Part shown: piece after piece, positions 1 to 64,000 of the stretch | Position numbering within the stretch: position 1 is the stretch's first letter | How the letters are laid out: each line of letters starts with the position of its first letter | Translations under genes and position numbers: made by a program | Source: Pelagomonas calceolata | Taxonomy: Eukaryota > Sar > Pelagophyceae > Pelagomonadales > Pelagomonadaceae | NCBI GenBank assembly: GCA_918797485.1 | Contig: CAKKNE010000001.1 | Location: 5,952,001 to 6,016,000 of the forward strand | DNA length: 64,000 bases | Direction: 5' to 3' | The notes under the pieces: generated by a model | Told to the model about the DNA's origin: nothing | Seen by the model: only the letters and a program-made list of their open reading frames with translations | Databases searched by the model: none

Positions 1-1561
1 GCTCCGCGGCTTGTAAACGCGTCGCGGACCGCGCCAGGGCCTCGGCCTCCGCTCGTGCCGCGGCCTCGGCGTCGGCCCGCGCCTGGGCCTCGGCCCGGGC
101 CCGGGCCGCGGCCTCGGCGCGCTGGAGAGCTTCAGCGCGCTGTCTCTTCGCGGCTTCGGCTTCCTTCCGCGCGCCGCGGCCCCGCTCCGCCGCGGCGAGG
201 CGCGTCGCCGCCGTCGCGAGTAGTTCGGCTTCAGCTAATGCAGCCGCCTCGGCCTCGGCCGCGGCGGCCGCCTCCGCCCGCGCGACGATCTCGGCCCGGC
301 GCGCGCGCGCCGCCTCGGCCTTGAGCTTGGCCGTTCTCGAGCGCTCGGCGGCTTGCAGGCGCGTCGCGGCCGACGTCAGGGCGGCCTGCGTCTTCGCCGT
401 GGCGATTGCGGCCGCTCGTAATTTCGCAATTCGACCCCGTTCGGCCGCCTGCAGCCGCACCGCGGCACCACATAACTGCTCGGCCCACTCTTCAGCCTCG
501 CGCTCCTTCTCGGCCTCGCGCGCCGCCGCGGCCGCCTCGCGCTCGACGAGCTCCCTCTTCAATTCCTCCTTCCGCGCTTGACGCTCGGCCTCCTTCTCTG
601 CATTGATTTCCGCCTCGCGGCGCTCCCTAGCTTCCCGCTCCTCGGCAGCCACGCGGTCCTTCTCCGCGATCTCCCTTAATTTCCGCTCCTCCTCCGCGTG
701 GTGCGATTCGGCCGCCTCGCGCTCCTCGGCGGCGGCCGCCTGGCGTTCTTCAAATTCCTGGCGCTCCTTCGCGCGCAGGGCCAGCTCCGCTTCGCGGCGC
801 TTCTTGGCGGATTCGCGCTCCTGCTTGTTCTCCTGCTCAGCTTTTTTGCGGGCCGAAGCGCGCTCCTCGGGGGACTTGGGAGTCTTCTCTGATGGAGATG
901 GAGAGAACGCCGGCCGGGCCGGCGAGAGCACGAAGCCGTCGCCACTGGACGGCGTGACGGCGCCCTTGGCCTCCCGCAGAAACGCCGTCTTCTTCCGGCC
1001 GTGCTTCCCGCGCCACGAATCGTCTTTCTTGACCGGGGGCTCGACGAAGTCGTCGGCGTAGGGATCCTCCTCTTCAGCAGCCTTCTTCGTAGGACCCTTC
1101 TTCTTCGACATGCGCTTCGCTAATTCCGCACTCTTCTCCAGCCGCGCGACCCTCGCCCTTTCGCGCGTCACGAGCATCCGTTCTCGCTTCAAGAGTTCCT
1201 TCTCCTGGGCCAGGGCCTTGCGCAGGCGCGCCACGGTCTTGTTCTCCTTCGACGCGAGCTGCTTCCGCAACCTTTCGATGGCGGCGGCGGTCTCGTTTTG
1301 AGACACTTTTTCAGGCGGCGGCGGCGGCTTCGCCGTGGCCGGCCGTCCGATGCGCGCCGACTGCGGCCGTGCCAACGCCGACTGGGGCCGTCGTTGTCGT
1401 GCCGACTGCGGCCTGGTTGTCTTCTTCTTCTCGACTCGTTGCGGCAATTCCAGAGGCCGCGTCACGTCCACAACGAGCTGCGGGCCGCCGCCCTCCATCC
1501 ACAAGTCGAACTTGCCGCGGGCCAAGGGCACGCCGTTGACGAAGACGTGCGTCGCCGCCAT
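1..1561 (-). CDS. Coiled-coil Ala/Glu/Arg-rich protein, 3' end beyond window
   Basis: One open frame runs leftward from an ATG at 1561 to the window edge (about 520 codons, no stop), so the C-terminus is missing. The N-terminus (MAATHVFVNGVPLARG) looks like a small globular start. A basic Pro/Gln/Ser-Ala stretch follows, then a first coiled coil from about residue 85. An acidic/basic linker contains EEDPYADDF, and a very long charged helix rich in Ala, Glu and Arg follows. Within the helix a unit like AATRLQAAERxR recurs about four times (roughly residues 355-520). The frame stays open upstream of the chosen ATG, which was picked because it gives the first plausible protein start. The gene is divergent from the ribonucleotide reductase gene and shares a 407-nt promoter region with it. 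The family is not recognised; a cytoskeletal or scaffolding role is only a guess from composition. Confidence 0.75.
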   Translation of the reverse strand, partial: MAATHVFVNGVPLARGKFDLWMEGGGPQLVVDVTRPLELPQRVEKKKTTRPQSARQRRPQSALARPQSARIGRPATAKPPPPPEKVSQNETAAAIERLRKQLASKENKTVARLRKALAQEKELLKRERMLVTRERARVARLEKSAELAKRMSKKKGPTKKAAEEEDPYADDFVEPPVKKDDSWRGKHGRKKTAFLREAKGAVTPSSGDGFVLSPARPAFSPSPSEKTPKSPEERASARKKAEQENKQERESAKKRREAELALRAKERQEFEERQAAAAEEREAAESHHAEEERKLREIAEKDRVAAEEREARERREAEINAEKEAERQARKEELKRELVEREAAAAAREAEKEREAEEWAEQLCGAAVRLQAAERGRIAKLRAAAIATAKTQAALTSAATRLQAAERSRTAKLKAEAARARRAEIVARAEAAAAAEAEAAALAEAELLATAATRLAAAERGRGARKEAEAAKRQRAEALQRAEAAARARAEAQARADAEAAARAEAEALARSATRLQAAE

Positions 1562-1968
1562 CGTGTACACTGCCCTTGCTGCTAGGCGGTTTTTGCGCTG
1601 CCCGCCCGACGCTGTGCTGCCCAATGCTGCGACCCGGCGTCCAGGGGTGCGCCTGCGTCTCCGCCGGGCTCCGACGCGCCCGCTGGGCCTTGTCGTTGGC
1701 CTCAGCAGTGTTTTTATTGCGCCAAACCGCTGCGCTTGGCGCTGGACCACCAACCCGAGGCCGCGAGCTTCTATTTGAAAACAGCACGTATGGTGCGCGT
1801 CGGAGGCGTGCGGGGGCAGCCTTTACGTCCGACGCAACGCTAGTGGCTCTTATACGCTTGCTCACTAAGCTGGCGCGAGAGTGAAGAAGGCTGTTCCACC
1901 GCCCTGTGCGCATCGTCACGACGTAACGTAACGGAACACCAGAACAGCTCAGTCCTGCCACGCGCAAG
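1562..1968. promoter_or_regulatory. Divergent promoter region with inverted E2F-like sites
   Basis: This is a 407-nt gap between the coiled-coil gene (left) and the RNR R2 gene (right). It contains GCGCCAAA at 1719-1726 and TTGGCGC at 1736-1742, two E2F/DP-type sites in opposite orientation, about 230-250 nt before the RNR start codon. RNR small-subunit genes are classic E2F targets in plants and animals, so S-phase control is a reasonable inference. No TATA box is obvious. Confidence 0.4.
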
Positions 1969-3147
1969 ATGGTTCGCGCTCCTCGCCTCACAGCGGTCAT
2001 CATCGCCGCCGCGCTCCCTGAACAGCTAGGCGCGCTGCCGCGCGGCCCGACCCCGCGCGGCGGTTCCACGCGCCCGCGGCCCCACAATCAAAGGGGCCAG
2101 CTCCCCCACGACCGAGATCTCAGGGAGAGCAACACGACGAAGACCGCGGCCGTCGATGCAGGACTAAGAAACAAGAAACTCCCGTGGTTCTGCGATCGCG
2201 ACGCCTCTAGATTCACGCTCTTCCCGCTGCGAGACCCGGAGCTCTGGCAGTTCTACAAGAAGGCCGAGGCGTCGTTCTGGACCGCGGAAGAAGTCGACCT
2301 CGGCCAGGACAAGTTGCACTGGAACCAGCTAGGGGACGGCGAGAAATATTTTTTGAGTAGGGTCTTGGCCTTCTTCGCGTCTTCTGATGGCATCGTGGCC
2401 GAGAACCTGATGGAGCGGTTTGGCAAAGAAGTGACGCTGCCCGAAGCTCGATTTTTCTACGCGTTCCAAGGGGCCATCGAGTCCGTGCACCAAGAAATGT
2501 ACTCTCTGTTACTAGAAACCTATATAGAAGACCCGAACGAACGCAAGGAGCTCACGAGGGCCCACGAGACGCTGCAGTGCGTGAAAGCCAAAGCGGAATG
2601 GGCCCAGTCCTGGACTGCTGATCCAGATGCGTCGTTTGCGGCTCGGTTGGTGGCCTTTGCGGCGGTCGAGGGCGTCTTCTTCTCTGGGTCATTTGCTTCC
2701 ATCTTTTGGCTGCGGAAGCGGGGCGTGCTGCCGGGTCTGGGATTTGCCAATGAGTTGATCTCGCGAGATGAAGGGCTCCACTGCGACTTCGCGTGTGCTC
2801 TATATCAACGGTTAACGCCGGAGGAACGGTTGTCAGATGCAGACGCGACCGCGATCATCACGGAGGCCGTTGCCGTCGAGTTGGCGTTCGTTACTGATGC
2901 CCTACCGGTCACATTAGTCGGCATGAACGCCGACCTCATGTGCGAGTACGTCCGGTACGTGGCTGATAGATTACTATCAGCTCTGGGCCACCCCAAAGCC
3001 TACAACGCTGCGAACCCCTTCGATTTCATGGAATTGGTCAGTCTGACGGGCAAGACGAACTTCTTCGAGAAGCGCGTGGGCGAGTACGCCAAGGCGAACG
3101 TCGCGGGCAATTCAGAGCAGGCGTTCGACATGGACGCGGACGTGTAA
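1969..3147 (+). CDS. RNR2: Ribonucleoside-diphosphate reductase small subunit (R2, class Ia)
   Basis: This is the small subunit of class I ribonucleotide reductase. It houses the diiron-tyrosyl radical used with the large subunit to make deoxyribonucleotides. The 392-residue protein carries all six expected iron ligands by comparison with mouse R2: Asp140, Glu171, His174, Glu234, Glu268 and His271. The radical tyrosine is Tyr178 in the motif ESVHQEMY. The C-terminus (FDMDADV) matches the family tail that docks on the large subunit. The first ~70 residues are not conserved and include a short hydrophobic patch (AVIIAAAL) and many Arg/Pro. They could be a regulatory N-terminus or a targeting extension; I cannot decide. 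There is no intron. Upstream E2F-like sites suggest cell-cycle control. Confidence 0.97.
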
Positions 3148-3480
3148 GATCCTTGCGTGTCTTCTTTTTTGGGGTTGCGGCGATGGCTTGGGGGGTCGCG
3201 GCATTTTTCCATCCGTCCCTGCTTTGCGCGAGGATCACCTCCGGTCCTCCGCAAACGCAGAACCGCTAGAGACTCTACGACGCTAGCAAGCTGAGGCGCG
3301 CGCGCCAGTTTTGAGCGTACACAGATTTGGCAAAGGACCGGATACGCAAGTTTTCTGCACGGTGTCTCCCGCGCGCACGCAGCCGTCGCTTCAAACCGGC
3401 CTCCATTTGAGTTAGGACGTGCCGCTCTCCCTCCCGGCGCGCGCTCTACGCCGTCGACGAGGCGCCGCACGCAAGCAAAA
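3148..3480. other. Intergenic spacer between RNR2 and GCP3
   Basis: This 333-nt stretch between two genes on the same strand holds the 3' end of RNR2 and the 5' leader of the GCP3 gene. I see no convincing ORF, repeat or structured RNA in it. Confidence 0.5.
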
Positions 3481-5766
3481 ATGGCCATTGCACCCGAGGA
3501 CATGCTCGAGCAGCTCAACAAGCTCGCCGCCTCAGTCATGGGCGTGCGCGACGCGCCGGAGCCCGTCGTGGCATTGTGCTGCCGCGTGCTCGGCTCGACG
3601 CTCGCGACGCGGGCGCCACGGCGCGACAGCAGCAGCACCCAACGGTTGAGGGACGTCGACGCGCTGCGGACGAAGGTCGAAAAGGCCAAGGGCGCGCGCG
3701 CCGCGCTCCGCTTTGATGAATTAAGGACGCAGCTCCGGGACGCCGACGCGCTGAGCGTCCGGGGCGCGGACGGCCTCGTGGAGTTGCTGGGGCTCGTGAG
3801 CGGCGACGCGCAGACCGCGGCGCCCTTCGCGTCCGTGTGTAGAACAGGAGGCGGGTTCTCGCGCGAGACCCCTCTCGAGGAAGAAACAGAGACTCCGAAG
3901 AAGGACTGGGGCCTCGCAGGGTGGCGCGCGGGCCCGCCTCCCTCAAAAACGGGGCTGGACGTCGTTGAAGAGGAGCGGTTACTGGTGAGGGACTGCCTGT
4001 ATGCCTTACAAGGCATCGACGGGCGGTATGTTTCACGGGATCGGAGTTTGGATGATACCGTGCCGAGCGTGGACCGATTGGTCGCTCCCAAATTATCGAC
4101 GGTCGACGGCGTGCGCGAGGTTTGTGAATTGGGCTGGTTGTACGAACGCTGCGATCGGTTTTGCGCTTCTACGTCAACGAACGAGGGGCGATGCCGGGGC
4201 GCGTTGCGAGCTGCCGTGCGCGACGAGCTTTCAGATTACTATCGGCTCGTTGCCGTGTTGGAAGCGCAATTGAGGGACGAGGGCTTGTCGCTGAGACGAT
4301 TACTCGTGTGGCTCGTCGAGCCGCTCGAACGATTACGGCTCCTTGCGAACGCCTGCGACGCGTGCGCGCCCCAGGATCTGCAAGGAGGGGCCCTCTGCGC
4401 ATCACTAGCCCGATTAGCGACGCACGGCGACGACCGCGTCCGAGACTTGGTCGAGGGTCTGCTCGCGAAAACGTCGGAGCCGGTCCTCGCCGCGATCCGG
4501 CGGTGGGTCTGCTCCGGGAAGTTGCTGCCAGATCCAGCTGGGGAATTTTTCGTCCAAGAGACCGGTGACGAGGACGACTTCTGGGCGGCGCGGTTCTGTT
4601 TGAGACCGCGCATGGTGCCGGCCTTCCTCTCGGAGGACGTCGCATCCAAGATTTTAGTGGTGGGCAAGACGCTGACGTTCCTGCGACGGTGTTGTGGGGA
4701 CGACCGGCCGGCCTTCGCTTCTGTGAGTGATGAGGCCTTTGCCTACGGGAGTCTGAATCTTGAGAAAGTGGTCGAGGAGGCGTATGAACGGACGAACCAG
4801 CGCGTCCTCAAGGCGCTGAAGGAGGACTTCCGGTTATTGGACCACCTGAAGGCGCTGGAGTCGTGCGTTTTGTTAGCTCAAGGGGATTTTGCGTTGCAAT
4901 TGGTCGATGGCTTCGACGCTGCCGCCCAAAAGAGGCGGGGCGCCTTCGGGAGCTCCGGCGCGGACGCCGTGGCCGCGCTCGACCGGGCCGTCCGGAACTC
5001 GAACGCGTGCCGGTTGTTTGAGGGCGCCGTGCAGCGTCTGAAAGTGGTCGTGCTCGAAGGCGACGGCGTTTCCTTCGGCCTGGACTACGACGCGCAGCCG
5101 CCGATCGACGCTGTGGTGGACGCGGGCGCGCGCGAGTTTTACGGAAGGGCGTTTTCGGCGTTGCGGTCGCGACGGCGCGTCGAGGCGCGCCTGACGGACG
5201 CCTGGCGGTCGCTGGCGCTCGCGCGGCGCGTGCGCGGGCTCGGGGCGCCGGAGCGCAAGGCACTGCGGAAAGCGGCTCTAGCGCGCAACGAGATGGCGAC
5301 GCTCTCGGCGACGGTGAGCGCGCACGTCGCCGACGCGTTTGCCGGGGCCTGGAAGCGTTTGGATCAGGACGTCAGTAAGGCGGACGGCCTGGACGCCGTG
5401 CGACGGGCCCACCGCTCGTATTTGGACGCGATCGCGTCGGACGCGCTCTTCGCGCCGCGTTCGGGAATTCCGGAGGAGGGCGTGCCGCCCGACGAGGACC
5501 TGGCGGCGGGGGCGCTGGCGACGCACCTCGAGGCAGTGTTACAGGCGGCCCAGCGGTTCTGCGCGTTGGTCGATGCCTTTGTTGCTGATGCCGTCGCGGG
5601 CGATTCTCGAGCTCAGACATTAGCGGCGCGGCTCGACGACTCGACGGCCCACTTCCGGGCGGCGGCGCGGCGGTTTACGCGTCTCTTGAAGCGGGCGTCG
5701 GAGGACGAGCCCGAGGCGACGAAATTGGCTTTTCGCCTTGAAGTGGTTGGCCAGGCGGTAGAGTAA
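3481..5766 (+). CDS. TUBGCP3: Gamma-tubulin complex component 3 (GCP3/Spc98 family)
   Basis: GCP3 is a subunit of the gamma-tubulin small complex, which nucleates microtubules at centrosomes and basal bodies. The 761-residue protein has the family signature LLVRDCLYALQGIDGRYV at about 167-184, which opens the GRIP1 half, and the helix EGLSLRRLLVWLVEPLERLR near 275-295. The C-terminal half (about 490-755) fits the gamma-tubulin-binding GRIP2 half. The N-terminal ~160 residues are variable, and the whole is a little shorter than animal GCP3 (about 900). ATG 3481 is the first in frame after an upstream stop and sits in a short A-rich context. Its stop codon lies 11 nt from the stop of the convergent cytochrome b5-like gene, so the two 3' ends must overlap as transcripts. 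GCP2 is the nearest alternative, but the LQGIDG motif favours GCP3. Confidence 0.88.
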   Translation: MAIAPEDMLEQLNKLAASVMGVRDAPEPVVALCCRVLGSTLATRAPRRDSSSTQRLRDVDALRTKVEKAKGARAALRFDELRTQLRDADALSVRGADGLVELLGLVSGDAQTAAPFASVCRTGGGFSRETPLEEETETPKKDWGLAGWRAGPPPSKTGLDVVEEERLLVRDCLYALQGIDGRYVSRDRSLDDTVPSVDRLVAPKLSTVDGVREVCELGWLYERCDRFCASTSTNEGRCRGALRAAVRDELSDYYRLVAVLEAQLRDEGLSLRRLLVWLVEPLERLRLLANACDACAPQDLQGGALCASLARLATHGDDRVRDLVEGLLAKTSEPVLAAIRRWVCSGKLLPDPAGEFFVQETGDEDDFWAARFCLRPRMVPAFLSEDVASKILVVGKTLTFLRRCCGDDRPAFASVSDEAFAYGSLNLEKVVEEAYERTNQRVLKALKEDFRLLDHLKALESCVLLAQGDFALQLVDGFDAAAQKRRGAFGSSGADAVAALDRAVRNSNACRLFEGAVQRLKVVVLEGDGVSFGLDYDAQPPIDAVVDAGAREFYGRAFSALRSRRRVEARLTDAWRSLALARRVRGLGAPERKALRKAALARNEMATLSATVSAHVADAFAGAWKRLDQDVSKADGLDAVRRAHRSYLDAIASDALFAPRSGIPEEGVPPDEDLAAGALATHLEAVLQAAQRFCALVDAFVADAVAGDSRAQTLAARLDDSTAHFRAAARRFTRLLKRASEDEPEATKLAFRLEVVGQAVE

Positions 5767-5777
5767 CAACATTTCAC

Positions 5778-6320
5778 TTACACATACTTGTCCACGGGGT
5801 CCTCGACGAGCGTGCCCACGAAGGTGTACTTGTCGTGGGTCTCGTACATCTCCATCCACCGATCTAATTCGCGGAGTTGCGATGGATCGAGCCCGTCGAG
5901 GTCCGCCGAGACGCACTCCGCGGCGCGGCAGCCCGTCGCGAAGGCGCGAGACGCGTCCCGGCCGACGAAGTGGTGGTACGGCTTGCCCGCACCGTAGAAT
6001 TTTGCGCCGGCTGACACATCGTAGACGCGGCCGCGCAGCGCCACGTACACAGGAGCGCCGTCGACGCCGTCGCCGTCCTCCAATTCACTTTGAGTAACGG
6101 TGCCGTCGTGCTGCGGCTCGGAGAGGTCGAGCGGCGCTTCTGTCTTAAGCACCATCTGGGCTAGCGCGTACTTGTTGCCGTAGCGCCGCGTGCGTGCTCT
6201 CGCGCGGGCTACGTCGCGGAAGAAGCGGCCAAGCGCAGTAGTGAGTCGCGTCTTCGCGGCTGGCGTGCAGCAGAGGACCGCTAGCGCTGCTAACGCTGCG
6301 GCTGCGAATCGCAGCCTCAT
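5778..6320 (-). CDS. Neuferricin/MAPR-type cytochrome b5-like heme-binding protein
   Basis: The 180-residue protein has an N-terminal hydrophobic signal or anchor (residues 5-18) and a cytochrome b5-like domain at about 75-170. The core GRVYDVSAGAKFYGAGKPY, followed by FVGRDASRAFATG, is diagnostic of the membrane-associated progesterone receptor (MAPR) group. That group binds heme through tyrosines rather than the histidine pair of true cytochrome b5; Tyr109 and Tyr115 are the candidates. The C-terminal motif LRELDRWMEMYETHDKYTFVG is typical of the neudesin/neuferricin branch. The signal peptide suggests the secretory pathway or ER membrane. Family members bind heme and influence P450 or sterol metabolism in other organisms; the specific role here is unknown. 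Confidence 0.88.
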   Translation of the reverse strand: MRLRFAAAALAALAVLCCTPAAKTRLTTALGRFFRDVARARARTRRYGNKYALAQMVLKTEAPLDLSEPQHDGTVTQSELEDGDGVDGAPVYVALRGRVYDVSAGAKFYGAGKPYHHFVGRDASRAFATGCRAAECVSADLDGLDPSQLRELDRWMEMYETHDKYTFVGTLVEDPVDKYV

Positions 6321-6949
6321 AGATATTGATGAATCGTGATGTTCGACAGCGTGCAGAGGCCCCTACCCTCGCGCACGTCCACTGCGCCGCGCGCCAAGGC
6401 CAGGCTCCGGAGCAGCTTTGCAGGCCCCAAAGCGGCCCAGCCTTTTCGCCCAGTTAGGCGTCTGGAGGGACAGAGAGGCGTCCCCTCGAGGTCCTGACGC
6501 GTGTGGCACGCTGATTCGGGCACTTGCCTAGCCGGCCCGTCGACGTAGGCCCGGCTTGCGGCCCAAAGAGCATCGGCACCTAGCCTCCCCGCTGCCAGCC
6601 AGAGAGCACTGGGGTAGAGTTTCGATAGCCGTCAGGCCGTCAGGCTCGAAAAAAGCGCCGTCGGACGCGTGGGAGACGCTCAGAGCCCTATACAGAGGCA
6701 AGGCGCAGCTTTTGCAGCCTGAGCGCGCGGTACGCCCTACCCAGCCGCCACGCCGCGTAAACGACGCATAGGCGGCTGCAGCAGCGCGTGAGCACCGGTC
6801 GCGGGGGCGAAAAGAACTCTTTTCACCGCTACGGAGGAGCGCGCCGAAACGCAAGCCGCCTTCAAAAGCCCTTTGCCAGCCTCCCACGGCAGGCCAAGCG
6901 TCGGAACGGCGGCCCGCGACAACTAACAGCAAAAAAAAACACGTGAACC
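6321..6949. other. Divergent intergenic region
   Basis: This 629-nt stretch lies between the divergent MAPR and MYB genes and should hold both promoters and 5' leaders. Just before the MYB start codon lies a run of nine A residues. Short open frames exist on both strands, but their composition (Arg/Pro/Ser rich, no motifs) fits chance in GC-rich DNA. Confidence 0.45.
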
Positions 6950-7927
6950 ATGTGCCAGCCCCCAACCGCCGCCCAGGTCTCGGCCCCACCCCCGACGACG
7001 ACGACGGGCGAGAAAACGGGTCGATGGACCGACGAGGAGCACACGCGCTTCCTCCACGGTCTGGAGCTCTTCGGCAAGAAGTGGACGAAGGTCGCGGACG
7101 TCGTTGGTTCTAGAACTACGGTCCAAGTCCGATCCCACGCCCAAAAATACTTCCAGAAGCTCGAAAAAGATAGGGCGCAGCCGTCTGGCTCTGGAGGAAG
7201 AGGCCGCGCCGGTGCGGGGTTTGGAGGAAGACAGTTCGGCGACTACGACGGGCTAGATGAAGGCGCCGCACCCATAGCCGTGCCGCTGGCGCTACGGAAG
7301 TTCCTGCCCGCGGGGACGGGCCAGAACGGCCACGCGGGCCCCGCCGACGTTGCCGCCGGCTTGTTCAAATTCCTGAGCCCGTTAGCTTTACCTTCCAAAC
7401 CGGATAAGGTGAATGAGATGGCGCGGACGATTTTTGACGACCCGGCCGCGGACCTGCACCACCAGCAGCTCGAGGCGCGGTCGCGGCCGGCGCCGCCGCC
7501 GACGGTGCCCGAGTGGTATCGCCGGGGCGGGCGCTTGGACGAGTTGCTGCGGGACGCGGCCCAGATCGAGTGGAAGGATGATTCGGGAGGCGAGCCTCTG
7601 AAAGATCCGCCGCCGCCCGTCTACCGGGCACCACCCCCACCGAAACCCTTCCCGCGGCGGCCGTCGGCGCAGTGGGCGCTCCCGCCGGGCAAGCGACGGC
7701 GGGACGAGGAGGCCCTGGCGCACATCGCGACGGGGACTGAACGAGGCGCGGCGGCATTGCCGCGCTTTTCTTCGTTAGACGCGCTCTACAGCGCGTCAAT
7801 CTTGGTCGACCGGCGGCCGCGGAGCGACTCGCACGGGTCGACCGGGCTGGGCTTCGAGGACGGGCTCTTCTACGACGACGACGCCGCGCCCTTCGCCTTC
7901 ACCGACGACCAGGCGCCGACGATCTGA
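6950..7927 (+). CDS. Single-repeat MYB-like transcription factor, SHAQKYF class
   Basis: Residues 22-73 form one MYB/SANT repeat. Trp26 and Trp45 are in place, and the third helix reads TVQVRSHAQKYFQKLEK, so the third Trp is replaced. This is the CCA1/LHY/Reveille-type (MYB-related, SHAQKYF) DNA-binding repeat, which in plants recognises evening-element or I-box-like sites. The remaining ~250 residues are Pro/Gly/Asp rich with low complexity (PPPPVYRAPPPPKPFP) and an acidic, aromatic C-terminus that could act as a transactivation region. The protein is 325 residues and has no intron. By family it is a nuclear regulator, possibly of light or circadian genes, but its targets cannot be told from this sequence. 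Confidence 0.9.
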   Translation: MCQPPTAAQVSAPPPTTTTGEKTGRWTDEEHTRFLHGLELFGKKWTKVADVVGSRTTVQVRSHAQKYFQKLEKDRAQPSGSGGRGRAGAGFGGRQFGDYDGLDEGAAPIAVPLALRKFLPAGTGQNGHAGPADVAAGLFKFLSPLALPSKPDKVNEMARTIFDDPAADLHHQQLEARSRPAPPPTVPEWYRRGGRLDELLRDAAQIEWKDDSGGEPLKDPPPPVYRAPPPPKPFPRRPSAQWALPPGKRRRDEEALAHIATGTERGAAALPRFSSLDALYSASILVDRRPRSDSHGSTGLGFEDGLFYDDDAAPFAFTDDQAPTI

Positions 7928-8047
7928 CAACTGACTCCCCTCTCCCAACTGTGTGACTGCTCGACTCGAACCCCGCGATGGCTCCGCAAGAACCGGCGCC
8001 GCCCCCCTCAGGCCTAAAGAGGACCCTTTTCCGAACTTGAATTAGCC

Positions 8048-8194
8048 AACACTCGGGGCGACGGCGTACGAGGGCGGGGGCGGGATCTGGGGCGGGCATT
8101 CGGTCCACGCATCGCCCACTGGATCCCACTGGGCCACGTCATCGCCCCGGGCCGCGGCGGGTCGTGGCTAGGCGGCCTAGCTCTAAGCAAGGCA
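8048..8194. repeat. Dispersed repeat, copy 1 (shared with 48844-48921)
   Basis: Two blocks here recur in the same order in the inverted complement of 48844-48921. The first is a 20-nt block at 8048-8067 with core ACTCGGGGCGACGGCG. The second is a 23-nt block at 8166-8188 beginning GGCTAGGCGGCC and ending CTCTAAGC. In this copy they are separated by 98 nt. The repeat lies just downstream of the MYB gene and ends 12 nt before the stop codon of the convergent CHAT gene. It looks like a short non-autonomous element or its remnant; no coding capacity is seen. Confidence 0.55.
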
Positions 8195-8205
8195 CAATAA
8201 TAGTG

Positions 8206-10146
8206 TTAGGCGCTCATCGCCCGGCAGGCCCAGTCCCACGACGACCCGACGCTCGCCTCGTTGTCCGCCTCGACGACGGCTGCCCGCGCGGCGGCGGCGA
8301 GCGCCTGGTGGTGGCGCAGGGGTCGCTTCAACTCCGGGGCGAACTTGACTGCTGCAGAGCAATTCCCGCGCAACGCCTGCACGGCCGGATGCCGTCCGAA
8401 GGCTTTGAACGCCCGCACGTCGCCGCCGAGCAGGGCCGCCGGCGGCGAGAACGGCCGGTCGAAGGAGAGCGCCGCGCCGGGCGAGTAGGGCGACGCGTCT
8501 CCGCCGTCCAGCATCTCAGCCGACGACAAACGCCGCGGCGCGAGCTCCGTCAGCAGCTCGGCCATCGACGCGGCCTCGAGCGGGCCCAGATCGACGACGC
8601 GCTCGCCGAGGTCGCCGGCGCTCAGCTCGACGCGGCCCGTCGTCACCACGCTCAGCGCCGGCGCCGCCGCGAGGAGCCGCGTCGCGAGTCTCCGGACGGC
8701 GACGCGGTTCTCGGCCGTGACGCCGTCGGCGACGAGGAGGCACCGTCTCTCGGATGAAGCGAGCGCCTTGGCGAGGGCGTCGGGGCTCTCGGTGATGGTG
8801 GTGCGGTCCTGGACGCGGCGCGCCACCGGCGTGTCCGGTCGCGGCGAGCCGGAGAGCGCTTCCAACGCATCCGCAAGCACGCTCACCAACCGACGTTCGA
8901 TGCGTCTTTGGATGGCGTCGTCGCGCCTCGCCGGCGACAGCCCGAAGTAGTCCTCGTACGACGCATTGGTCTGCACGTCGCCGAGCGCCACCTCGCAGAC
9001 CACGTCGAGGTTTCCGCGGTCGGCCAAGAACGCCGCCGCCGCGCGCGCCACGGCCGTCTTGCCCACGCCCCGCGCGCCTCGGACCGTGACGCAGCGCCTT
9101 CTCTCAAAACCGATGAGTCGCACGACCTCGGCGACGGCGTCGTTCCGCCCGGCCAATCGCTCGGGCGGCGCCGGCCCGCGCACCGGGCAGAGCCGCGGCG
9201 TTTCGATTTGAGCTCCTTGGCTCTCTTCAGACGAGTCACCACAGATTACCGTGTCGTGTTTATAACAAGCACCAGCCGGCAATAAGAGGTAGGCCCCTTG
9301 CTCGTCGACCGCCGTCGCGACGTCGAAGGCCTCCTTCACCGTCTTCCCGCGGCAGAGCGCGTCGTAGAACTGCTCGGCGAAGGCGCGCGCGGTCCGGTCG
9401 CTCAGGCGCGCGCCCGCCCGCACGCAGACGACGTGCGGGATGCCCGCCCTCGCCAGGGATTTTCCGGGCCGTTCCGAGTCGCAGGCCGCGAGAAAGACGA
9501 CCTTCGTCCTGTGGCCACCCGCCGCGACTAATCGTTCGAGCGTCTCCTCCGTACAAACATCCAATTCCGCGCGGCCCTCGAGCTCGAAGGTCAGAGCGCC
9601 GCGGACGCCATGACCCGTATAGTGGACGACGTCGCAGCCCGCGGTCAACAGACTCCGAAGGGCGGCCACCGTCGCGCAGGGCTCGGCGCGGAGCCGCACG
9701 CGCGCGGGCGCGCGACCAAGCACTGTTTTCAGGAGTGCGAGTTCTCCCCCTTGATGCCGCTGCACCGGCGGCAACGCTTTCAGGCTGCCGTCGGACGAGC
9801 TGCGCCAGACCAGCGGCTCGGCGCAGAGGTAGCCGACGCGCAACGGTGCTGATGGTGTTAACGGTGCCGACGGCGCGGCGGCCGCGGTGGGCGTGACGGT
9901 CGCCGGCGCCGGCGCGACGGCGGCGCTACTGTCGCCGAGAAGTATGTTGACGGCGCCCGAGATGTCTCCCGTGCCGCCGAGCTCCTTGGACTCCTCGCCT
10001 TTAGGGGATGGCGCCGCCGCGGGCAGGACCTTGTTGCGGCTGAAGCGTTGCGGGCGCCGCAGGATGCGCCGAAGCGCCTGGAGCGACTTGCGGCGCGGCG
10101 CGGGCGCCGGAGTGCTGGCGTTGGCCAGCTGGTGGTGAGCCGACAT
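8206..10146 (-). CDS. CHAT-domain protease fused to an NB-ARC-like STAND NTPase
   Basis: The protein is 646 residues. After a basic, low-complexity N-terminus (1-100), residues ~102-305 form a CHAT domain, the caspase-like cysteine protease fold. The dyad is visible: His179 in YTGHG and Cys222 in LAACDS. Residues ~330-606 form a STAND-type NTPase: P-loop GARGVGKTA (357-365), hydrophobic Walker B strand LLVADG (470-474), sensor-like VVTTGR (500-505), and a degenerate GLPL-like segment (ALRGNCSAAVKFAPEL, 591-606). The protein ends soon after, without the winged helix and repeat sensor usual in NLR proteins. CHAT and STAND domains occur in caspase-like death and defence proteins of bacteria and eukaryotes. 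My inference is an inducible protease or its adaptor. The ATG is the first in frame. Confidence 0.85.
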   Translation of the reverse strand: MSAHHQLANASTPAPAPRRKSLQALRRILRRPQRFSRNKVLPAAAPSPKGEESKELGGTGDISGAVNILLGDSSAAVAPAPATVTPTAAAAPSAPLTPSAPLRVGYLCAEPLVWRSSSDGSLKALPPVQRHQGGELALLKTVLGRAPARVRLRAEPCATVAALRSLLTAGCDVVHYTGHGVRGALTFELEGRAELDVCTEETLERLVAAGGHRTKVVFLAACDSERPGKSLARAGIPHVVCVRAGARLSDRTARAFAEQFYDALCRGKTVKEAFDVATAVDEQGAYLLLPAGACYKHDTVICGDSSEESQGAQIETPRLCPVRGPAPPERLAGRNDAVAEVVRLIGFERRRCVTVRGARGVGKTAVARAAAAFLADRGNLDVVCEVALGDVQTNASYEDYFGLSPARRDDAIQRRIERRLVSVLADALEALSGSPRPDTPVARRVQDRTTITESPDALAKALASSERRCLLVADGVTAENRVAVRRLATRLLAAAPALSVVTTGRVELSAGDLGERVVDLGPLEAASMAELLTELAPRRLSSAEMLDGGDASPYSPGAALSFDRPFSPPAALLGGDVRAFKAFGRHPAVQALRGNCSAAVKFAPELKRPLRHHQALAAAARAAVVEADNEASVGSSWDWACRAMSA

Positions 10147-10761
10147 CTTGGTGTGGCTGTGTTGATCGTGGCTGTGTTGATCGTGAGATAGGGCTGCCCG
10201 ACGGTGCGTGAAGGTCGCTTTTTGGTCCCCTTTGCGTGCCGCGGGTGCCGGCGGTCCGCTGGGTGCGCGGACAGCGTCAGGGACAGCGCCGATGCCGCGC
10301 TATTGTATCCTCAATCTCGGTCTGCTTCGCAGAGCTTCGAGTAAACGCCCGCAACCTTCCAACGTAATTCTGGAGGCCGGCGCTCACGGATATTCGAAGA
10401 GCTCCGTGGTGTCCGGCATTGGTACGAGGGCCGCGTAGAACGCTATTTTACGGAAGGCTGCCACCCGCGGCCGCGCCGAACGCGACTCTACGCCATCGAG
10501 GAGTAGGACGACCGCACGCCGCGGAATATTTTTTTTAGAACGCTATTTCCACATAGCCTGCCCTTTCGTCGCGAGCTAGCGGTAAGACACTAGCAGGGCA
10601 CGAGTCCAACTTTTGTTGCGCTCTGTTGTGGCCTTGAGGGCATGGATATGTCAATGTAGGTGTAGGAGGACACTGCTTATATCGCAAGCGGTCGTTTTCC
10701 AGCGAGAGAGCTGCAACTGCACTGCGCGAATTCAAGTAATCAGTCTGGGCTCTCAGGAGAC
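10147..10761. other. Divergent intergenic region with a GTAAGACACTAG motif
   Basis: This 615-nt region lies between the CHAT-STAND gene and the J-domain/SAM gene. It holds one copy of a motif found in four intergenic regions of this window (10575-10594) and a repeated phrase, GAACGCTATTT, near 10438 and 10535. No credible ORF was seen. Confidence 0.45.
10575..10594 (+). repeat. GTAAGACACTAG motif, copy 1
   Basis: This is GCTAGCG directly followed by GTAAGACACTAGC, with 5-bp inverted ends (GCTAG/CTAGC). It ends 167 nt before the start codon of the J-domain/SAM gene and has the same orientation. Confidence 0.6.
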
Positions 10762-11457
10762 ATGGCGCACACACCAACACTCTGCGCGCTGTTGATAACC
10801 GCCGCGACAGCGTTGTACCACGGAGCACCACAACGCAGTAGTACACGAAGGCGCGCGGCCGCGGTCGAAGACATCGATCCGTTCGCGGTGCTGGGCCTCG
10901 ACGCCGGCGCTCTCGCGGTGCTGGACACTGCGGCCCGTGCCAAAGAGGTACGACGGGCGTACCGCAAGGCCGCGCTCGACAGCCATCCGGACACGTCCGC
11001 GCTGGACCGCGCCGACCGGTTCTCGCTCGTGCAGCGGGCGGCAGACCTGCTGCGACAGGACGACGTGCTGGACCGCCTCGTGGCCGGGGGCGCCGCCGGC
11101 GCACGGAAAGCTCAGGATGACAAGCTATCGCGGCTCTGGCGCGACGAGGTCCGCGAGTGGAGCGTCGAGCGGCTGTCGGAGCACCTCCGGGCGAAGGGCC
11201 TCTCCGACGACGTTATTGACGCATTCGCGGAGGAGGAGGTTGACGGTCGGGAGGTCGTGGGTCTCGAGATGTGGGGCGGCGCGGACACGGACGGCTACAT
11301 CTGGTCGTTGCGCTGGCTTGGCACGGAGGAAGAGGCCGTCGCGGCGCGCACCGAGGAGGTCCTCCGCGACCTCATTCGACGGGACGTCAGCAGCAACTTT
11401 AAGCACGACGCCTGGGCGCAGCAGGCGAACGCGCAAGGGGGGAACTGGAAAGTCTAA
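10762..11457 (+). CDS. J-domain protein with C-terminal SAM-like region, organelle or secretory targeted
   Basis: The 231-residue protein starts with a signal-like hydrophobic segment (TLCALLITAATALY) followed by a Ser/Thr/Arg-rich stretch. That resembles bipartite ER plus transit targeting, though no Phe follows the cleavage site. Residues ~38-105 are a J-domain: helix II VRRAYRKAALDS, the HPD tripeptide at 75-77, and helix III FSLVQRAADLL. The J-domain stimulates Hsp70 ATPase. Residues ~132-170 (WSVERLSEHLRAKGLSDDV, then AFAEEEVDGREVVGL) have the spacing of a SAM domain, including the conserved end-helix xxVDGxxVVGL. J plus SAM is an uncommon pairing, and I rate the SAM call at about 0.6. 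There is no intron. The stop lies 27 nt from the convergent neighbour. Confidence 0.8.
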   Translation: MAHTPTLCALLITAATALYHGAPQRSSTRRRAAAVEDIDPFAVLGLDAGALAVLDTAARAKEVRRAYRKAALDSHPDTSALDRADRFSLVQRAADLLRQDDVLDRLVAGGAAGARKAQDDKLSRLWRDEVREWSVERLSEHLRAKGLSDDVIDAFAEEEVDGREVVGLEMWGGADTDGYIWSLRWLGTEEEAVAARTEEVLRDLIRRDVSSNFKHDAWAQQANAQGGNWKV

Positions 11458-11484
11458 ATGTAACATTGTATGATTCACAAAAAG

Positions 11485-12837
11485 TTAGGACCCTGACGAC
11501 GAGGAGCAAGCCACGTCGTCGGCGAGCCCCGCCAGCTCAGCAGCCAAACAAGCCGCCGCGCGGACGCGCGCGCCATCGAGCGCCGCGCCGCGCAGATCTA
11601 ACAAAGCAGCGAACGCGCCGCCGCCGCCCGCAGCGACGCCCTCGACGTGGAGCGAGCAGTGCGCGTCGCGGCCCCGGTTCGCGGGCTCGACGGCGCACGC
11701 GACGGCCCCCTCGAACGCCGGCCCGCCCGTCGCGCGCGCGACCGCGTCCAGGACCGCGCGCGCGCGGCCGTCGGCGCGCCAGACGGGCGCCGCGCCCGCG
11801 CCGGCGCCGCGCCGCGCCGACGCGGCGCACAAATCCGCGACGCTCGCGCCCAGGAGTCTTTTCAGAAGCGGCCCCGGGACCGTCGCCTCGCACGCGATCT
11901 GCGAGGTTTGGGACGACGGCGGCGACACGGCCGCGACGCGCGCGTTCTTCGGGAGGTTCAGCCTCCGGACGGCGTCGACGGCCCGCGCCGCGTCGGCGCA
12001 GGCCACGCGCGCGTAGCAGCACCGCCCGATCCGCGTCGCGTCGACGATCGCGACGGGGTCGGCGCCCGGGGCCTTGCGCGCGAGCGCCGCTCTTGCTAAA
12101 GCGGCGTCGGTCAGGCTTTGGGCCGTCGCCAGCGTGGGACAGGCGACGCAGACGCCGATCTCGACCTCCCGGATCTTGCCGGCCGCTGTTATACATCCGC
12201 CGGCCAGCCGCAGGACGCGCGCGCCCCGGCCGACGAGGCGCGCTATATCACTATAGTCGGCGAGCGGCACGAGCGTTTCTCTCCCATCAACGCTTATGGG
12301 TCCCACGACGTCCACCTTTAGTGAACGCGAACGCGCGAGCACCGCCGCGACGCGCTCCGCATCATCAGCATTCCTTAATGCGTCCTGCACGGGCTCCTCT
12401 TCATTAGTAGAGAGCGCCCGCGGCGTCGTCTGCGACGGCGTGTGCGTCATCGCACCAGTGTCCTCGACGATGCTCCCGAGCGTCCGAGGTAATTCCTCCA
12501 CATTTGTAGGTTCCCACGGTGTGTGTTCGAACTCCATCAATAGGTCTTCATCCTTGTCGACGAAACTGATCCCAAAAAAACCGAAGAAGTAGGCCATGCA
12601 GCACGACCAAATGGTCAACATCGGTAGTAACGACGTCGCGTCCCGTTGGAGTTTCGGCGCGAAGGTCGTCTGTTGTACATGATAGCATACAGAACCGAGG
12701 AAGATGGCCATGATCAAATAATTCATCCATTCCAGCAGCCACCACTTGGGCTCGGGCGGGTCGCTCGCCTCGGAGCAGAGGAGGGAGTCGCGCGAGTCCG
12801 TGCGGGGTGGTGGCGCGCGGGGCGGGAGGTCGGCCAT
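11485..12837 (-). CDS. Two-TM membrane protein of unknown function
   Basis: The 450-residue protein has two hydrophobic helices near the N-terminus (about 36-54, around LIMAIFLGSVCYHV, and 70-92, around TIWSCCMAYFFGFFGI). A short acidic linker and a long Ala/Arg/Val-rich soluble region follow, ending in a Ser tail (CSSSSGS). No catalytic motif is recognised. The soluble part has several Cys and alternating hydrophobic segments (for example VVGPISVDGRETLVPLADYSD) and looks folded rather than disordered. The N-terminus is Pro/Arg rich without a signal peptide, so it probably sits in a membrane with both ends on the same side. Start is the ATG at 12837. Function unknown. Confidence 0.72.
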   Translation of the reverse strand: MADLPPRAPPPRTDSRDSLLCSEASDPPEPKWWLLEWMNYLIMAIFLGSVCYHVQQTTFAPKLQRDATSLLPMLTIWSCCMAYFFGFFGISFVDKDEDLLMEFEHTPWEPTNVEELPRTLGSIVEDTGAMTHTPSQTTPRALSTNEEEPVQDALRNADDAERVAAVLARSRSLKVDVVGPISVDGRETLVPLADYSDIARLVGRGARVLRLAGGCITAAGKIREVEIGVCVACPTLATAQSLTDAALARAALARKAPGADPVAIVDATRIGRCCYARVACADAARAVDAVRRLNLPKNARVAAVSPPSSQTSQIACEATVPGPLLKRLLGASVADLCAASARRGAGAGAAPVWRADGRARAVLDAVARATGGPAFEGAVACAVEPANRGRDAHCSLHVEGVAAGGGGAFAALLDLRGAALDGARVRAAACLAAELAGLADDVACSSSSGS

Positions 12838-13333
12838 CGTGGCTTGCGTCGTCGTCGTCGCGCGGCGCCCCGCAAGCAGTTCAGAGTGGCAGCCCTTGTT
12901 TTTGGTTGCTAGGTCAAATTTTACGGGCCACGAAGCTCGGAGCAGCTGTGTAGCGGGCCTAGGGCCGACGGTAGCGTGTCAGGTCCTGTTGCGGAACGCC
13001 AGAGGACTGGATCCGTGGCGTAACGCGCCGCGTTTCGAGCATGCTCTTTGATAAACACACTAGACTCAAATCATTGGAGCCGTGTGATGGAGCACTTCCG
13101 GACAGAGTCACGTGTCAATGAAGACTGAATTTTACGCTAGCACTAGGGGTAGCTGGGCTTCGAGACGCCGGCGCCGGCGTCGTCCACTCGGCCAGGGCAT
13201 CACGACGCCGCAGCAGCGCTGCCCAAGCGCTGCAGGCAGCCCACCACGATAATCCGAAGCGACTCTCGATCGGTGCGCGCTCAATTGGACCAGGAAGTGG
13301 TGCTGTGGGGGGCAGCCTAAAAGAGTGAAAAAA
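12838..13333. other. Divergent intergenic region
   Basis: This 496-nt region separates the two-TM gene and an exostosin-like gene. At 13136-13146 it holds GCTAGCACTAG, possibly a worn-down copy of the GTAAGACACTAG motif. Nothing else stands out. Confidence 0.4.
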
Positions 13334-14725
13334 ATGCTACAAATCGCGGTGCTGCTCCTCGGCCACGCCCATGCCGCACCGCACGCGCACCCGCCGCGCC
13401 ACTGGTACGAGGACAATTTTAGGCCGGCGCCCTGGCGCTGCGACGAGCCGCGGTCGCGCGCGAACGTGAATTTGTGCTTTCCCTTCGATGATTCATTACG
13501 AGACGATGGAAGTGAAGATGTAAGGTTGTACAACATGGCGCCGGAAAGCATACCGACGAACCGGACGTGCTGCGGCTTGCCTCCCGTACAATGTCCCGCG
13601 GACAAGGAGTACCCGCTCAAGTGCTTACTGGAAAAGATCCCCTTCTCGAAACCGCCGGCCTGCGTCAAGCGCCAGTTCCAGTGCTGCTTGGCGTTTTGGA
13701 ACGCGAAGTTCGGCCTCGAAGATACCTACCGTAAAGCCCCCCCACATGTGCGGTGCAAAGGTAGATTGTGGGACGTGTTTGACATCCGAGCCGACGACGT
13801 CATTTTTGATCAAAGATCATTAATGAAGCTCGCGGCGGCCTTCTACCCCAAGATCCTCGTGCCGTACGAGGACGAGATGATGGCCCCCGCGGACCGCGTG
13901 CATCCCGTGTGGCGCGAGTATGTGGTCTTGGCGAAGCTGGGCTTCGGGTGGATCAATGTTGAAAGTGCGAAGCCCGACGCCCTGATCCTCGCCCAGAATC
14001 TCTTGAGGAACCCCCAGCGGCCGACGCACCCGGGCGGGGCCTACTCGTTGCCAAGAGGCGTGAAAGACTTAAGGCCGTGGCGGGACCACTGCCTCGACAA
14101 CGTGAATAGCGTCCACGTGCGGTGCGTGGGCATGAAATTGCATCGGGACCGCGTCAAGAAGTTCCGCGCTTTGATGCGGCACGGCATTTGCCCCGCGACG
14201 GGCAACGACGCGCACACGGGCAAGGTCGATCATGGGTATTACGTCCAGGCCATGAGCGACGCGACCTACGTGCCGTCGCCGCCGGGCGTCGGCTTCGTCA
14301 ATTACAGGGACACGGAGGCGATCGTCGCCGGCGCCGTGCCCATCCTAGAACGGCCGCGGTGGCCGCCCCAGCGCGGGCCCTTCATGGATTTGCACGACGA
14401 GCTGCCCCATTTATTAATCAAGAACGACACGGCCTGGGCCTCAGTAAGAAACGACCACCTCCCTTCACATCGCTTCGGCGGCGACGCGCGCAAGTATTAC
14501 CTGCCCTACTGGCTCTACCACATCTATGATCGATTGATAAAGGCCGGCGTCTCCGGTACGGTCTGGGAGCCGCCCGCCGAAGATGGGAAAGTGCGGTCCT
14601 TCTTCCCCTTCATGCAGGGGAGCAAAATTAGCTGTCGCTGGGCCGTCCCCGCGAAGGACGAGCGCTGCCACGGCGGCTGCGACAGCCGGAAGCCGCTGAA
14701 GACGTGGGCGCAGCCCTCGTCATAA
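13334..14725 (+). CDS. Secretory exostosin-like glycosyltransferase
   Basis: The 463-residue protein starts at ATG 13334, which gives a clean signal peptide (MLQIAVLLLGHAHA); the GTG three codons earlier is unlikely in a eukaryote. It is Cys-rich in the first third (RTCCGLPPVQC, QFQCCLAFW). The C-terminal half has the exostosin/GT47-like layout: a segment ending YVQAMSDATYVPSPPGVGFVNYRDTEAIVAGAVPIL, where the Glu of the nucleotide-sugar site falls in RDTEAIVAGAVP, then KYYLPYWLYHIYDRL. It resembles the glycosyltransferase at 55539-57119, with the same CC motif before an aromatic helix and a similar C-terminal phrase (YLPYWL versus YMPYWV). The likely role is Golgi glycan synthesis; acceptor and sugar are unknown. 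Confidence 0.68.
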   Translation: MLQIAVLLLGHAHAAPHAHPPRHWYEDNFRPAPWRCDEPRSRANVNLCFPFDDSLRDDGSEDVRLYNMAPESIPTNRTCCGLPPVQCPADKEYPLKCLLEKIPFSKPPACVKRQFQCCLAFWNAKFGLEDTYRKAPPHVRCKGRLWDVFDIRADDVIFDQRSLMKLAAAFYPKILVPYEDEMMAPADRVHPVWREYVVLAKLGFGWINVESAKPDALILAQNLLRNPQRPTHPGGAYSLPRGVKDLRPWRDHCLDNVNSVHVRCVGMKLHRDRVKKFRALMRHGICPATGNDAHTGKVDHGYYVQAMSDATYVPSPPGVGFVNYRDTEAIVAGAVPILERPRWPPQRGPFMDLHDELPHLLIKNDTAWASVRNDHLPSHRFGGDARKYYLPYWLYHIYDRLIKAGVSGTVWEPPAEDGKVRSFFPFMQGSKISCRWAVPAKDERCHGGCDSRKPLKTWAQPSS

Positions 14726-14770
14726 TGTTGTTTGTTTCAGAAACTATTAGAGGCTCCCCGAACAACACAC

Positions 14771-15376
14771 CTAGGCGAACGGGTTGAAGTTGAGCGCGAG
14801 GAGCTGCTCCTTGAAGGTCATGCCCGTCTGGCCCTCGGCGAGCATGTTGCCCGCGACGCCGAGCATCGCGAGGCGGCCGTTGGCCATCTCGGCGTTCAGC
14901 TTCTGCAGCTTGTCCTCGCCCTGCCACTTCTTGCCCCAGAAGCCGATGCCGTAGTCGCCCGAGTAGTTCGACGCGGGCCACCACGCGAGCTCGATGAGGC
15001 CCGTGAGGAGGAAGATCTGGAGGATGCCCGCCGCCGGGATCTTCGAGAAGCCGTAGATGCCGTCGGGGATGTCCGAGAACTTGACGCCCTGGCTCTTCGA
15101 GATGTAGCCCGGGAACTCGATGTCGGCGTTGTGCACGAGGATGCCGACGAACGCCATCATGGAGATGCGGCCGTGCTTGCGCTCGACGGCGCGGCGGCGC
15201 GCGAAGGACTCGGGCTGGTCCTCGCAGTAGTTGAGCGGGTCGAAGAAGCCCGCCGGCGCCTGCACGCCGACCTCGAACTCCTCGACGGCGCGCAGCGCCG
15301 TGGAGGCCGCCGGGGCCACCGGCGCGACGAACGCCGCGGCGCTGGAGAGCGCGAGGGCGGCGATGAGTCGCTGCAT
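14771..15376 (-). CDS. Fucoxanthin-chlorophyll a/c binding protein (light-harvesting)
   Basis: This is a plastid thylakoid antenna protein of the LHC superfamily, 201 residues from ATG 15376. Residues 1-29 form the bipartite plastid leader of red-derived complex plastids: signal peptide LIAALALSSAAA, then Phe at the cleavage site (AAAFVAP), then a short transit peptide. Helix 1 contains the chlorophyll-ligand motif with Glu65, His68 and Arg70 (RAVERKHGRISMMAF), and helix 3 the matching Glu163, Asn166 and Arg168 (NAEMANGRLAMLG). A middle hydrophobic helix (AAGILQIFLLTGLIELAWW) lies at about 115-134. An upstream in-frame ATG at 15481 would put a non-signal stretch in front of the leader, so I rejected it. 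The gene marks the organism as a photosynthetic ochrophyte or similar. Confidence 0.96.
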   Translation of the reverse strand: MQRLIAALALSSAAAFVAPVAPAASTALRAVEEFEVGVQAPAGFFDPLNYCEDQPESFARRRAVERKHGRISMMAFVGILVHNADIEFPGYISKSQGVKFSDIPDGIYGFSKIPAAGILQIFLLTGLIELAWWPASNYSGDYGIGFWGKKWQGEDKLQKLNAEMANGRLAMLGVAGNMLAEGQTGMTFKEQLLALNFNPFA

Positions 15377-16218
15377 CGTGTCTGCGTGCGGGGAGGGGGG
15401 GCGGTCGGCGGTTGCGCGATGGCGTCGGGAGTTCTTTTGGGTCCGGTGTGTCCTGGGGGGCGCGCGCGGCCAGCTGAGCACCGCTGCTGTGTCCTTGGGA
15501 CCGCGGCGACCATGTCAGGCCGCCGGCGTGTCCTGAGAAGCACGGCCAGCTAGGCCCAGCCACAACTTCCGCGCGCCGGCCCGCCGTGACATCGAGCGCG
15601 CCAGGAATGTTGGGCAGGAATCGATGCCGCAGCGTGCCAGAGCGGGCGACGGCAATTGCTGCGCGCCTCCGCGTCGACGATCAGAAGCCCGCGCGGCCGG
15701 CGGCGGCTGTGGTGGCATTCACAGCGATTTTGGTGCTGCTACGCGACCACAGGGCCTCAGGCGGAGCTATCTTCTCGTGAGCACTTCACGCGATCTCAAA
15801 GCTGTCAGCCATGGGCTCCAGACACCGTTGTTGGCTGCAAAAGACGCTGAAAAACACCGATATCTCGCACAATAGACTGCTACAATGGGATGATCGCGCA
15901 GGCCGTCGCTTCGTGATCGTGAGGGTTCCACGCGTCTTCTGATGGTTCTGTTGTGCCGCTCGCGGGAAAAAGAGCGGTCCTTGATATCGCACGGGTATTT
16001 CAAGTGACGGGTTTGTCAAAAGTCCGGGGGCCCCGCCATCCTAATTACGCCTTAGCTGCCGACGCTGGTCGACGCGTAGCGTTTCCAAACGCACCGTTGT
16101 TGAGGTGTTCGGAAGCTGCCGCGATCCGAAGGCTATCCGTTCTCGCTGTGCCGAGGACAGCTCGAAACCGCGCGCGCGCCGATTCGCGCCCCGTCGTAGC
16201 GGTCCCCAACAACAAAAA
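15377..16218. other. Divergent intergenic region FCP / CPAP
   Basis: At 842 nt this is the longest gene-free stretch. It holds the promoters of the antenna gene and the CPAP gene. A partial duplication is visible: GTGTCCTG followed by a CGGCCAGCT phrase occurs near 15448-15478 and again near 15523-15552. No light-responsive element can be named with confidence, and no credible ORF was seen. Confidence 0.45.
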
Positions 16219-17463
16219 ATGTTCGACGACGACGTCTCCGACGAGGACATCAGCGCCGAGGCGCTGGCGGCCATGTTCCGGCGGAGCCGCGAGAAGGACC
16301 GCGCGGCTTTGGATGATTTCGTGGCCACGGAGCGGTCCATGCGGAGAGACGACAGCGAGGGCGCGGCGCGCGACCAGGCCGTCGTGGGCATGTACGCGGC
16401 GCAGCGCCAGCGCCAGCGGAGCGCGCCCGACCAGGTCGCGCGGCCCGCGGCGCGCCGCGTGAGGAGGGCGCCGCCCCGGGCCCAACCCCGGCGGTCGCCT
16501 CCTCGATTAGGGAGAGGCGACGACGCCGCCACTGTAAGTGTCGTGCCGCCGAAGGACGAGGCGACGAAGGAACTCGAGGACCGATTGGAAAGGTGCCGCG
16601 CGGACCTAGCTAGAGGAAGGGAGACGCAGCGGCGGCTCGAGAGGAGTTTAGCGGACGCGGCGAGGAGAGCTGCGGACGTCGAGGCGCGCCAGGACGCCGA
16701 GGACGCGGCGCTCGACGCCTGGGCGGCGCAGCAGCGAAGTGCGGTCGCGAAGGAACGTAAAGGAGTGGCGAGAGAAAGGCGGCGGCCCGACGACGACGCC
16801 GTGAACGGGGACTACTCGTCGCGAGACGCGGAGATCGAGGCGTTGAAGGCAACTGTGGCTCGCTTGCAGTTGCAAGGTGATAAGCGGCGCCAGAAGTTCT
16901 TGCAACGGGAGCACCAGCTCCAGACGGCCTACGAGGCGCAGAAGCGGGAGGTCGACGACCTGACGGCGCGCGTCCGCGACCAGGAGGCCCTCGCGCTCGC
17001 TCCATCAAAGCCTGTTCAAAAGAAGCGCCCGGCGGTGCGCGAGGCCCAGACGCCCGTCGCCGACAAAGATGCCGAGCCGCCCTGGCGGCCCGTGCGGGGC
17101 CGCGAGGGGCTCCGCGAGCGGCGGTTGGGGGACGGGAGCCGGGAAGTAGCTTATAGGAATGGGACCACGAAGCGCGTCGACGCGGACGGGACGTGCGTCG
17201 TGCGCTTCGCGAACGGCGACGTGAAGACCTCGGAGCCGAGCGGCGCGACGATCTATTATTATGCTGCGGCGGACACGACGCACACGACGGACCCGCGGCG
17301 CCGCGTCGAGGTCTTCGAGTTTCCCAACGGCCAGGTCGAGACGCACTCCGCCGACGGCGCGAAGGACATCCGCTTCCCCGACGGCACCACAAAAACAGTC
17401 CGCGCGGACGGCTCGACGTCGACGCGGTTCCCGGACGGGGTCGTCGTCGAGGGGGAGGCGTAG
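16219..17463 (+). CDS. CENPJ: CPAP/SAS-4 (centromere protein J) family centriole protein
   Basis: The protein is 414 residues from ATG 16219, preceded by an A-run. It starts acidic (FDDDVSDEDISAEAL), passes through a basic proline-rich stretch and a long coiled coil (about 110-265), and ends in the TCP10/G-box domain. That domain is a single-layer beta sheet of repeated strands: REVAYRNGTTKRV, VRFANGDVK, EVFEFPNGQVETH, KDIRFPDGTTKTV and STRFPDGVVV. The C-terminal domain of CPAP/SAS-4 binds STIL/Ana2 and sets centriole length. The protein is much shorter than animal CPAP (about 1,300), keeping mainly coiled coil plus G-box. Its presence implies basal bodies and so a flagellate ancestry or stage. 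An in-frame ATG at 16105 would add 38 basic residues and is less likely. Confidence 0.88.
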   Translation: MFDDDVSDEDISAEALAAMFRRSREKDRAALDDFVATERSMRRDDSEGAARDQAVVGMYAAQRQRQRSAPDQVARPAARRVRRAPPRAQPRRSPPRLGRGDDAATVSVVPPKDEATKELEDRLERCRADLARGRETQRRLERSLADAARRAADVEARQDAEDAALDAWAAQQRSAVAKERKGVARERRRPDDDAVNGDYSSRDAEIEALKATVARLQLQGDKRRQKFLQREHQLQTAYEAQKREVDDLTARVRDQEALALAPSKPVQKKRPAVREAQTPVADKDAEPPWRPVRGREGLRERRLGDGSREVAYRNGTTKRVDADGTCVVRFANGDVKTSEPSGATIYYYAAADTTHTTDPRRRVEVFEFPNGQVETHSADGAKDIRFPDGTTKTVRADGSTSTRFPDGVVVEGEA

Positions 17464-17472
17464 AATTTTTAC

Positions 17473-17790
17473 TTAGGCCTTGAAATTGGCGAGTAGCTGG
17501 CGTGCACGTTCTAGGGAACCACGGGCATCTTTCGCACGCGGGTGCCCGCTACCGAGCACGCGCCGCGTTCTCCGATCGACGTCCTCGAGAATCGCCACGG
17601 CCTCTTTAACATCACGTTCAGTGGCGTTGGTGTCCTCCTTGAGGCATTTGGCCAGGAGGAGACGAAGCGAGATTGTGCTCATGTGATCGGGTCCCAGTTG
17701 ACGCATGTTGGGGATCTGCTCTCGCAACAATGCTTTGGCCTCGGCGAAGTGTCCTGACTTTCCAAGCGCGTTGACTAAGTTTTGGGCCGC
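17473..17790 (-). pseudogene. Kinesin-light-chain-like TPR gene fragment (3' end only)
   Basis: About 105 codons read as the C-terminal end of a KLC/NPHP3-type tetratricopeptide protein: NLVNALGKSGHFAEAKALLRE, a GPDHMSTISLRLLLAKCL segment, then AVAILEDVDRRTRRVLGSGHP and LERARQLLANFKA. The frame is closed upstream by a stop at 17791-17793, and no earlier TPR units are seen on this strand. CGTAG at that spot could also be a splice acceptor, but no upstream exon is visible before the next gene. TPR proteins of this type are usually long arrays, so this is a truncated remnant or an orphan last exon. It abuts, back to back, another 5'-truncated gene. Confidence 0.55.
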
Positions 17791-18335
17791 CTACGCGACA
17801 TCTTTTTGACAAACTCGACAGGGCGGTCGAGGCCGCAGAGTCGAAAGGACCTTGGGCGTATCTGAAGTTGTTCGTACCGGACAAATATACTGGATTTGAG
17901 GATTACCACGCCGTACCGATAGCGACCGGTGGACTGGCGCTCGGCCTCGCCACCGCGTTCGCCTCGCGATCAATAATTCTCGGCGCTGGCGTCGGGGCGC
18001 TCGCCGTGGCGTTTGTCGTGGATATTACTCGACCTTGCTGGGTTCGACTGTATAACGTGATAAGGCCCGCACCGCGCCTCGTCGGTGTGCCCGTCGCGGC
18101 CTGCAGCCAAGCGCACGTCTTCCCGGCGGCGTGGGCGACGCGGCTCGCGGACTATCTCTGCAGGCACACGGACGTCCCGAAGGATATCGCGACGCACCGC
18201 CTGGCACGCGCTGATGGATTGGGCGTGCACCTCGTCCAGCCGCTATTGTTCCAACACGTCGGCACGTACTCCGTGATTCTACACCACGAGAAGAATCCCG
18301 CGAACGTCGTGTCGGCGGGGTTTTCCTTGGACTAA
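17779..18335 (+). CDS. PGAP4-like glycosyltransferase, 5'-truncated
   Basis: This frame opens just after a stop near 17775 and has no ATG before the conserved part. It reads FDKLDRAVEAAESKGPWAYL, then KLFVPDKYTGFED, followed by two closely spaced hydrophobic helices (IATGGLALGLATAFA and IILGAGVGALAVAFVV). It ends with CSQAHVFPAAWATRLADYL and LVQPLLFQHVGTYS. A GT-A fold interrupted by a TM pair, with WxYLKL before it and QAxVFP...LFQHVG after it, is the plan of PGAP4/TMEM246, the GalNAc transferase that decorates GPI anchors. The first ~200 residues with the DxD metal site are absent. They are also not upstream, where only the TPR fragment and CPAP lie. This is therefore a truncated copy, a chimera, or a gene whose first exons were lost or misassembled. 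Confidence 0.55.
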
Positions 18336-18654
18336 CTCGCGGCCACTCCTAGCAGACGAGTAAAGTAGCCCTGTGATAGAACGCGGCAATCACTCAGGCT
18401 CAGGCTTCGGCCAGGAAGCCAGGTGGCCGTGTTCGCGAGCTAGCGGCGTGTAAGACACTAGAAAACACATTTTTTTTCAGTCGTCGACGCCGCGAAAGCG
18501 ACGTGGTGCACGGATTGCATCTAGCACTGCGCGCACGAGTCACGACTGTATCGCTCGTCTACAGAGCAGCACCGCTGCTCGCAACAGCACTCACTACCAC
18601 TGCATCGCTCACACAGCAGCAAAAAAGCCGCGGACGCCGCAGCAGCGAGCAAAG
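18336..18654. other. Intergenic spacer with a GTAAGACACTAG motif
   Basis: This 319-nt spacer holds the motif at 18439-18461, followed by an A/T run (AAAACACATTTTTTTT), and the 5' leader of the J/FF/RS gene. No credible ORF was seen. Confidence 0.4.
18439..18461 (+). repeat. GTAAGACACTAG motif, copy 2
   Basis: This is GCTAGCG, three extra bases, then GTAAGACACTAG (final C lost). It ends 193 nt before the start codon of the J/FF/RS gene and is in the same orientation. Confidence 0.6.
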
Positions 18655-19968
18655 ATGGCCCACATGGAGTCCATTTATAAGAGAGAGCAGGCCGCCGAGT
18701 TATGTAAGAGAGGCGACCTGCTGGCGAGCCGCGGCCACCTCCACGAGGCCATGGAGTGCGTCGGTGAGGGTCTAGCACTACATCCAGCATCCAAAGATCT
18801 GAAGGAGTTACGAGATCGGCTCACACCACTCCTCGACCGACTAGAGGAAGAATTAGAAAAAGCGGCAAGACGCGCGGCAAAAAGACGACAACTGAAAGAG
18901 AAAAAGAAGACCGACATGAAGCTGCAGGACGCGGCGTTAGTGCTAGGTGTCGCCGCCGACTGTCGCGACGAAGCGCAACTCAAGAAGGCCTACAAGAAGA
19001 TGAGTCTGAAGCACCATCCTGACCGGAACCGGGGCGACCCGTCCGCGACGCAACGATTTCAGAGAGTCCACGACGCCTACGAGTCCTTCATGGTCGCCTT
19101 GCCGGAGGACGGTGGTGAGGAGGTTGATCCCTCGGATAAGTCCCGCTACGATCCGGTAGCAGCTATAGCCGCGTTCAAGGCTCACCTCGAGGCCAAGGAG
19201 ATTAACTCGTGGGAGAATTTTAACGATGTCTACCGGAGGTTGCAGCGGGACCCCGAGGTTGTAGGTGTGCGGACGCAGGGTGAACGGAAACAAGCGTTCG
19301 CCGAGTATACGACGAAAAGACTAGCATATGAGAAGAAGCAGGAAAAAGAAGCCGAGCGCGTGGAGCAGGCGCGGAAGAGGGGCGTGTTTCTTGAGTTATT
19401 AGCGTCCAGTGATTTCCAGGGCCGGGCCTTCGTCTCGTCATCAAGCGAGTGGCGCACTTGTGGACCGCGGCTCCAGGAGCACTGCCGCGCGCATAAAGAC
19501 GAGCGGTGGTTGTTATTGGATGCGGAGGATCGGCAACGGGCCTTCAACGACTTCGTGGAACAGTTGAAAGATGCGGAGACTGCTCACAAAGAAGAGAAGA
19601 GGAAGAAGCGCTGCGACGCCTTCCGAACGCTGTTGGACGAGGAAGTAAGTGAGGCGTCGGCCGAAGCCTATGCTGATCTCAAGTGGTCCGCCGTCGATGG
19701 TATTATAAGGCCGAAGAACGATAGTAGATACAAGGACCTCTCGTCGGACTCTAGACGGCGCACGTTTTTAGATTGGAGGGATGAAAAAATCGCGGCGCTG
19801 GGCGGCGACCCGCCTCCCCGTGAAAAGTCGCGCAGCCGCAGCCGCGAGCGGTCTCGAAGGGATCGCAGGGATCGGTCTCGGCGGAGTCGGTCGCGGGACC
19901 GCTCGCGGCGCGACGACCGCTCGCGGCGGGACCGGTCCCGGGACCGGTCCCGCCGGGACCGGCGGTGA
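18655..19968 (+). CDS. J-domain protein with FF domains and RS tail (likely splicing co-chaperone)
   Basis: The 437-residue protein begins with a TPR-like helical pair (AAELCKRGDLLASRGHLHEA) and a charged helix. A J-domain follows at about 97-150, with helix II LKKAYKKMSLKHH and HPD at 121-123. After it come three FF-like units. The first is around SWENFNDVYRRLQRDPEV. The second is around FLELLASSDF, then WLLLDAEDRQRAFNDF. The third is around FRTLLDEEV, then YKDLSSDSRRRTFLDW. FF domains occur in PRP40, TCERG1 and p190RhoGAP and bind phospho-peptides or splicing factors. The last ~45 residues are an Arg-Ser tail typical of spliceosomal proteins. Together this suggests an Hsp70 co-chaperone acting on spliceosome assembly or disassembly. 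The combination is unusual, though each part is recognisable. There is no intron. Confidence 0.82.
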   Translation: MAHMESIYKREQAAELCKRGDLLASRGHLHEAMECVGEGLALHPASKDLKELRDRLTPLLDRLEEELEKAARRAAKRRQLKEKKKTDMKLQDAALVLGVAADCRDEAQLKKAYKKMSLKHHPDRNRGDPSATQRFQRVHDAYESFMVALPEDGGEEVDPSDKSRYDPVAAIAAFKAHLEAKEINSWENFNDVYRRLQRDPEVVGVRTQGERKQAFAEYTTKRLAYEKKQEKEAERVEQARKRGVFLELLASSDFQGRAFVSSSSEWRTCGPRLQEHCRAHKDERWLLLDAEDRQRAFNDFVEQLKDAETAHKEEKRKKRCDAFRTLLDEEVSEASAEAYADLKWSAVDGIIRPKNDSRYKDLSSDSRRRTFLDWRDEKIAALGGDPPPREKSRSRSRERSRRDRRDRSRRSRSRDRSRRDDRSRRDRSRDRSRRDRR

Positions 19969-20110
19969 GTTGTCTGTGCTAAAAAGCGCATCGGGGTCGA
20001 TGGCGCCTAAGTCTATGAGTTAATCTTGATACTACGAGTATTTCGCCGGGCCTACCGTGACCAGATAATCGCGAGAGGACCCCCAGCACGCCATCGCCGC
20101 GAAGACAAGA

Positions 20111-21781
20111 CTACCCGACGAGCGGCCGCTTCGGGTCCGGCGGGAAGTCTAAAGCGTGGAGCTCGTGGTCCAGCGACGCTCGTATCTGAAAGCCCGTCTC
20201 GGAATAGGGCGCCTTTCTGAGAGGAGGCCGCGGCCACCTCCCATGATCATCTTCCGGGTGCGCCTGCCACTTATCCGCTAATGATCTCAGCACGTAATCG
20301 ACGCGAGACACGGCCCGATGATGTCGCAGCACATGCGCCAAGCCGTTCGCCGCGACCCTAGCGGCTTCTTCCGGCCGCGCGAGGTAGTACCGTAATTTAC
20401 GTTCCAGGTCATTTCTATCCGCGTGATCGTACACCACAAGATGCACCCCATCAACTAAGGGATAGGGCACCGGCGTATGCAACTCGTCCGTAAACACCAG
20501 AGCACCCGACGACAAGGCTTCGAAGAGCCGGAAGTCGCCGTCCCAGAACGACGGGTTGCACGTGACCACGATCTGCGCGCGCCGCATCAAACCGAAGTAG
20601 GAATTATCCAAAGTTTTGCGGTGGCCGCCCGTGTCTCCCACGACGGCTTCATCTTCTGACAACTTCATATCCTCGTACAGTATACTTTTGAGGAACTCGA
20701 CGACGCGCGTCCGAGCTGGTTGTCTTTTCAAAGATGACCGTATGGTCGACACAACTCGTAGATCCCGCTCCGAACCCAGCTGCAACCCGTGCGTGTAGTT
20801 GTCCCAGACGGCATAGGGCAATGGAGCGAAATATTGGCCTCTATCCGGATGGTCCCGGTTCTTCCACGCTCGATGCCCGTGGTGCTTGCAATGTATACCG
20901 TTACCTTCGCAGATCTCGTGGAGGTGGGGATCTTTTCGAGCTGCTTTCACGTCTACATGTTGTAAATCGTGCGGCACATCATGATGAACTTTATGCGTCC
21001 CATTTCTTTTATGGACCCAGCTCCGCTTGAAGTACAAGCCGAAATGTGTATTTCTAACTTGAGGCCAGTGCCCCACGTTGTCCGACTCGTCCAGAACCGC
21101 TAATTTGGCGCATTCACTCTTCGTCCAGTTGTCTACACTGAAGGAATTCATGCACGTCGGGATCCACACTAAAGCATGGGCCTCGCTCCGATCATATGTT
21201 CTATCTAAAGCGGGATGGGCGTCAAACCCCTGGTGGATGAGCTGGTTGAAGCGCCAGCCCTTCGACGGGTGGCACTCCACGATCCAGACCTTCCACGGTT
21301 GTCTAACTTGTAAGAAGGGGGGCACGCACATGGGCTCGTCGTGGAAGCCGTCGATGCATAGAGCTGGAGTAGTCGCGTGGCGGTCGGCCACGCCGATCGC
21401 TTCGAGGCGCGTCCACTGTCGCTTCTCGCCCTTCGCCCAGGCCTCTATCGCGGCTCGTCGTTCCGGGAGCGGGATTTGAGATGTGGGCGCCGGCGTCGCG
21501 GCGGGGCGCTCTATTAGTTTCTCCACGACTTTCTCCACCACTCTCTCGACGACGACGGGGCGCTCGACCACCTTCTCGACGACGCGCGGCGGCATCGTCA
21601 CGGGCGGCGCGGGTGGCCGTCTTATGTGATCGGGGCCGTGCTGTCCATGGAAGACGTGCGGGTGCGACGGCAGCGCCGCGTGGTGCTGCGCCTGCTTGTG
21701 CAGCAGCAGGAGCGCGCCGACGCCGGCCACGAGCAGCACGCGCGTCGTGGTGATGCGGATGGGCTGGTTGAGATTCACCAT
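20111..21781 (-). CDS. Type II membrane exostosin-like (GT47-like) glycosyltransferase
   Basis: The 556-residue protein has a short cytosolic tail, one TM anchor (about 13-27, TRVLLVAGVGALLLL) and a Pro/Val-rich stem with VVERVVEKVVEKLIERP repeats, the plan of Golgi glycosyltransferases. The catalytic region is C-terminal: FGLMRRAQIVVTCNPSFWDG, then DFRLFEALSSGALVFTDEL, where Arg and Glu of the RLFEAL motif fit the nucleotide-sugar site of exostosin-type and GT-B enzymes. YPLVDGVHLVVYDH and a helix LERKLRYYLARPEEAARVA follow. His-rich clusters occur in the middle. The acceptor is unknown. It is a different subgroup from the two secreted enzymes at 13.3 and 55.5 kb. A GTAAGACACTAG motif lies 214 nt upstream in opposite orientation. 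Confidence 0.75.
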   Translation of the reverse strand: MVNLNQPIRITTTRVLLVAGVGALLLLHKQAQHHAALPSHPHVFHGQHGPDHIRRPPAPPVTMPPRVVEKVVERPVVVERVVEKVVEKLIERPAATPAPTSQIPLPERRAAIEAWAKGEKRQWTRLEAIGVADRHATTPALCIDGFHDEPMCVPPFLQVRQPWKVWIVECHPSKGWRFNQLIHQGFDAHPALDRTYDRSEAHALVWIPTCMNSFSVDNWTKSECAKLAVLDESDNVGHWPQVRNTHFGLYFKRSWVHKRNGTHKVHHDVPHDLQHVDVKAARKDPHLHEICEGNGIHCKHHGHRAWKNRDHPDRGQYFAPLPYAVWDNYTHGLQLGSERDLRVVSTIRSSLKRQPARTRVVEFLKSILYEDMKLSEDEAVVGDTGGHRKTLDNSYFGLMRRAQIVVTCNPSFWDGDFRLFEALSSGALVFTDELHTPVPYPLVDGVHLVVYDHADRNDLERKLRYYLARPEEAARVAANGLAHVLRHHRAVSRVDYVLRSLADKWQAHPEDDHGRWPRPPLRKAPYSETGFQIRASLDHELHALDFPPDPKRPLVG

Positions 21782-22083
21782 CCTTGCTGTTATTTTTGAC
21801 GCTCTCGACGAGGGTAAGCGCCTCGCAGTGCTGCTGATTTTTGTGCTATCGAGGCATTTTGGCTGCCAGCGCGCGAGCGATGCAGCTCAGCGGTCGTTAT
21901 GCTGTCAAAATGTGTCTGCTGCGTTCGCAGGCTAAAAATTTGGCACAGCTTGTGCCCTGCGCGTCGTAGGACAAATGACCGACAAAAAGTTCACGCTAGC
22001 GTTTGGTAAGACACTAGCAAGTTTATTTCTCTCGCCCCGCTAACCACACGCCGCCAACGACGCACCAATAATCACACAAAAAC
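21782..22083. other. Intergenic spacer between tandem minus-strand genes
   Basis: This 302-nt stretch holds the promoter of the glycosyltransferase gene, the 3' end of the ankyrin gene and a GTAAGACACTAG motif at 21995-22018. Nothing else stands out. Confidence 0.4.
21995..22018 (+). repeat. GTAAGACACTAG motif, copy 3
   Basis: This is GCTAGCG, four extra bases, then GTAAGACACTAGC. Unlike the other copies it has no plus-strand gene close downstream. It sits between two minus-strand genes. Confidence 0.6.
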
Positions 22084-23634
22084 TTAGAGCCCAAACGCCT
22101 CCGGCAGGAACGCCGCCGGGTCGACTTCCGGCCGCGGCCCGTGCACCGATGCCGCGACGGCGACCGCCGACCGCGGCAGGAAGCCGCTGCCGTCGTCCTC
22201 GTCGACCGCCTTCGGCAGGACGGGGATGGCGCAGCGTCTTCTTTTAAACCAGGCGACGCACGCCTCGTGGCGCCGCAGCAAAGCCTTGTGCACGGGCCGC
22301 TCGCCCCGATTATTTTCGGCGTTGATCGGCAGACCCCGCGCCTTCAGCACGCGCAGCGCCCCGATGCACCCGTGGTAGGCCGCCGTGTGCGCCACGGTGT
22401 CGCCCAGCGGCGTCGCCTCCCACAAATCGACGCCGCACTCCGCCAGCGGCACGAGCATCGCGCCGTTGCCCGTCGTCGCGGCCACGTGGGCCAGCGTCCA
22501 GCCGCGCGCAAATCTCAAATCTCTCAAAAAGTTCGGGTCGTCGTCCTCGGCTTGGAGTTCCGCCAGAGCCTCGATGTTCGCCTCGTGGACCGCCTTGATC
22601 GCGCGCGCCGGCCGGTCGTGTCTCGCCCGTCCTTGTGGCCGGTGGCGCGGGCCGTCGCCCAATCGCGCCCGCAACGCAATACCAGAACCACCAATGTAGC
22701 TCCGCCCTCGTTTACTACGGTCGAAGACGTGGTGGCCCGCATACCCATTAAACTCCGGCTCGGGCAGGCGCGGCCGCTCGAACGGCGTGTTTAATGGCGG
22801 CGGCGTCGCCGGCCGGTTCTCCGACGCGTCCGAGTCGGAGTCCGACTGCGGCTCCGGCGGCCACTGCTCCGCGGGCACGCCGGCGCAGCCTAAAGAAGCT
22901 AAGACCACGCCGACGCCGATGCCTCTATCAGTCTTATTGACATACAAAGGTCGGTGCTCGCCCGGCACGACCACGGACCTATTCGGCTCCGTTTCCGTCG
23001 TGACGTTGCCGACCCACCTACCCTCGTAAAATATCGGGCAGCCGTGCGTTTCCACGGGCGGCGCGAACCGGAAGTAGATCCGGTCCGACTGGCGGTCGTA
23101 GTCGTCCACGTAAAGCGTCAGGGACCGCTTCGCCGCGCCGTCAATGTGGCCGTATAGCTGGCATTCGGGGGCCTTCTTCGCGTCGCCATTTGCTTCTCGA
23201 ACGCCCTTATATAAAGCATCTGGGGACGGCACCAAAGGCCAGACCCGCGGGGCTCGTAACGGTTCCCCATCCACCGCACAGAGAATCAGCCCGAACTCCG
23301 CCCTTGGACACCACAATAAGTGCGGCATGAGCTTCGCCTCCGCCGTCGACTCGCTCCCGCCGTTGCTATAGAAGACGGCCGTCGCCTGCCCGGCGTCGCG
23401 GGGGACGAGCGCGTTCGCCTGGTCCCCGAACAAGACGCAGCACTGGCCGCGGCACATCAGCAGCGTCCCCGTCACGGCGAACTTGCCCGGCGCGTTCACG
23501 ACGCAGACGGCCTTCTGGTAGCGCGTCTGCCGGTCCGTGAGGTCCTTGTAGGGCCGGTCGGTCGGCGGCGCGTCCTTGAAGGGGCTCGAGCTGTTCGTGT
23601 CGACGGAGGGCGAGGCGAGGGGCGAGCCTAGCAT
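22084..23634 (-). CDS. Ankyrin-repeat protein with N-terminal beta-rich (possibly trypsin-like) domain
   Basis: The protein is 516 residues. Residues ~35-255 are beta-strand rich (AVCVVNAPGKFAVTGTLLM, YVDDYDRQSDRIYFRFAPP, HGCPIFYEGRWVGNV). The GCPIFYEGRWVGN phrase resembles the substrate-pocket loop of trypsin-like serine proteases (usual GDSGGP...), but the catalytic Ser is not evident, so it may be an inactive or divergent member. Residues ~350-465 hold about three ankyrin repeats: GWTLAHVAATTGNGAMLVPL, GDTVAHTAAYHGCIGALRVL and GERPVHKALLRRHEACVAWF. The linker is acidic and Pro rich. The ankyrin part mediates protein binding; the pathway is unknown. Start is the first ATG. Confidence 0.7.
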   Translation of the reverse strand: MLGSPLASPSVDTNSSSPFKDAPPTDRPYKDLTDRQTRYQKAVCVVNAPGKFAVTGTLLMCRGQCCVLFGDQANALVPRDAGQATAVFYSNGGSESTAEAKLMPHLLWCPRAEFGLILCAVDGEPLRAPRVWPLVPSPDALYKGVREANGDAKKAPECQLYGHIDGAAKRSLTLYVDDYDRQSDRIYFRFAPPVETHGCPIFYEGRWVGNVTTETEPNRSVVVPGEHRPLYVNKTDRGIGVGVVLASLGCAGVPAEQWPPEPQSDSDSDASENRPATPPPLNTPFERPRLPEPEFNGYAGHHVFDRSKRGRSYIGGSGIALRARLGDGPRHRPQGRARHDRPARAIKAVHEANIEALAELQAEDDDPNFLRDLRFARGWTLAHVAATTGNGAMLVPLAECGVDLWEATPLGDTVAHTAAYHGCIGALRVLKARGLPINAENNRGERPVHKALLRRHEACVAWFKRRRCAIPVLPKAVDEDDGSGFLPRSAVAVAASVHGPRPEVDPAAFLPEAFGL

Positions 23635-23770
23635 CTTCTTGACTGCTTGGGTGCCGCGGCGGCGGCGTTGGGCAGCCTGCGCTGTGTAATCTAGTATGTT
23701 ACTACACTAGCTCAACGGCAGAGCCAGGGCCCAAACACACCACTGGACGGCCGGATGAGGTGAAAAAGCA

Positions 23771-24649
23771 ATGCGGGCATGCGTTCTGCATGTCTCATTG
23801 ACGGTCGCATTGGTGCCGCCGGTTGCCAGGCCGCCCAGCCATGTGTGTTCAGGCGCAGCATATGATTACTGCATCCAGTCCTTGGGCTGCACGGCGGTGG
23901 CGGCTGGCAAGGCCGAACGAGGGTTGTTACCGAATATCGCAGAAAGCCTAACACGGACGCAAATCGATTGCGTGTGCGATTGGCTACAGTCCTCGCTCGA
24001 CCTGAGCGACGCGGAGCTGAAGAAGGTGATACTATGGGCCCCGTCACTGCTGGGCTACAGCGTCGAAAAGAACATTGCGCCAAAGCTCGAGTGGTTGCAG
24101 AACTACCTCGACTTGGACGAGGGACAGTTGCGTAAAATTGTTCTACGGCAGCCGACACTGTTAGGCCGCAACATGGCGCCAAAGCTCGAGTGGGTGCAGA
24201 GGCGGCTCGACCTTGACAATGCGCAACTAAAAAAGATGGTTGTGACGTCTCCGTCACTGCTGAGCATAAGCATCGAGGACAAGATAGAGCCGAACCTCGA
24301 CTGGCTGCAGACGCGCCTGGACCTAGACGCTCCGGAGCTGAGGAAGATGGTTCTGAGTCATCCGCCACTGCTGTATTACAGCGTCGAAGACAACCTGGAG
24401 CCAAAGCTGAACTTCCTCGAAGAAGAACTTGGTCTCCCTGTGTCTGAAGTGCGCGCTTCGATAGTAACGGGTCCAAATCGTCTGAGTTATAGTCTAAACA
24501 AACGGTACCGGGCCCGACTCGAAGTATGCCGCGCCGCCGGCGTCGATGCATATCCTGTCCTCTCCTATTCCAGCCAAACGGACGCTGAGTTCTGCAAGCG
24601 CGCCGGCGTCCCCCTCGAGGCCCTCCGCGCGGCCCAGGAGGACGTCTAA
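23771..24649 (+). CDS. mTERF family protein
   Basis: The 292-residue protein is built of repeated ~37-residue units with consensus LDLDxxxLxKMVxxxPxLLxYSVEDNLxPKLxWLQ (four to five units from about residue 65 to 240). This is the mTERF left-handed helical repeat. mTERF proteins bind organellar nucleic acid and control transcription termination, splicing or ribosome assembly in mitochondria and chloroplasts. The N-terminus (ACVLHVSLTVALVPPVARP) is hydrophobic and may be an organelle leader, possibly plastid. The last unit (ASIVTGPNRLSYSL, then RARLEVCRAAG) is the usual degenerate C-terminal end. It is short compared with plant mTERFs. No intron is seen. Confidence 0.9.
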   Translation: MRACVLHVSLTVALVPPVARPPSHVCSGAAYDYCIQSLGCTAVAAGKAERGLLPNIAESLTRTQIDCVCDWLQSSLDLSDAELKKVILWAPSLLGYSVEKNIAPKLEWLQNYLDLDEGQLRKIVLRQPTLLGRNMAPKLEWVQRRLDLDNAQLKKMVVTSPSLLSISIEDKIEPNLDWLQTRLDLDAPELRKMVLSHPPLLYYSVEDNLEPKLNFLEEELGLPVSEVRASIVTGPNRLSYSLNKRYRARLEVCRAAGVDAYPVLSYSSQTDAEFCKRAGVPLEALRAAQEDV

Positions 24650-24725
24650 TGTGATGTTTTTCGATAGAAACGCTTATTGTAACTTGCCCCACCCGGTGAT
24701 CAAACAAACACGGAAGAAGAGAGGG

Positions 24726-26606
24726 CTACTCGGCCAGGCTCGGCAGCGGCTGCTTGCTCCGCTTCCGCGGCGACTCGTCGGACGACTCCGCGCCGCCCTT
24801 GTTCGCCCGCTTGAGGGACGTCGGCGACGTCTGCGGCGCCATGGAGTAGGCGCGCGCGAGCGGCGCCGTCGCCGCTCGTGAGGGAGGCACGAGGTCGGCC
24901 GGCGCGGACTCGGCGAAGACCACGGGCTCCCGCGCCGCCTCCGAACGCGCGCCGACGACCGCCGGCGCCGACGCCGCGCGCTCCAGCGGAAGCGAGGGCG
25001 GCGGGTCCTCGAAGATGGCCAACACCACCGACACGTTGTCGGCCGTCGCGTTCCCGCCGAACTTGTCGTGCCACTTCTGGAGCGCGTAGTCCGCTAATCT
25101 TTCAGCGACGCGCGTGGCGCGGTTGGTCTCCGATCTTCTAGAACCCCTCCGGCCCGTGATGCGCGCCGCGTCCATGACCCGCAGCTCGTCCGCCACAAAG
25201 CGGCACGCCTCATCATCAGAAAGCACGCCGGAGACGCCGTCGGAGTAGAGCAGCAGGAATCTATCGGTGCGTGCCAGCGTGTGCCGCGTGATGTCCGGCT
25301 CCGGACTCACTAACCTTATACCCGTCAGCGGGTGCCGCGACCAGCAATCCCCCAACGCCCGACTCATGTTCAGGAACGGCAAATCAACAATCTCGCCCGT
25401 GACCTTCTGGCGCTTCATCTGGATGCTGCAGTCCGCTTTTAAGCGGGGAAGACCAACTCTTGAGTCCACGGGGCCCCGCGCGCCGCCATAGACGTAGACG
25501 CGCCCGCCCGCGGCCTCGATGCGCCTTCGTTCATCCACATCATGACACTTGTGGTCCGTCGTCAGGTTGACGGCCCGGCAGGCGCGCCCGCGCTGCGGCG
25601 GCGTCAGCTCGTCGCCGTCACTGACGTCGTCTCCCCCCAATCTTCGCCCCACGACCGCGCGCGAGTCGCCCACGTGCGCGACGTCGATCAAATCGCCCAC
25701 GTCCCTCACAATGCAGAGCACGGCCGTCGTGCCCGCCGTCGACGGCGCTCTTAGGGTGGCGTTCGGCGGCCAGGCCGTGTGCGCCTCGTCGATATCCGTC
25801 TGCAGGTCGTCGAACGCGCCCCGCAGCGACTCGCGGGCCCTCTCTATGGAACCGGCGCCGCGCTGCCGCGCGCGCGGCCACAGGTCCTTCGACGCTAATT
25901 CTGCGGCCTCGGCGCCGCCGTGCCCGTCAAAGACGCCGACGATCAACCCGACGCCCGGCGCCTTCTCGACCAGCACTCTATCCTGCTGCTCCGGGCGGCC
26001 GCCCTGGCGCAGCGCGCTCCCGACGCTCTCGACGCGGCGCCGCGAGGGCCCGATCGAACGCGTCGGGGACAGCGACGCCTGGGACTCCCATTCTAAACTC
26101 TGCGTGCCGCTCGGCGACGGCGGCGACGGGTCCGTCGCGCTTCCCCTACTACCATTCCGCGACAGCGAGGGCGACGCGGCGGAGGCGTTGCCCGAGTCGA
26201 TGGCCGCGCCCGGCGACCACTCCTTGTCCTTGCTCGTCGGCCTCGACGGCGGCGCCGGCGACGGCGTCGGCGCCTCGGAGGACGCGTTCGGCGTCAGGGG
26301 CGGCGGCGGCAGGGGCTTGGCGGGCTGGTCGAGGCCGCGGGCCGCCTTCGGGGCGTTCGTCGTGGCCTTGGGCGGCTTGGGCGAGGCCGGCGTCTCGAAG
26401 TCGGGCGCGACGGCCTCGGCCTGCGTGAGCGCGGCCTCCTCCGCGGGCTCCGGCGGCTGCATTGCTTCTGTATTGGTTGCGGGTGCCTCCTCGGGGGAGG
26501 GCAGTGCAGCGGGGGCTGCGCGCGGCGCTGGAGAACCGGCCAACTCCATTGAGCTCGTTCTTGCAGCGTCCGGCGCAGGCGGCGCGGCGGCCTCGTTTGC
26601 TGTCAT
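24726..26606 (-). CDS. PP2C-type serine/threonine phosphatase
   Basis: The 626-residue protein has a Pro/Ala/Ser-rich disordered N-terminus (1-190) and a PP2C/PPM catalytic domain from about 195 to 530. The metal-binding motifs are present: the RPEQQDR segment replacing the usual RxxMED start, VFDGHGG at 225-231, AHVGDSRAVV, TTDHKCHD, SRALGDCWSR, LLYSDGVSGVLS and ADNVSVVLAIF. The Asp residues for the Mn/Mg cluster in DGHGG, SDGV and DN are all in place, so the enzyme should be active. The usual acidic residue in the first motif reads EQQD, which still gives an Asp. The C-terminal ~90 residues are Ser/Pro/Lys rich and end in a basic patch. Substrate is unknown; the protein is probably cytosolic or nuclear. 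Confidence 0.93.
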   Translation of the reverse strand: MTANEAAAPPAPDAARTSSMELAGSPAPRAAPAALPSPEEAPATNTEAMQPPEPAEEAALTQAEAVAPDFETPASPKPPKATTNAPKAARGLDQPAKPLPPPPLTPNASSEAPTPSPAPPSRPTSKDKEWSPGAAIDSGNASAASPSLSRNGSRGSATDPSPPSPSGTQSLEWESQASLSPTRSIGPSRRRVESVGSALRQGGRPEQQDRVLVEKAPGVGLIVGVFDGHGGAEAAELASKDLWPRARQRGAGSIERARESLRGAFDDLQTDIDEAHTAWPPNATLRAPSTAGTTAVLCIVRDVGDLIDVAHVGDSRAVVGRRLGGDDVSDGDELTPPQRGRACRAVNLTTDHKCHDVDERRRIEAAGGRVYVYGGARGPVDSRVGLPRLKADCSIQMKRQKVTGEIVDLPFLNMSRALGDCWSRHPLTGIRLVSPEPDITRHTLARTDRFLLLYSDGVSGVLSDDEACRFVADELRVMDAARITGRRGSRRSETNRATRVAERLADYALQKWHDKFGGNATADNVSVVLAIFEDPPPSLPLERAASAPAVVGARSEAAREPVVFAESAPADLVPPSRAATAPLARAYSMAPQTSPTSLKRANKGGAESSDESPRKRSKQPLPSLAE

Positions 26607-26823
26607 CCAGCCAGAATTATGAAAGTTCTTGCCACTGCAGGCGTCTGAGCATGCAGAGCTGTGCGGGAATATAGGCGCAATGCGAGGCCAATTTTAAGCA
26701 TGGAGCGGTCCCTCTAGCCTAGAGTCCGGCCCTCGGTGCGGCCGCACCACTGTTCCCAGCGCGACAGCTCATCACCCCCAGCATCCAAGCAAGACAGGTA
26801 GAGCACAAAGAAACAACTTAAAT

Positions 26824-28062
26824 TCAAACTAAGCGCCGGCCCTGGCGCGCAAGTATGGCTTTCACCGCGCAAGCCTCGGCGACGCCCTCGAGGATGCTCC
26901 TCTGGGCCTCGAGGTATATCCGCGCGTGGCGCCGGTTCGCGGATTCGTCCTCATCAAAAGGCGGCGGCGCGAGCGCCGCGGCGGTCTCGGCGGCCAGCTC
27001 CTGGAGCGCGGTCAGTGCGGCCAGCTCGTTCCGGCGGCTGACAAACGGCGTCGACGCGAGACCTACGACGGCCGCGCGCGCGGCCATCTCCGGTCGCTCT
27101 ATGCCGTCGCCGAAGACGCCGCGCCGCCGCGCCGGGGCGAGGTGCTCCCGCTCGAGCTGCGAGAATTCGTCATCACTCGCGGCGATGACGCGGAACGCCG
27201 CGAGCGCGTGCTCCACGGCTGCATCGTCGCCCGACACGACGCGTATCCGCAGCGCCGGGCAGCCCGGGAGCCACGCGTGGCCCCTCGCTGCGCGGAGGTG
27301 CTCCGGTAAGGCGACGTCCAGGCACGCGTCGTCCCGGCTCCGGCCCGCTTCATCATTATTGTCCTCGAGCGCGAAGCCGTAGTTGAGGAGATATCTGGCA
27401 TTGCTTTTGGGCCCGTACGAGTCCGTGACCTCGTCGCCGACGACGCCGGACCGGATCGCCCGCATCACGAAGGCGTCCCCCTCATACTCAAAGTCGACGT
27501 GGCGGTCCTGGTGCCTATTTGTGTTGAGTAAATCCGCGAACGGGACCATCGCCCGCCGCTTGCCCCGGTCGAACTCAAAGGCCCGCGACAGCACGTGCGC
27601 CTCGGCCACGGCGAAGCCGTCGTCGAGGCCCAAGGCAGACGCCGTCGCCGTGACGTCGTCCTTTCGCGCGGCGACGTCCTCGGCGAGCGGGCTGCCGGCC
27701 AGCAACGCCACGTCGGCGGCCGGCCAGAACAGCGGCAGGTGGTCGACGCCGCCGAGCGCTCGCCGGTACGGCGACCAGAAGCAGTCTGCGTCGCCGCCCG
27801 CGAGGTAGAGCGCGAGCGCCAGGTTGCCGTCGTTCGTGGACACTCCGCTGGAGCGCGCTCGCTGCAACGCGTCGGCGACGTCGGGCCGCCGCGCCGCCTG
27901 GTCGACCGTCAGCAGCAGCGGCTCGGGCACGCGCAGCAACACGTCGCCCGGCGCGAACGCGGCCGTCGCGACGACGCCGCGGCCACCTCTCGCCGTGGTG
28001 GTCACGCGCAGCCGGCTGAACTCGGCGCCGCCGGCTTTGAGCCAGTCCAGGAAGCGCTTCAT
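26824..28062 (-). CDS. SET-domain protein lysine methyltransferase (Rubisco LSMT/SETD3-like)
   Basis: This protein is 412 residues from the ATG at 28062; the codon before it is GTG. A split SET domain runs from about 22 to 245. It comprises the N-SET strand GGRGVVATAAFAPGDVLLRVP, a helical insert, then RRAMVPFADLLNTNRHQDRHVDFEYEGDAF, RSGVVGDEVTDSYGPKSNARYLLNYGFALEDN. The NR-H-like AdoMet-contact pair and the YG..SN..LL..YGF pocket match SETD3/LSMT enzymes rather than histone SET proteins. The C-terminal helical part (~265-405) fits the Rubisco LSMT substrate-binding domain. It therefore probably methylates a non-histone protein such as Rubisco, aldolase or actin. No plastid leader is visible. 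Confidence 0.9.
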   Translation of the reverse strand: MKRFLDWLKAGGAEFSRLRVTTTARGGRGVVATAAFAPGDVLLRVPEPLLLTVDQAARRPDVADALQRARSSGVSTNDGNLALALYLAGGDADCFWSPYRRALGGVDHLPLFWPAADVALLAGSPLAEDVAARKDDVTATASALGLDDGFAVAEAHVLSRAFEFDRGKRRAMVPFADLLNTNRHQDRHVDFEYEGDAFVMRAIRSGVVGDEVTDSYGPKSNARYLLNYGFALEDNNDEAGRSRDDACLDVALPEHLRAARGHAWLPGCPALRIRVVSGDDAAVEHALAAFRVIAASDDEFSQLEREHLAPARRRGVFGDGIERPEMAARAAVVGLASTPFVSRRNELAALTALQELAAETAAALAPPPFDEDESANRRHARIYLEAQRSILEGVAEACAVKAILARQGRRLV

Positions 28063-28294
28063 CACTGCCTATGCATGCTGCCAAGTTCTACTGCCGCACC
28101 GATCGGTTGAGTGCGCGTCTCCTCGTCGAATGATCGATGCGACTGTGTGGCGGCGTTGCTAGAACGTGTAGTGCGCGTTGTTAGAGCTCCTTTATGCGCC
28201 TTGCAAAACTGCTCTCTCCAGGCTTTGAGCGGCAGGAGCTCGCACAGGCCACGGCAGCCCAGCAGAGCTCGCGAGCAGCAAGAGTGCATCCAGC

Positions 28295-29113
28295 ATGGCT
28301 CCCAGAGACACCGGGAAAGGGAGCAAGTCGCGCGCGCCGCAAAAAAAGCAATCACAGGGCTCACCATCAACCATGCCCTCTGAAGCCGTGATCGATGCGC
28401 AGCTCTCCCTGGCTTTTGACATCATGGCCGCGACGAGGGCCTGCGCCGCGGCACGGGCTGCTGCGCGCAAGAGTAAGGCGACTCCGACTGTTCGCATCTT
28501 GAAACGCTCGGAGGACGCAACTGCCGCGGCGCCCGCGGCGGCGGCGCCCGCGGCCGCGGAGGCGCCAGCGGCAAAGAAGAAGAAGAAGTCGAAGCAGGCC
28601 TGCCGGTTCTTCGCGAAAGGAAAATGTCGCAACGGCGACGCATGCCCGTTCCGTCACGTCGCCGATGCTCCGAAGGCGTCGGGCGAGGCACCACGGGAAC
28701 CGGCGGCGCAGAAGACGCAGAAGGCTCGCAAGGCGAAGGAGCGGCCTGTCGTAAAGGCGCCCGAGGCGGCGCCGCGCGAACCGCCGCCCGCCGCCGAGCC
28801 GGCAGGTAGAGGCGCCGAGGAGGCCAAGGCCGCCACACCAGAGCCGCCGCTCACCCCGGCGGTGGAGAAAGAGGCCGCCCCGCCACCACCGCCGCCGCCC
28901 GCGCCGCCGCCGCCCGCCGCCGCACCGCCGCCACCACCGCAAGAGGAGACCCCCTGGACCGCCGCCGACCAGGCGCTCCTGGACAAGGCGCTGGCCGAGG
29001 TCCCGCGCGACCTGCCCAAGAAGGACCGGTGGCAGCGCATAGCGGCGCAGGTGCCGGGCCGGAGCGCGCGGCAGTGCGCGGAGCGCTACAAGTTCATCCG
29101 GAGTAAGTTGTGA
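28295..29113 (+). CDS. CCCH zinc finger plus SANT/MYB-like domain protein
   Basis: The 272-residue protein has one CCCH finger with spacing CX7CX5CX3H (Cys103, Cys111, Cys117, His121; CRFFAKGKCRNGDACPFRH), preceded by a Lys run. A long Ala/Pro/Glu-rich linker with PPPP runs follows. The C-terminal SANT-like helix bundle (about 219-270) reads PWTAADQALLDKALAEVP, then RWQRIAAQVPGRSARQCAERY. That C-terminal unit resembles the second SANT of zuotin/DNAJC2 more than DNA-binding MYBs. CCCH fingers of this spacing bind RNA. A combined RNA and ribosome- or chromatin-associated role is an inference. There are several ATGs near the start, and 28295 is the first in frame. Confidence 0.83.
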   Translation: MAPRDTGKGSKSRAPQKKQSQGSPSTMPSEAVIDAQLSLAFDIMAATRACAAARAAARKSKATPTVRILKRSEDATAAAPAAAAPAAAEAPAAKKKKKSKQACRFFAKGKCRNGDACPFRHVADAPKASGEAPREPAAQKTQKARKAKERPVVKAPEAAPREPPPAAEPAGRGAEEAKAATPEPPLTPAVEKEAAPPPPPPPAPPPPAAAPPPPPQEETPWTAADQALLDKALAEVPRDLPKKDRWQRIAAQVPGRSARQCAERYKFIRSKL

Positions 29114-29280
29114 GACATGTATCATATTTTACAGGGGACGGGTCGTCGGCGGGGGCCACGGCGATGGAGTCAGAGGTACCAAACCAAGCAACGCAATGCT
29201 TCTGGATCTGGTGGTGGTGGTGGGTGGCGGTGCCGGTGGTGGTCAAGGCGGTGGACAGGGGGAGGCTTTGTTGAATTCTT

Positions 29281-29730
29281 TCACGAGAGCTGGAGGCTCA
29301 CGAGCTCCTCGTCGAAGGAGAGCTGCAGGCCGACGTCGAAGGAGAAGCCGGAGGAGGTCCGCGGCAGGTGCGGCGGGTCCTCGGGCGGCTGCAGGCCCAA
29401 AAGCGACTCGCAGGAGTCCGTGGGAGCCGTCATCCTCGCGCGGCGCGCCCGCTTCACGAGTTTGGGCGGCGAGTGTAATGGTGCGCTGAGCGGCGGCGGC
29501 GTCTCGAGGTCGCGCGGGTCGCCGTCGAAGCTCCAGGTCAGGGGCAGCCCCGGCGACGCGCGACCCGACCGCGGGGACTCGGGCCGCGGCGACGCGGCGC
29601 GCGAGAGCAGCGTAAAACTGAGGCGGCCCAGCGACGGGCGCCGCTTCAGGGGCCGCGCCTCGGGCTGGGGCGTGACGACCGGGAGCTGGGGGCGGCGGGC
29701 CTTGACGGGCGTCGTCGTCTTGGCGTCCAT
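29281..29730 (-). CDS. Small Ser/Pro-rich protein, hypothetical
   Basis: This is a 149-residue open frame starting MDAKTTTPVKARRPQL and ending in an acidic-hydrophobic tail (FDVGLQLSFDEELVSLQLS). It has many SPR/SPP phosphorylation-like sites, two basic patches (KRRPS, KRARRAR) and no known domain. Codon positions look GC3-biased like the neighbours, which supports coding, and the overlapping plus-strand frame is Gly/Arg-rich nonsense. It could be a small nuclear regulator with an activation tail. Moderate confidence that it is a gene at all. Confidence 0.45.
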   Translation of the reverse strand: MDAKTTTPVKARRPQLPVVTPQPEARPLKRRPSLGRLSFTLLSRAASPRPESPRSGRASPGLPLTWSFDGDPRDLETPPPLSAPLHSPPKLVKRARRARMTAPTDSCESLLGLQPPEDPPHLPRTSSGFSFDVGLQLSFDEELVSLQLS

Positions 29731-30218
29731 TCTTGGTGTCGGGCTGTTGGCGTCGGGCTTTGGCTGTTTCCGGGGCAGTGGCTGAGGGGCAGCCCCTTCG
29801 CCGGCGCTTTTCCGGCCGGTTCCGGGGGCAGTGGGGGCGCCGGCGGCTGCGGGGGCGGGAGCGGCGTCGGATCCGGTGGAGGCGACCTTGGGGCGGCGCG
29901 GCGCTCAGCCGAATTTGCCTGTTCTCTCACGCCAGAGATTCGCGCCACAGAGCCTGGAAAGGCTTTATTTGAATCGACGGTGCGTCTGCTGCCCGTCCAA
30001 AGAGCCGTCCTCTCGCGTTGGATACGTGTGGAGGCTGCGTCTAGCAATTTCTTTCAATAGCAGAAAACCCGTGCAGTAGGTCCAAACTTTTGCTCTGCGG
30101 GGCTGCTTTGACGCCCACGCCTAGCAGCTGCATCGATAGAAATCGTGCACGCTGCCTGCACGCCGTCGTGCACACGTGTGCCAAGTCTCGGAGCATTCTG
30201 AGAGGTGTGGACCCAGCA
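29731..30218. other. Divergent intergenic region
   Basis: This 488-nt region lies before the aldolase-like gene. It has a G-rich plus strand between 29820 and 29910. No supported ORF or repeat was found. Confidence 0.4.
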
Positions 30219-31643
30219 ATGGCAGTCACAGCCTGGCAGCTCGCGCGGTTCAAGCTCCCGACGGCTCTGGAACAGCGCCTCTGTACGCCGAGTTTAGTGA
30301 TCTACGCGGACGTCTTGCGCCAAAACGTCGAGCGAGTGATCAAGGCCTGCGGCGGCGCGCAACGATGGTGCATGAGCAGCGTTCGATGGCGCACTCGCAT
30401 CGTTCGGAAGCAACAGATTGGTGGCCCACGCAGGCAGCCGCACATCAAGACCGTCAAGTCGAAACAGATAATAGAGGAGCTCATCAGCAGCGGCGTCAAG
30501 CAGTTCAAGTGCGCGACGTCCCGTGAAGCCGAGCTCCTGGGGCAGACGCTGCGCGGCCGCGGCGACGGACCCTTCGAAGTGGTCGTGAGTTATCCGCACA
30601 CGGGCCCGACGCTCGCGCGCATCGCGGCGGCGGCGCGCGCATGCCGCTACGGCAACGCGAGCGACGGCGACGCGGAGGAGGACATAGTCTCGTGGGCCGT
30701 CATCGTCGAGGACGTCGCCGGGGCCCGCGAGGTCGTCGAGGCCGGCCGGACGTTGAATCCTCTGCTCAACAAGGGCGGCCTCGGGAGCTTCGACGAGGAC
30801 CGGCCCGTGGCCCTCGACGTGTACCTCGACATCAACCCCGGCATGAATCGCACTGGATGCCCGCTCGATCGTGCGCTGGCGACCGCTAGATCAATCCGCG
30901 AGGCCGTCGGCGAGCGCTTCAGCGGGCTGCACATGTACGACGGCCACGCCGGTGGTCTCCTCAAGGAGCATCGGGGCGATCGGTCAAAGCTCGACGCGGC
31001 GCTGTTTCCGCTCTACGACCGGCTGCTGGAGATCGACAGCGCCCTCGGCGCGACCTGCACGCTCATCACGGCCGGGACGCCGGCGTTACTCTCGAGCATC
31101 GCGCACGCGGGCCTCGCGGCGACAGGCCGCCACCGCGTCTCGGCCGGCACCATTGTGCTCGGAGACCTGCGTTCGTTCGACGAGTGCCCCGTGGGTTTGG
31201 AACCGGCCGCGGTCGTCGTGAGCCGCTGCGTGTCGAACCCCACGGAGGGCGTCTACACTCTGGACGCGGGTGTGAAGGCTCTGGCCGCGGACGCGGGCGA
31301 CCCGCTCTGTCAGATTATTGGGAAGACGGACTACACCCTGCGCAAGGCGTCGGAGGAACATTTGCCCGTGGAGTGCGCCTCGATCACCAAGGGCGACGTG
31401 CTGTATCTCGTGCCGAAGCACATTTGTCCGACGGTGAACCTCGCGGAGACGGCGCTCTGGATCGAGGGCGACGGGGAACAGGTGGAGCGCAGACGCGTCA
31501 ACGTCCACGCGCGCGCGCACCCGCTCCTGGCCAACGACCGGCCCATCGACGTGAAGGCGCTCGACAGCAGCTTGTGCTACGACACCTGGGACTCCTTTCC
31601 CCGTGATGGTACTAGTAGTAGTAGGAAGCGGCGGCGCGGGTAA
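30219..31643 (+). CDS. D-threonine aldolase / D-serine dehydratase-like PLP enzyme
   Basis: This is a fold-type III (alanine-racemase-like TIM barrel) PLP enzyme. The start chosen is ATG 30219; the longer frame from 30090 lacks an ATG. The PLP-lysine motif QPHIKTVKSK is the equivalent of RPHxKTHK in the family. Further along come LDVYLDINPGMNRTG, LHMYDGHAG, ITAGTPALLS, and the C-terminal zinc/PLP region EEHLPVECASITKGDVLYLVPKHICPTVNLAE, where His and Cys bind Zn in chicken D-serine dehydratase. A stretch just before the PLP motif has no family counterpart. Removing a GT-AG segment at 30368-30433 (66 nt, in frame) joins AQRW to QPHIKT and puts the PLP lysine at residue 55. The second His of the motif is Val here. 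Substrate (D-Ser, D-Thr or a hydroxyaspartate) is uncertain. Confidence 0.85.
   Translation: MAVTAWQLARFKLPTALEQRLCTPSLVIYADVLRQNVERVIKACGGAQRWCMSSVRWRTRIVRKQQIGGPRRQPHIKTVKSKQIIEELISSGVKQFKCATSREAELLGQTLRGRGDGPFEVVVSYPHTGPTLARIAAAARACRYGNASDGDAEEDIVSWAVIVEDVAGAREVVEAGRTLNPLLNKGGLGSFDEDRPVALDVYLDINPGMNRTGCPLDRALATARSIREAVGERFSGLHMYDGHAGGLLKEHRGDRSKLDAALFPLYDRLLEIDSALGATCTLITAGTPALLSSIAHAGLAATGRHRVSAGTIVLGDLRSFDECPVGLEPAAVVVSRCVSNPTEGVYTLDAGVKALAADAGDPLCQIIGKTDYTLRKASEEHLPVECASITKGDVLYLVPKHICPTVNLAETALWIEGDGEQVERRRVNVHARAHPLLANDRPIDVKALDSSLCYDTWDSFPRDGTSSSRKRRRG
30368..30433 (+). other. Probable short in-frame intron
   Basis: The segment starts GTGCAT and ends CCCACGCAG. It is 66 nt long, without an internal stop in the coding frame, and encodes 22 residues absent from the enzyme family just before the PLP lysine. 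Splicing preserves the Trp codon. The GT at 30368 is preceded by ATG, so the donor is weak, and this is an inference from protein alignment only. Confidence 0.5.
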
Positions 31644-31680
31644 TTTCTAAACTGACCCGGGAGTGACTGAACGATCGAGA

Positions 31681-32463
31681 TTAACTTACGGGCGCGCGCG
31701 CGCGGAACGTCTGCCGCGCGAAGTCGCGCGCGTCGCCGCCCGACGGCTTGGCGACCTCCACATAATCCGAGGGCCGGCGCCACGTCGAGTGGTTTCCGTC
31801 CGTATAGTAGGCGACGCCAGACGTGGGGTCCTTTTCCTGGTACCACTTCGACGGCGGCTCCCACTGGCTTTCGTCGGATTGCGCGTTCCAGTAGTAGGCC
31901 TGGCCGTTCGCATCTCGTAATTCGAACCAGCCGCCGGGGCGCGTCGACGGCGGCTTCCTTGCTGTTTGGGGTTTCTTCTGCGGCGCGCCAGCGGGCGGCG
32001 CGGGCTGCTTGTTCGAAGCATCGCCAAAAGGCTTCCGCCGGAAGTTCTTCATGAACTCCGACGCGGCTCTCTTCAAGATAGGCGACTCCCTTCGTTTCAC
32101 CGGTGAGGGCGCCTTCGTGAAGGGCTCCGTCGTCGTCGCGTCGATACTACGGCTCCAATTCGACGCCGGCTTCGCCGCGTGCGCCGCGACGCGCACGCGA
32201 AAGCAGTACCTCGTGCCCCTTTCTAAATTCTTCTTCTTGCACCGCGGGAACATGACGTTCGCGCTCTCCCACTGGATCTGGTGGTACAATTTCCATTGCA
32301 CGTCGAAGCCCTTCGGCGGGTGGTCCTCGGCCGAGCACCATTCTAATTCAACGCTGTCGTCATTCACGTCCGTGACCCGCAACCCAACGGGCGCCGGCGG
32401 CATGCGCAGCTGCTCGCGCATCTGCGCCGCGCGTCTTTTTGCCGCCATGCCTGCGTGCGACAT
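31681..32463 (-). CDS. FN3 plus two WW-domain protein
   Basis: The protein is 260 residues from the ATG at 32463. A fibronectin type III-like domain occupies about 25-110 (PVGLRVTDVNDDSVELEW...RGTRYCFRVRVAAHA). A basic/Pro-rich linker follows, then two tandem WW domains. The first is GGWFELRDANGQAYYWNAQS, then WEPPSKW. The second is WYQEKDPTSGVAYYTDGNHS, then WRRPSDY. Each WW has its first Trp, the aromatic pair and a closing Trp and Pro. WW domains bind proline-rich partners. With no signal peptide it is probably an intracellular adaptor. The gene ends 37 nt from the convergent aldolase-like gene and begins 56 nt after the next gene on the same strand. No catalytic motif was seen. Confidence 0.85.
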   Translation of the reverse strand: MSHAGMAAKRRAAQMREQLRMPPAPVGLRVTDVNDDSVELEWCSAEDHPPKGFDVQWKLYHQIQWESANVMFPRCKKKNLERGTRYCFRVRVAAHAAKPASNWSRSIDATTTEPFTKAPSPVKRRESPILKRAASEFMKNFRRKPFGDASNKQPAPPAGAPQKKPQTARKPPSTRPGGWFELRDANGQAYYWNAQSDESQWEPPSKWYQEKDPTSGVAYYTDGNHSTWRRPSDYVEVAKPSGGDARDFARQTFRARAPVS

Positions 32464-32518
32464 CAAGTCATTGTGAGATGGCCACGAGTCACATCGACAA
32501 AGTGAAGGCCCCGCAACC

Positions 32519-33451
32519 TCAAAACGCGGCGAGCGCGCCGGCCATCAGGTCGTCGAACATCGAGGCATGTTTTTTCGCCTTGGCCTGCTCGTCGCGCTTC
32601 CGCTGTTCTTCCGCCATGCGTTCCTGCCGTTCCCGTTCCTCGCGCTCCTTCTGCTCGCGCTTCTTGCGCTCGCGTTCGGCGGCCAAGCGCGCGCCCCGTC
32701 TTATGGCTTCGTCGCGTTCCCGTTGGCGTTCCGCCGCCGAGGGCCTCCTACAATGACCTCGAGCTCTCGCCTCCGCCTGTCGCCGCTCCCGCTGCCTCTG
32801 CAATTCCCGCTGCCTCTCCCGGAGCTTGCGCGCGCGTTCAACCGCCGCGGCTCGCTCGCGCGCGCGTTGCAGCTCCGCCCGTCGGGCCTCGGCCCTCCTT
32901 ATCTCCTCATATCGCTCCGACGCCGTCGGGCCTCTTTGGTAGCGCGGCTTCGGCCGCGCACCGTAGCCGCAGCCCCACGCCGGATTCCCGCCGTACTGGT
33001 AGGCCCGGCCCCGCGTCTTCCGCTCAAAATCGCGCATCGTCGCGTATTCCCGGCGACGACTATTTCTTTCGCGTTCCGCGGACTCATACGCTCTTTTTGC
33101 CTTGATCTTGCCCGTGTGATCTTGCAGCGCGTCGTAGGCTGTCTTGACGGCTTGAAACAGGGGCGTCGTCTTGGGATTCTTGTCCGGGTGGAGCTTGAGA
33201 GCTAGTTTTCTATAAGCCTTCTTGATCTGCGCGTCCGTCGCGTCCGTGGTTAACCCCAGCGCGCCGTACGGGTTCTGCGCGACGGCCGCGAGGCACTTCT
33301 TGAGCAGCGCGCCGCCGTCGAAGGTGCCGCCCTCATCACACAACAAGGCGTAGGCGGCCTCGCGCGGCGCCGAGGCCTGGTCGCCCTTCTTGAAGAGGAG
33401 GTCCGCGCGCCGCAAGGCCGCCGCGGAGACGGGCAATGAAGGGGCGGCCAT
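32519..33451 (-). CDS. J-domain protein with long charged helical tail
   Basis: The 310-residue protein opens with a helical segment reminiscent of the DNAJC14/DnaJB12-type N-terminus (AALRRADLLFKKGDQASAPREAAYAL). The J-domain is at about 60-125: NPYGALGLTTDATDAQIKKAYRKLALKLHPDKNP, with HPD at 88-90. The rest (~145-300) is an Arg/Glu/Gln-rich single long helix with repeats of RERQRELQRQRER type, ending in a hydrophobic patch (MFDDLMAGALAAF). No TM or RS tail. It probably recruits Hsp70 to a partner bound by the charged helix. It is the third J-domain gene in this window. Confidence 0.88.
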   Translation of the reverse strand: MAAPSLPVSAAALRRADLLFKKGDQASAPREAAYALLCDEGGTFDGGALLKKCLAAVAQNPYGALGLTTDATDAQIKKAYRKLALKLHPDKNPKTTPLFQAVKTAYDALQDHTGKIKAKRAYESAERERNSRRREYATMRDFERKTRGRAYQYGGNPAWGCGYGARPKPRYQRGPTASERYEEIRRAEARRAELQRARERAAAVERARKLRERQRELQRQRERRQAEARARGHCRRPSAAERQRERDEAIRRGARLAAERERKKREQKEREERERQERMAEEQRKRDEQAKAKKHASMFDDLMAGALAAF

Positions 33452-33945
33452 GATGCTGCCGCTTCACGGCGCTTTGGTCGCGCTCCACTGCGGGTGCCCT
33501 CTGGCAGCGCTGCGCGTCGGTTCGGGCTGCCTCTACTGTGGCAAGCGGTCTAATTTGGCATGCGACACAAAGCGAGGTTTGAATAACGTGCGGGCCTCCG
33601 CGGACGCAGGTGCGTCGACGAGCTCGTGCAGAACGTAGCGTCGGCCATGCTCCCCGGCGCCGCGGCCATGTGCTTCAACGTCTACGTGGCCGCGCCGGCG
33701 CCGCCCTGAGCCGCGATCCGCGCCCACCCCCGCGTGAGTACATGTGTGGCAGAGTCCCAACGCCTCCCCAACGCCGCCGACGCGATAGAATAGTACATAC
33801 TTAGCACCGCCGCAGCCGCCAATATGATCTCAGATACTTGAATGAAAGTTACTTCCAAAAGAGAGGGGTATGTACATATACCTATGTACACGACAGGGGC
33901 TCAGCTTCGCCGGCACCGGCGGCTATGTGCATGGGTGGTGGTCTC
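33452..33945. other. Intergenic region with an AT-rich palindrome and a possible orphan exon
   Basis: This 494-nt stretch contains, near 33868-33892, a near-palindrome of TATGTACATATACC type that stands out from the GC-rich surroundings. Around 33625-33709 a short frame reads ELVQNVASAMLPGAAAMCF and then NVYVAAPAPP before a stop. It looks protein-like but has no start or partner exon that I can see. Confidence 0.35.
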
Positions 33946-35094
33946 TCAATTGTCCTCGGCCTGCGCGAGCTGTGCCTCGAGGGCCTCGCGGCAGACGAGC
34001 GCGTGCTCGTCGGCGACGCAGCCGACGACGGCCTCGCTCCAGTCCCTTACCAAGGTATCCCGGATGGTGATGATTTTGGAGGCGACGGCGGCCGGGTCGA
34101 CGTCGTTCCCGACGCTATCGCCCCGGATGTCGTCCAAGAACCGGTCCGCGGCGCCCGGCGACGAGCTGTGATCCCCCAAAGCGTCCGCGTAGGTCTGCAG
34201 GTCGCAGATCCGCTCCTTGAGCTCGGCGTGGATCGGGTCCGGCAGGTAGTCCGGCTGGTCCCCTTTGGTGACTGGTAGCGGAGGTCGGTCGTCGTCTTCC
34301 GTTTTGGGGGCGAGCTTTCGCGACAGATACCTCGCTTCCGGTTGCGACAACTCCGAGAGCGCCTGGATGGCCGCCGACCGCGTCGCGAGGCGGGCACACA
34401 AGTCCTGGTTGCCGCTTCGTAAGGGCGAGCAGTCCTCGTCCATGCCCGGCGCATTTATTTTGGAAGTACCATCGATGGCGCTTTCCAACGCCGCGTTCGG
34501 ACTTAATAACGACCTCAGGTCCCAGGCCCACTCGCGCGCCAGCTGCTCGCGCGTCCGCATGAGGCTTTGCGCGACCTTCGCGGGAACGATCGTCTCGTCG
34601 TACTCAATGTACTTCTTGGACCTTTCCAAAAACGGGTTGTTCCGCCTCGATTGCGCCGCGGGGTTGCTCCACATGCCCATGGCTGCTGATGTGGTCTCCG
34701 CGAAGCCCTCGGGCGCGCCCGCGGTGTCGGGCCGCGGCGCGCCCTCGGGCGTGCCTACCAAGTACCTCACTTTGTATTCTACGGGCTCGGCCGTCATCAT
34801 GTCCCTCAAGTAGTCGATGGGCGCCTCGTCATCTTCTTGACAGTACGCGTCCAAGCCGTGATAGCGCGGCTGGACGCTCCGATCCGATATCCGGTCCATC
34901 TCCAGGCTCACGACGGGCTCGCGGTACCGCGCGAGCCACTTGGCCTTGGGCTCGTCGTGAAAGTTCGTCAGGTAATAAACGTTCGTCTGCACACTTCGTT
35001 GTGTGAGCAGGTGGAGCAGGCCGGCTCGATTGTCCGCCGGCGTCAAGGCTGCGGCGGCGCCCAGGATGACCAGGAAGGCCAGTTCCCGCGTCAT
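33946..35094 (-). CDS. Signal-peptide-bearing protein of unknown function
   Basis: The 382-residue protein has an N-terminal signal peptide (MTRELAFLVILGAAAALTP), which may also be the first part of a plastid leader. The mature part starts with a conserved-looking segment, LLTQRSVQTNVYYLTNFHDE then PKAKWLARY. Long helical regions follow (AQSLMRTREQLAREWAWDL, AALESAIDG, VASKIITIRDTLVRDWSEAV). No domain is recognised. The protein is acidic with few Cys (about five). The stop is followed by an AT-rich spacer. The RSVQT...YYL segment looks like a family signature rather than low complexity, so homologues probably exist. Confidence 0.7.
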   Translation of the reverse strand: MTRELAFLVILGAAAALTPADNRAGLLHLLTQRSVQTNVYYLTNFHDEPKAKWLARYREPVVSLEMDRISDRSVQPRYHGLDAYCQEDDEAPIDYLRDMMTAEPVEYKVRYLVGTPEGAPRPDTAGAPEGFAETTSAAMGMWSNPAAQSRRNNPFLERSKKYIEYDETIVPAKVAQSLMRTREQLAREWAWDLRSLLSPNAALESAIDGTSKINAPGMDEDCSPLRSGNQDLCARLATRSAAIQALSELSQPEARYLSRKLAPKTEDDDRPPLPVTKGDQPDYLPDPIHAELKERICDLQTYADALGDHSSSPGAADRFLDDIRGDSVGNDVDPAAVASKIITIRDTLVRDWSEAVVGCVADEHALVCREALEAQLAQAEDN

Positions 35095-35743
35095 CTTGGC
35101 TTTTCGATAGTGTTTGTTCTTCGTGGAAGACGGCAGGCGAAGTTCTCGAAGCCGCGTCTGCGTGTGTCACGGCGGCTCCGCTGCTGTCTGGCTCGGGTTT
35201 CCCGTCGCGGGCCGCGCGGCGGGTCTACCGGCGGCTGCTGCGCCTCAGGTGATGCGCGTCGCGCGCGAGATAGGCACTTGCCTTGGCGGCAACTTTTCAA
35301 ATGTGCCCCCGCGGCGGCGCGTTTTCGCGCGCTCGCTTTGCGCTGGCCTCTCCTGGTGATTTTAGAGCTGCTGCGCGGCTGGCAGGTAACACTGCGCGGT
35401 ATTTGGTAAGTCGCAGTGTCGTTTAGCGCTAATTTTAATCTGGGCGGCTTCTTCCATCATTTTACCCCTTCCGATTGTTTACGTCGTACATGCGTCTCCC
35501 GAGCCTTGTCCTCGCGCTGGGAAGACGGGGGCAAGACGGGTAGGCAAGGCCGACGACGTCTCGGCTTTCTAGAGTCCAAAACTCACTAATCAAAACTAAA
35601 CAAAGGGCAGCCATCGGCAGCGCATCGAACGCGCAGCGGCAGCCCGGAGCCTCGGAAGCGGTCCATCGATCGCTGCGCGGCGGCCGAGGCGGCAGCGGCC
35701 GCGGTGGAGGCTGCCTCTCGAGGCTGCCCCACAGCGCACAACC
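35095..35743. other. Divergent intergenic region
   Basis: This 649-nt stretch lies between the secreted-protein gene and the large FN3 gene. No convincing ORF, repeat or structured element was seen. A purine-rich stretch lies near 35590. Confidence 0.4.
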
Positions 35744-38700
35744 ATGGGCTCCAATGACGAGCACAAGCACCACAAACATAAACATAAACATAAACATAAA
35801 CACAAGCACAAGCACAAGAAGGACAAGGAACCCAAAGCCGACAAGGAGCCGGAAGCGCCCACTCAAAGCGAGGACCCCCTCGCCGCGCTCGACGGCGGCA
35901 TGCTCGACGCGCTCGGCGCGAACCTCATCCAGAAGAACGAGGACCAGAAGGATCCCGATGAAGAGAAGAGGAAGGAGGAGGAACGCATCAAGAATAAAAA
36001 TTTGGACAAGTTTGCCATAACCAATTTAACCAATAAACTGAGCAAGAACCTGGCCACGAAATTCAAGTTGGCGCATAAAAATGTGGACGAAGACGGGAAG
36101 AGAGTCGACTTGTTGGTCGTAGACCAGGTCACGTCCACTTCTTGCAGATTAAGGTGGACGCGGCCGAAGACAACATATAAGCTCCATGGCGCGCGCATCA
36201 TGATGCGCGAGAAGGAGGTCAAGCCGGGCGTCGAGGGCATCTTCCGAGCCGTCGTGGACCACACGCACGATGCGGAAGGTCGAGTACGCACGGTGGTCGG
36301 TCTGAGGCCGGACACGGAGTACCAGTTCCAGGTCGCGTCGATCCACGATCTCCCGCAGAAGATCCCGAAGGACTACCCGCGCGACGGCCCGGAGTTGCCG
36401 CCGCGACCGATGATCGTCGACGGGACGAAGTGCACGTCGTCCATCATCCGGACGGCTCGCGCCAATTACATAAAAGCCTTCTTCTTCGAGGACCCGGAGG
36501 ACGCGCGGCGGGCCTGGAGCGTGTTCTTTGGCATCTATGACGATAAGAACAGCACTGGAAGGGATTTGAACGCGGTTGGTAGTGGTGATCAGTTCGTACT
36601 CGCGCAACAACTCACGATAGGCCAGACGGACCCCTGGGAGCTCTGGGAGGAGGGCGCGGTCGAGGGCGACAAGCCGCGGCCGCCGTGCATGACGGGGCGC
36701 CAGTGCATGCAGTTGCATCTTCCTGGCGGGTTGCACGGCGGGTGCTTCGCCGAGATCGAGGCGCGCGAATCGCGAAGGTATCGGGCGGAGCTGTACGTCT
36801 ACCACGACATGGAGGGCGGCAAGAACGTGGAAGATTTACCTGGGCGATGCGGTTGTCGCCTCATCAGTTTCGATGGGAGGGATCAGTACCGAACGTCGAA
36901 GCGAGCGCGCTCGAACAAAGAATGGGAGCGATTGGCGGTGGAGTTCATCGGCACGCCCGGCGACAAAGCGATCATCGCCGTGCAAGGCGACAAGAGTTTT
37001 GGAGGCGTCGTGTTGATAGACGCGTGTCGGATCTTTTTGTTGGGAAGAGACGAGATCGGCGACACGTGTGCGGAGCTCGAAGCGGCGGTGGAAGAACCTC
37101 GAATCAACAAGAACGGCGTGCTGCGGGTTAGTATTGTGGAGCTCGTCAACATCCCGCGCTTGGCGGGAGAACCGCCGCCCGCGCGGACCAGTGTCTCATT
37201 TCTCGGCGATGCCGCTGCCGTGCTGGCTCCATCGAGCGGTATTGAGCAGGCGTCGCGGCGATGGCGTGGAGGTCGACGCGACGCCAGAACAGCCACGTTC
37301 TCACTGATCGATCCGCGCCCAGGTCCTACCGGAAGAGGTCTACCTCGACCCCGACGAGGAGGACGACCTCATGGCCGACGACGTCCGCGACGAGGACTAC
37401 TACGCGGCCCGCGCCGTGCCTAGAGACCCGAAGAAAAAGAAAAAAAAGAAAAAGGACAAAAAGGAGCGCCCGACCAAACCGAGGCTGGTCCTCCACTGGG
37501 GCCGGGAGAAACTCGTGGAAACGGACGTGTTCATCAGCCATGCGGACCTCTACGCCAAGGCCCTGACGAAAGGTACGGCAGGCTTAACACCACAGGCTCT
37601 TACAGTAGATCAAGCCCGACCGAAGCTCAAGGAGAACGACCAGACCTTCCACACTTTGAGTTTGAGAAAGGAGAAGAAGGTCGGCATGTTCAAGAAGGAG
37701 GTCCAGCTCGTTGATAAGGTCCTCGAGATCGAGCTCCAAGATACCGCTACCAGAGATGTCGCCGCGAAGGCTAAAAGACGAAAGGTCGACATCGGGCCCC
37801 AGGAACCGCGAGGTCGCATCGCGCGCTTAGCCGAAGAAGAGCGTTTGAGAGCCCTGCAGGCGCGGCGACCGACGCTACTGCAGCGGTTGACCGGTAGTAC
37901 CGAAAAGGAAGGTCCCAGCCTAGAAACGCTCAAAGTCATCGACCCCGAGCAGTACGAACGCGTGAAGGCGGAACAGGACTTTCACGCGCGCATGGAGCAG
38001 GACGCGCAAGACTTGGAAGAGAGGTTAGAACGCGAAACTTTGAATTGGTGGAAGAAGGAGAAACAGTTAGTGGACTTGCGGGCGCAAGCGGTAAGTGGCG
38101 TGAAGCCCCAAACGAAAGACGAGAAGTACGGCGAGAACATGGAGCGGCAGAAGTCGCGCGCGTCTCGCGGGTCCAAGGACGAGAAGCCTACTCAAGAAAT
38201 TGTGGAGAAGCCCGAGGAGGACGAGCTCGACGCGTCGCAGGTGCAGGAATTGGCCCAATTGGTCAAGGATTCCGATGAAGAAGATGAGGAGTCTGTGGAC
38301 CCCCTCGACGACTTCGGGGGCGCGCCGCTCGGTCGACTGCGCCTGACGACGGAAGATTTGTTGAGATGTAGTCCGTATCGGACCTGGTACCGTTTAGAAG
38401 ATGAAACTGGATTAACTCAAATGTGCATCGGACTTATGATAAGGTACTGGGACCCCTACGCGAGAGTACCGAAGTATACCTGTATCCAAGAAGAGTACGC
38501 GCCCAAGGAATCGGTGAGTGAGAAACAGAAGGAGCGAGAGATGCTCGGGAACACGTCGTTTGATGATGAGGCGGCTCTGCGCAAGGCCAATGAAGTGAAA
38601 AGTAGTGTCGGTGCGGTCATGGCGAAGATGGCGACGCGGCCCTTACCGCCGAAACAGCGCGTCAATCAGTTAGGCAAGTTGTTGTACATGCTCGGGTGTT

Positions 38701-41006
38701 CGAGCAACGCTACCGTGACGAGAGCTGGCTTCTCCTGGCCGGACCTGAAAGATATCGAGGCTGCCGAGAAAGCTAGGATCGCACGGGAGAAAATTCGAAG
38801 GGAGTCCGAGGATTATGTGTCTTCCGAGGAAGAGCAAGAAGAGTCGGACGATGATGTGGATGAGGAGGCGAAGGCCGCGGAGGCGGCTCGGTTGTTGCGG
38901 GAGGCCGAAGCTCGAGCGGCCAAGGAACGGGCGCAAAAGGCCGATCGCACGGACCCCATCGAAGCGCAAATTCGCATTGAGACCATTGAGTTAATTAAGA
39001 GGAAAGCGGAGATGGTGCGCATGGGCGTTTTGGAAGAATGCGTGGCGTCGTTGGCGTATACTCGTACTCGCGCGACGGCGGCGGCTCTGATTTGTGCCGT
39101 CGTCACCTTGCCTAGAGACGTCGTCGCTCGTTCGGCAGACATGCAAAAAGTCGTGGCCAAATTGCAAAAGGCCGTCAGGAGCATGGGCGTGCTCGACTTT
39201 TGTGAAGAAGCCACCGATAGCTATACGATGCGCGTGCAGGGTGCTGGTGGATCTGGGAAGGACTGCGACGAGGACGCGGCGCAAGATCCCAGTCGTGCGA
39301 CGCAGCCTCTGGGTAATGTGGCGCGCGCGGTGGTGCACGCGATGTCGTCGACCGGTCGCGTCGCGCCGCAGCCTTGTCCTGATATCGTGCTGGCGGGTTG
39401 CTTGGTGGCCGTGGTCTTCGGCGGGGCGAAGCGAGCTCTGCTCCAGGCTTTTTCCGAAAGGCCCAATCTCTTCCCTTGTTTAGCCTACGCGGTCAAGGAA
39501 GGTATACCGATAGCGAAGCGCTGTCTGCGCGACTTAAATCTGCACCACCACTTCCCGAAGCAGGTCGTCGACGTGTATTTGAGGTATAGGCCGCTGGTAC
39601 CGCTCATCTCGAAGCCTGGTGATGATGTATTAGCTATTCCACCCCGACGGGAGTACTGGCGCTGCCCGTCGCTCGAAGAACTAGATGAGGACGAACGGGA
39701 CAACCGCATGAAGAAGGAGTGTAGATGGGCGCGGCGGCGAGCTCGGGCCGCCGAGAAACATAGGTCAATTGTGGGCGCATACCCTCGAAGAGTTAGAGTT
39801 GCCAAGCTCAACCGCGCACCGAGAGATGGCGAGCCCTACAAGCCCATGAAGTCGTCGCCCATGTACGAGAAATTAGTAAGGGACTCGACACCCAGTGGGG
39901 GGTTAGCTTTTCACACCGAAGATAGTAGACGACCGGACATCGAGTTCGTGCCGGTCGCCTACGACAAGCTACCCGACGGGTGTCTGGAGGAACTGGACAA
40001 GCAGATGAAGCTCATTGCGAAGGGCGATCGAAGGAAGAGCCTGACGGGCGGCCAGCAAAGACAGCGGAGGAGGCCGATGAACCGCCACGACCGCGCCAAG
40101 GCCATGGAGCTGCGCGAGAAGATGTTACGAGACGGCAAGAACACGCGCGCCGAGCAGGACGACTTGGACGACCGCTTCGAGCGCGCCTTTCGGAGAGCTT
40201 CCTTCGACGATGAAAGTGATGCTTCCGACGGCTCCGACGACTCGCTGTCGAGTGACGCGTCGGCGGAGACGCGGCGCAAGCACAAGCTCGCCAAGGAGCG
40301 GCGGCTGCGGGGCGAGGCGGGCAACGCGGCCGAGGGGTCGACGGCGGCTTTTGCGTTAGGTAAAAGCTGGGCGCGGCGGTTTTCTTCTAGAAAATCGCAG
40401 GACGAGAAGGCCCGGAGCGGCGCCGCCGCCACGGCGGCGGACTCGGTCAACGTTTTTGCGGTGAAGCGCCTCGAGGCGTCGGCTCCGGCTCCGGCTCCTG
40501 CGCCCGCGCCGGCGCCGGGCGCATCCGTCGAGGAGGGCGAGGCGGCGCCCTCGCCAGTATCCAAGGGCACGACGAAGGGCATGTTCTCGGCCCTGTCCAT
40601 GAAGGGCAAGTGGCGGGGCATGGCCCTGAGCGCTCCGTTACCGGAGCCCGGCGGCGAGAAGCGAGGAGGCCTCCTGAAGCGACTGGGACGGCGCCTGACG
40701 CGGGGCTCGAAGGAGGATGCCGATGATGAAGCGCCGGTGATGATGGAAATCGTGGCCGGCGAGGTCTACGACGACTGCCTGCCGGCGTGCCGCGGCCTCG
40801 ACGGGCGGCTCCACGTGCGGGGCCACCACGCGCTCTGCCCGCACTACCAGGAAAACTTCCCTCCGCCGGCGGCCGCGCCGGCACCCGCGCCCACGCCAGA
40901 AATCCCGAAGCGGAAGCAGATCGTCTTCGCTGATGATTTGACAAGCGACGAGGAGGACGCTTCCCCGGCGAAGGGCGGGGACCTCTGGAAGGAGTCGATG
41001 TTCTAA
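35744..41006 (+). CDS. Large FN3 protein with His-Lys repeat, two exons
   Basis: I join exon 35744-37192 to exon 37323-41006 (1,710 residues); the second exon is in frame from its first codon (VLPEEVYLDPDEEDD). Residues ~8-26 are an HKHKHK tract. Residues ~125-205 form an FN3 domain (VDLLVVDQVTSTSCRLRW to VVGLRPDTEYQFQVASI). Residues ~225-440 look like a jelly-roll/galactose-binding-like region (MQLHLPGGLHGGCFAEIEA, RYRAELYVYHDM). The second exon begins acidic with a Lys run and is then mainly helical and charged, with MGVLEECVASLAYTR-type helices and an Ala-Pro repeat near the C-terminus (about 1530-1545). There is no TM. The family is not recognised; a cytoskeletal or flagellar scaffold is possible. 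The intron is a decayed introner. Confidence 0.75.
35771..35818 (+). repeat. AAACAT/ACAAGC hexanucleotide microsatellite in coding sequence
   Basis: About four AAACAT units run into ACAAGC units, encoding alternating His-Lys. AT-rich hexamers in a GC-rich gene suggest recent replication slippage. The array length is a multiple of 6, so the frame is kept. Confidence 0.85.
37193..37322 (+). mobile_element. Introner copy D (intron of the large FN3 gene)
   Basis: This intron carries the introner core (GAGCAGGCGTCGCG, then GATGGCGTGGAGGTCGACG) and an upstream block (TCATTTCTCGGCGATG) also found in copy A. Its orientation relative to the gene is opposite to copies A, B and C. The acceptor is CGCCCAG, and the phase-0 donor is GTCTCA at 37193. 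Its end sequences have drifted, no clean target duplication is left (GTCTCATT versus GTCCTACC), and part of the left end is missing, so it is an older copy. Confidence 0.7.
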
Positions 41007-41063
41007 GTTCTTTTTGTGTGTTACACTTTTACTCGGGGTGGGGGTGGGTGGGGAGGAATGCAT

Positions 41064-41429
41064 CTACGCGATGAGCACGGAGACCAGCGCGGCGACGGCC
41101 GCGGCGACCGAGATTCGGCGCGCCGGCGCGGCGTCCGTGTTGCAGATGCTGACGCCGCATGACGTCGACTCGCACTTGGTTCCGTAGAACGCCCAGTCCA
41201 GGTCAAACGGCCCACAGAAGAAGCAACTGAGGCGGCGGCCTCCTCCGTCATCGTTCCAGGGATCGTCGTCATCGTCGTCATCGTAGTCGCTGTACGGGTC
41301 GGTCACGCACCAGCCGAGGTCCTGGTCGAAGGCGGAGGCGTAGTAGAACATGTAGCTTATATCCACGTCGCTGGACACGTTCCAATTGTTGAGCGGCTGG
41401 TTGAAGAGACAAATTTTCAAAGTCCGCAA
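41064..41429 (-). pseudogene. DUF285 (BspA-like) gene fragment, 3' part
   Basis: The frame reads one DUF285 unit (FNQPLNNWNVSSDVDISYMF, then YYASAFDQDLGWCV). A run of Asp residues, a Cys-containing segment (CESTSCGV) and a C-terminal hydrophobic tail (VAAAVAALVSVLIA) that could be a GPI signal or TM follow. It lacks an ATG and the earlier repeats. The sequence upstream changes abruptly to a tandem 51-bp repeat. The ASAFDQDLGWCV and CESTSCGV phrases are near-identical to the intact gene at 61266-63302, so it is a truncated relative. Its end is convergent with the large FN3 gene, 57 nt away. Confidence 0.7.
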
Positions 41430-41483
41430 AACCCGGAAAAATGGCTGTCCAGCTGTCCTAGCCCGACGGATGGGTCCAGGAGG

Positions 41484-41580
41484 AGCGGGAGCGCCTAGGG
41501 GGGCGCGCGACGTAACTAACCCGAACCCGGCTATAGCGGGAGCGCCTAGGGGGGCGCGTGACGTAACTAACCCGAACCCG
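41484..41580. repeat. Two tandem copies of a ~51-bp repeat
   Basis: The phrase AGCGGGAGCGCCTAGGGG, followed by GGCGCG(C/T)GACGTAACTAACCC, occurs at 41484 and again at 41535 with one or two changes. The array sits between the truncated DUF285 fragment and the next minus-strand gene, right where the DUF285 frame ends. Confidence 0.85.
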
Positions 41581-41607
41581 ATCCCAGGTATATGTAAATA
41601 CAGATGC

Positions 41608-42132
41608 TTATTTTTTCAACGCCAACGGGTCCACTTCCCGCGGGTCGTCGCGCATCAAGTCGTAGGCAGGCGCGTCCGCCTGCACCAGGTCGTATCCGAC
41701 GAAGGTCAGGATGTTCTGGACGAGCTCAGGAGGGACTCCTCTCCTCGCCGAGAATAAATCGGTGAGCTGGGGCTTCAGCTCCTTGCGGCGCTTCTGCCGC
41801 TTGCGGATGTCGATAGCTTTGTTTTCCAACGCGACTGCAGCCACGTGTCTCTGCCGCAGCTCGTTCGACGCGCGGCGGTACAGCTCCTTGAGGCGCCGCT
41901 GCTCGCGCGGCTCGGCTCCAACAAGCTCGGCCTCGTGGGCCTCCCGCAGCTGCCGCGCCTCGGCGCGGCGCTGCTCGTCGGCGATGGGGTCCGCGTCGGT
42001 GTACCAGCGGCTCCGCGGCACGTGCTTCTCCAGGCGGTTCGGCCGTTGGGAACCCGGCCCTGTGGGCGGTATGGGCGTCGGATTCGGCGAGGGGGGCCTA
42101 ACCAGCGCGTTAGGCGGCGCGGGCGTCTCCAT
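41608..42132 (-). CDS. Small charged helical protein, hypothetical
   Basis: This protein is 174 residues from the first ATG in frame (42132). The frame is open further upstream from a GTG, which I do not use. It has a Pro-rich N-terminus (PPSPNPTPIPPTGPG), a basic RLEKHVPRSRWYTD segment, a long charged helix (about 60-120, EQRRAEARQLREAHE) and a C-terminal segment VPPELVQNILTFVGYDLVQ. That last piece looks like an F-box-type helix pair, though too short to be sure. Function unknown. Confidence 0.55.
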   Translation of the reverse strand: METPAPPNALVRPPSPNPTPIPPTGPGSQRPNRLEKHVPRSRWYTDADPIADEQRRAEARQLREAHEAELVGAEPREQRRLKELYRRASNELRQRHVAAVALENKAIDIRKRQKRRKELKPQLTDLFSARRGVPPELVQNILTFVGYDLVQADAPAYDLMRDDPREVDPLALKK

Positions 42133-42462
42133 ACTCTCCGGGCGCCTGTCTTCGCGTCGCGGAGGGACTTTTTGCAGCAGTGCTCTCCCTTGGCCTTGAC
42201 GCTTGTACCGAGCCTCTGTAACCGCGGGCAATCCCGGGGCGGACTCGGTAGACCCTTGGGGCTGTGCGCAGCGAGTGGCGAGTCCCTTCACCCGTTATAA
42301 CACGTGTAATCGCCGCGTCGCCCCCGCAGCGTGAAATGTTGCTGGCATCCCTAGTGCCTTACCGCTAGCGGTCGAATCGAGGGCTCCGCCCACTAGTCCT
42401 AGCACCGTAACATCACCCCGAATCGAGAGCCACGACCGGAAGAAGACAGGAACAACAAATTA
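42133..42462. other. Intergenic spacer
   Basis: This 330-nt spacer between two minus-strand genes contains CGCTAGCGG near 42362, similar to the left half of the GTAAGACACTAG motif but without its right half. Otherwise nothing was seen. Confidence 0.35.
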
Positions 42463-43554
42463 CTACTTCGTCTGGAACGCGTTCACCTGCGCCTGCGGGC
42501 ACCGCGCCGCCGTCGCCGCGAGGCTTTCGACGTCGCTCGGCGATAGGTCGAGGCGTAGCGCGCCGAGCGCGTCGCGGACCATGTCGGGCGTGCGCGCGCC
42601 GACGAGCGCGAGCGGCGGCGCCTTGTCACGGCCGCGCGCGCGGAGGCACCAGGCGAGCGACACCTGGCCGACGGTCGCGCCTTTCTCGTTCGCGACGGCC
42701 TCGAGCGCGCCGAGGAGGTCGGCGAGCTTCGGCAGCTGTGTTCTAAACAAAAAGCCGCGGATGCCGTTCGGGAGCCTTGACGCGTCCGCGCCGCGCCGGC
42801 CGAGCGCCGCCGCGTAGGCCGCCGTGTACCTCCCGCTCAGGAGCCCGAGGCAGAGCGGCGAGTAGCCCACGGACGTGACGCCGCAGTCGTCCGCGACGTC
42901 GAAGGAGCCGTCCTCGAGCGGCGCGCGGCACAATAGAGAGAACTGGGTCTGGTGCGTCGCCACGGGCGCGCCCGCCGCGTTGACGGCGTCGACGCCGCGG
43001 CGCAGGCCCCGCGGGCCCAGGTTCGACAGGCCGACGCCCCGGGCGAGGCCGCGGGTCACGCACGCCGCGAGGCCCCTATATACGGCCGGGTCCTGCAGGA
43101 AGCCGAGGCCGTAGGACTCGGCGGACCAGTGCTGGCCGACGAGCGCGACGCCGCCGGTGCGCCTCCCTGATTCCTCGCAGGCCGCGACGAAGTCCTCGGC
43201 TCTCAGCCGCCAGGGGTACGTCGCGAGCTTCGTGTGGACGCACACGTTCGCTGTTGTCTCTGAAAACCGCCCGAGCAGGCTCTCCGCGTTGCCTTCGAGC
43301 TCGCCCGTGCCGTAGGAGTCGCCGCTATCGAAGTAGGAGACGCCATTTTTGGCCGCTGAGCTCCACGCCTCGAGCAGCGCGGCGTCGCGCGCCGGCGAGT
43401 AGTCGTAGAGCAGCCTGTTACCCGCCTGCCACGTGCCGATGCCGAGCGGCACTTGGGTTTTTAGGTCCGTCTGTCCCAGTGACCGCGGCTGCCAGCGCGG
43501 CGCGAGTGCCGAGGCTGTAGTGATCAGTGTCCAGCGGCAACGCATCCGTGTCAT
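42463..43554 (-). CDS. Aldo/keto reductase, likely organelle-targeted
   Basis: The protein is 363 residues from ATG 43554 (a second Met is three codons later). The N-terminal leader (MRCRWTLITTASALAPRW) looks like a signal or transit peptide. The rest is an aldo/keto reductase (TIM-barrel, NADPH-dependent). It shows GIGTWQAGN, the active-site pair in SYFDSGDSYGTG (Asp and Tyr), Lys in VCVHTKLA, and His in LVGQHWSAESYG. NADP-binding SPLCLGLLSGRY and the C-terminal phrase SLAWCLRARG...PLALVGARTPDMVRDALGAL follow. It resembles plant and algal pyridoxal reductase or YhdN-type members. It reduces a carbonyl, but the substrate is unknown. Confidence 0.9.
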   Translation of the reverse strand: MTRMRCRWTLITTASALAPRWQPRSLGQTDLKTQVPLGIGTWQAGNRLLYDYSPARDAALLEAWSSAAKNGVSYFDSGDSYGTGELEGNAESLLGRFSETTANVCVHTKLATYPWRLRAEDFVAACEESGRRTGGVALVGQHWSAESYGLGFLQDPAVYRGLAACVTRGLARGVGLSNLGPRGLRRGVDAVNAAGAPVATHQTQFSLLCRAPLEDGSFDVADDCGVTSVGYSPLCLGLLSGRYTAAYAAALGRRGADASRLPNGIRGFLFRTQLPKLADLLGALEAVANEKGATVGQVSLAWCLRARGRDKAPPLALVGARTPDMVRDALGALRLDLSPSDVESLAATAARCPQAQVNAFQTK

Positions 43555-44046
43555 GAGCTTTGCTTTGCTGCAGTGGGTGTCTTTGACCAATATGCAGTGC
43601 TTTTGGAGCAATGGTTTTGCACGCACAAGCGGGGAACGTTTTTTTCGAGTAATGTGAGCACTGGGCAACCAAATTTGTGCTCAGCGCAATGATCTCGCGC
43701 TTTATTGCCTGCCCAGCCTCTCCTCAGCTGGCACTCTGCTGGCATACTAGCTCCAGGGGACTCACGGGTGCCTCCCCTTAGCCTTGCGAAGGAGACGTCT
43801 CCGACCCTCGCTTCGCCACTGACCTCGTGCGGGTTCATGTGCTGAAATTGCTCGTTCTCGTGTCATATTACCCACATCGCGTCCGCAGAAGTGGGCCACA
43901 CACGTGCAGCGAGCTGAATCCATCGCGCAGCAGTCGCTGTTAGAAGTTCAACGCCTCTCGCTGCCTAGATTTGGGTGTCATCATGACTGGCCCAGCTACC
44001 CAGTTATTCGCGGCGCGCGACGCGGCGCGCGAACGCTGAGCCCGTG
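43555..44046. other. Divergent intergenic region
   Basis: This 492-nt stretch between the aldo/keto reductase and deaminase genes has a lower GC content than the genes. No supported ORF was found. Confidence 0.4.
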
Positions 44047-44739
44047 ATGCCGACGACGCAAACCGCAATAATAGCGCTGGCCGCAGCGGCCGCGGCGGCC
44101 CTCCTCTGGCGCCGCCGCCGCCGCCGCGTGCCGCCGCCCGGCCCGCAACAACCACCACTCGTCCTCGACGCGCGCATGCTCGACCGCGTGCTTTCATCAA
44201 TCGAGGAGGAGATCCTGCCACAAACAAAGACGGAGCTCGCGAAGGGTAACAAAATGTTCGGCGCCGCCGTCCTCGACGCGTTTTCTGGGGACACGGTTGT
44301 GGCGGCCACGAACCTGGAAACGGCCTGCCCGATCCACCACGGCGAGGTCGTAGCTATAGAAAAATGGTCAGAACTCAAAAAGCGGCCGCGGGCGTCGGAG
44401 TGTCTGTTTGTTGCGACGCACGAGCCCTGCTGTTTGTGCGTGAGCGCGATTGTGTGGTCTGGCTTCGAGCGGTGCGTGTTCCTGTTCCCCTACGAGACGA
44501 CGAAGCGCCAGGGCATCCCCCACGATCTCAATATTATGTACGAGCTGTGGCGCGTCGAGCGCTACCAGCGGCGCAACAGATATCTGGCGACGAGCGGCGT
44601 TTCTACTCTGATCGCCGCGCTGCCGCCGAGTTCAGAACGGGCCGACCTCGAGGCGCGCGTCGCGCGCCTGGCGGCGGCCTACGACGCGCTCGCCGATTCC
44701 TATAAAAAGGGCCCGCGCCCGGACGTCGCGTTCGCCTGA
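44047..44739 (+). CDS. Membrane-anchored cytidine/deoxycytidylate-type deaminase
   Basis: The 230-residue protein starts at ATG 44047. An N-terminal hydrophobic helix (7-21, IIALAAAAAAALLW) followed by seven Arg is a type of membrane anchor. The zinc-deaminase motifs are present: HGE (His98, Gly99, Glu100) and PCxxC (Cys128, Cys131). Spacing from HGE to PCxxC is ~28 residues, typical of the guanine deaminase/tRNA-adenosine or CMP-deaminase group. Its substrate (free base, nucleotide or tRNA) cannot be told from this. A cytosolic tRNA or nucleotide enzyme would not need a TM anchor, so the location is notable. No intron. Confidence 0.85.
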   Translation: MPTTQTAIIALAAAAAAALLWRRRRRRVPPPGPQQPPLVLDARMLDRVLSSIEEEILPQTKTELAKGNKMFGAAVLDAFSGDTVVAATNLETACPIHHGEVVAIEKWSELKKRPRASECLFVATHEPCCLCVSAIVWSGFERCVFLFPYETTKRQGIPHDLNIMYELWRVERYQRRNRYLATSGVSTLIAALPPSSERADLEARVARLAAAYDALADSYKKGPRPDVAFA

Positions 44740-44905
44740 CAATTCATCTCACCCGCCGGGCGCGGCGCCCGGCCAATTCGAAAGAGGTTTTGTACATACG
44801 ACCCCCGCAATTCACACCAAATTCACAGAAAACGCCGACACATAGACACGTGACCAGCTGTAGCTAGACACGCGCTATGTAAGTTTTGTATACATCGACT
44901 TAACA

Positions 44906-46904
44906 TCACATTAGGGGCTTCGGAAACGGCGTTCGATGGGCCGGTAGCGGGTGGGCCTCGTGCGGCGGCAGCGCGTCGGCCGGCTCCGTCGCCACGCCCG
45001 ACGGAAGCACGAAGGACTCGTCGTCGACGTAGCTCACGCTCGCCGCCAGGATGACCGGCTGGGCGCCGTCGAGCGCGTACTCGGCCTTCGTGACATCGCC
45101 TTCCACGACGTCGACGATGGTCTCCGCGACGACGCCGCGCCGCTCGACGACGACGAGCAGGCGCGCCTGCTCGCCGTCCTCGAGCGCCACGACGACGTTG
45201 CCCCGCGTGCCGCGCCGCCCGAAGGCGTAGGTCTCCATCTCGCCGGCGACGGCCCGGTCCGTCCACACAAACTCGCCGCGGCCGCCGTCGCCCGTGAGCA
45301 GCGCGACGCCCACGCGCGGCGCCTTGGCGAAGAGGCCGCGCCGCAGGCCGCGCGCCGAGACGACGTCCACCAGCACGCCGCGCCGGCGCTGCGTGCCCAA
45401 GCACGCGCGCACGAAGGCGCCGGCCTGGCGCAGCGCCGTCCGCGGCGTCTCGTGGCAGAAAGAGAAGATCGGCGAGACGTGCGGCATATCTCTGAACACG
45501 GTCAAGGTCGTCGGCGTACCCGCCGCCGCCGCCGCTCGGGCCAGTCTCACCTGTGTGGAAATCAACCAGTGTGTTGGGTGCACTTCCGTCGAGCGGTGAG
45601 GAACCGACACCGCCACGCCATCGAGCAGGCGTCGCGTCGATGGCGTGGAGATCGACGCGACGATTCAGGACAATCGCGCCGTGAAATTTTGATTTCCGCA
45701 CAGAGTCTCACCTGTTGATCATGCAAAACCTCGCACTGGCCCGTCTGGATTAATGTGGGAGGCAAGGAGTGGAGGTCGAACTTGACTGGCGAGTGCGACG
45801 CATCAGACCCCGACGCCTCGACCGTCTCGCGCGCGAGCAGGTCGATCATGTCTCCGGGTAGGAAGTCCCACCGCTCGTTCGAGAGCCGCGAGCCTCCAGT
45901 ACGCTCTTCGCCGAGGTCGACCCACGGACTGATGGCGAGGCACCCGGCCGGCGGCGCCAGGCGCCAGGCGCCGTCGCGCCCGTCCGGCGTCGCGCCGGCG
46001 TCGCGAATCTTGATCGCGAAGGCCAGCGCGAGCCCGCCGCCGGCGGAATCGCCGCCGACGCACGCTCGCGACGCGCCCAGCTCCAGGACGCGCTCGTAGG
46101 CCGCGCGAACGTCGTCCAGAGCGTCCGCACTGCTCGCGTCCGGCGGGCGCCGGAAGTCGGGCATCACGATCACCTGTGCGCAAATCAACCAGTGATGTCG
46201 GACTAGCCGTCGAGCAGGCGTCGCGTCGATGGCGTGGAGGTCGTGATTCAGCTGTGGGCGCGACATTTGTTTTATGCACTGGCGATCACGCCGCCGGTCG
46301 CGAGCGCGAGTCTGAAGGCTAAATCGCGGTGCGTGCCCCGGCCGCAGAGGCAGTGCGCGCCGCCGTGGACGAGCACGAGCGCCGGCGCGGTCCGCAGCAG
46401 CTCGCGGAACTCGGTCGTCCGGACGACGTCGGGCGTCGTCTGCGCCGACGTCGTGCTCCACTTTCTAGACAGCTCCGCCATCGGCGTCGCCGCGCGCGGC
46501 CAGACGAACTCGACGGCCAGCTCGGAGCCGTCCGGCCGCGTCAATCGCTCCGTGCAGCGCAGGACTCCGGCCGGTAATAAGGGGCCGGGGACGCTCACGG
46601 AGGTCGCCGCCCGCAGCAGGCCCACGTCTCTGGGGGCGTTCTTCGTGGCCGACCGCAGGGCCGTGACATAGGCCTCGAAGCGCGGATTCCACGTCGGCCT
46701 TTTTGCGCCGCACACCCGCGCCCGCCACTTGCCCTTCAGTAATGCGAGGGGCACGCGCAGCGGTAACGTCGTCGAGCGGAACCATCTCACGCACGGGTGC
46801 GAGTGGCTGTAGTCCAGCGGGCCTGGCGGCGGCGTGGCCGCCATGAAGGGTTGCTCGTGCGCCATTTTTGCCAGTACGACGCGCAACAGGAGCGCGGCTC
46901 TCAT
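44906..46904 (-). CDS. Alpha/beta hydrolase with C-terminal C2-like region, interrupted by two introners
   Basis: Exons on the minus strand are 46904-46290, 46173-45712 and 45550-44906 (573 residues), and both introns fall between codons. The fold is the HSL/carboxylesterase (alpha/beta hydrolase 3) type: oxyanion motif VLVHGGAH, the nucleophile elbow GGDSAGG with Ser248, the acid after IQTGQCEVLHD, and catalytic His383 in FRDMPHV. Without splicing, the third strand (GGVIVMPDF) and the IQTGQCEVLHDQQVRLARAAA join would be broken, so both introns are well supported. The last ~200 residues read GVLVDVVSARGLRRGL and LLVVVERRGVV, possibly a C2-type domain that would tether the enzyme to membrane. 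Start ATG 46904 opens with a hydrophobic leader. Substrate is probably an ester or lipid. Confidence 0.85.
45551..45703 (-). mobile_element. Introner copy B (second intron of the hydrolase gene)
   Basis: This is a 153-bp element with CTGTG...CACAG ends. Its flanks are identical 8-bp duplications (AGTCTCAC at 45543-45550 and at 45704-45711 on the plus strand). Read with the gene (minus strand), the first duplication supplies the donor GTGAGACT and the element end supplies the acceptor CACACAG. The intron is therefore complement(45551..45711), 161 nt, and splicing restores the uninterrupted gene. Inside is a hairpin core with 12-bp arms (CCACGCCATCGA / TCGATGGCGTGG). Confidence 0.92.
46174..46281 (-). 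mobile_element. Introner copy C (first intron of the hydrolase gene)
   Basis: This is a 108-bp shortened element with the family left end (CTGTGCGCAAATCAACC) and core (GAGCAGGCGTCGCG), but the right end has diverged to GCACTG. The 8-bp flanks match at seven of eight bases (ACGATCAC and GCGATCAC). Read with the gene, the donor is GTGATC and the acceptor CGCACAG, giving a 116-nt intron, complement(46174..46289), that falls between codons. Confidence 0.85.
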
Positions 46905-47570
46905 GCACTGACTGCTTTGGAGCTCTTTGAGGGCCACGAGAGCTCGGTTTGCCGTGCGCGACGCTAGCTGACAATAATTTTAATGCTGCGACGACTGCGT
47001 ATTCGATCTATGCGTACGCGTACTCCTGGAGCACTGAAAGGCGGCCACAGGGCCCACAGCTCCTGCAGAGCCGAGACCATGGAGGCCTCGGGTTTTTTAT
47101 CGCGATGCCCACAAGGAGGAGATTGTGAGGCGAGAGTTCGGCGCGGTACGCGTCAGTGTGGGACGGGGGCTTTCGAAAGCCGCGTTGCGCGACGACGGCG
47201 GCGGCCGGCTGGCCCACGACTTCTCGGGGGCTTTCGGCCACGAGGCGCGCTTTTTCTGTTGTTCTTGGCGGGGGCTGACGGGTCCTTGGCCGTGTTGTTT
47301 TGCGGCTGTGTGGCTTGGGCCGTTGCGTAACGTGGGTGGGCCGCGCCGATGGGAGCCTGGTTTTTGGGGGATCTGTGGGGTTGCTGCTGCCGTTGTGGGT
47401 AGACGACGCTGGTGCGTGGGCCGGGACGCTGCCCTGTGTGGAGGGCCAATCAGACGTCGACCACCAAGTCCGTTATGGGGGAAATGGGCTAGCCGCTATT
47501 GCAGGGCGTGAGTGCTCTTGGGCTTTGGGCCGCTGTAGAGCCGCAAAAAGCGCCGCGCCAGCCGAAAAAC
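46905..47570. promoter_or_regulatory. Divergent promoter region with CCAAT box near ubiquitin
   Basis: This 666-nt region lies between the hydrolase gene and the first exon of the ubiquitin gene. It has CCAAT at 47446-47450, followed by GACGTC (47453-47458), about 120 nt before the ubiquitin ATG. That layout is typical of constitutive/housekeeping promoters. The long open frame 46983-47330 has no protein-like features. Confidence 0.4.
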
Positions 47571-48597
<1,027 letters not shown>

Positions 48598-49033
48598 CCC
48601 CTCCCCCCGTGTTCCTATCGCGCGCTTCGACTGACTAACGACAAGAAAGAGTAGATAGATCTTAGCGTAGGAGACGTCGCGTCGATGGCGTCGGGGGTTG
48701 ACGCGGACGCTTCTCCGACGGACAACTCCGCCGGGACGATAACTTGAAAACGAAGCGGCCGCCGTCGCCTCCGAGCGAACACCTGTGTACGAGGGCGTGC
48801 GGTCAAGCAGGCCCCGCGGCGGCTTGGTGATCGACTCGTTGGTGGCTAGGCAGCCTAGCTCTAAGCAAAGCAAGCTTAGAGCTAGGTCGCCTAGCCCCCA
48901 CACGCCGTCGCCCCGAGTGTTAGCTCGGAGGCGACGACTGCGAGGGGGGGAGCAAGTCGGACGCCGGAATCCCAAGGCCGCGAGTCCCGCGACAAGTCCC
49001 GCGACGGGGCGCAAATTGGCAAGAAGATTTATA
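48598..49033. other. Intergenic region with dispersed hairpin repeat
   Basis: This 436-nt gap between convergent genes holds the hairpin repeat at 48844-48921. Near 48675 a short stretch resembles the introner core (GTCGCGTCGATGGCG). No supported ORF was found. Confidence 0.5.
48844..48921. repeat. Dispersed hairpin repeat, copy 2 (shared with 8048-8194)
   Basis: Two 23-nt arms (48844-48866, beginning GGCTAGGC, and 48874-48896, ending CGCCTAGCC) pair at 21 of 23 positions around a 7-nt loop. The right flank (48902-48921) is the complement of the 20-nt block at 8048-8067. Read in the minus direction, the block order is the same as in copy 1. Confidence 0.6.
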
Positions 49034-51088
49034 CTAGTACAGCTTCTCCACCATCTCCGAGTTCCACGTCGGCGTCCGCCAGTGGACGTACGCGACGAAG
49101 AGCGAGCACAGCCCCGACACGATCGTGAAGATGAAGGACGTGTAGGGGTACGCCGCGTCGACGGCGTACGACGTCCCCGGGTCGTCGTCGGCGTACGCGT
49201 AGGCCGCCTCCGTATCATCAGAGGCCGGCACGAAGAAGGCCCCCGTCGGCAGCTGCATGAGGCAGTCGAAGGAGAAGTAGACGAGCATGTTCAAGACTAA
49301 AACCGTCGCCAGACACTCGACGCCGACGCCCGCGAACTTCCAGTACCACGAGTCTTTTTCCGTGTCGACCCGTCGATAGACGATGAAGGCCGCCGCGAGC
49401 TTGACGAACAAAATGGGGTAGAGCGCGCCGTAGGCCTGCTCGCCCGCCGTCGCGCACATGCCCGTCCAGTCGTAGTCCGAACCCGCGGCGTCGTCGTCGC
49501 CGAAAGATTTCCCGAAGGGTACATAAACTTTGTTGCCGTCCAGCGCCTCGTCCGCGACCGTGTCGTCCTCGCCGATCTCGTCGGCGACGACGACAAAACC
49601 GTTCAGCCCGATGATGAGGTAGGTCGACGGGTCCGTGGTGTCGAGCCGCGCGTAGCCGAACGCCTCTACTAAAGTCGGGTCCTCGCCGGAAGCCAAAAAA
49701 GCGAAGACCAGCGCGATGGCCGAAAAGCACGTCGCGAAGAAGACCCCACAGTAGCACTCTCCTCTATGATCGTCGTACCACAATCGACCTCCCAGCGCCC
49801 CCAGGTCCGGGCACTTCCAGTGCTGGAAGAGGTAGCCGTACGTCAGCCGGATGCTGCCGATCACGCAGCCGCCCGCCGCGACGCCCGCGATGACGACCAT
49901 GCAGAAGATGGCCAGCTGGTACAGGAGCATCGACGCCTCGTCGCTCGAGTCCCAGCAGCGCTCCCATCCAACTTTATTTCCGGTAAAATTGAAGTGGGGC
50001 TCGTTGTGGCAGCCGTAGCCCGTGCCGTTCTCCATCAGATGCACTTCCTGGTCGCCGAACGGAAAGTCCCACGTCGGCTCGAAGAACGCGCGCGTGTGCT
50101 TGATCTCGAGGTGCGCGTAGAAGGCCGCGAAGGCCGCGCCCGCCCGGGCTCGATTCTCCGAGAGCGTGCCGTGCGTGACCTTGAGCCGCGCGCCCGCGGC
50201 GCGCGGCGCGTGGCTGCCCCCAATATTTATGTGGTAAAGTGTCGTTCCGTTGACAATATGGTCGTGCGGGCGGGGACCTCGTGTTCCGTTGACGTACGCG
50301 ACGCCGCCCACCTCCGACGCGTTGTTCCTCCTGAAAAGACAGTGGTCCAGCCGCGCGAACGTCGCGTGCACGTAGACCGCGCCGCCGCGCGTCGCGCTGT
50401 TCGCCGTGAAGGTCACGTCGTGGGCGTAGAGCGAGGCGGGCCAGCTGACGCGGATGGCGCCGCCATAGTCGTCGTCCTCGGCGCCCAAGATTAACTCAAG
50501 GTGCTTGAGCCGCACCTCCGACGACACCGTGGCCTCGTCGAGGCCGAGGCGTCTTCGGGAAGAAGGAGGGGTCCCCGTGATGTCTATCAATCGGAACGTG
50601 CCGTCTCCGATTAATTTGCCGGTCCCGTCGTTGGACTTGAGCTCCTGCGAGCTGTCGGTGAGGACGAGGGTGGAGGTGAGCGCGATCGTCGCGTTGAGGT
50701 CCGCGTCGAAGCCGTCGTCCAGCAGGGCGGTTCGGAGCTGCGCCTCGGTGAAGACGATGGGCGCGGCGACGGGCGCGAGGGTCGGCGAGGGCGAGGGCGG
50801 GGACGTCGGGAACGGCGAGGGCCCGGGCGTCATCGAGGGGCCCGGCGTCGGGACCGGCGTGGGGTAGCTCGTCGGGCGCGGCGAGGGCATCCTCACGAGC
50901 GCGAGTTGCTGCCACGTCGTCGGCGACGGGCTCGGGCCCGTCGGCTGCGGCGTCGGGGTCTTGTGCCAGTTGGCGTGCCCGAGCCGTCGCCCGTCATCCT
51001 TGCCCCCACGAAGCCGCTGGGTGGTCGTCGGCCGCAGCAGGACTGCTAGGAGGAGCCATGTCCTTCGTTGTGGCGCGGGCTGCCTCAT
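49034..51088 (-). CDS. Secretory multi-pass membrane protein with Pmp-like beta-helix ectodomain
   Basis: The protein is 684 residues. Start is ATG 51088, giving a signal peptide (TWLLLAVLLRP). Earlier in-frame Mets would precede it with a non-signal stretch and were rejected. A Pro/Thr/Ser stalk follows (TPVPTPGPSMTPGPSPFPTS, about 40-115). The next part is a parallel beta-helix of polymorphic-outer-membrane-protein type (GGAIRVSWPASLYAHDVTFT, SATRGGAVYVHATFARL, GGVAYVNG), as used in adhesion. The C-terminal half has about six hydrophobic helices (AIFCMVVIAGVAAGGCVI, VFFATCFSAIALVFAFL, ALYPILFVKLAAAF, ECLATVLVLNMLVYF and others). The likely role is a cell-surface or vacuolar membrane protein with an adhesive ectodomain. 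Confidence 0.75.
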   Translation of the reverse strand: MRQPAPQRRTWLLLAVLLRPTTTQRLRGGKDDGRRLGHANWHKTPTPQPTGPSPSPTTWQQLALVRMPSPRPTSYPTPVPTPGPSMTPGPSPFPTSPPSPSPTLAPVAAPIVFTEAQLRTALLDDGFDADLNATIALTSTLVLTDSSQELKSNDGTGKLIGDGTFRLIDITGTPPSSRRRLGLDEATVSSEVRLKHLELILGAEDDDYGGAIRVSWPASLYAHDVTFTANSATRGGAVYVHATFARLDHCLFRRNNASEVGGVAYVNGTRGPRPHDHIVNGTTLYHINIGGSHAPRAAGARLKVTHGTLSENRARAGAAFAAFYAHLEIKHTRAFFEPTWDFPFGDQEVHLMENGTGYGCHNEPHFNFTGNKVGWERCWDSSDEASMLLYQLAIFCMVVIAGVAAGGCVIGSIRLTYGYLFQHWKCPDLGALGGRLWYDDHRGECYCGVFFATCFSAIALVFAFLASGEDPTLVEAFGYARLDTTDPSTYLIIGLNGFVVVADEIGEDDTVADEALDGNKVYVPFGKSFGDDDAAGSDYDWTGMCATAGEQAYGALYPILFVKLAAAFIVYRRVDTEKDSWYWKFAGVGVECLATVLVLNMLVYFSFDCLMQLPTGAFFVPASDDTEAAYAYADDDPGTSYAVDAAYPYTSFIFTIVSGLCSLFVAYVHWRTPTWNSEMVEKLY

Positions 51089-51566
51089 GACTCGACTGCG
51101 CGCGACGCCAGGCTGCCCGGCCGTCTCCGACGAATGCGTCGAAACGGCAGCGACCCTGCGGCCCACGAGTATGTCTCTTTGCCCTCCTCTTTGTGCTAAG
51201 TTTTGATAGAACCCGACCATTTCCGTGTCCCCGGTGTCGACTCTATGGGGAGCTCGCGGTGCGAGTAGCCTGTCCGGTACCGGGTGGCGGGTGGGGCAGC
51301 GTCGGGCGGGTCGTTGTGGCGGATGGGTGTTGGCGCGCGCCGCGGCTCTCCATTTGCAGTATACACGAGCGCTCGCGGTTTTGCCCGTGTTACCACGCAT
51401 GGACGTCTCGCTTCTACCGCTTGTAAGTGTCGGTTGGATTTTTCGGCTCGCGGACCCGACCATCGGCTTCGAGTCGCAGAGACTCCACGCGTAAATTTTG
51501 GCTGCGCACTAGCCACATTTATCACTGTTGCAAGCGCGAGGCGCTGCAACGGTCTCAGCGCACACC
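51089..51566. other. Divergent intergenic region Pmp-like / GRP94
   Basis: This 478-nt region holds the promoter of the ER HSP90 gene. I looked for ER-stress-type elements and none can be named with confidence. No supported ORF was found. Confidence 0.4.
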
Positions 51567-53876
51567 ATGCGCACGATTCTAAAGCTCTTCGCGATCGCCG
51601 CGGCCGTGACCGTAAATGTGGCTGCAGCCGAAACTGCGGAGGCGCCAGCCGCCGAGACCTTCGAGTTCCAGGCCGAGGTCAACCGGCTCATGGACATCAT
51701 CATTAATTCCTTGTACAAGAACAAGGAGATCTTCCTGAGGGAGGTCATTTCCAACGGCAGCGACGCGCTCGACAAGATCCGCTTCGTGGCCGTGAGCGAC
51801 AAGACGGCGCTCGACTCGAAGAAGGAGCTCGAGATCCGCATCTCCTTCGACAAGGACGCGCGCACGCTCACCATCAGAGACAGTGGTGTTGGGATGACCA
51901 AGGCCGATTTGGTTGCGAACCTCGGCACCGTCGCCAAGTCGGGCACTACCAATTTTGTGGAAGCCATGTCCGGCGACCAGGGCGGCGATTTGTCGTTGAT
52001 CGGCCAGTTCGGCGTCGGCTTCTACTCCGTTTATCTGGTCGCTGATAAGGTCCGGGTGCGGTCGAAGCATAATGATGATGAGCAGCACTGCTGGGAGTCG
52101 GCCGCCGACTCGTCCTTCTCGGTGTGGAAAGATGACGGCGAGGATCTGGGGAGAGGCACGGAGATCACCTTATATCTCAAGGAGGACGCCGGTGAATTCC
52201 TCGACCAAGACCGCCTCGAGGAACTCGTACTCAGATACAGTGAGTTCATCACCTTCCCGATCTACCTCTACAAGTCGTCTACCGAGACTGTGGAGGTGGA
52301 AGACGACGAAGAAGAGGATCTCGACGACGAGGAGGAGGAGGACGAGGACCTCGACGAGGAGGACGACGAATACGAGGACGAGGACGAAGCCCCCCGCACA
52401 ACTACGGTGACGAACTGGGACTGGAGCCAAGTAAACTCGGAGTCCGCCATCTGGGCGCGCGACGCGTCGGAGGTCGAGGACGACGAGTACAAGTCCTTCT
52501 ACAAGACGTTCTCGAAGGACACGGCGGACCCGACGACGTGGATCCACTTCAAGGCCGAGGGCGAGGTCGAGTTCAAGTCCATCTTGTTCGTGCCGGGCCA
52601 GGTGCCCTTCGACATGTACGACTCCTACCACAACAAGAACGCCCAACTGCGGTTGTACGTCCGGAAGGTACTTATTACCGACGAATTCGAGGACCTGGTG
52701 CCGCGCTACCTGAACTTCCTGCGCGGTGTGGTTGATAGCGACGACTTGCCGCTGAACGTGTCGCGCGAGACGCTGCAGCAGCACAAGGTGCTCAAGGTGA
52801 TGGGCAAGAAGCTCGTGCGCAAGGCTCTGGAGATGCTCCGGAAGCTCGCGCAGAAGTCTGAGTCTGATGACGATGATGAGGACGAGGACGACGAGGAAGA
52901 AGGTGACGAGGACGACGAGGAGGAGGAGGCGTCCAAGGACCCGTACATCGAGTTCTGGGAGAAGTTCGGCAAGAACATCAAGCTCGGGATTATCGAGGAC
53001 TCCGCGAACCGCTCCAAATTAACGAAGCTCCTGAGGTACAAGTCGTCGACGTCGGGAGAAGGATATACCTCATTTGAACAGTACGTCGAGAACATGAAGG
53101 ACTGGCAGAAGGCTATTTACTACATCGCGGGCGAAAACGTCGAGGCTGTGGAAAATTCCCCCTTCCTCGAGAAGTGCAAGGCCAAGGGCGTCGAGGTTTT
53201 ATATATGGTCGACCCCATCGACGAGTACGCCATCCAGCACGTGACCGAATTCGACGGGAAGAAGTTACAAAGCGTCACGAAGGAAGGTTTGAAATTCGGC
53301 GACGAGGACGAGGCCCTCGAGGCGAAGCGGACGAAGCTCTACAAGGAGACTTTTAAACCGCTCACTGATTATCTCAAGGAGCTGTACGGCGACGCCGTGG
53401 TCAAGGTATCCATCTCCAAGCGCGTCGAGACGACCCCCACAATTATTGTTACGAGCCAGTACGGCAACAGCGCGAACATGGAGCGCATCATGCGCGCCCA
53501 GGCCTTCTCCGAAAAACAAAGCATGGGCATGATGATGTCCCAGAAGACCATGGAGCTGAACCCGCGGCACCCGATCATCAACGAATTGTTGACCAAGGTC
53601 AAGGACGAGAAGACCGACGAAGACACGGAGAACCTCGCTTGGTTGCTGCTCGATAACGCGCTGATGCAGAGCGGCTTCCAGCCGGCCGATGTGGATGCGT
53701 TCGCGCAGAGGGCGTTGAAAATTATCCAGTCCGGTTTGGCGCTGGAGTCGTCTGACTTATTACCGGAGATGGAGGTGCCCGACGACCCCGAGGAGGAGGA
53801 GGACGAGGAGGACGAGGTCGACCTGGACGCGTTCGGCGACGACGCCGACGCGGACGAGGCGAAGGACGAGCTCTAG
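51567..53876 (+). CDS. HSP90B1: Endoplasmin (GRP94/HSP90B1), ER HSP90
   Basis: This is the ER-lumen HSP90 chaperone, 769 residues. Start is ATG 51567 with signal peptide ([21 protein letters not shown]). The ATP-binding GHKL domain shows [34 protein letters not shown] and [18 protein letters not shown] long acidic linker of Asp/Glu runs follows, then the middle domain ([30 protein letters not shown]) and the C-terminal dimerisation region ([10 protein letters not shown]). A second acidic insert sits near residue 435-455 ([20 protein letters not shown]). The C-terminus is KDEL, the ER-retrieval signal. One intact exon. Clients are unknown, but secretory glycosyltransferases and surface proteins nearby are plausible. 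Confidence 0.97.
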
Positions 53877-53919
53877 TGTCCCCCCGTTTTCATCATAAGT
53901 GTATTTCTACTAATCTTTC

Positions 53920-55362
53920 TTAGTGGCACCAGCGCTTATAGTCGAAGGCACTGTCCGGCCAGTCGTCGATCCCGCCGCGACTGACGAGGAGCTCTCTGAT
54001 GGCTTGGTACGTTTCGTGATCAGGATCAAGCACGCGTCTATCGGCTTCATCATATTCACCATCATCAACGACCCACCACGACAGTCGCTTGAGTCTCGGG
54101 CAGGCCCGTACCACTCGGAGGACGTCGGCAGCGCGAACAACAAGCTCAAAACCTACCTCTTCGGAGATGAAGCGGAGGTCCAGCGCCTCGAGTGTTTGTG
54201 AAGCTTCACTATTAATTATCCCGTCGAGAATATGCCTGTCACCGTGGTCGTAGAGCCTATCGAGGTGTAGCCGCTCCAGTCGCATGTCACACGCCGCGGC
54301 GACGCAGGCCGCCGTCGTACTGCAGTCCCATATGTGAAGGCTCCTGAGCTGAGGCGCCGCCCGCTTGAGTTGCTCATAGAACTGAGGACCGTCCATCGTT
54401 GAGCCTTGTGGTATATGTAACTCCGTGAGTCGAGGAAAGCCTCGCGCCGCGGCGAGTAGCGCCTCCGGGAAAATTTTCGTCTCATACCAGTCGCGGGCCT
54501 CGCCGGCCTCGCCCAGGGTCTCGATGCGATCGCCGAGGGGTGTCCCCACGACTGCGTCGATCACTTCGCGGGTGATATAACAGCCACCGACGTCCAGCTG
54601 ACTCGCGCGGGTCGCAAGCGCCGTCGCTCGTATGTTATCGATAAATCTCGGCCGGTACAAGTATTTCCCGGTGCCGCACTTAATGGTTTTCAACCGCGGG
54701 ATGTGTCGAGCCCACGTCTCCGCCGGGCTATGGCTGATATTGGCGATCTCTACAACCTCGAGGTCAGGACAGGCTTCAATGATGGCCAAGATTGTGCTCT
54801 CTCTCATCTCTGGGAGGAGATAGGATCGGCCTTGCAGACTAGTCAATTTTGGCGACGCGCGGCACATCCGCAAGAACATCTCTTCCGACACCTCGGAGTG
54901 ATTCAAATCGAGCGTCGTCAGGCCGCCGTTCGTGGAGGCCACGAAGTACTCGAGTGCGGCTAACTTCTCTTTCGTACGGATCTCCGAGTCCCCCGCCCGT
55001 CGTACGCGTCCGTGCAAAATTCTACAACCGGCGCCGAATACGCGAGCCATGGCCGCGATATGGCGAGCCGGGTCCAGCGTTTCGTGGTAAGTGGAGGGCG
55101 GAGGTCCAAATTCACAAACCGTGGGAACGCCGCGGCAACAAGAGCTTCCGCTCGCAATGGCGCGCTGCGTCAAGCCCAGCATGGCCTTGGACGCGACGCG
55201 CAGGCTGAGATATTCAGCCCTGGAGTGGAAGTAGCACGCTACTCTTGTCGTAAACACGTCCTCCGGAAGCAGTGAAAGGCTGCCCAACTTTTGGGCTATG
55301 CTGAGCTCGACAGTACGCCGCCGCTGCTTCGGCCACAATAGATTTCGGAGCGAGGCAAGCAT
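53920..55362 (-). CDS. LRR/F-box-type protein
   Basis: The 480-residue protein starts at ATG 55362 (MLASLRNLLWPKQ). The frame is open upstream but not protein-like there. It lacks an unmistakable F-box. Repeated units such as LTTLDLNHSEVSEEMFLRMC, PKLTSLQGRSYL, PDLEVVEIANIS, PRLKTIKCG, PRLTELHIPQGS, PQLRSLHIWDCS, ERLHLDRLYDHG, QTLEALDLRFIS and RLKRLSWWVVDD are RNI/FBXL-type leucine-rich repeats. The role would be partner recognition, for instance in a ubiquitin ligase. The stop lies about 43 nt from the convergent GRP94 stop. Confidence 0.78.
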   Translation of the reverse strand: MLASLRNLLWPKQRRRTVELSIAQKLGSLSLLPEDVFTTRVACYFHSRAEYLSLRVASKAMLGLTQRAIASGSSCCRGVPTVCEFGPPPSTYHETLDPARHIAAMARVFGAGCRILHGRVRRAGDSEIRTKEKLAALEYFVASTNGGLTTLDLNHSEVSEEMFLRMCRASPKLTSLQGRSYLLPEMRESTILAIIEACPDLEVVEIANISHSPAETWARHIPRLKTIKCGTGKYLYRPRFIDNIRATALATRASQLDVGGCYITREVIDAVVGTPLGDRIETLGEAGEARDWYETKIFPEALLAAARGFPRLTELHIPQGSTMDGPQFYEQLKRAAPQLRSLHIWDCSTTAACVAAACDMRLERLHLDRLYDHGDRHILDGIINSEASQTLEALDLRFISEEVGFELVVRAADVLRVVRACPRLKRLSWWVVDDGEYDEADRRVLDPDHETYQAIRELLVSRGGIDDWPDSAFDYKRWCH

Positions 55363-55538
55363 GGCTGCCGATGGAGTCGAGCTAGTGACGTCTAGCGTCC
55401 CAAAAGCTGCCCAAAATCCAGCCAGAGCAAAGCTTTGAATATCGTGCGGGGCTCCGACGAACGAGAACGCAGCGCAAAGGCGCGGCGATCGGCGCGACCC
55501 AAAAACACCATGAATGAGGCTGCCCTTAACGCGCGACC

Positions 55539-57119
55539 ATGACGACGACACCTTTCCGACTGCTGGCGCTCTGCCTCTCCACAGTGGCAGCAAGCCGACC
55601 GCGCGACGACGCCGCCACGGCGACCTGCCTCGCCGACCCATCCGCAACATGCGACCTCAAGACGCCGTGCGCGGCCGGGTCCTTCACGCGCAACTGTCTC
55701 GACACTTGGGTCCCCTTCCGCACCGCCCACGACCGCGTGACCTGTTGCCTGGACTGCTGCCTCCAGTTCTTTGTGAAAAAGTACGGCTTGGACGCGAACG
55801 CGGCACGGGCCCAGAGGGTCGTGCCCGAGCTGGCTTCCCAAAAAGCTTCGAAGTACTCGCTGCTCGTCGCCCACAACCACGAGGGCACGCTCCCCTACGC
55901 CTCGCGACGCCTCACGAAGCGCCAGAACGCCTGGCTGGGGAAGCACACGAAGGCTCTCGGGCCCGAATTGTCGCTGCGATGCCGCGGGCCCGCGTGTGCG
56001 GCCGACGACCGCCACGACACCGTATCAAGACTGTGGAGCGAGCGGCGCACGGGCACGCCCGCCTCCCCTGAAAGTGGCAAGGGGCTGGAGCCCGGCCCCG
56101 TCGGCGACTTCGCGCCGGGCTGGGTCGAGATGCACTTCGGGGACGGCTGCGGCGCGCACTCCCCTCAATCGCCCTTCGGGGCCTACCGCGAAGTGACCTT
56201 AGCCGCGCTCTGGCGGGCAGCTAGATTGGGGACCATGGACAAGGCGCGGCTGGCCTTGGTGACGTCGACGGACTGCGACCTCCCGCGCGCGGACGTTTCC
56301 AAGAGACGCCACCGCGGCTTCGTGGATGAACGGAGTTTGTTGGAGGCGCCCGGCGTCGCGGCGTGGTTCGCGACGAACCCCAACGACCATTTGCTGGGGG
56401 CGCATCCCAAGCTCAAGGCCGTGCCGTTGGGGGTCCAACATCGGGGCAAGTGGTCCTCGTTACTTGATGGTAGAGAAGCCCGGAACCGCACGAACCTATT
56501 AGCGTGCTGCTGCCTCAGCTCGCACCCCGTGCCGTCTCAATCCGAAGCGCCGGGCGCGCCCAAGCCCCACGCCTCGTTTAAAACGCTCGACGACCCTTTG
56601 AGAAGCGAGTTCGAGGACCAATCAAAAATGTTGAGTGCGGAGGGCTTATCCTTTAAATACGCGCGCGAGGGCTGGGTCGGCTCCGTCTACGGACGCATAC
56701 GGCGGTACGCAGTCGTCGAAGCTTTGCGCAAGAACGGGTTTGGGACGTGCTCGCACCGCGGGCCGCCCGGGACATCGCGGAGGCCCGACCAGACGACGCC
56801 GCTCGATAAATTCGCGGCCCATTTGCTGGAGAGCGACTTCGCGGTGTCGCCGCAGGGCATCGGGCGCGCGTGCCACCGCGAGTGGGAGGCGCTGTCCGCG
56901 GGTGCCATTCCGCTCGTGGACTGGGACGCGTCGCCGGCCATGGCCGAGCTGTATTCCGGCCTGCCCGTCGTCCGCGTCAAGGACTGGCGGGAGGTGTCGC
57001 CGGCCTTTTTGAAGGAGGAGCTCCGGCGCGTGCGGGACGCGGGCCGCGCGGTGGACATGAAGAAGCTGTATATGCCCTACTGGGTGGCGCGGTTCACGGA
57101 CCACGTCGATTCTTCCTAA
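55539..57119 (+). CDS. Secretory exostosin-like glycosyltransferase
   Basis: The 526-residue protein has a signal peptide (MTTTPFRLLALCLSTVAAS) and a Cys-rich N-terminal region (CLADPSATCDLKTPCAAG, TCCLDCCLQFF) whose CC-helix motif matches the paralogue at 13334. The C-terminal catalytic phrase is LESDFAVSPQGIGRACHREWEALSAGAIPLVDWD, where EALSAGAIP is the exostosin-type motif. LYSGLPVVRVKDWREVSPAFLKEEL and KKLYMPYWVARFTDHVDSS follow. The middle part has VALVTSTDCDL and GAHPKLKAVPLGVQ segments. This is a probable Golgi or cell-wall glycosyltransferase; sugar and acceptor are unknown. One exon. Confidence 0.75.
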   Translation: MTTTPFRLLALCLSTVAASRPRDDAATATCLADPSATCDLKTPCAAGSFTRNCLDTWVPFRTAHDRVTCCLDCCLQFFVKKYGLDANAARAQRVVPELASQKASKYSLLVAHNHEGTLPYASRRLTKRQNAWLGKHTKALGPELSLRCRGPACAADDRHDTVSRLWSERRTGTPASPESGKGLEPGPVGDFAPGWVEMHFGDGCGAHSPQSPFGAYREVTLAALWRAARLGTMDKARLALVTSTDCDLPRADVSKRRHRGFVDERSLLEAPGVAAWFATNPNDHLLGAHPKLKAVPLGVQHRGKWSSLLDGREARNRTNLLACCCLSSHPVPSQSEAPGAPKPHASFKTLDDPLRSEFEDQSKMLSAEGLSFKYAREGWVGSVYGRIRRYAVVEALRKNGFGTCSHRGPPGTSRRPDQTTPLDKFAAHLLESDFAVSPQGIGRACHREWEALSAGAIPLVDWDASPAMAELYSGLPVVRVKDWREVSPAFLKEELRRVRDAGRAVDMKKLYMPYWVARFTDHVDSS

Positions 57120-57475
57120 GTTGTTGTGTGTCAATAAAGGATCCAATAAAGGTGTAGATGGCGCGGGACGGTACTCAGCTGCCAAATTTCGAGCCAGCTC
57201 GACTTCGTGCGGCTTACGATTCCTGGTGCGCTTCGTAAGGGGGGCCTGGAGGGGCTTGGGGAGGATTGCAAGTGGCTAGCTAGTGGCTTTACATGCGCTA
57301 GTAACTCGAAAAGGTCTCGCGCCGCTCGGTCCTTGTGCTGCGCTGTTAGCGTAATACGAGCTTCCAGGCCAATCAAGCGCTTGCTGTGGCAATAACTTGC
57401 TGCCGCAACGCGCGCGCTGCGAGGTTACTGTTAGCAGCGAGGTCCGAAACCGTCTGAGCTCACAGCTGGTAATTG
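57120..57475. other. Intergenic spacer before Kelch gene
   Basis: This 356-nt stretch holds the 3' end of the glycosyltransferase gene and the promoter/leader of the Kelch gene. AATAAAGG occurs twice near 57133 and 57145, just after the glycosyltransferase stop, and could be a polyadenylation signal. Nothing else was seen. Confidence 0.4.
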
Positions 57476-60171
57476 ATGAGCCGCCGCAGCGCCTCGCCCG
57501 CCGAAGACGCGATCCACGACCTCCTCCAGACCATGTCCCAGAAGGAGCGCGACGCGCGCTACGACGCCAAGCACAAGCAGCTCTGTGTAAGCGTGTCGCG
57601 GGCCCTCGAGAACGCGGCCTGGACGCTCGACGAGTTCTGCAACAACGACGCCGACCGCCAGACGGCGTGGACCTGTGTTGACATCAAAATTTTACGGCGC
57701 GTTCGTGCTGAATCGTCGCGTCGACCTCCACGCCATCGACGCGACGCCTGCTCGATGGCGTGGCGATGCCGGTTCCTCACCGCTCGACCGAGCCAGGACG
57801 GCCGCGTCATCGCCGAGAAATGACTTAAGTGCACCCGACGCACTGGTTGATTTCCACACAGGTCTGGACCGAGATCAGCGACGGCGCGCAGCGCATGTTG
57901 GGGCAGCTCGTCGCCGCGGGCCGGCCGCGCGCGAGCAACGCGACGGAGCCCTCGGGCGCGTCGAGCGCGCTCGCCTTCGCGCCGCCGTCGCCCTCGAACC
58001 GCGACTCCGGCGGCACGGCGCCGGTGCCGGGCCGCCTGAGCGACGACGGCGCCGCGCCAACCACCCAAGCCGACGCGCCGCGGCCGTCGACGGGGCCCCA
58101 CGGCACGCTGCGCAAGGGCGGGGCCGTCGCGCCGCGGCCGGCGTCGCGCCAGCTCGAGGAGGACCCCATCGAGGACAGCGACGCCTCGCAGTCGCCGCGG
58201 GCGCCGCCGCCGGAGCCCTCGCAGCAGAGCGTCATCGAGATCGACGACGACGACGCCGCCGCGCCGCCCGCCGAGGACGAGCACGAGTGGAGCGACGACG
58301 ACGCGGCGCCGGCCGCCCCGCCGGCCGAGGACGACGAGGAGGACGAGTGGGAGGACGACATCGCGGAGCCGCCCGCGGCCGCCCCCGATGTCGACGAACC
58401 GCCGGCCGCCGAGGAAGAAGTGATGGTGGCCGTGGCCGACGATGACGACGAGGAGGAGGAGGAGGGGCCCAAGTTCCGCGTCGGCGACTCTGTCGTCGAC
58501 GGCAGGACGGGCGAGGTGGGCCAGATCGTCGCCAAGACGACGGGCTGGTGGAAGCTCCAGATCCCGAGCTCCGACAAGGCCGTGTCGCGGCGGTCGAAGG
58601 AGCTCACGGCCCCGCCGCCGCCCGAGGCGGCCGAGGACGACGAAGAAGAAGAGGAGGAGGCCGCGCCGCCGCCGCCGGCGCCCGAGGAAAGCGAGGAGGA
58701 AGACGAGGAGGAGGCTTCGCCGCCGCTCGCCGCGCGGCGGCCGGCGAGGGGCCGGGCACCGGAGGCCGCGGCGCCGGCGCCCCGCGCGCGGCCGAAGCGC
58801 GGCCGCGCCGCCGCCGAGGCGCCTCCCGAGGAGGACGAAGAGGAGCCGCGCGAGCGCACGAAGCGCGGTCGCGCCGCGGAAGAGCCCGAGGAGAGCGAGG
58901 ACGACGAGGAGGACTCGCCGCCGCTCGCGGCGCGCCGGCCGCCGCGGCGCGCGGCGGGCGGCGCGGCCGCCGCGCCCGTCGCCGCGCCCGCGAAGAAGAA
59001 GAAGCCCGCGCGCAAGGCGCCGCCGCCGGCGAAGCCCGCAGCGAAAGCGCCGCCGGCGAAGCCCGCAACGAAGGCGCGCGGCAAGGAGAACGCCGCGCCC
59101 GCGCCCAAGAAGCGCCCGGCCGCGGCGCCCGCCGCGGCGCCCAAGCGCGCGCGGACGCAGCCCGGGCCGGCGCCGCGCTGGGGCCACTCGGCCGCCGTGC
59201 TGGAGGACGGCGCGACGATGGCGATCTGGGGCGGAGAGGGCGACGACAAGGCGGTGCACCTGTACCGCGTGGCCACGGGCTGGGAATCCATGCTCGGCGG
59301 CGGTGACATACCGGACCCGCGCGCCTGGCACGCGTCCGTTGCGTCGGGGTCGCGGCTCGTCGTCTTCGGCGGCGACGCGTCGGGCGACGGGCGGCCCGTG
59401 CGCGATAGCACCACTAAAGTGTTCGACATCGACGAGGGCGAGTGGACGGCCGAGGAGTGCGCGGCGCGGCCCCAGGCGCGGTTGGGCCACGCTTTACTAT
59501 CGCTGCGTGATAGCGAAGGCCAGGAATGCGTCGCGGCGCTGGGCGGCCTGCGCGGGCGCGACGACGGTATCACGACGACCTGCGACGCCCTGCAGAAGCG
59601 ACTCAAAATCAAGGGCTCCGTCCCCAAGGGCGAGGCTCCGAAGCCGCACGCGCACGGCTGCGCGGTCGTGTTACGAAACGGCGCGAAGGCCGTGGTCTGG
59701 ACGGGGAAGCCGTTATCTAAGGGCGACAAAGACACGCCGTCGAACAAGGTCTTCGTGCTGGAGCGCGACGCCGCCGGCGACGCGTGGACGTGGACGCGGA
59801 TGCAGTTCGTCATGGGCGACAAGCCGTCGTTCCGGAGCAAGGCGGCTTGCTGCATGCTGCCGGACGGCATCTCCGTCTTAGTCCACGGCGGGCTCGACGA
59901 AGATACGGGCGCGGTCCTCGGCGACGCGTTTATCCTGGACACGCGGCTCTGGGAGTGGTCGCGGGCGCCGAAGCGCGTCGAGAGCGCCTTCGGCGCGCGG
60001 GCCGGCCACTCGTTGGTGTGCGTGCGGGACGGTGACACGCACATGCTCCTGGCCTTCGGCGGCCGCGGGGCCGACGGGCTTACGGAGCGGGCGGATCTTG
60101 CCAAGGTCGTGGTGGACGAGAGGACATTCAAAGGATGTGCCGTGCCGCCGAGGACGAGCGCCGTCTTCTGA
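57476..60171 (+). CDS. Kelch beta-propeller protein with acidic low-complexity middle, introner in N-terminus
   Basis: Exon 1 is 57476-57664 and exon 2 is 57862-60171. Joining gives RQTVWTEISDGAQRML across the phase-0 junction (832 residues). The first donor would be GC (GCGTGG) at 57665; an alternative GT donor at 57677 would add four residues, AWTC. Exon 1 is helical (MSRRSASPAEDAIHDLLQTM, SRALENAAWTLDEFCNN). The middle is Asp/Glu/Ala/Pro/Lys rich and contains an SH3/KOW-like segment (PKFRVGDSVVDGRTGEVGQIV). The C-terminal half is a six- or seven-bladed Kelch propeller (WGHSAAVLEDGATMAIWGGE, RLVVFGGDASGDG, ISVLVHGGLDEDTG, HMLLAFGGRGADG). The role is probably chromatin or protein scaffolding; the acidic tracts and SH3-like segment suggest nuclear binding. 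Confidence 0.82.
57673..57861 (+). mobile_element. Introner copy A (intron of the Kelch gene)
   Basis: This is a 189-bp element with ends CTGTGTTGACATC and GATTTCCACACAG. Its reverse complement contains the core GAGCAGGCGTCGCG and a block (TCATTTCTCGGCGATG) shared with copy D. The 8-bp flanks match at six of eight bases (GCGTGGAC before, GTCTGGAC after). Relative to the gene it has the same orientation as copies B and C. The acceptor CACACAG is carried by the element. The donor in the left flank reads GC rather than GT. Confidence 0.88.
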
Positions 60172-60210
60172 ACCTCCCCCCTCCCCGACGTAAAAGTGTA
60201 TTCAACAACA

Positions 60211-61035
60211 CTAGTCATTATCCTCCGACTCGTCCTCGTCGAGGTCGAAGATGTTCGGCCGCGACTCGTCGCTCTGGATGGTCGGTTCGCCAACCACGCG
60301 CTCGTTGAAGAACGCCGAGGGATTTGTCCAGATGGTGGGCTGCGACATCAAGTCCCCGCGCTGCGGCTCGCTCTCGCCTCCTACCGCCGATCCCCATTTT
60401 CCTAGGTCTTCTCGTGGCGCCCGCTCGCGCGCCTGGAGCTCGGCCCACTCCTCCGCGGAGAGTCCATCCGGTACGTACGAGCCCGCGATAGGCGCGGTCT
60501 GCGGTCGGCTCTTCAGTGCCGCGGCCGCGGCGACGACGTCCACGTTCTCCAGGGATTGCTTGCGCGCCTCCGCTTTCCGTCGCGACGCTTGGAGTTGCTC
60601 CTGGATGCCCTTCGTTTGCTGGTATCGATTGTAGGCGCGCTCGTACGCTTGCGTCGTCTGCGCCCTCTCGATCTGGGCGGCATCGAGCTCCGCAAAGAGC
60701 CTTTCTATTTTGGCCGCGCAGTCCTGTCGCGCGGCGTCGAGGCGAGTTACTTCATCTTCGAGTTCGCGGAGGATCGCGGCGTCGGCGTCTTCCTCAGCTG
60801 TGTCCTCTACATCCTCTGCTGTGTCCTCTGTAGCTTCCGCACCATCCGCTTGTCTCTCTACACCATCTCTTCGTGCTGAAACGGCATCGATGCCGTCCAC
60901 CACAGCACCAGAGTCCTCTGCAGCGTCTCTGTTCGCTCTTGTGGGGTGATACAAGGGTGCTCGCCCGAAATGAATTGTCGGTATGAAGCAGACAGTGCGT
61001 GACACAGCCGCTAATAGCAGAAATGTCCTGCGCAT
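60211..61035 (-). CDS. Signal-bearing coiled-coil protein, possibly plastid
   Basis: The 274-residue protein begins MRRTFLLLAAVSRTVCFIPT. That is a signal peptide with Phe near the cleavage site (VCFIP), similar to the ASAFAP rule for complex plastids, so plastid import is a reasonable inference. Residues ~60-85 are acidic with TAEDVEDTAEEDADAA repeats. Residues ~85-165 are a coiled coil (LRELEDEVTRLDAARQ, ERLFAELDAAQIERAQ). The C-terminus is acidic (FDLDEDESEDND). No family is recognised. A GTAAGACACTAG motif lies 47 nt upstream. Confidence 0.65.
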   Translation of the reverse strand: MRRTFLLLAAVSRTVCFIPTIHFGRAPLYHPTRANRDAAEDSGAVVDGIDAVSARRDGVERQADGAEATEDTAEDVEDTAEEDADAAILRELEDEVTRLDAARQDCAAKIERLFAELDAAQIERAQTTQAYERAYNRYQQTKGIQEQLQASRRKAEARKQSLENVDVVAAAAALKSRPQTAPIAGSYVPDGLSAEEWAELQARERAPREDLGKWGSAVGGESEPQRGDLMSQPTIWTNPSAFFNERVVGEPTIQSDESRPNIFDLDEDESEDND

Positions 61036-61082
61036 GGTCTTTAGACGGAGCCGAGCGAGTAATCCGAGGCTCGTAATCCGGT

Positions 61083-61106
61083 GCTAGCGGCATGTAAGAC
61101 ACTAGC
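61083..61106 (+). repeat. GTAAGACACTAG motif, copy 4
   Basis: This is GCTAGCG, four extra bases, then GTAAGACACTAGC. It ends 159 nt before the start codon of the DUF285 gene, in the same orientation, and lies 47 nt upstream of the divergent coiled-coil gene. Confidence 0.6.
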
Positions 61107-61265
61107 GCAAGGATCTGCGCTGGTCCCGCAGGACCGCGCGCAAAAACCCGTCGGTTAAGCAGAGGCTAGGCTAGGCTGCAGCTGAAGCAGCAAGTTCCGA
61201 GTATTAGCTACTATAAGCAGCAAGTTGGTGCACTTAAATTCAGAGAGGCTGCCCGAACCTGCAGA

Positions 61266-63302
61266 ATGATGATGAGAGCGACTCTTGTGTCCTTGATGGG
61301 CATCGCCCTCGCTTTTAGCAGCCCACTGGACAATGACAGCATGCCCAAATTTGTGAAGAGCGCGCGCCCGGCGCAGACGCGGCGGCGCCTCGACGAATGC
61401 GTAAACGTCGTCGTGTCCGGATCTCCCCTGCCCGAATTGCACGGGACTTACGTGCAAAAAGGATCGTGCAATAATGGCTGGCCCCGCTGGGAGTGCGATA
61501 AATGGGGGGGATGCAGCGAAACCAGGTACATCTGGTACCAATTTGACTCCAATTGGCACATTGGGCCTAATTCCTGCTCGGATTCTGCTGAAATTTATAC
61601 ATTGGACCTGGACGCGGACCTTAGGTCCTTCTCTGGTACGTGGAATGAGTATACCACCACCGGGTACTGGCAACCGAACTCGGCCATCTCGGTCACGTGT
61701 GCAGGTGATGGCATGACCGACAGTAGCATCAGAACGGCCGTCGCGGCGTGGCTTTCGAACAGCGCATCGGCAGAGGCGACGTACGGCCATATTTCTACGT
61801 GGGAGACTGGGGGGGTGACGGACATGTCGTATTTATTTTGTGCTCATTCTTCGTGGAGTAATTGCAACACGGTCGCGGGGTCCTTCAACGAGGACATCAG
61901 CGCGTGGGACACCTCCGGCGTCACAACGATGTACACGATGTTCTACTCCGCCTCGGCCTTCGACCAGGACCTCGGCTGGTGCGTGGACGACGGCGTGGAC
62001 CTGCGCCTCGCTTTCGACGAGACCCCGTGCGAGTCGACGTCGTGCGGTGTCAATAACGTGGCTTCACTACGGTGCGGCGGTACGATGGGCGACAGCAGCA
62101 TCAGAACGGCCGTCCGGGCGTGGCTTACGGACGAGGCAGCAGCCGAGGCGACGTACGGCCATATATCGACGTGGAATACTGGGAGGGTGACGGACATGCA
62201 TGAACTGTTCTCGTCGTGGACGGGAGCGAACAGGTACTTTAACGAGCCGATAGGCAACTGGGACGTCCGCAAGGTGAAGAACATGCACGACATGTTCCAG
62301 AACGCGGAGTCCTTCAATCAAGCTCTTGGCAAATGGCAAGTCGGCGCTGTCACAGATATGAGTGACATGTTCCAGCGCGCGGCGTCGTTTAATCAGCCAC
62401 TCAATGATTGGGATCTGTCCAATGTGCAGGACATGGAGGAGATGTTCGAGGAGGCAGAGGCCTTCGACCAGGACCTTGGCTGGTGCGTGGACATGAGCCT
62501 GCGAATCGCATTTAAAAAAACCAAGTGCGAGTCGGCTGCGTGCGGCGTCGCGCAAAAGGACGTGATCGGCATATGCGAATGGTTACCACCCGTCCGTCCG
62601 TGTCTCATTGGCACAAAAACGAAAAGGCGATGTTATATCACCTCAGGAACACTCATCATCGCCGTTCTGCTTGTCCTTCTTGCTGGCTTCAGCACATGCG
62701 TCTGCTGTAGGAAGAAGAAGGACGAAACTTACTTCGCCGCCGCCCGCCGCCTCCTCCGCAGCTGCCTCTGCTGCTGCTGCCTCTGCTGCAGGAAAAAGAA
62801 GGAAAAAGGTAGCGTTAACTCCCAACCGGATTCCCGGGCGGAGTCGCCACGGGAAGAGCCCGACGAGGAAGCGACCGCCTCCGAGTCTCTGGAGTCGCGC
62901 GCCCAAGCCGCAGCCAAGGCCGAGGAGGCCGTCGAGCCTTCGTCCTTCTCGAAGCTTACCTCGTTCCTGTTCGGCGAGCGAGAAGAGGCCCCCATGGAAG
63001 AGACCCCCAAGGAAGAAGAAGAGGCCGCCGCCCTCCCCGTCGTCGCGGAAGCCGAGGAGGAGGGAGCAACCGAACAACCACCACCGCCGCCGGCGAAACG
63101 CTGGTTCTCGCGCGAGCCACCGAAAGCCGAGGAGATGCACCAGCGGGTGGGCTGTTGGTATACCTTTGCGCCGGAAGCGGCCGCGTTGCGCGCCGCCTGG
63201 GGTGAGTACCCAGGGACGCCCGACGCCCTCCAAGCGTGGCCCGGTTTCGTCCAGGTCACGAACGCGTTCCTCGACGCCAAGCTGGACGCCAAGCTGGCTT
63301 AG
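61266..63302 (+). CDS. DUF285 (BspA-like) single-pass surface protein
   Basis: The 678-residue protein starts with a signal peptide (MRATLVSLMGIALAF). The ectodomain has a Cys-rich N-terminal part and then DUF285 units of the FNxxIxxWDxSxVTxMxxMF type. Examples are GSFNEDISAWDTSGVTTMYT, YFNEPIGNWDVRKVKNMHDM, SFNQALGKWQVGAVTDMSDM and SFNQPLNDWDLSNVQDMEEM. Two near-identical ASAFDQDLGWCV / CESTSCGV modules flank them. One TM (SGTLIIAVLLVLLAGFST) is followed by a Cys-rich, Lys-rich stretch (CVCCRKKK, CLCCCCLCCRKKKE), which may be palmitoylated. The cytosolic tail is long and Glu/Pro-rich with repeats PKEEEEAAALP. This is a surface receptor or adhesin candidate. It is a close relative of the truncated copy at 41 kb. 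Confidence 0.85.
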   Translation: MMMRATLVSLMGIALAFSSPLDNDSMPKFVKSARPAQTRRRLDECVNVVVSGSPLPELHGTYVQKGSCNNGWPRWECDKWGGCSETRYIWYQFDSNWHIGPNSCSDSAEIYTLDLDADLRSFSGTWNEYTTTGYWQPNSAISVTCAGDGMTDSSIRTAVAAWLSNSASAEATYGHISTWETGGVTDMSYLFCAHSSWSNCNTVAGSFNEDISAWDTSGVTTMYTMFYSASAFDQDLGWCVDDGVDLRLAFDETPCESTSCGVNNVASLRCGGTMGDSSIRTAVRAWLTDEAAAEATYGHISTWNTGRVTDMHELFSSWTGANRYFNEPIGNWDVRKVKNMHDMFQNAESFNQALGKWQVGAVTDMSDMFQRAASFNQPLNDWDLSNVQDMEEMFEEAEAFDQDLGWCVDMSLRIAFKKTKCESAACGVAQKDVIGICEWLPPVRPCLIGTKTKRRCYITSGTLIIAVLLVLLAGFSTCVCCRKKKDETYFAAARRLLRSCLCCCCLCCRKKKEKGSVNSQPDSRAESPREEPDEEATASESLESRAQAAAKAEEAVEPSSFSKLTSFLFGEREEAPMEETPKEEEEAAALPVVAEAEEEGATEQPPPPPAKRWFSREPPKAEEMHQRVGCWYTFAPEAAALRAAWGEYPGTPDALQAWPGFVQVTNAFLDAKLDAKLA

Positions 63303-63333
63303 GCCTAATATTATCTAGGAAGAGGAAGACTAC

Positions 63334-64000
63334 TCACACGTCCAAGATGCTCCGCACGCATCCCTTCGACTCAAAGTCCGCGCTGTCCGCGAGCGACGCC
63401 GCCCCGGAGAGGTGGACGCAGGCGTGTTCGATCGCCGCGAGCGCGCCCATTCTCGCGAGAGCGGCTTCGTCGCTACAACTCTTCTGCACGGCCCCGTCGT
63501 AGTAGGCGTCCCACGCGTCTGCCAGATTCGTGGAGAGTTCCGCGCGGAAGTCCTCGAACGCGGCGAGTGCAGCGGAGAGCCGGTCGTCTGAGTTGAAATG
63601 GATAGCTTCCGCCGCCGCGGTCGCGCGGTCCGCGAAGCCCTTCGTCGCTCGTGCGAACATCGGCTGCAGCGAATCGTCTCGCGCGACGCCGGCGAGGCAC
63701 CGCGCGAGGGCGCCGAGCGAGTGCGTCGTGTCGGCCAGCGCGTCGACGAGGAGCCCCAGGGACTCGGCGTCTAAGGGCGCCTGGCACGGCGGCTCGCGGC
63801 GCGCGTCGGCGAGGCGCGCGCGGGCTGATGCCAGCGTGGCCTCGAGCCCGGCGACGCCCTTGTTCGTCGCCGCGAGCGCGTCCTCCGATCCGTCAGAGGC
63901 GGCGTCCGCGGCGCTGGACGCGGTCGCGCCGAAGCCGTCGAACCACGAAACCAGCGTGGTCCTGAGCGCAGGCCGCGCCGACCGCCGGAAGAACAGGAAG
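63334..64000 (-). CDS. Membrane-transport-like protein C-terminus (partial)
   Basis: A single open frame runs in from the right edge of the window to a stop at 63334 (about 220 codons). Its N-terminus is beyond the window. The leading end reads FLFFRRSARPALRTTLVSWF, which looks like the end of a TM segment followed by a cytosolic arginine-rich stretch. It then becomes a long helical, Ala-rich region with periodic hydrophobics (SLGLLVDALADTTHSLGALA, FEDFRAELSTNLADAWDAY). That layout resembles the cytosolic C-terminus of FUSC/ArAE or aluminium-activated malate-type exporters, but I cannot confirm it without the TM part. Confidence 0.5.
   Translation of the reverse strand, partial: FLFFRRSARPALRTTLVSWFDGFGATASSAADAASDGSEDALAATNKGVAGLEATLASARARLADARREPPCQAPLDAESLGLLVDALADTTHSLGALARCLAGVARDDSLQPMFARATKGFADRATAAAEAIHFNSDDRLSAALAAFEDFRAELSTNLADAWDAYYDGAVQKSCSDEAALARMGALAAIEHACVHLSGAASLADSADFESKGCVRSILDV

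Follow-up and report, generated by a model that had tools for sequence, protein, structure and literature searches.

The origin of new introns is a long-standing question; of the sources acting on a mass scale, introners have the best support. Huff, Zilberman and Roy (2016) reportedly established the introner mechanism, and in the introners of Aureococcus anophagefferens that they treated, one splice site is said to come from the element and the other from the duplication. The Aureococcus introners are also described as having direct repeats and terminal inverted repeats of constant length (PMC7789003), and Gozashti et al. (2022) describe introner families whose 3' splice site is part of the element and whose 5' splice site is supplied by the duplication (PMC9860276). 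For Pelagomonas calceolata, the genome paper on strain RCC100 gives six nuclear contigs (32.4 Mb in total) plus one plastid and one mitochondrial contig, and in its passages on introns it describes a peak in intron length near 210 bp, which is likened to the Aureococcus introner elements (PMC9481584). In the literature searched, this was the only paper that joined introners with Pelagomonas or pelagophytes.

We analyzed a 64,000-nucleotide stretch of P. calceolata DNA (the window, to whose positions all coordinates below refer unless another contig is named). A gene for an alpha/beta hydrolase (Abhydrolase_3) lies on its minus strand at 44906..46904, with a putative ATG at 46904 and the stop codon at 44908-44906. 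Within this gene is an element of 153 bp (45551..45703, minus strand), which on the forward strand starts with CTGTGTGGAAATCAACCAG and ends with TTTTGATTTCCGCACAG. A first-pass annotation of the sequence had claimed a perfect 8-bp flanking duplication and terminal repeats for it, and both were present: AGTCTCAC is found at 45543-45550 and again at 45704-45711, exactly bordering CTGTGTGGAAATCAA...TTTTGATTTCCGCACAG, and the element has terminal inverted repeats. An 8-mer repeated at the same spacing was found at only 8 of the 63,831 start positions in the window, five of which belonged to this one repeat. The repeat measures 12 bp in all (AGTCTCACCTGT) because the exon happens to continue with the same four bases, CTGT, that open the element; the length of the duplication was set at 8 bp because the terminal repeats fix the element ends in other copies.

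Read on the minus strand, the upstream exon ends with CAT GAT CAA CAG and is followed by the donor GTGAGACT; the acceptor is CCACACAG, after which the exon restarts with GTG AGA CTG. The predicted intron (45551..45711, minus strand) is 161 bp long and in phase 0. Its bases 1 to 8 are the donor copy of the duplication (GTGAGACT on the coding strand, 45704..45711), the exon copy of the same sequence (45543..45550) opens the downstream exon, and the coding-strand end of the element, TTGATTTCCACACAG, lies on the acceptor side. The annotation had taken the left copy as the donor, which was wrong: because the host gene is on the minus strand, the right-hand copy is the donor copy, and the left-hand copy stays exonic. 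Restoration of the frame had also been claimed, and removal of the intron did join LHDQQ to VRLARA in phase 0, but an intact protein requires the removal of 46174-46289 as well. Once both 45551-45711 and 46174-46289 are taken out, the hydrolase frame is open end to end. The spliced protein matched Abhydrolase_3 (PF07859) with an E value of 4.1e-37, and its alignment with EstD11 ran over the junction without gaps or extra residues ('cevlhdqqvrlaraaaaag' versus 'AETLLDDSVRLAERARAAG').

Judged from these sequence features and from the copies described below, 45551-45703 is probably an introner, a short nonautonomous MITE-like DNA transposon in a coding exon that is predicted to be removed as a spliceosomal intron; we put the probability of this reading at about 0.92. 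The element would insert into a coding exon and duplicate 8 bp, the duplication would provide the donor, and the element end would provide the AG acceptor. Both terminal repeats end about TTGATTTCCACACAG when read outward; therefore, either end of the element can be the acceptor, and the element occurs in both orientations. The transcript would then be spliced at the predicted sites.

Two further introners were found in the window. One is the second intron of the hydrolase gene, a 108-bp element (46174..46281, minus strand) of a subfamily whose far end is CACTG and has no AG. Its donor copy is GTGATCGC on the coding strand (46282..46289), and its exon copy, GTGATCGT (46166-46173), is identical to the donor copy at 7/8 positions. 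The other lies in a different gene on the plus strand (57665..57869, with the element at 57673-57861); here the donor copy GCGTGGAC (57665-57672) is a GC donor, and the exon copy GTCTGGAC (57862-57869) is 6/8 identical. A decayed introner-like stretch was observed at 37190-37330, where the element profile matched 37232-37288 (E = 2.7e-8) and CCGCGCCCAG followed by GT stands at about 37314-37324; the ends and the duplication of this stretch are ill-defined. Separately, 41150-41405 and 61713-62492 contain repeats on opposite strands that encode FDQDLGWC-type motifs, which we take to be those of BspA-like surface repeat proteins.

The genome (32,445,274 bases in 8 contigs) was searched with a 19-base end pattern, one base of which was left open. 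With at most 2 mismatches, 727 + 770 = 1,497 near-exact ends were found genome-wide, and one exact form of the end was found 272 + 327 = 599 times; reversed controls gave 0. The existence of further copies, which the annotation had made decisive for its proposal, was thus borne out. In viral contigs, the 19-base end pattern had no exact match. The annotation had proposed a genome search for the 153-bp element; copies are indeed many, but the full-length form measures about 203 bp, and the copy at 45551-45703 is a shortened one.

For closer analysis, we used 60 stretches from among the matches listed, all on contig 1, together with seven best-match loci and the window; this sample, though large, is not strictly systematic, and the listed places cover only part of the contig 1 matches. 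Pairing of the ends gave 87 entries, in which the duplication matched at 8/8 positions in 45, 7/8 in 23, 6/8 in 9, and fewer in 10. Seven of the 87 entries (six elements) with fewer than 5/8 matching bases and three mirror-image duplicates were left out, as were 12 A ends that had no B partner. The remaining 77 copies comprise 67 from the contig 1 stretches, 8 from the best-match loci, and 2 from the window, the hydrolase element itself included. As had been anticipated for copies of the element, 8-bp duplications were common, being perfect in 43/77 and matching at 7/8 positions in 22/77 (at least 7/8 in 65). The element ends lie 8 bp from the predicted splice site on the donor side and 0 bp from it on the acceptor side. 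In 12/77 copies, the intron is exactly 203 + 8 = 211 bp long, because the full-length element of about 203 bp is joined by the duplication. A terminal AG was found in 77/77 copies, partly by construction since the ends had been picked by similarity. Relative to the gene, 41 of the elements lie in one orientation and 36 in the other. The 599 exact ends and the 77 paired copies are therefore similar introns whose similarity extends up to the splice boundaries, as in introners, and terminal inverted repeats with a target site duplication of fixed length are present, as in MITEs.

Next, the position of the donor was examined. The coding strand at the 77 sites was called after joining the exon flanks, with the codon usage of 25 long frames of the window, so that the call was blind to splice signals. 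On the coding strand, the duplication started with GT in 60 copies, GC in 16, and CG in 1; GT/GC was thus present in 76/77, and the opposite end of the duplication started with GT/GC in 24/77. When only the 61 sites with confident coding calls were considered, the numbers were 61/61 at the donor end and 20/61 at the opposite end. In the main family, elements running A to B with the gene had GT/GC on the A side in 40/41 cases and on the B side in 12/41, and those running B to A had it on the B side in 33/33 and on the A side in 11/33. The GT/GC signal therefore tracks the coding strand rather than the orientation of the element. In the same exons and the same codon phase, the GY background was 18.2%. 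Genome-wide, GY was found eight bases upstream of 414 of the 599 exact ends (69%), and the proportion in the sample was also 69% (51/74). Since a transposase cannot know which strand is coding, we read the GT/GC bias as a trace of selection for spliceable insertions; hardly any insertions lack GT/GC on the coding strand, and those that did presumably have been purged. Fifteen further copies, mostly older or ill-defined ones and including the six elements dropped above, had GT/GC at the donor place in 13/15 cases (5/6 among the dropped elements), and the two without it were those at loci L057 and L044. The proposal that the donor comes from the duplication and the acceptor from the element terminus thus fits 76/77 of the sampled copies, but the GTGAGA that had been singled out as an ideal donor is not typical of them. 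Decay of the terminal repeat at the B end did not differ between the donor and acceptor sides (37 versus 32 copies; P = 0.53), a weak comparison because the sampled copies were selected for perfect A ends and are young.

The subfamily to which the second hydrolase intron belongs has a B end of CACTG, not CACAG, and therefore no AG there. Under the model, only its A end can be an acceptor, and the duplication on the B side must end with AC/GC. This was the case for 73/78 exact ends of this one-way type genome-wide, for which the pattern demanded that the ninth following base not be A and the coding strand was not called; the main family had AC/GC on the corresponding side in 45/74. The free end of the one-way subfamily had GY in 30/78, above the background of 18.2%. 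In the five exceptions among the 78 ends, AC was observed shifted exactly one base further, as if the duplication were 9 bp long or the end carried one extra base. Three CACTG copies with a coding call lie in the permitted orientation (L025, L069, and window position 46174). One diverged CACTG candidate (L044:3382-3583) was called in the forbidden orientation; its duplication matches at 3/8 positions, and since this is no clear duplication, its ends may be wrong.

We weighed three other explanations of the element. It might carry both splice sites, with the donor inside CTGT/GTGGAA, and so add 12 nt (the 8-bp duplication and 4 bp of the element) to the mRNA. Internal GTs do exist in CTGTGTGG, and an Aureococcus sp. 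family is described as adding 8 + 4 bp (PMC9860276, legend of Fig. 2F). However, such a model gives no reason why the duplication should start with GT/GC on the coding strand in 76/77 copies, leaves the 73/78 of the one-way subfamily unexplained, and would add residues where EstD11 aligns without any; we regard it as quite improbable.

Even less probable is a spread through RNA, by reverse splicing of a spliced intron and without a DNA transposase. The copies are introns in coding sequence, in the sense strand of splicing, as such a process would have it, and a spread by way of RNA has been suggested for the introners of fungi (PMC9860276). Against it stand the 8-bp duplications (at least 7/8 identical in 65/77 copies), the terminal inverted repeats, and the presence of elements lying both ways in their genes (41 and 36 of 77), because a reverse-spliced intron would keep one orientation. 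Equally improbable is an ordinary MITE without splicing of its own, whether the gene around it has decayed or it sits within an older intron. Eukaryotes commonly carry MITEs with short duplications, but the host frame is otherwise open and is conserved on both sides of two introners, and the enrichment of donors would have no place under this explanation; moreover, the exon boundary lies at the duplication itself, which leaves no older intron around the element. All three models were rejected in favor of an introner whose donor comes from the duplication.

An exact search of a prokaryote genome collection with a 21-base end found one contig, NZGT01000054.1 (L070), labeled Spirochaeta sp. MED672. 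This contig aligns piecewise to P. calceolata contig 6 at about 80 to 87% identity and carries introners; it looks like misplaced Pelagomonas-like algal nuclear DNA. A gene shared by the two contigs encodes what we take, from its HGDAHLGN motif, to be a kinase-like protein. In the environmental copy of this gene, a 108-bp introner flanked by a perfect duplication (GTCGGCCG) occupies a site that is empty in P. calceolata, and P. calceolata has a decayed 75-bp element, with its donor 13 bp downstream, at a site that is empty in the environmental copy. The element profile, at an E value of 0.01, did not pick up the decayed element, which was taken as an introner because it has recognizable ends, an 18-base core in common with the element consensus (12 bases at most in 5,000 shuffles), and a 7/8 duplication (GTCGCGAC and ATCGCGAC), in which GT has been lost from the exon copy. 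When the same splicing rule was applied to both lineages, the kinase-like proteins were identical at 362/416 positions (87%), with 20 gap positions elsewhere, and were continuous over both sites (LLSAEVVATYQ and LLSADVIATYQ). Insertion of an introner into an exon, with an empty site in a relative, is thus apparent from the alignment of the kinase-like gene, a locus other than the hydrolase.

Inspection by eye of L070:5600-8000 and the matching parts of contig 6 (L072 and L074) revealed more length differences that resemble lineage-specific introns, in a gene that presumably encodes an acetyl-CoA carboxylase. Three of these intron-like insertions, present only in P. calceolata, had no clear 8-bp duplication by eye. 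They may belong to other or older introner families and may reflect either gain or loss.

We then considered the quality of the donors. Past GT/GC, they fit the U1 consensus poorly: among the 77, GTRAG occurs in 2, one of which is GTGAGA, GTC occurs in 31, and GC occurs in 16, and C is the most frequent base at +3 (34). With GTRAG in only 2/77 donors, the GTGAGA of the hydrolase intron is a lucky case. Two U1 snRNA candidates were found, at 64.3 and 58.0 bits, under the Rfam cutoff of 69.5, and both have the canonical ATACTTACCTG arm. As the best record of the insertion target, we used the exon copies at the 61 sites with confident coding calls. These copies had a purine at +3 in 20 cases, where the same exons would predict 34, and GYRAG in 3 versus 1.7 expected; C at position 3 (32 versus 17.7), A at position 7 (23 versus 9.7), and AC at the free end (11 versus 3.1) were in excess. 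The overall palindrome score of the target was not significant (P = 0.07). These excesses point to a transposase with a weak symmetrical preference for targets like GTC..GAC.

A count conceived post hoc, after the data had been seen, compared the two copies of the duplication: where donor and exon copies differed at +2 to +6, the donor was nearer the U1 consensus in 20 cases, and farther from it in 4, with 21 differences that went neither way or both ways (87 copies; P = 0.0015). The 77 sampled copies alone gave 13, 3, and 18 (P = 0.021), and the ten further copies, which are those of the 15 with at least 4/8 matching bases (the 77 needed at least 5/8), gave 7, 1, and 3. At +3, the differences were toward U1 in 6/6 cases, and since five of these were C to G, a drift toward A and T does not explain them. 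A tentative reading, to which we give somewhat less than even odds, is that the GTC..GAC preference of the transposase provides only bare GY donors, poor at +3 for a canonical U1, that these are tolerated at insertion, perhaps by means of the terminal-repeat fold, and then mature toward U1, and that the exon copy roughly keeps the sequence of the insertion site. In the predicted RNA fold of 45551-45711, the only copy folded, the terminal repeats are paired and the 8-base donor copy is unpaired (-69.8 kcal/mol; z = -4.89). Such a hairpin, which terminal inverted repeats would form anyway, would set a weak donor beside the acceptor, and pairing of the repeats in the RNA may in this way aid weak donors. 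Maturation of donors as read from duplication pairs was not met in the introner and Pelagomonas literature examined, which was not searched specifically for it, and no priority is claimed. If the reading is true, hundreds of independent intron gains in one genome would show how 5' splice sites arise and mature, and if it holds over all copies, the demands of the spliceosome on a newborn intron could be measured, and so could what later selection adds.

Duplications of about 8 bp are made by transposases of the hAT, KDZ, MULE, P-type, and Merlin families, and these five families were chosen for a search of the genome. The hAT dimerization domain (PF05699) had a single match, at C4:4499982-4500185 (E = 1.9e-4) in an open frame of 721 amino acids, and the 3.2-kb locus around it (L009) contained none of the terminal repeats described here. 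The Pfam families for MULE and Merlin transposases had no match in the genome; those for KDZ and P-type transposases had none there or in any control genome and are therefore hardly informative. The element would be mobilized by a transposase acting in trans.

Compared with the described systems, an introner-type element is already known, and introners in P. calceolata are mentioned in print (PMC9481584). The introns of about 210 bp in that paper are very probably the same elements as those described here; its passages on P. calceolata introns give the length peak but no ends, duplications, or mechanism. What is added here is that GTGAGA is atypical, that the target shows signs of a weak GTC..GAC preference, and that, by the post hoc count, donor copies tend to be nearer the U1 consensus. 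With a two-way element, a one-way subfamily as a control, and a lineage with reciprocal empty sites, the genome offers a clean internal test of whether the donor comes from the duplication. The introners of Symbiodinium microadriaticum have the same division of splice sites and terminal inverted repeats (PMC9860276, legend of Fig. 2B), but their duplications are described as 4 bp long, whereas those of P. calceolata measure 8 bp. Those of Amoebophrya likewise have direct repeats at exon boundaries, inverted repeats, and a predicted hairpin proposed to join the ends; they differ in their varied noncanonical splice sites and direct repeats of 3 to 5 nt (PMC7789003), in contrast to GT/GC-AG and 8 bp in P. 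calceolata. The introners of A. anophagefferens, as far as they are described in the passages cited above, share with those studied here a pelagophyte host, direct and terminal inverted repeats, and introns of about 210 bp. The P. calceolata element may differ from them in being usable both ways, with a one-way subfamily; its donors fit U1 poorly. The process is one known from related algae, and the P. calceolata copies show the working of an introner unusually clearly.
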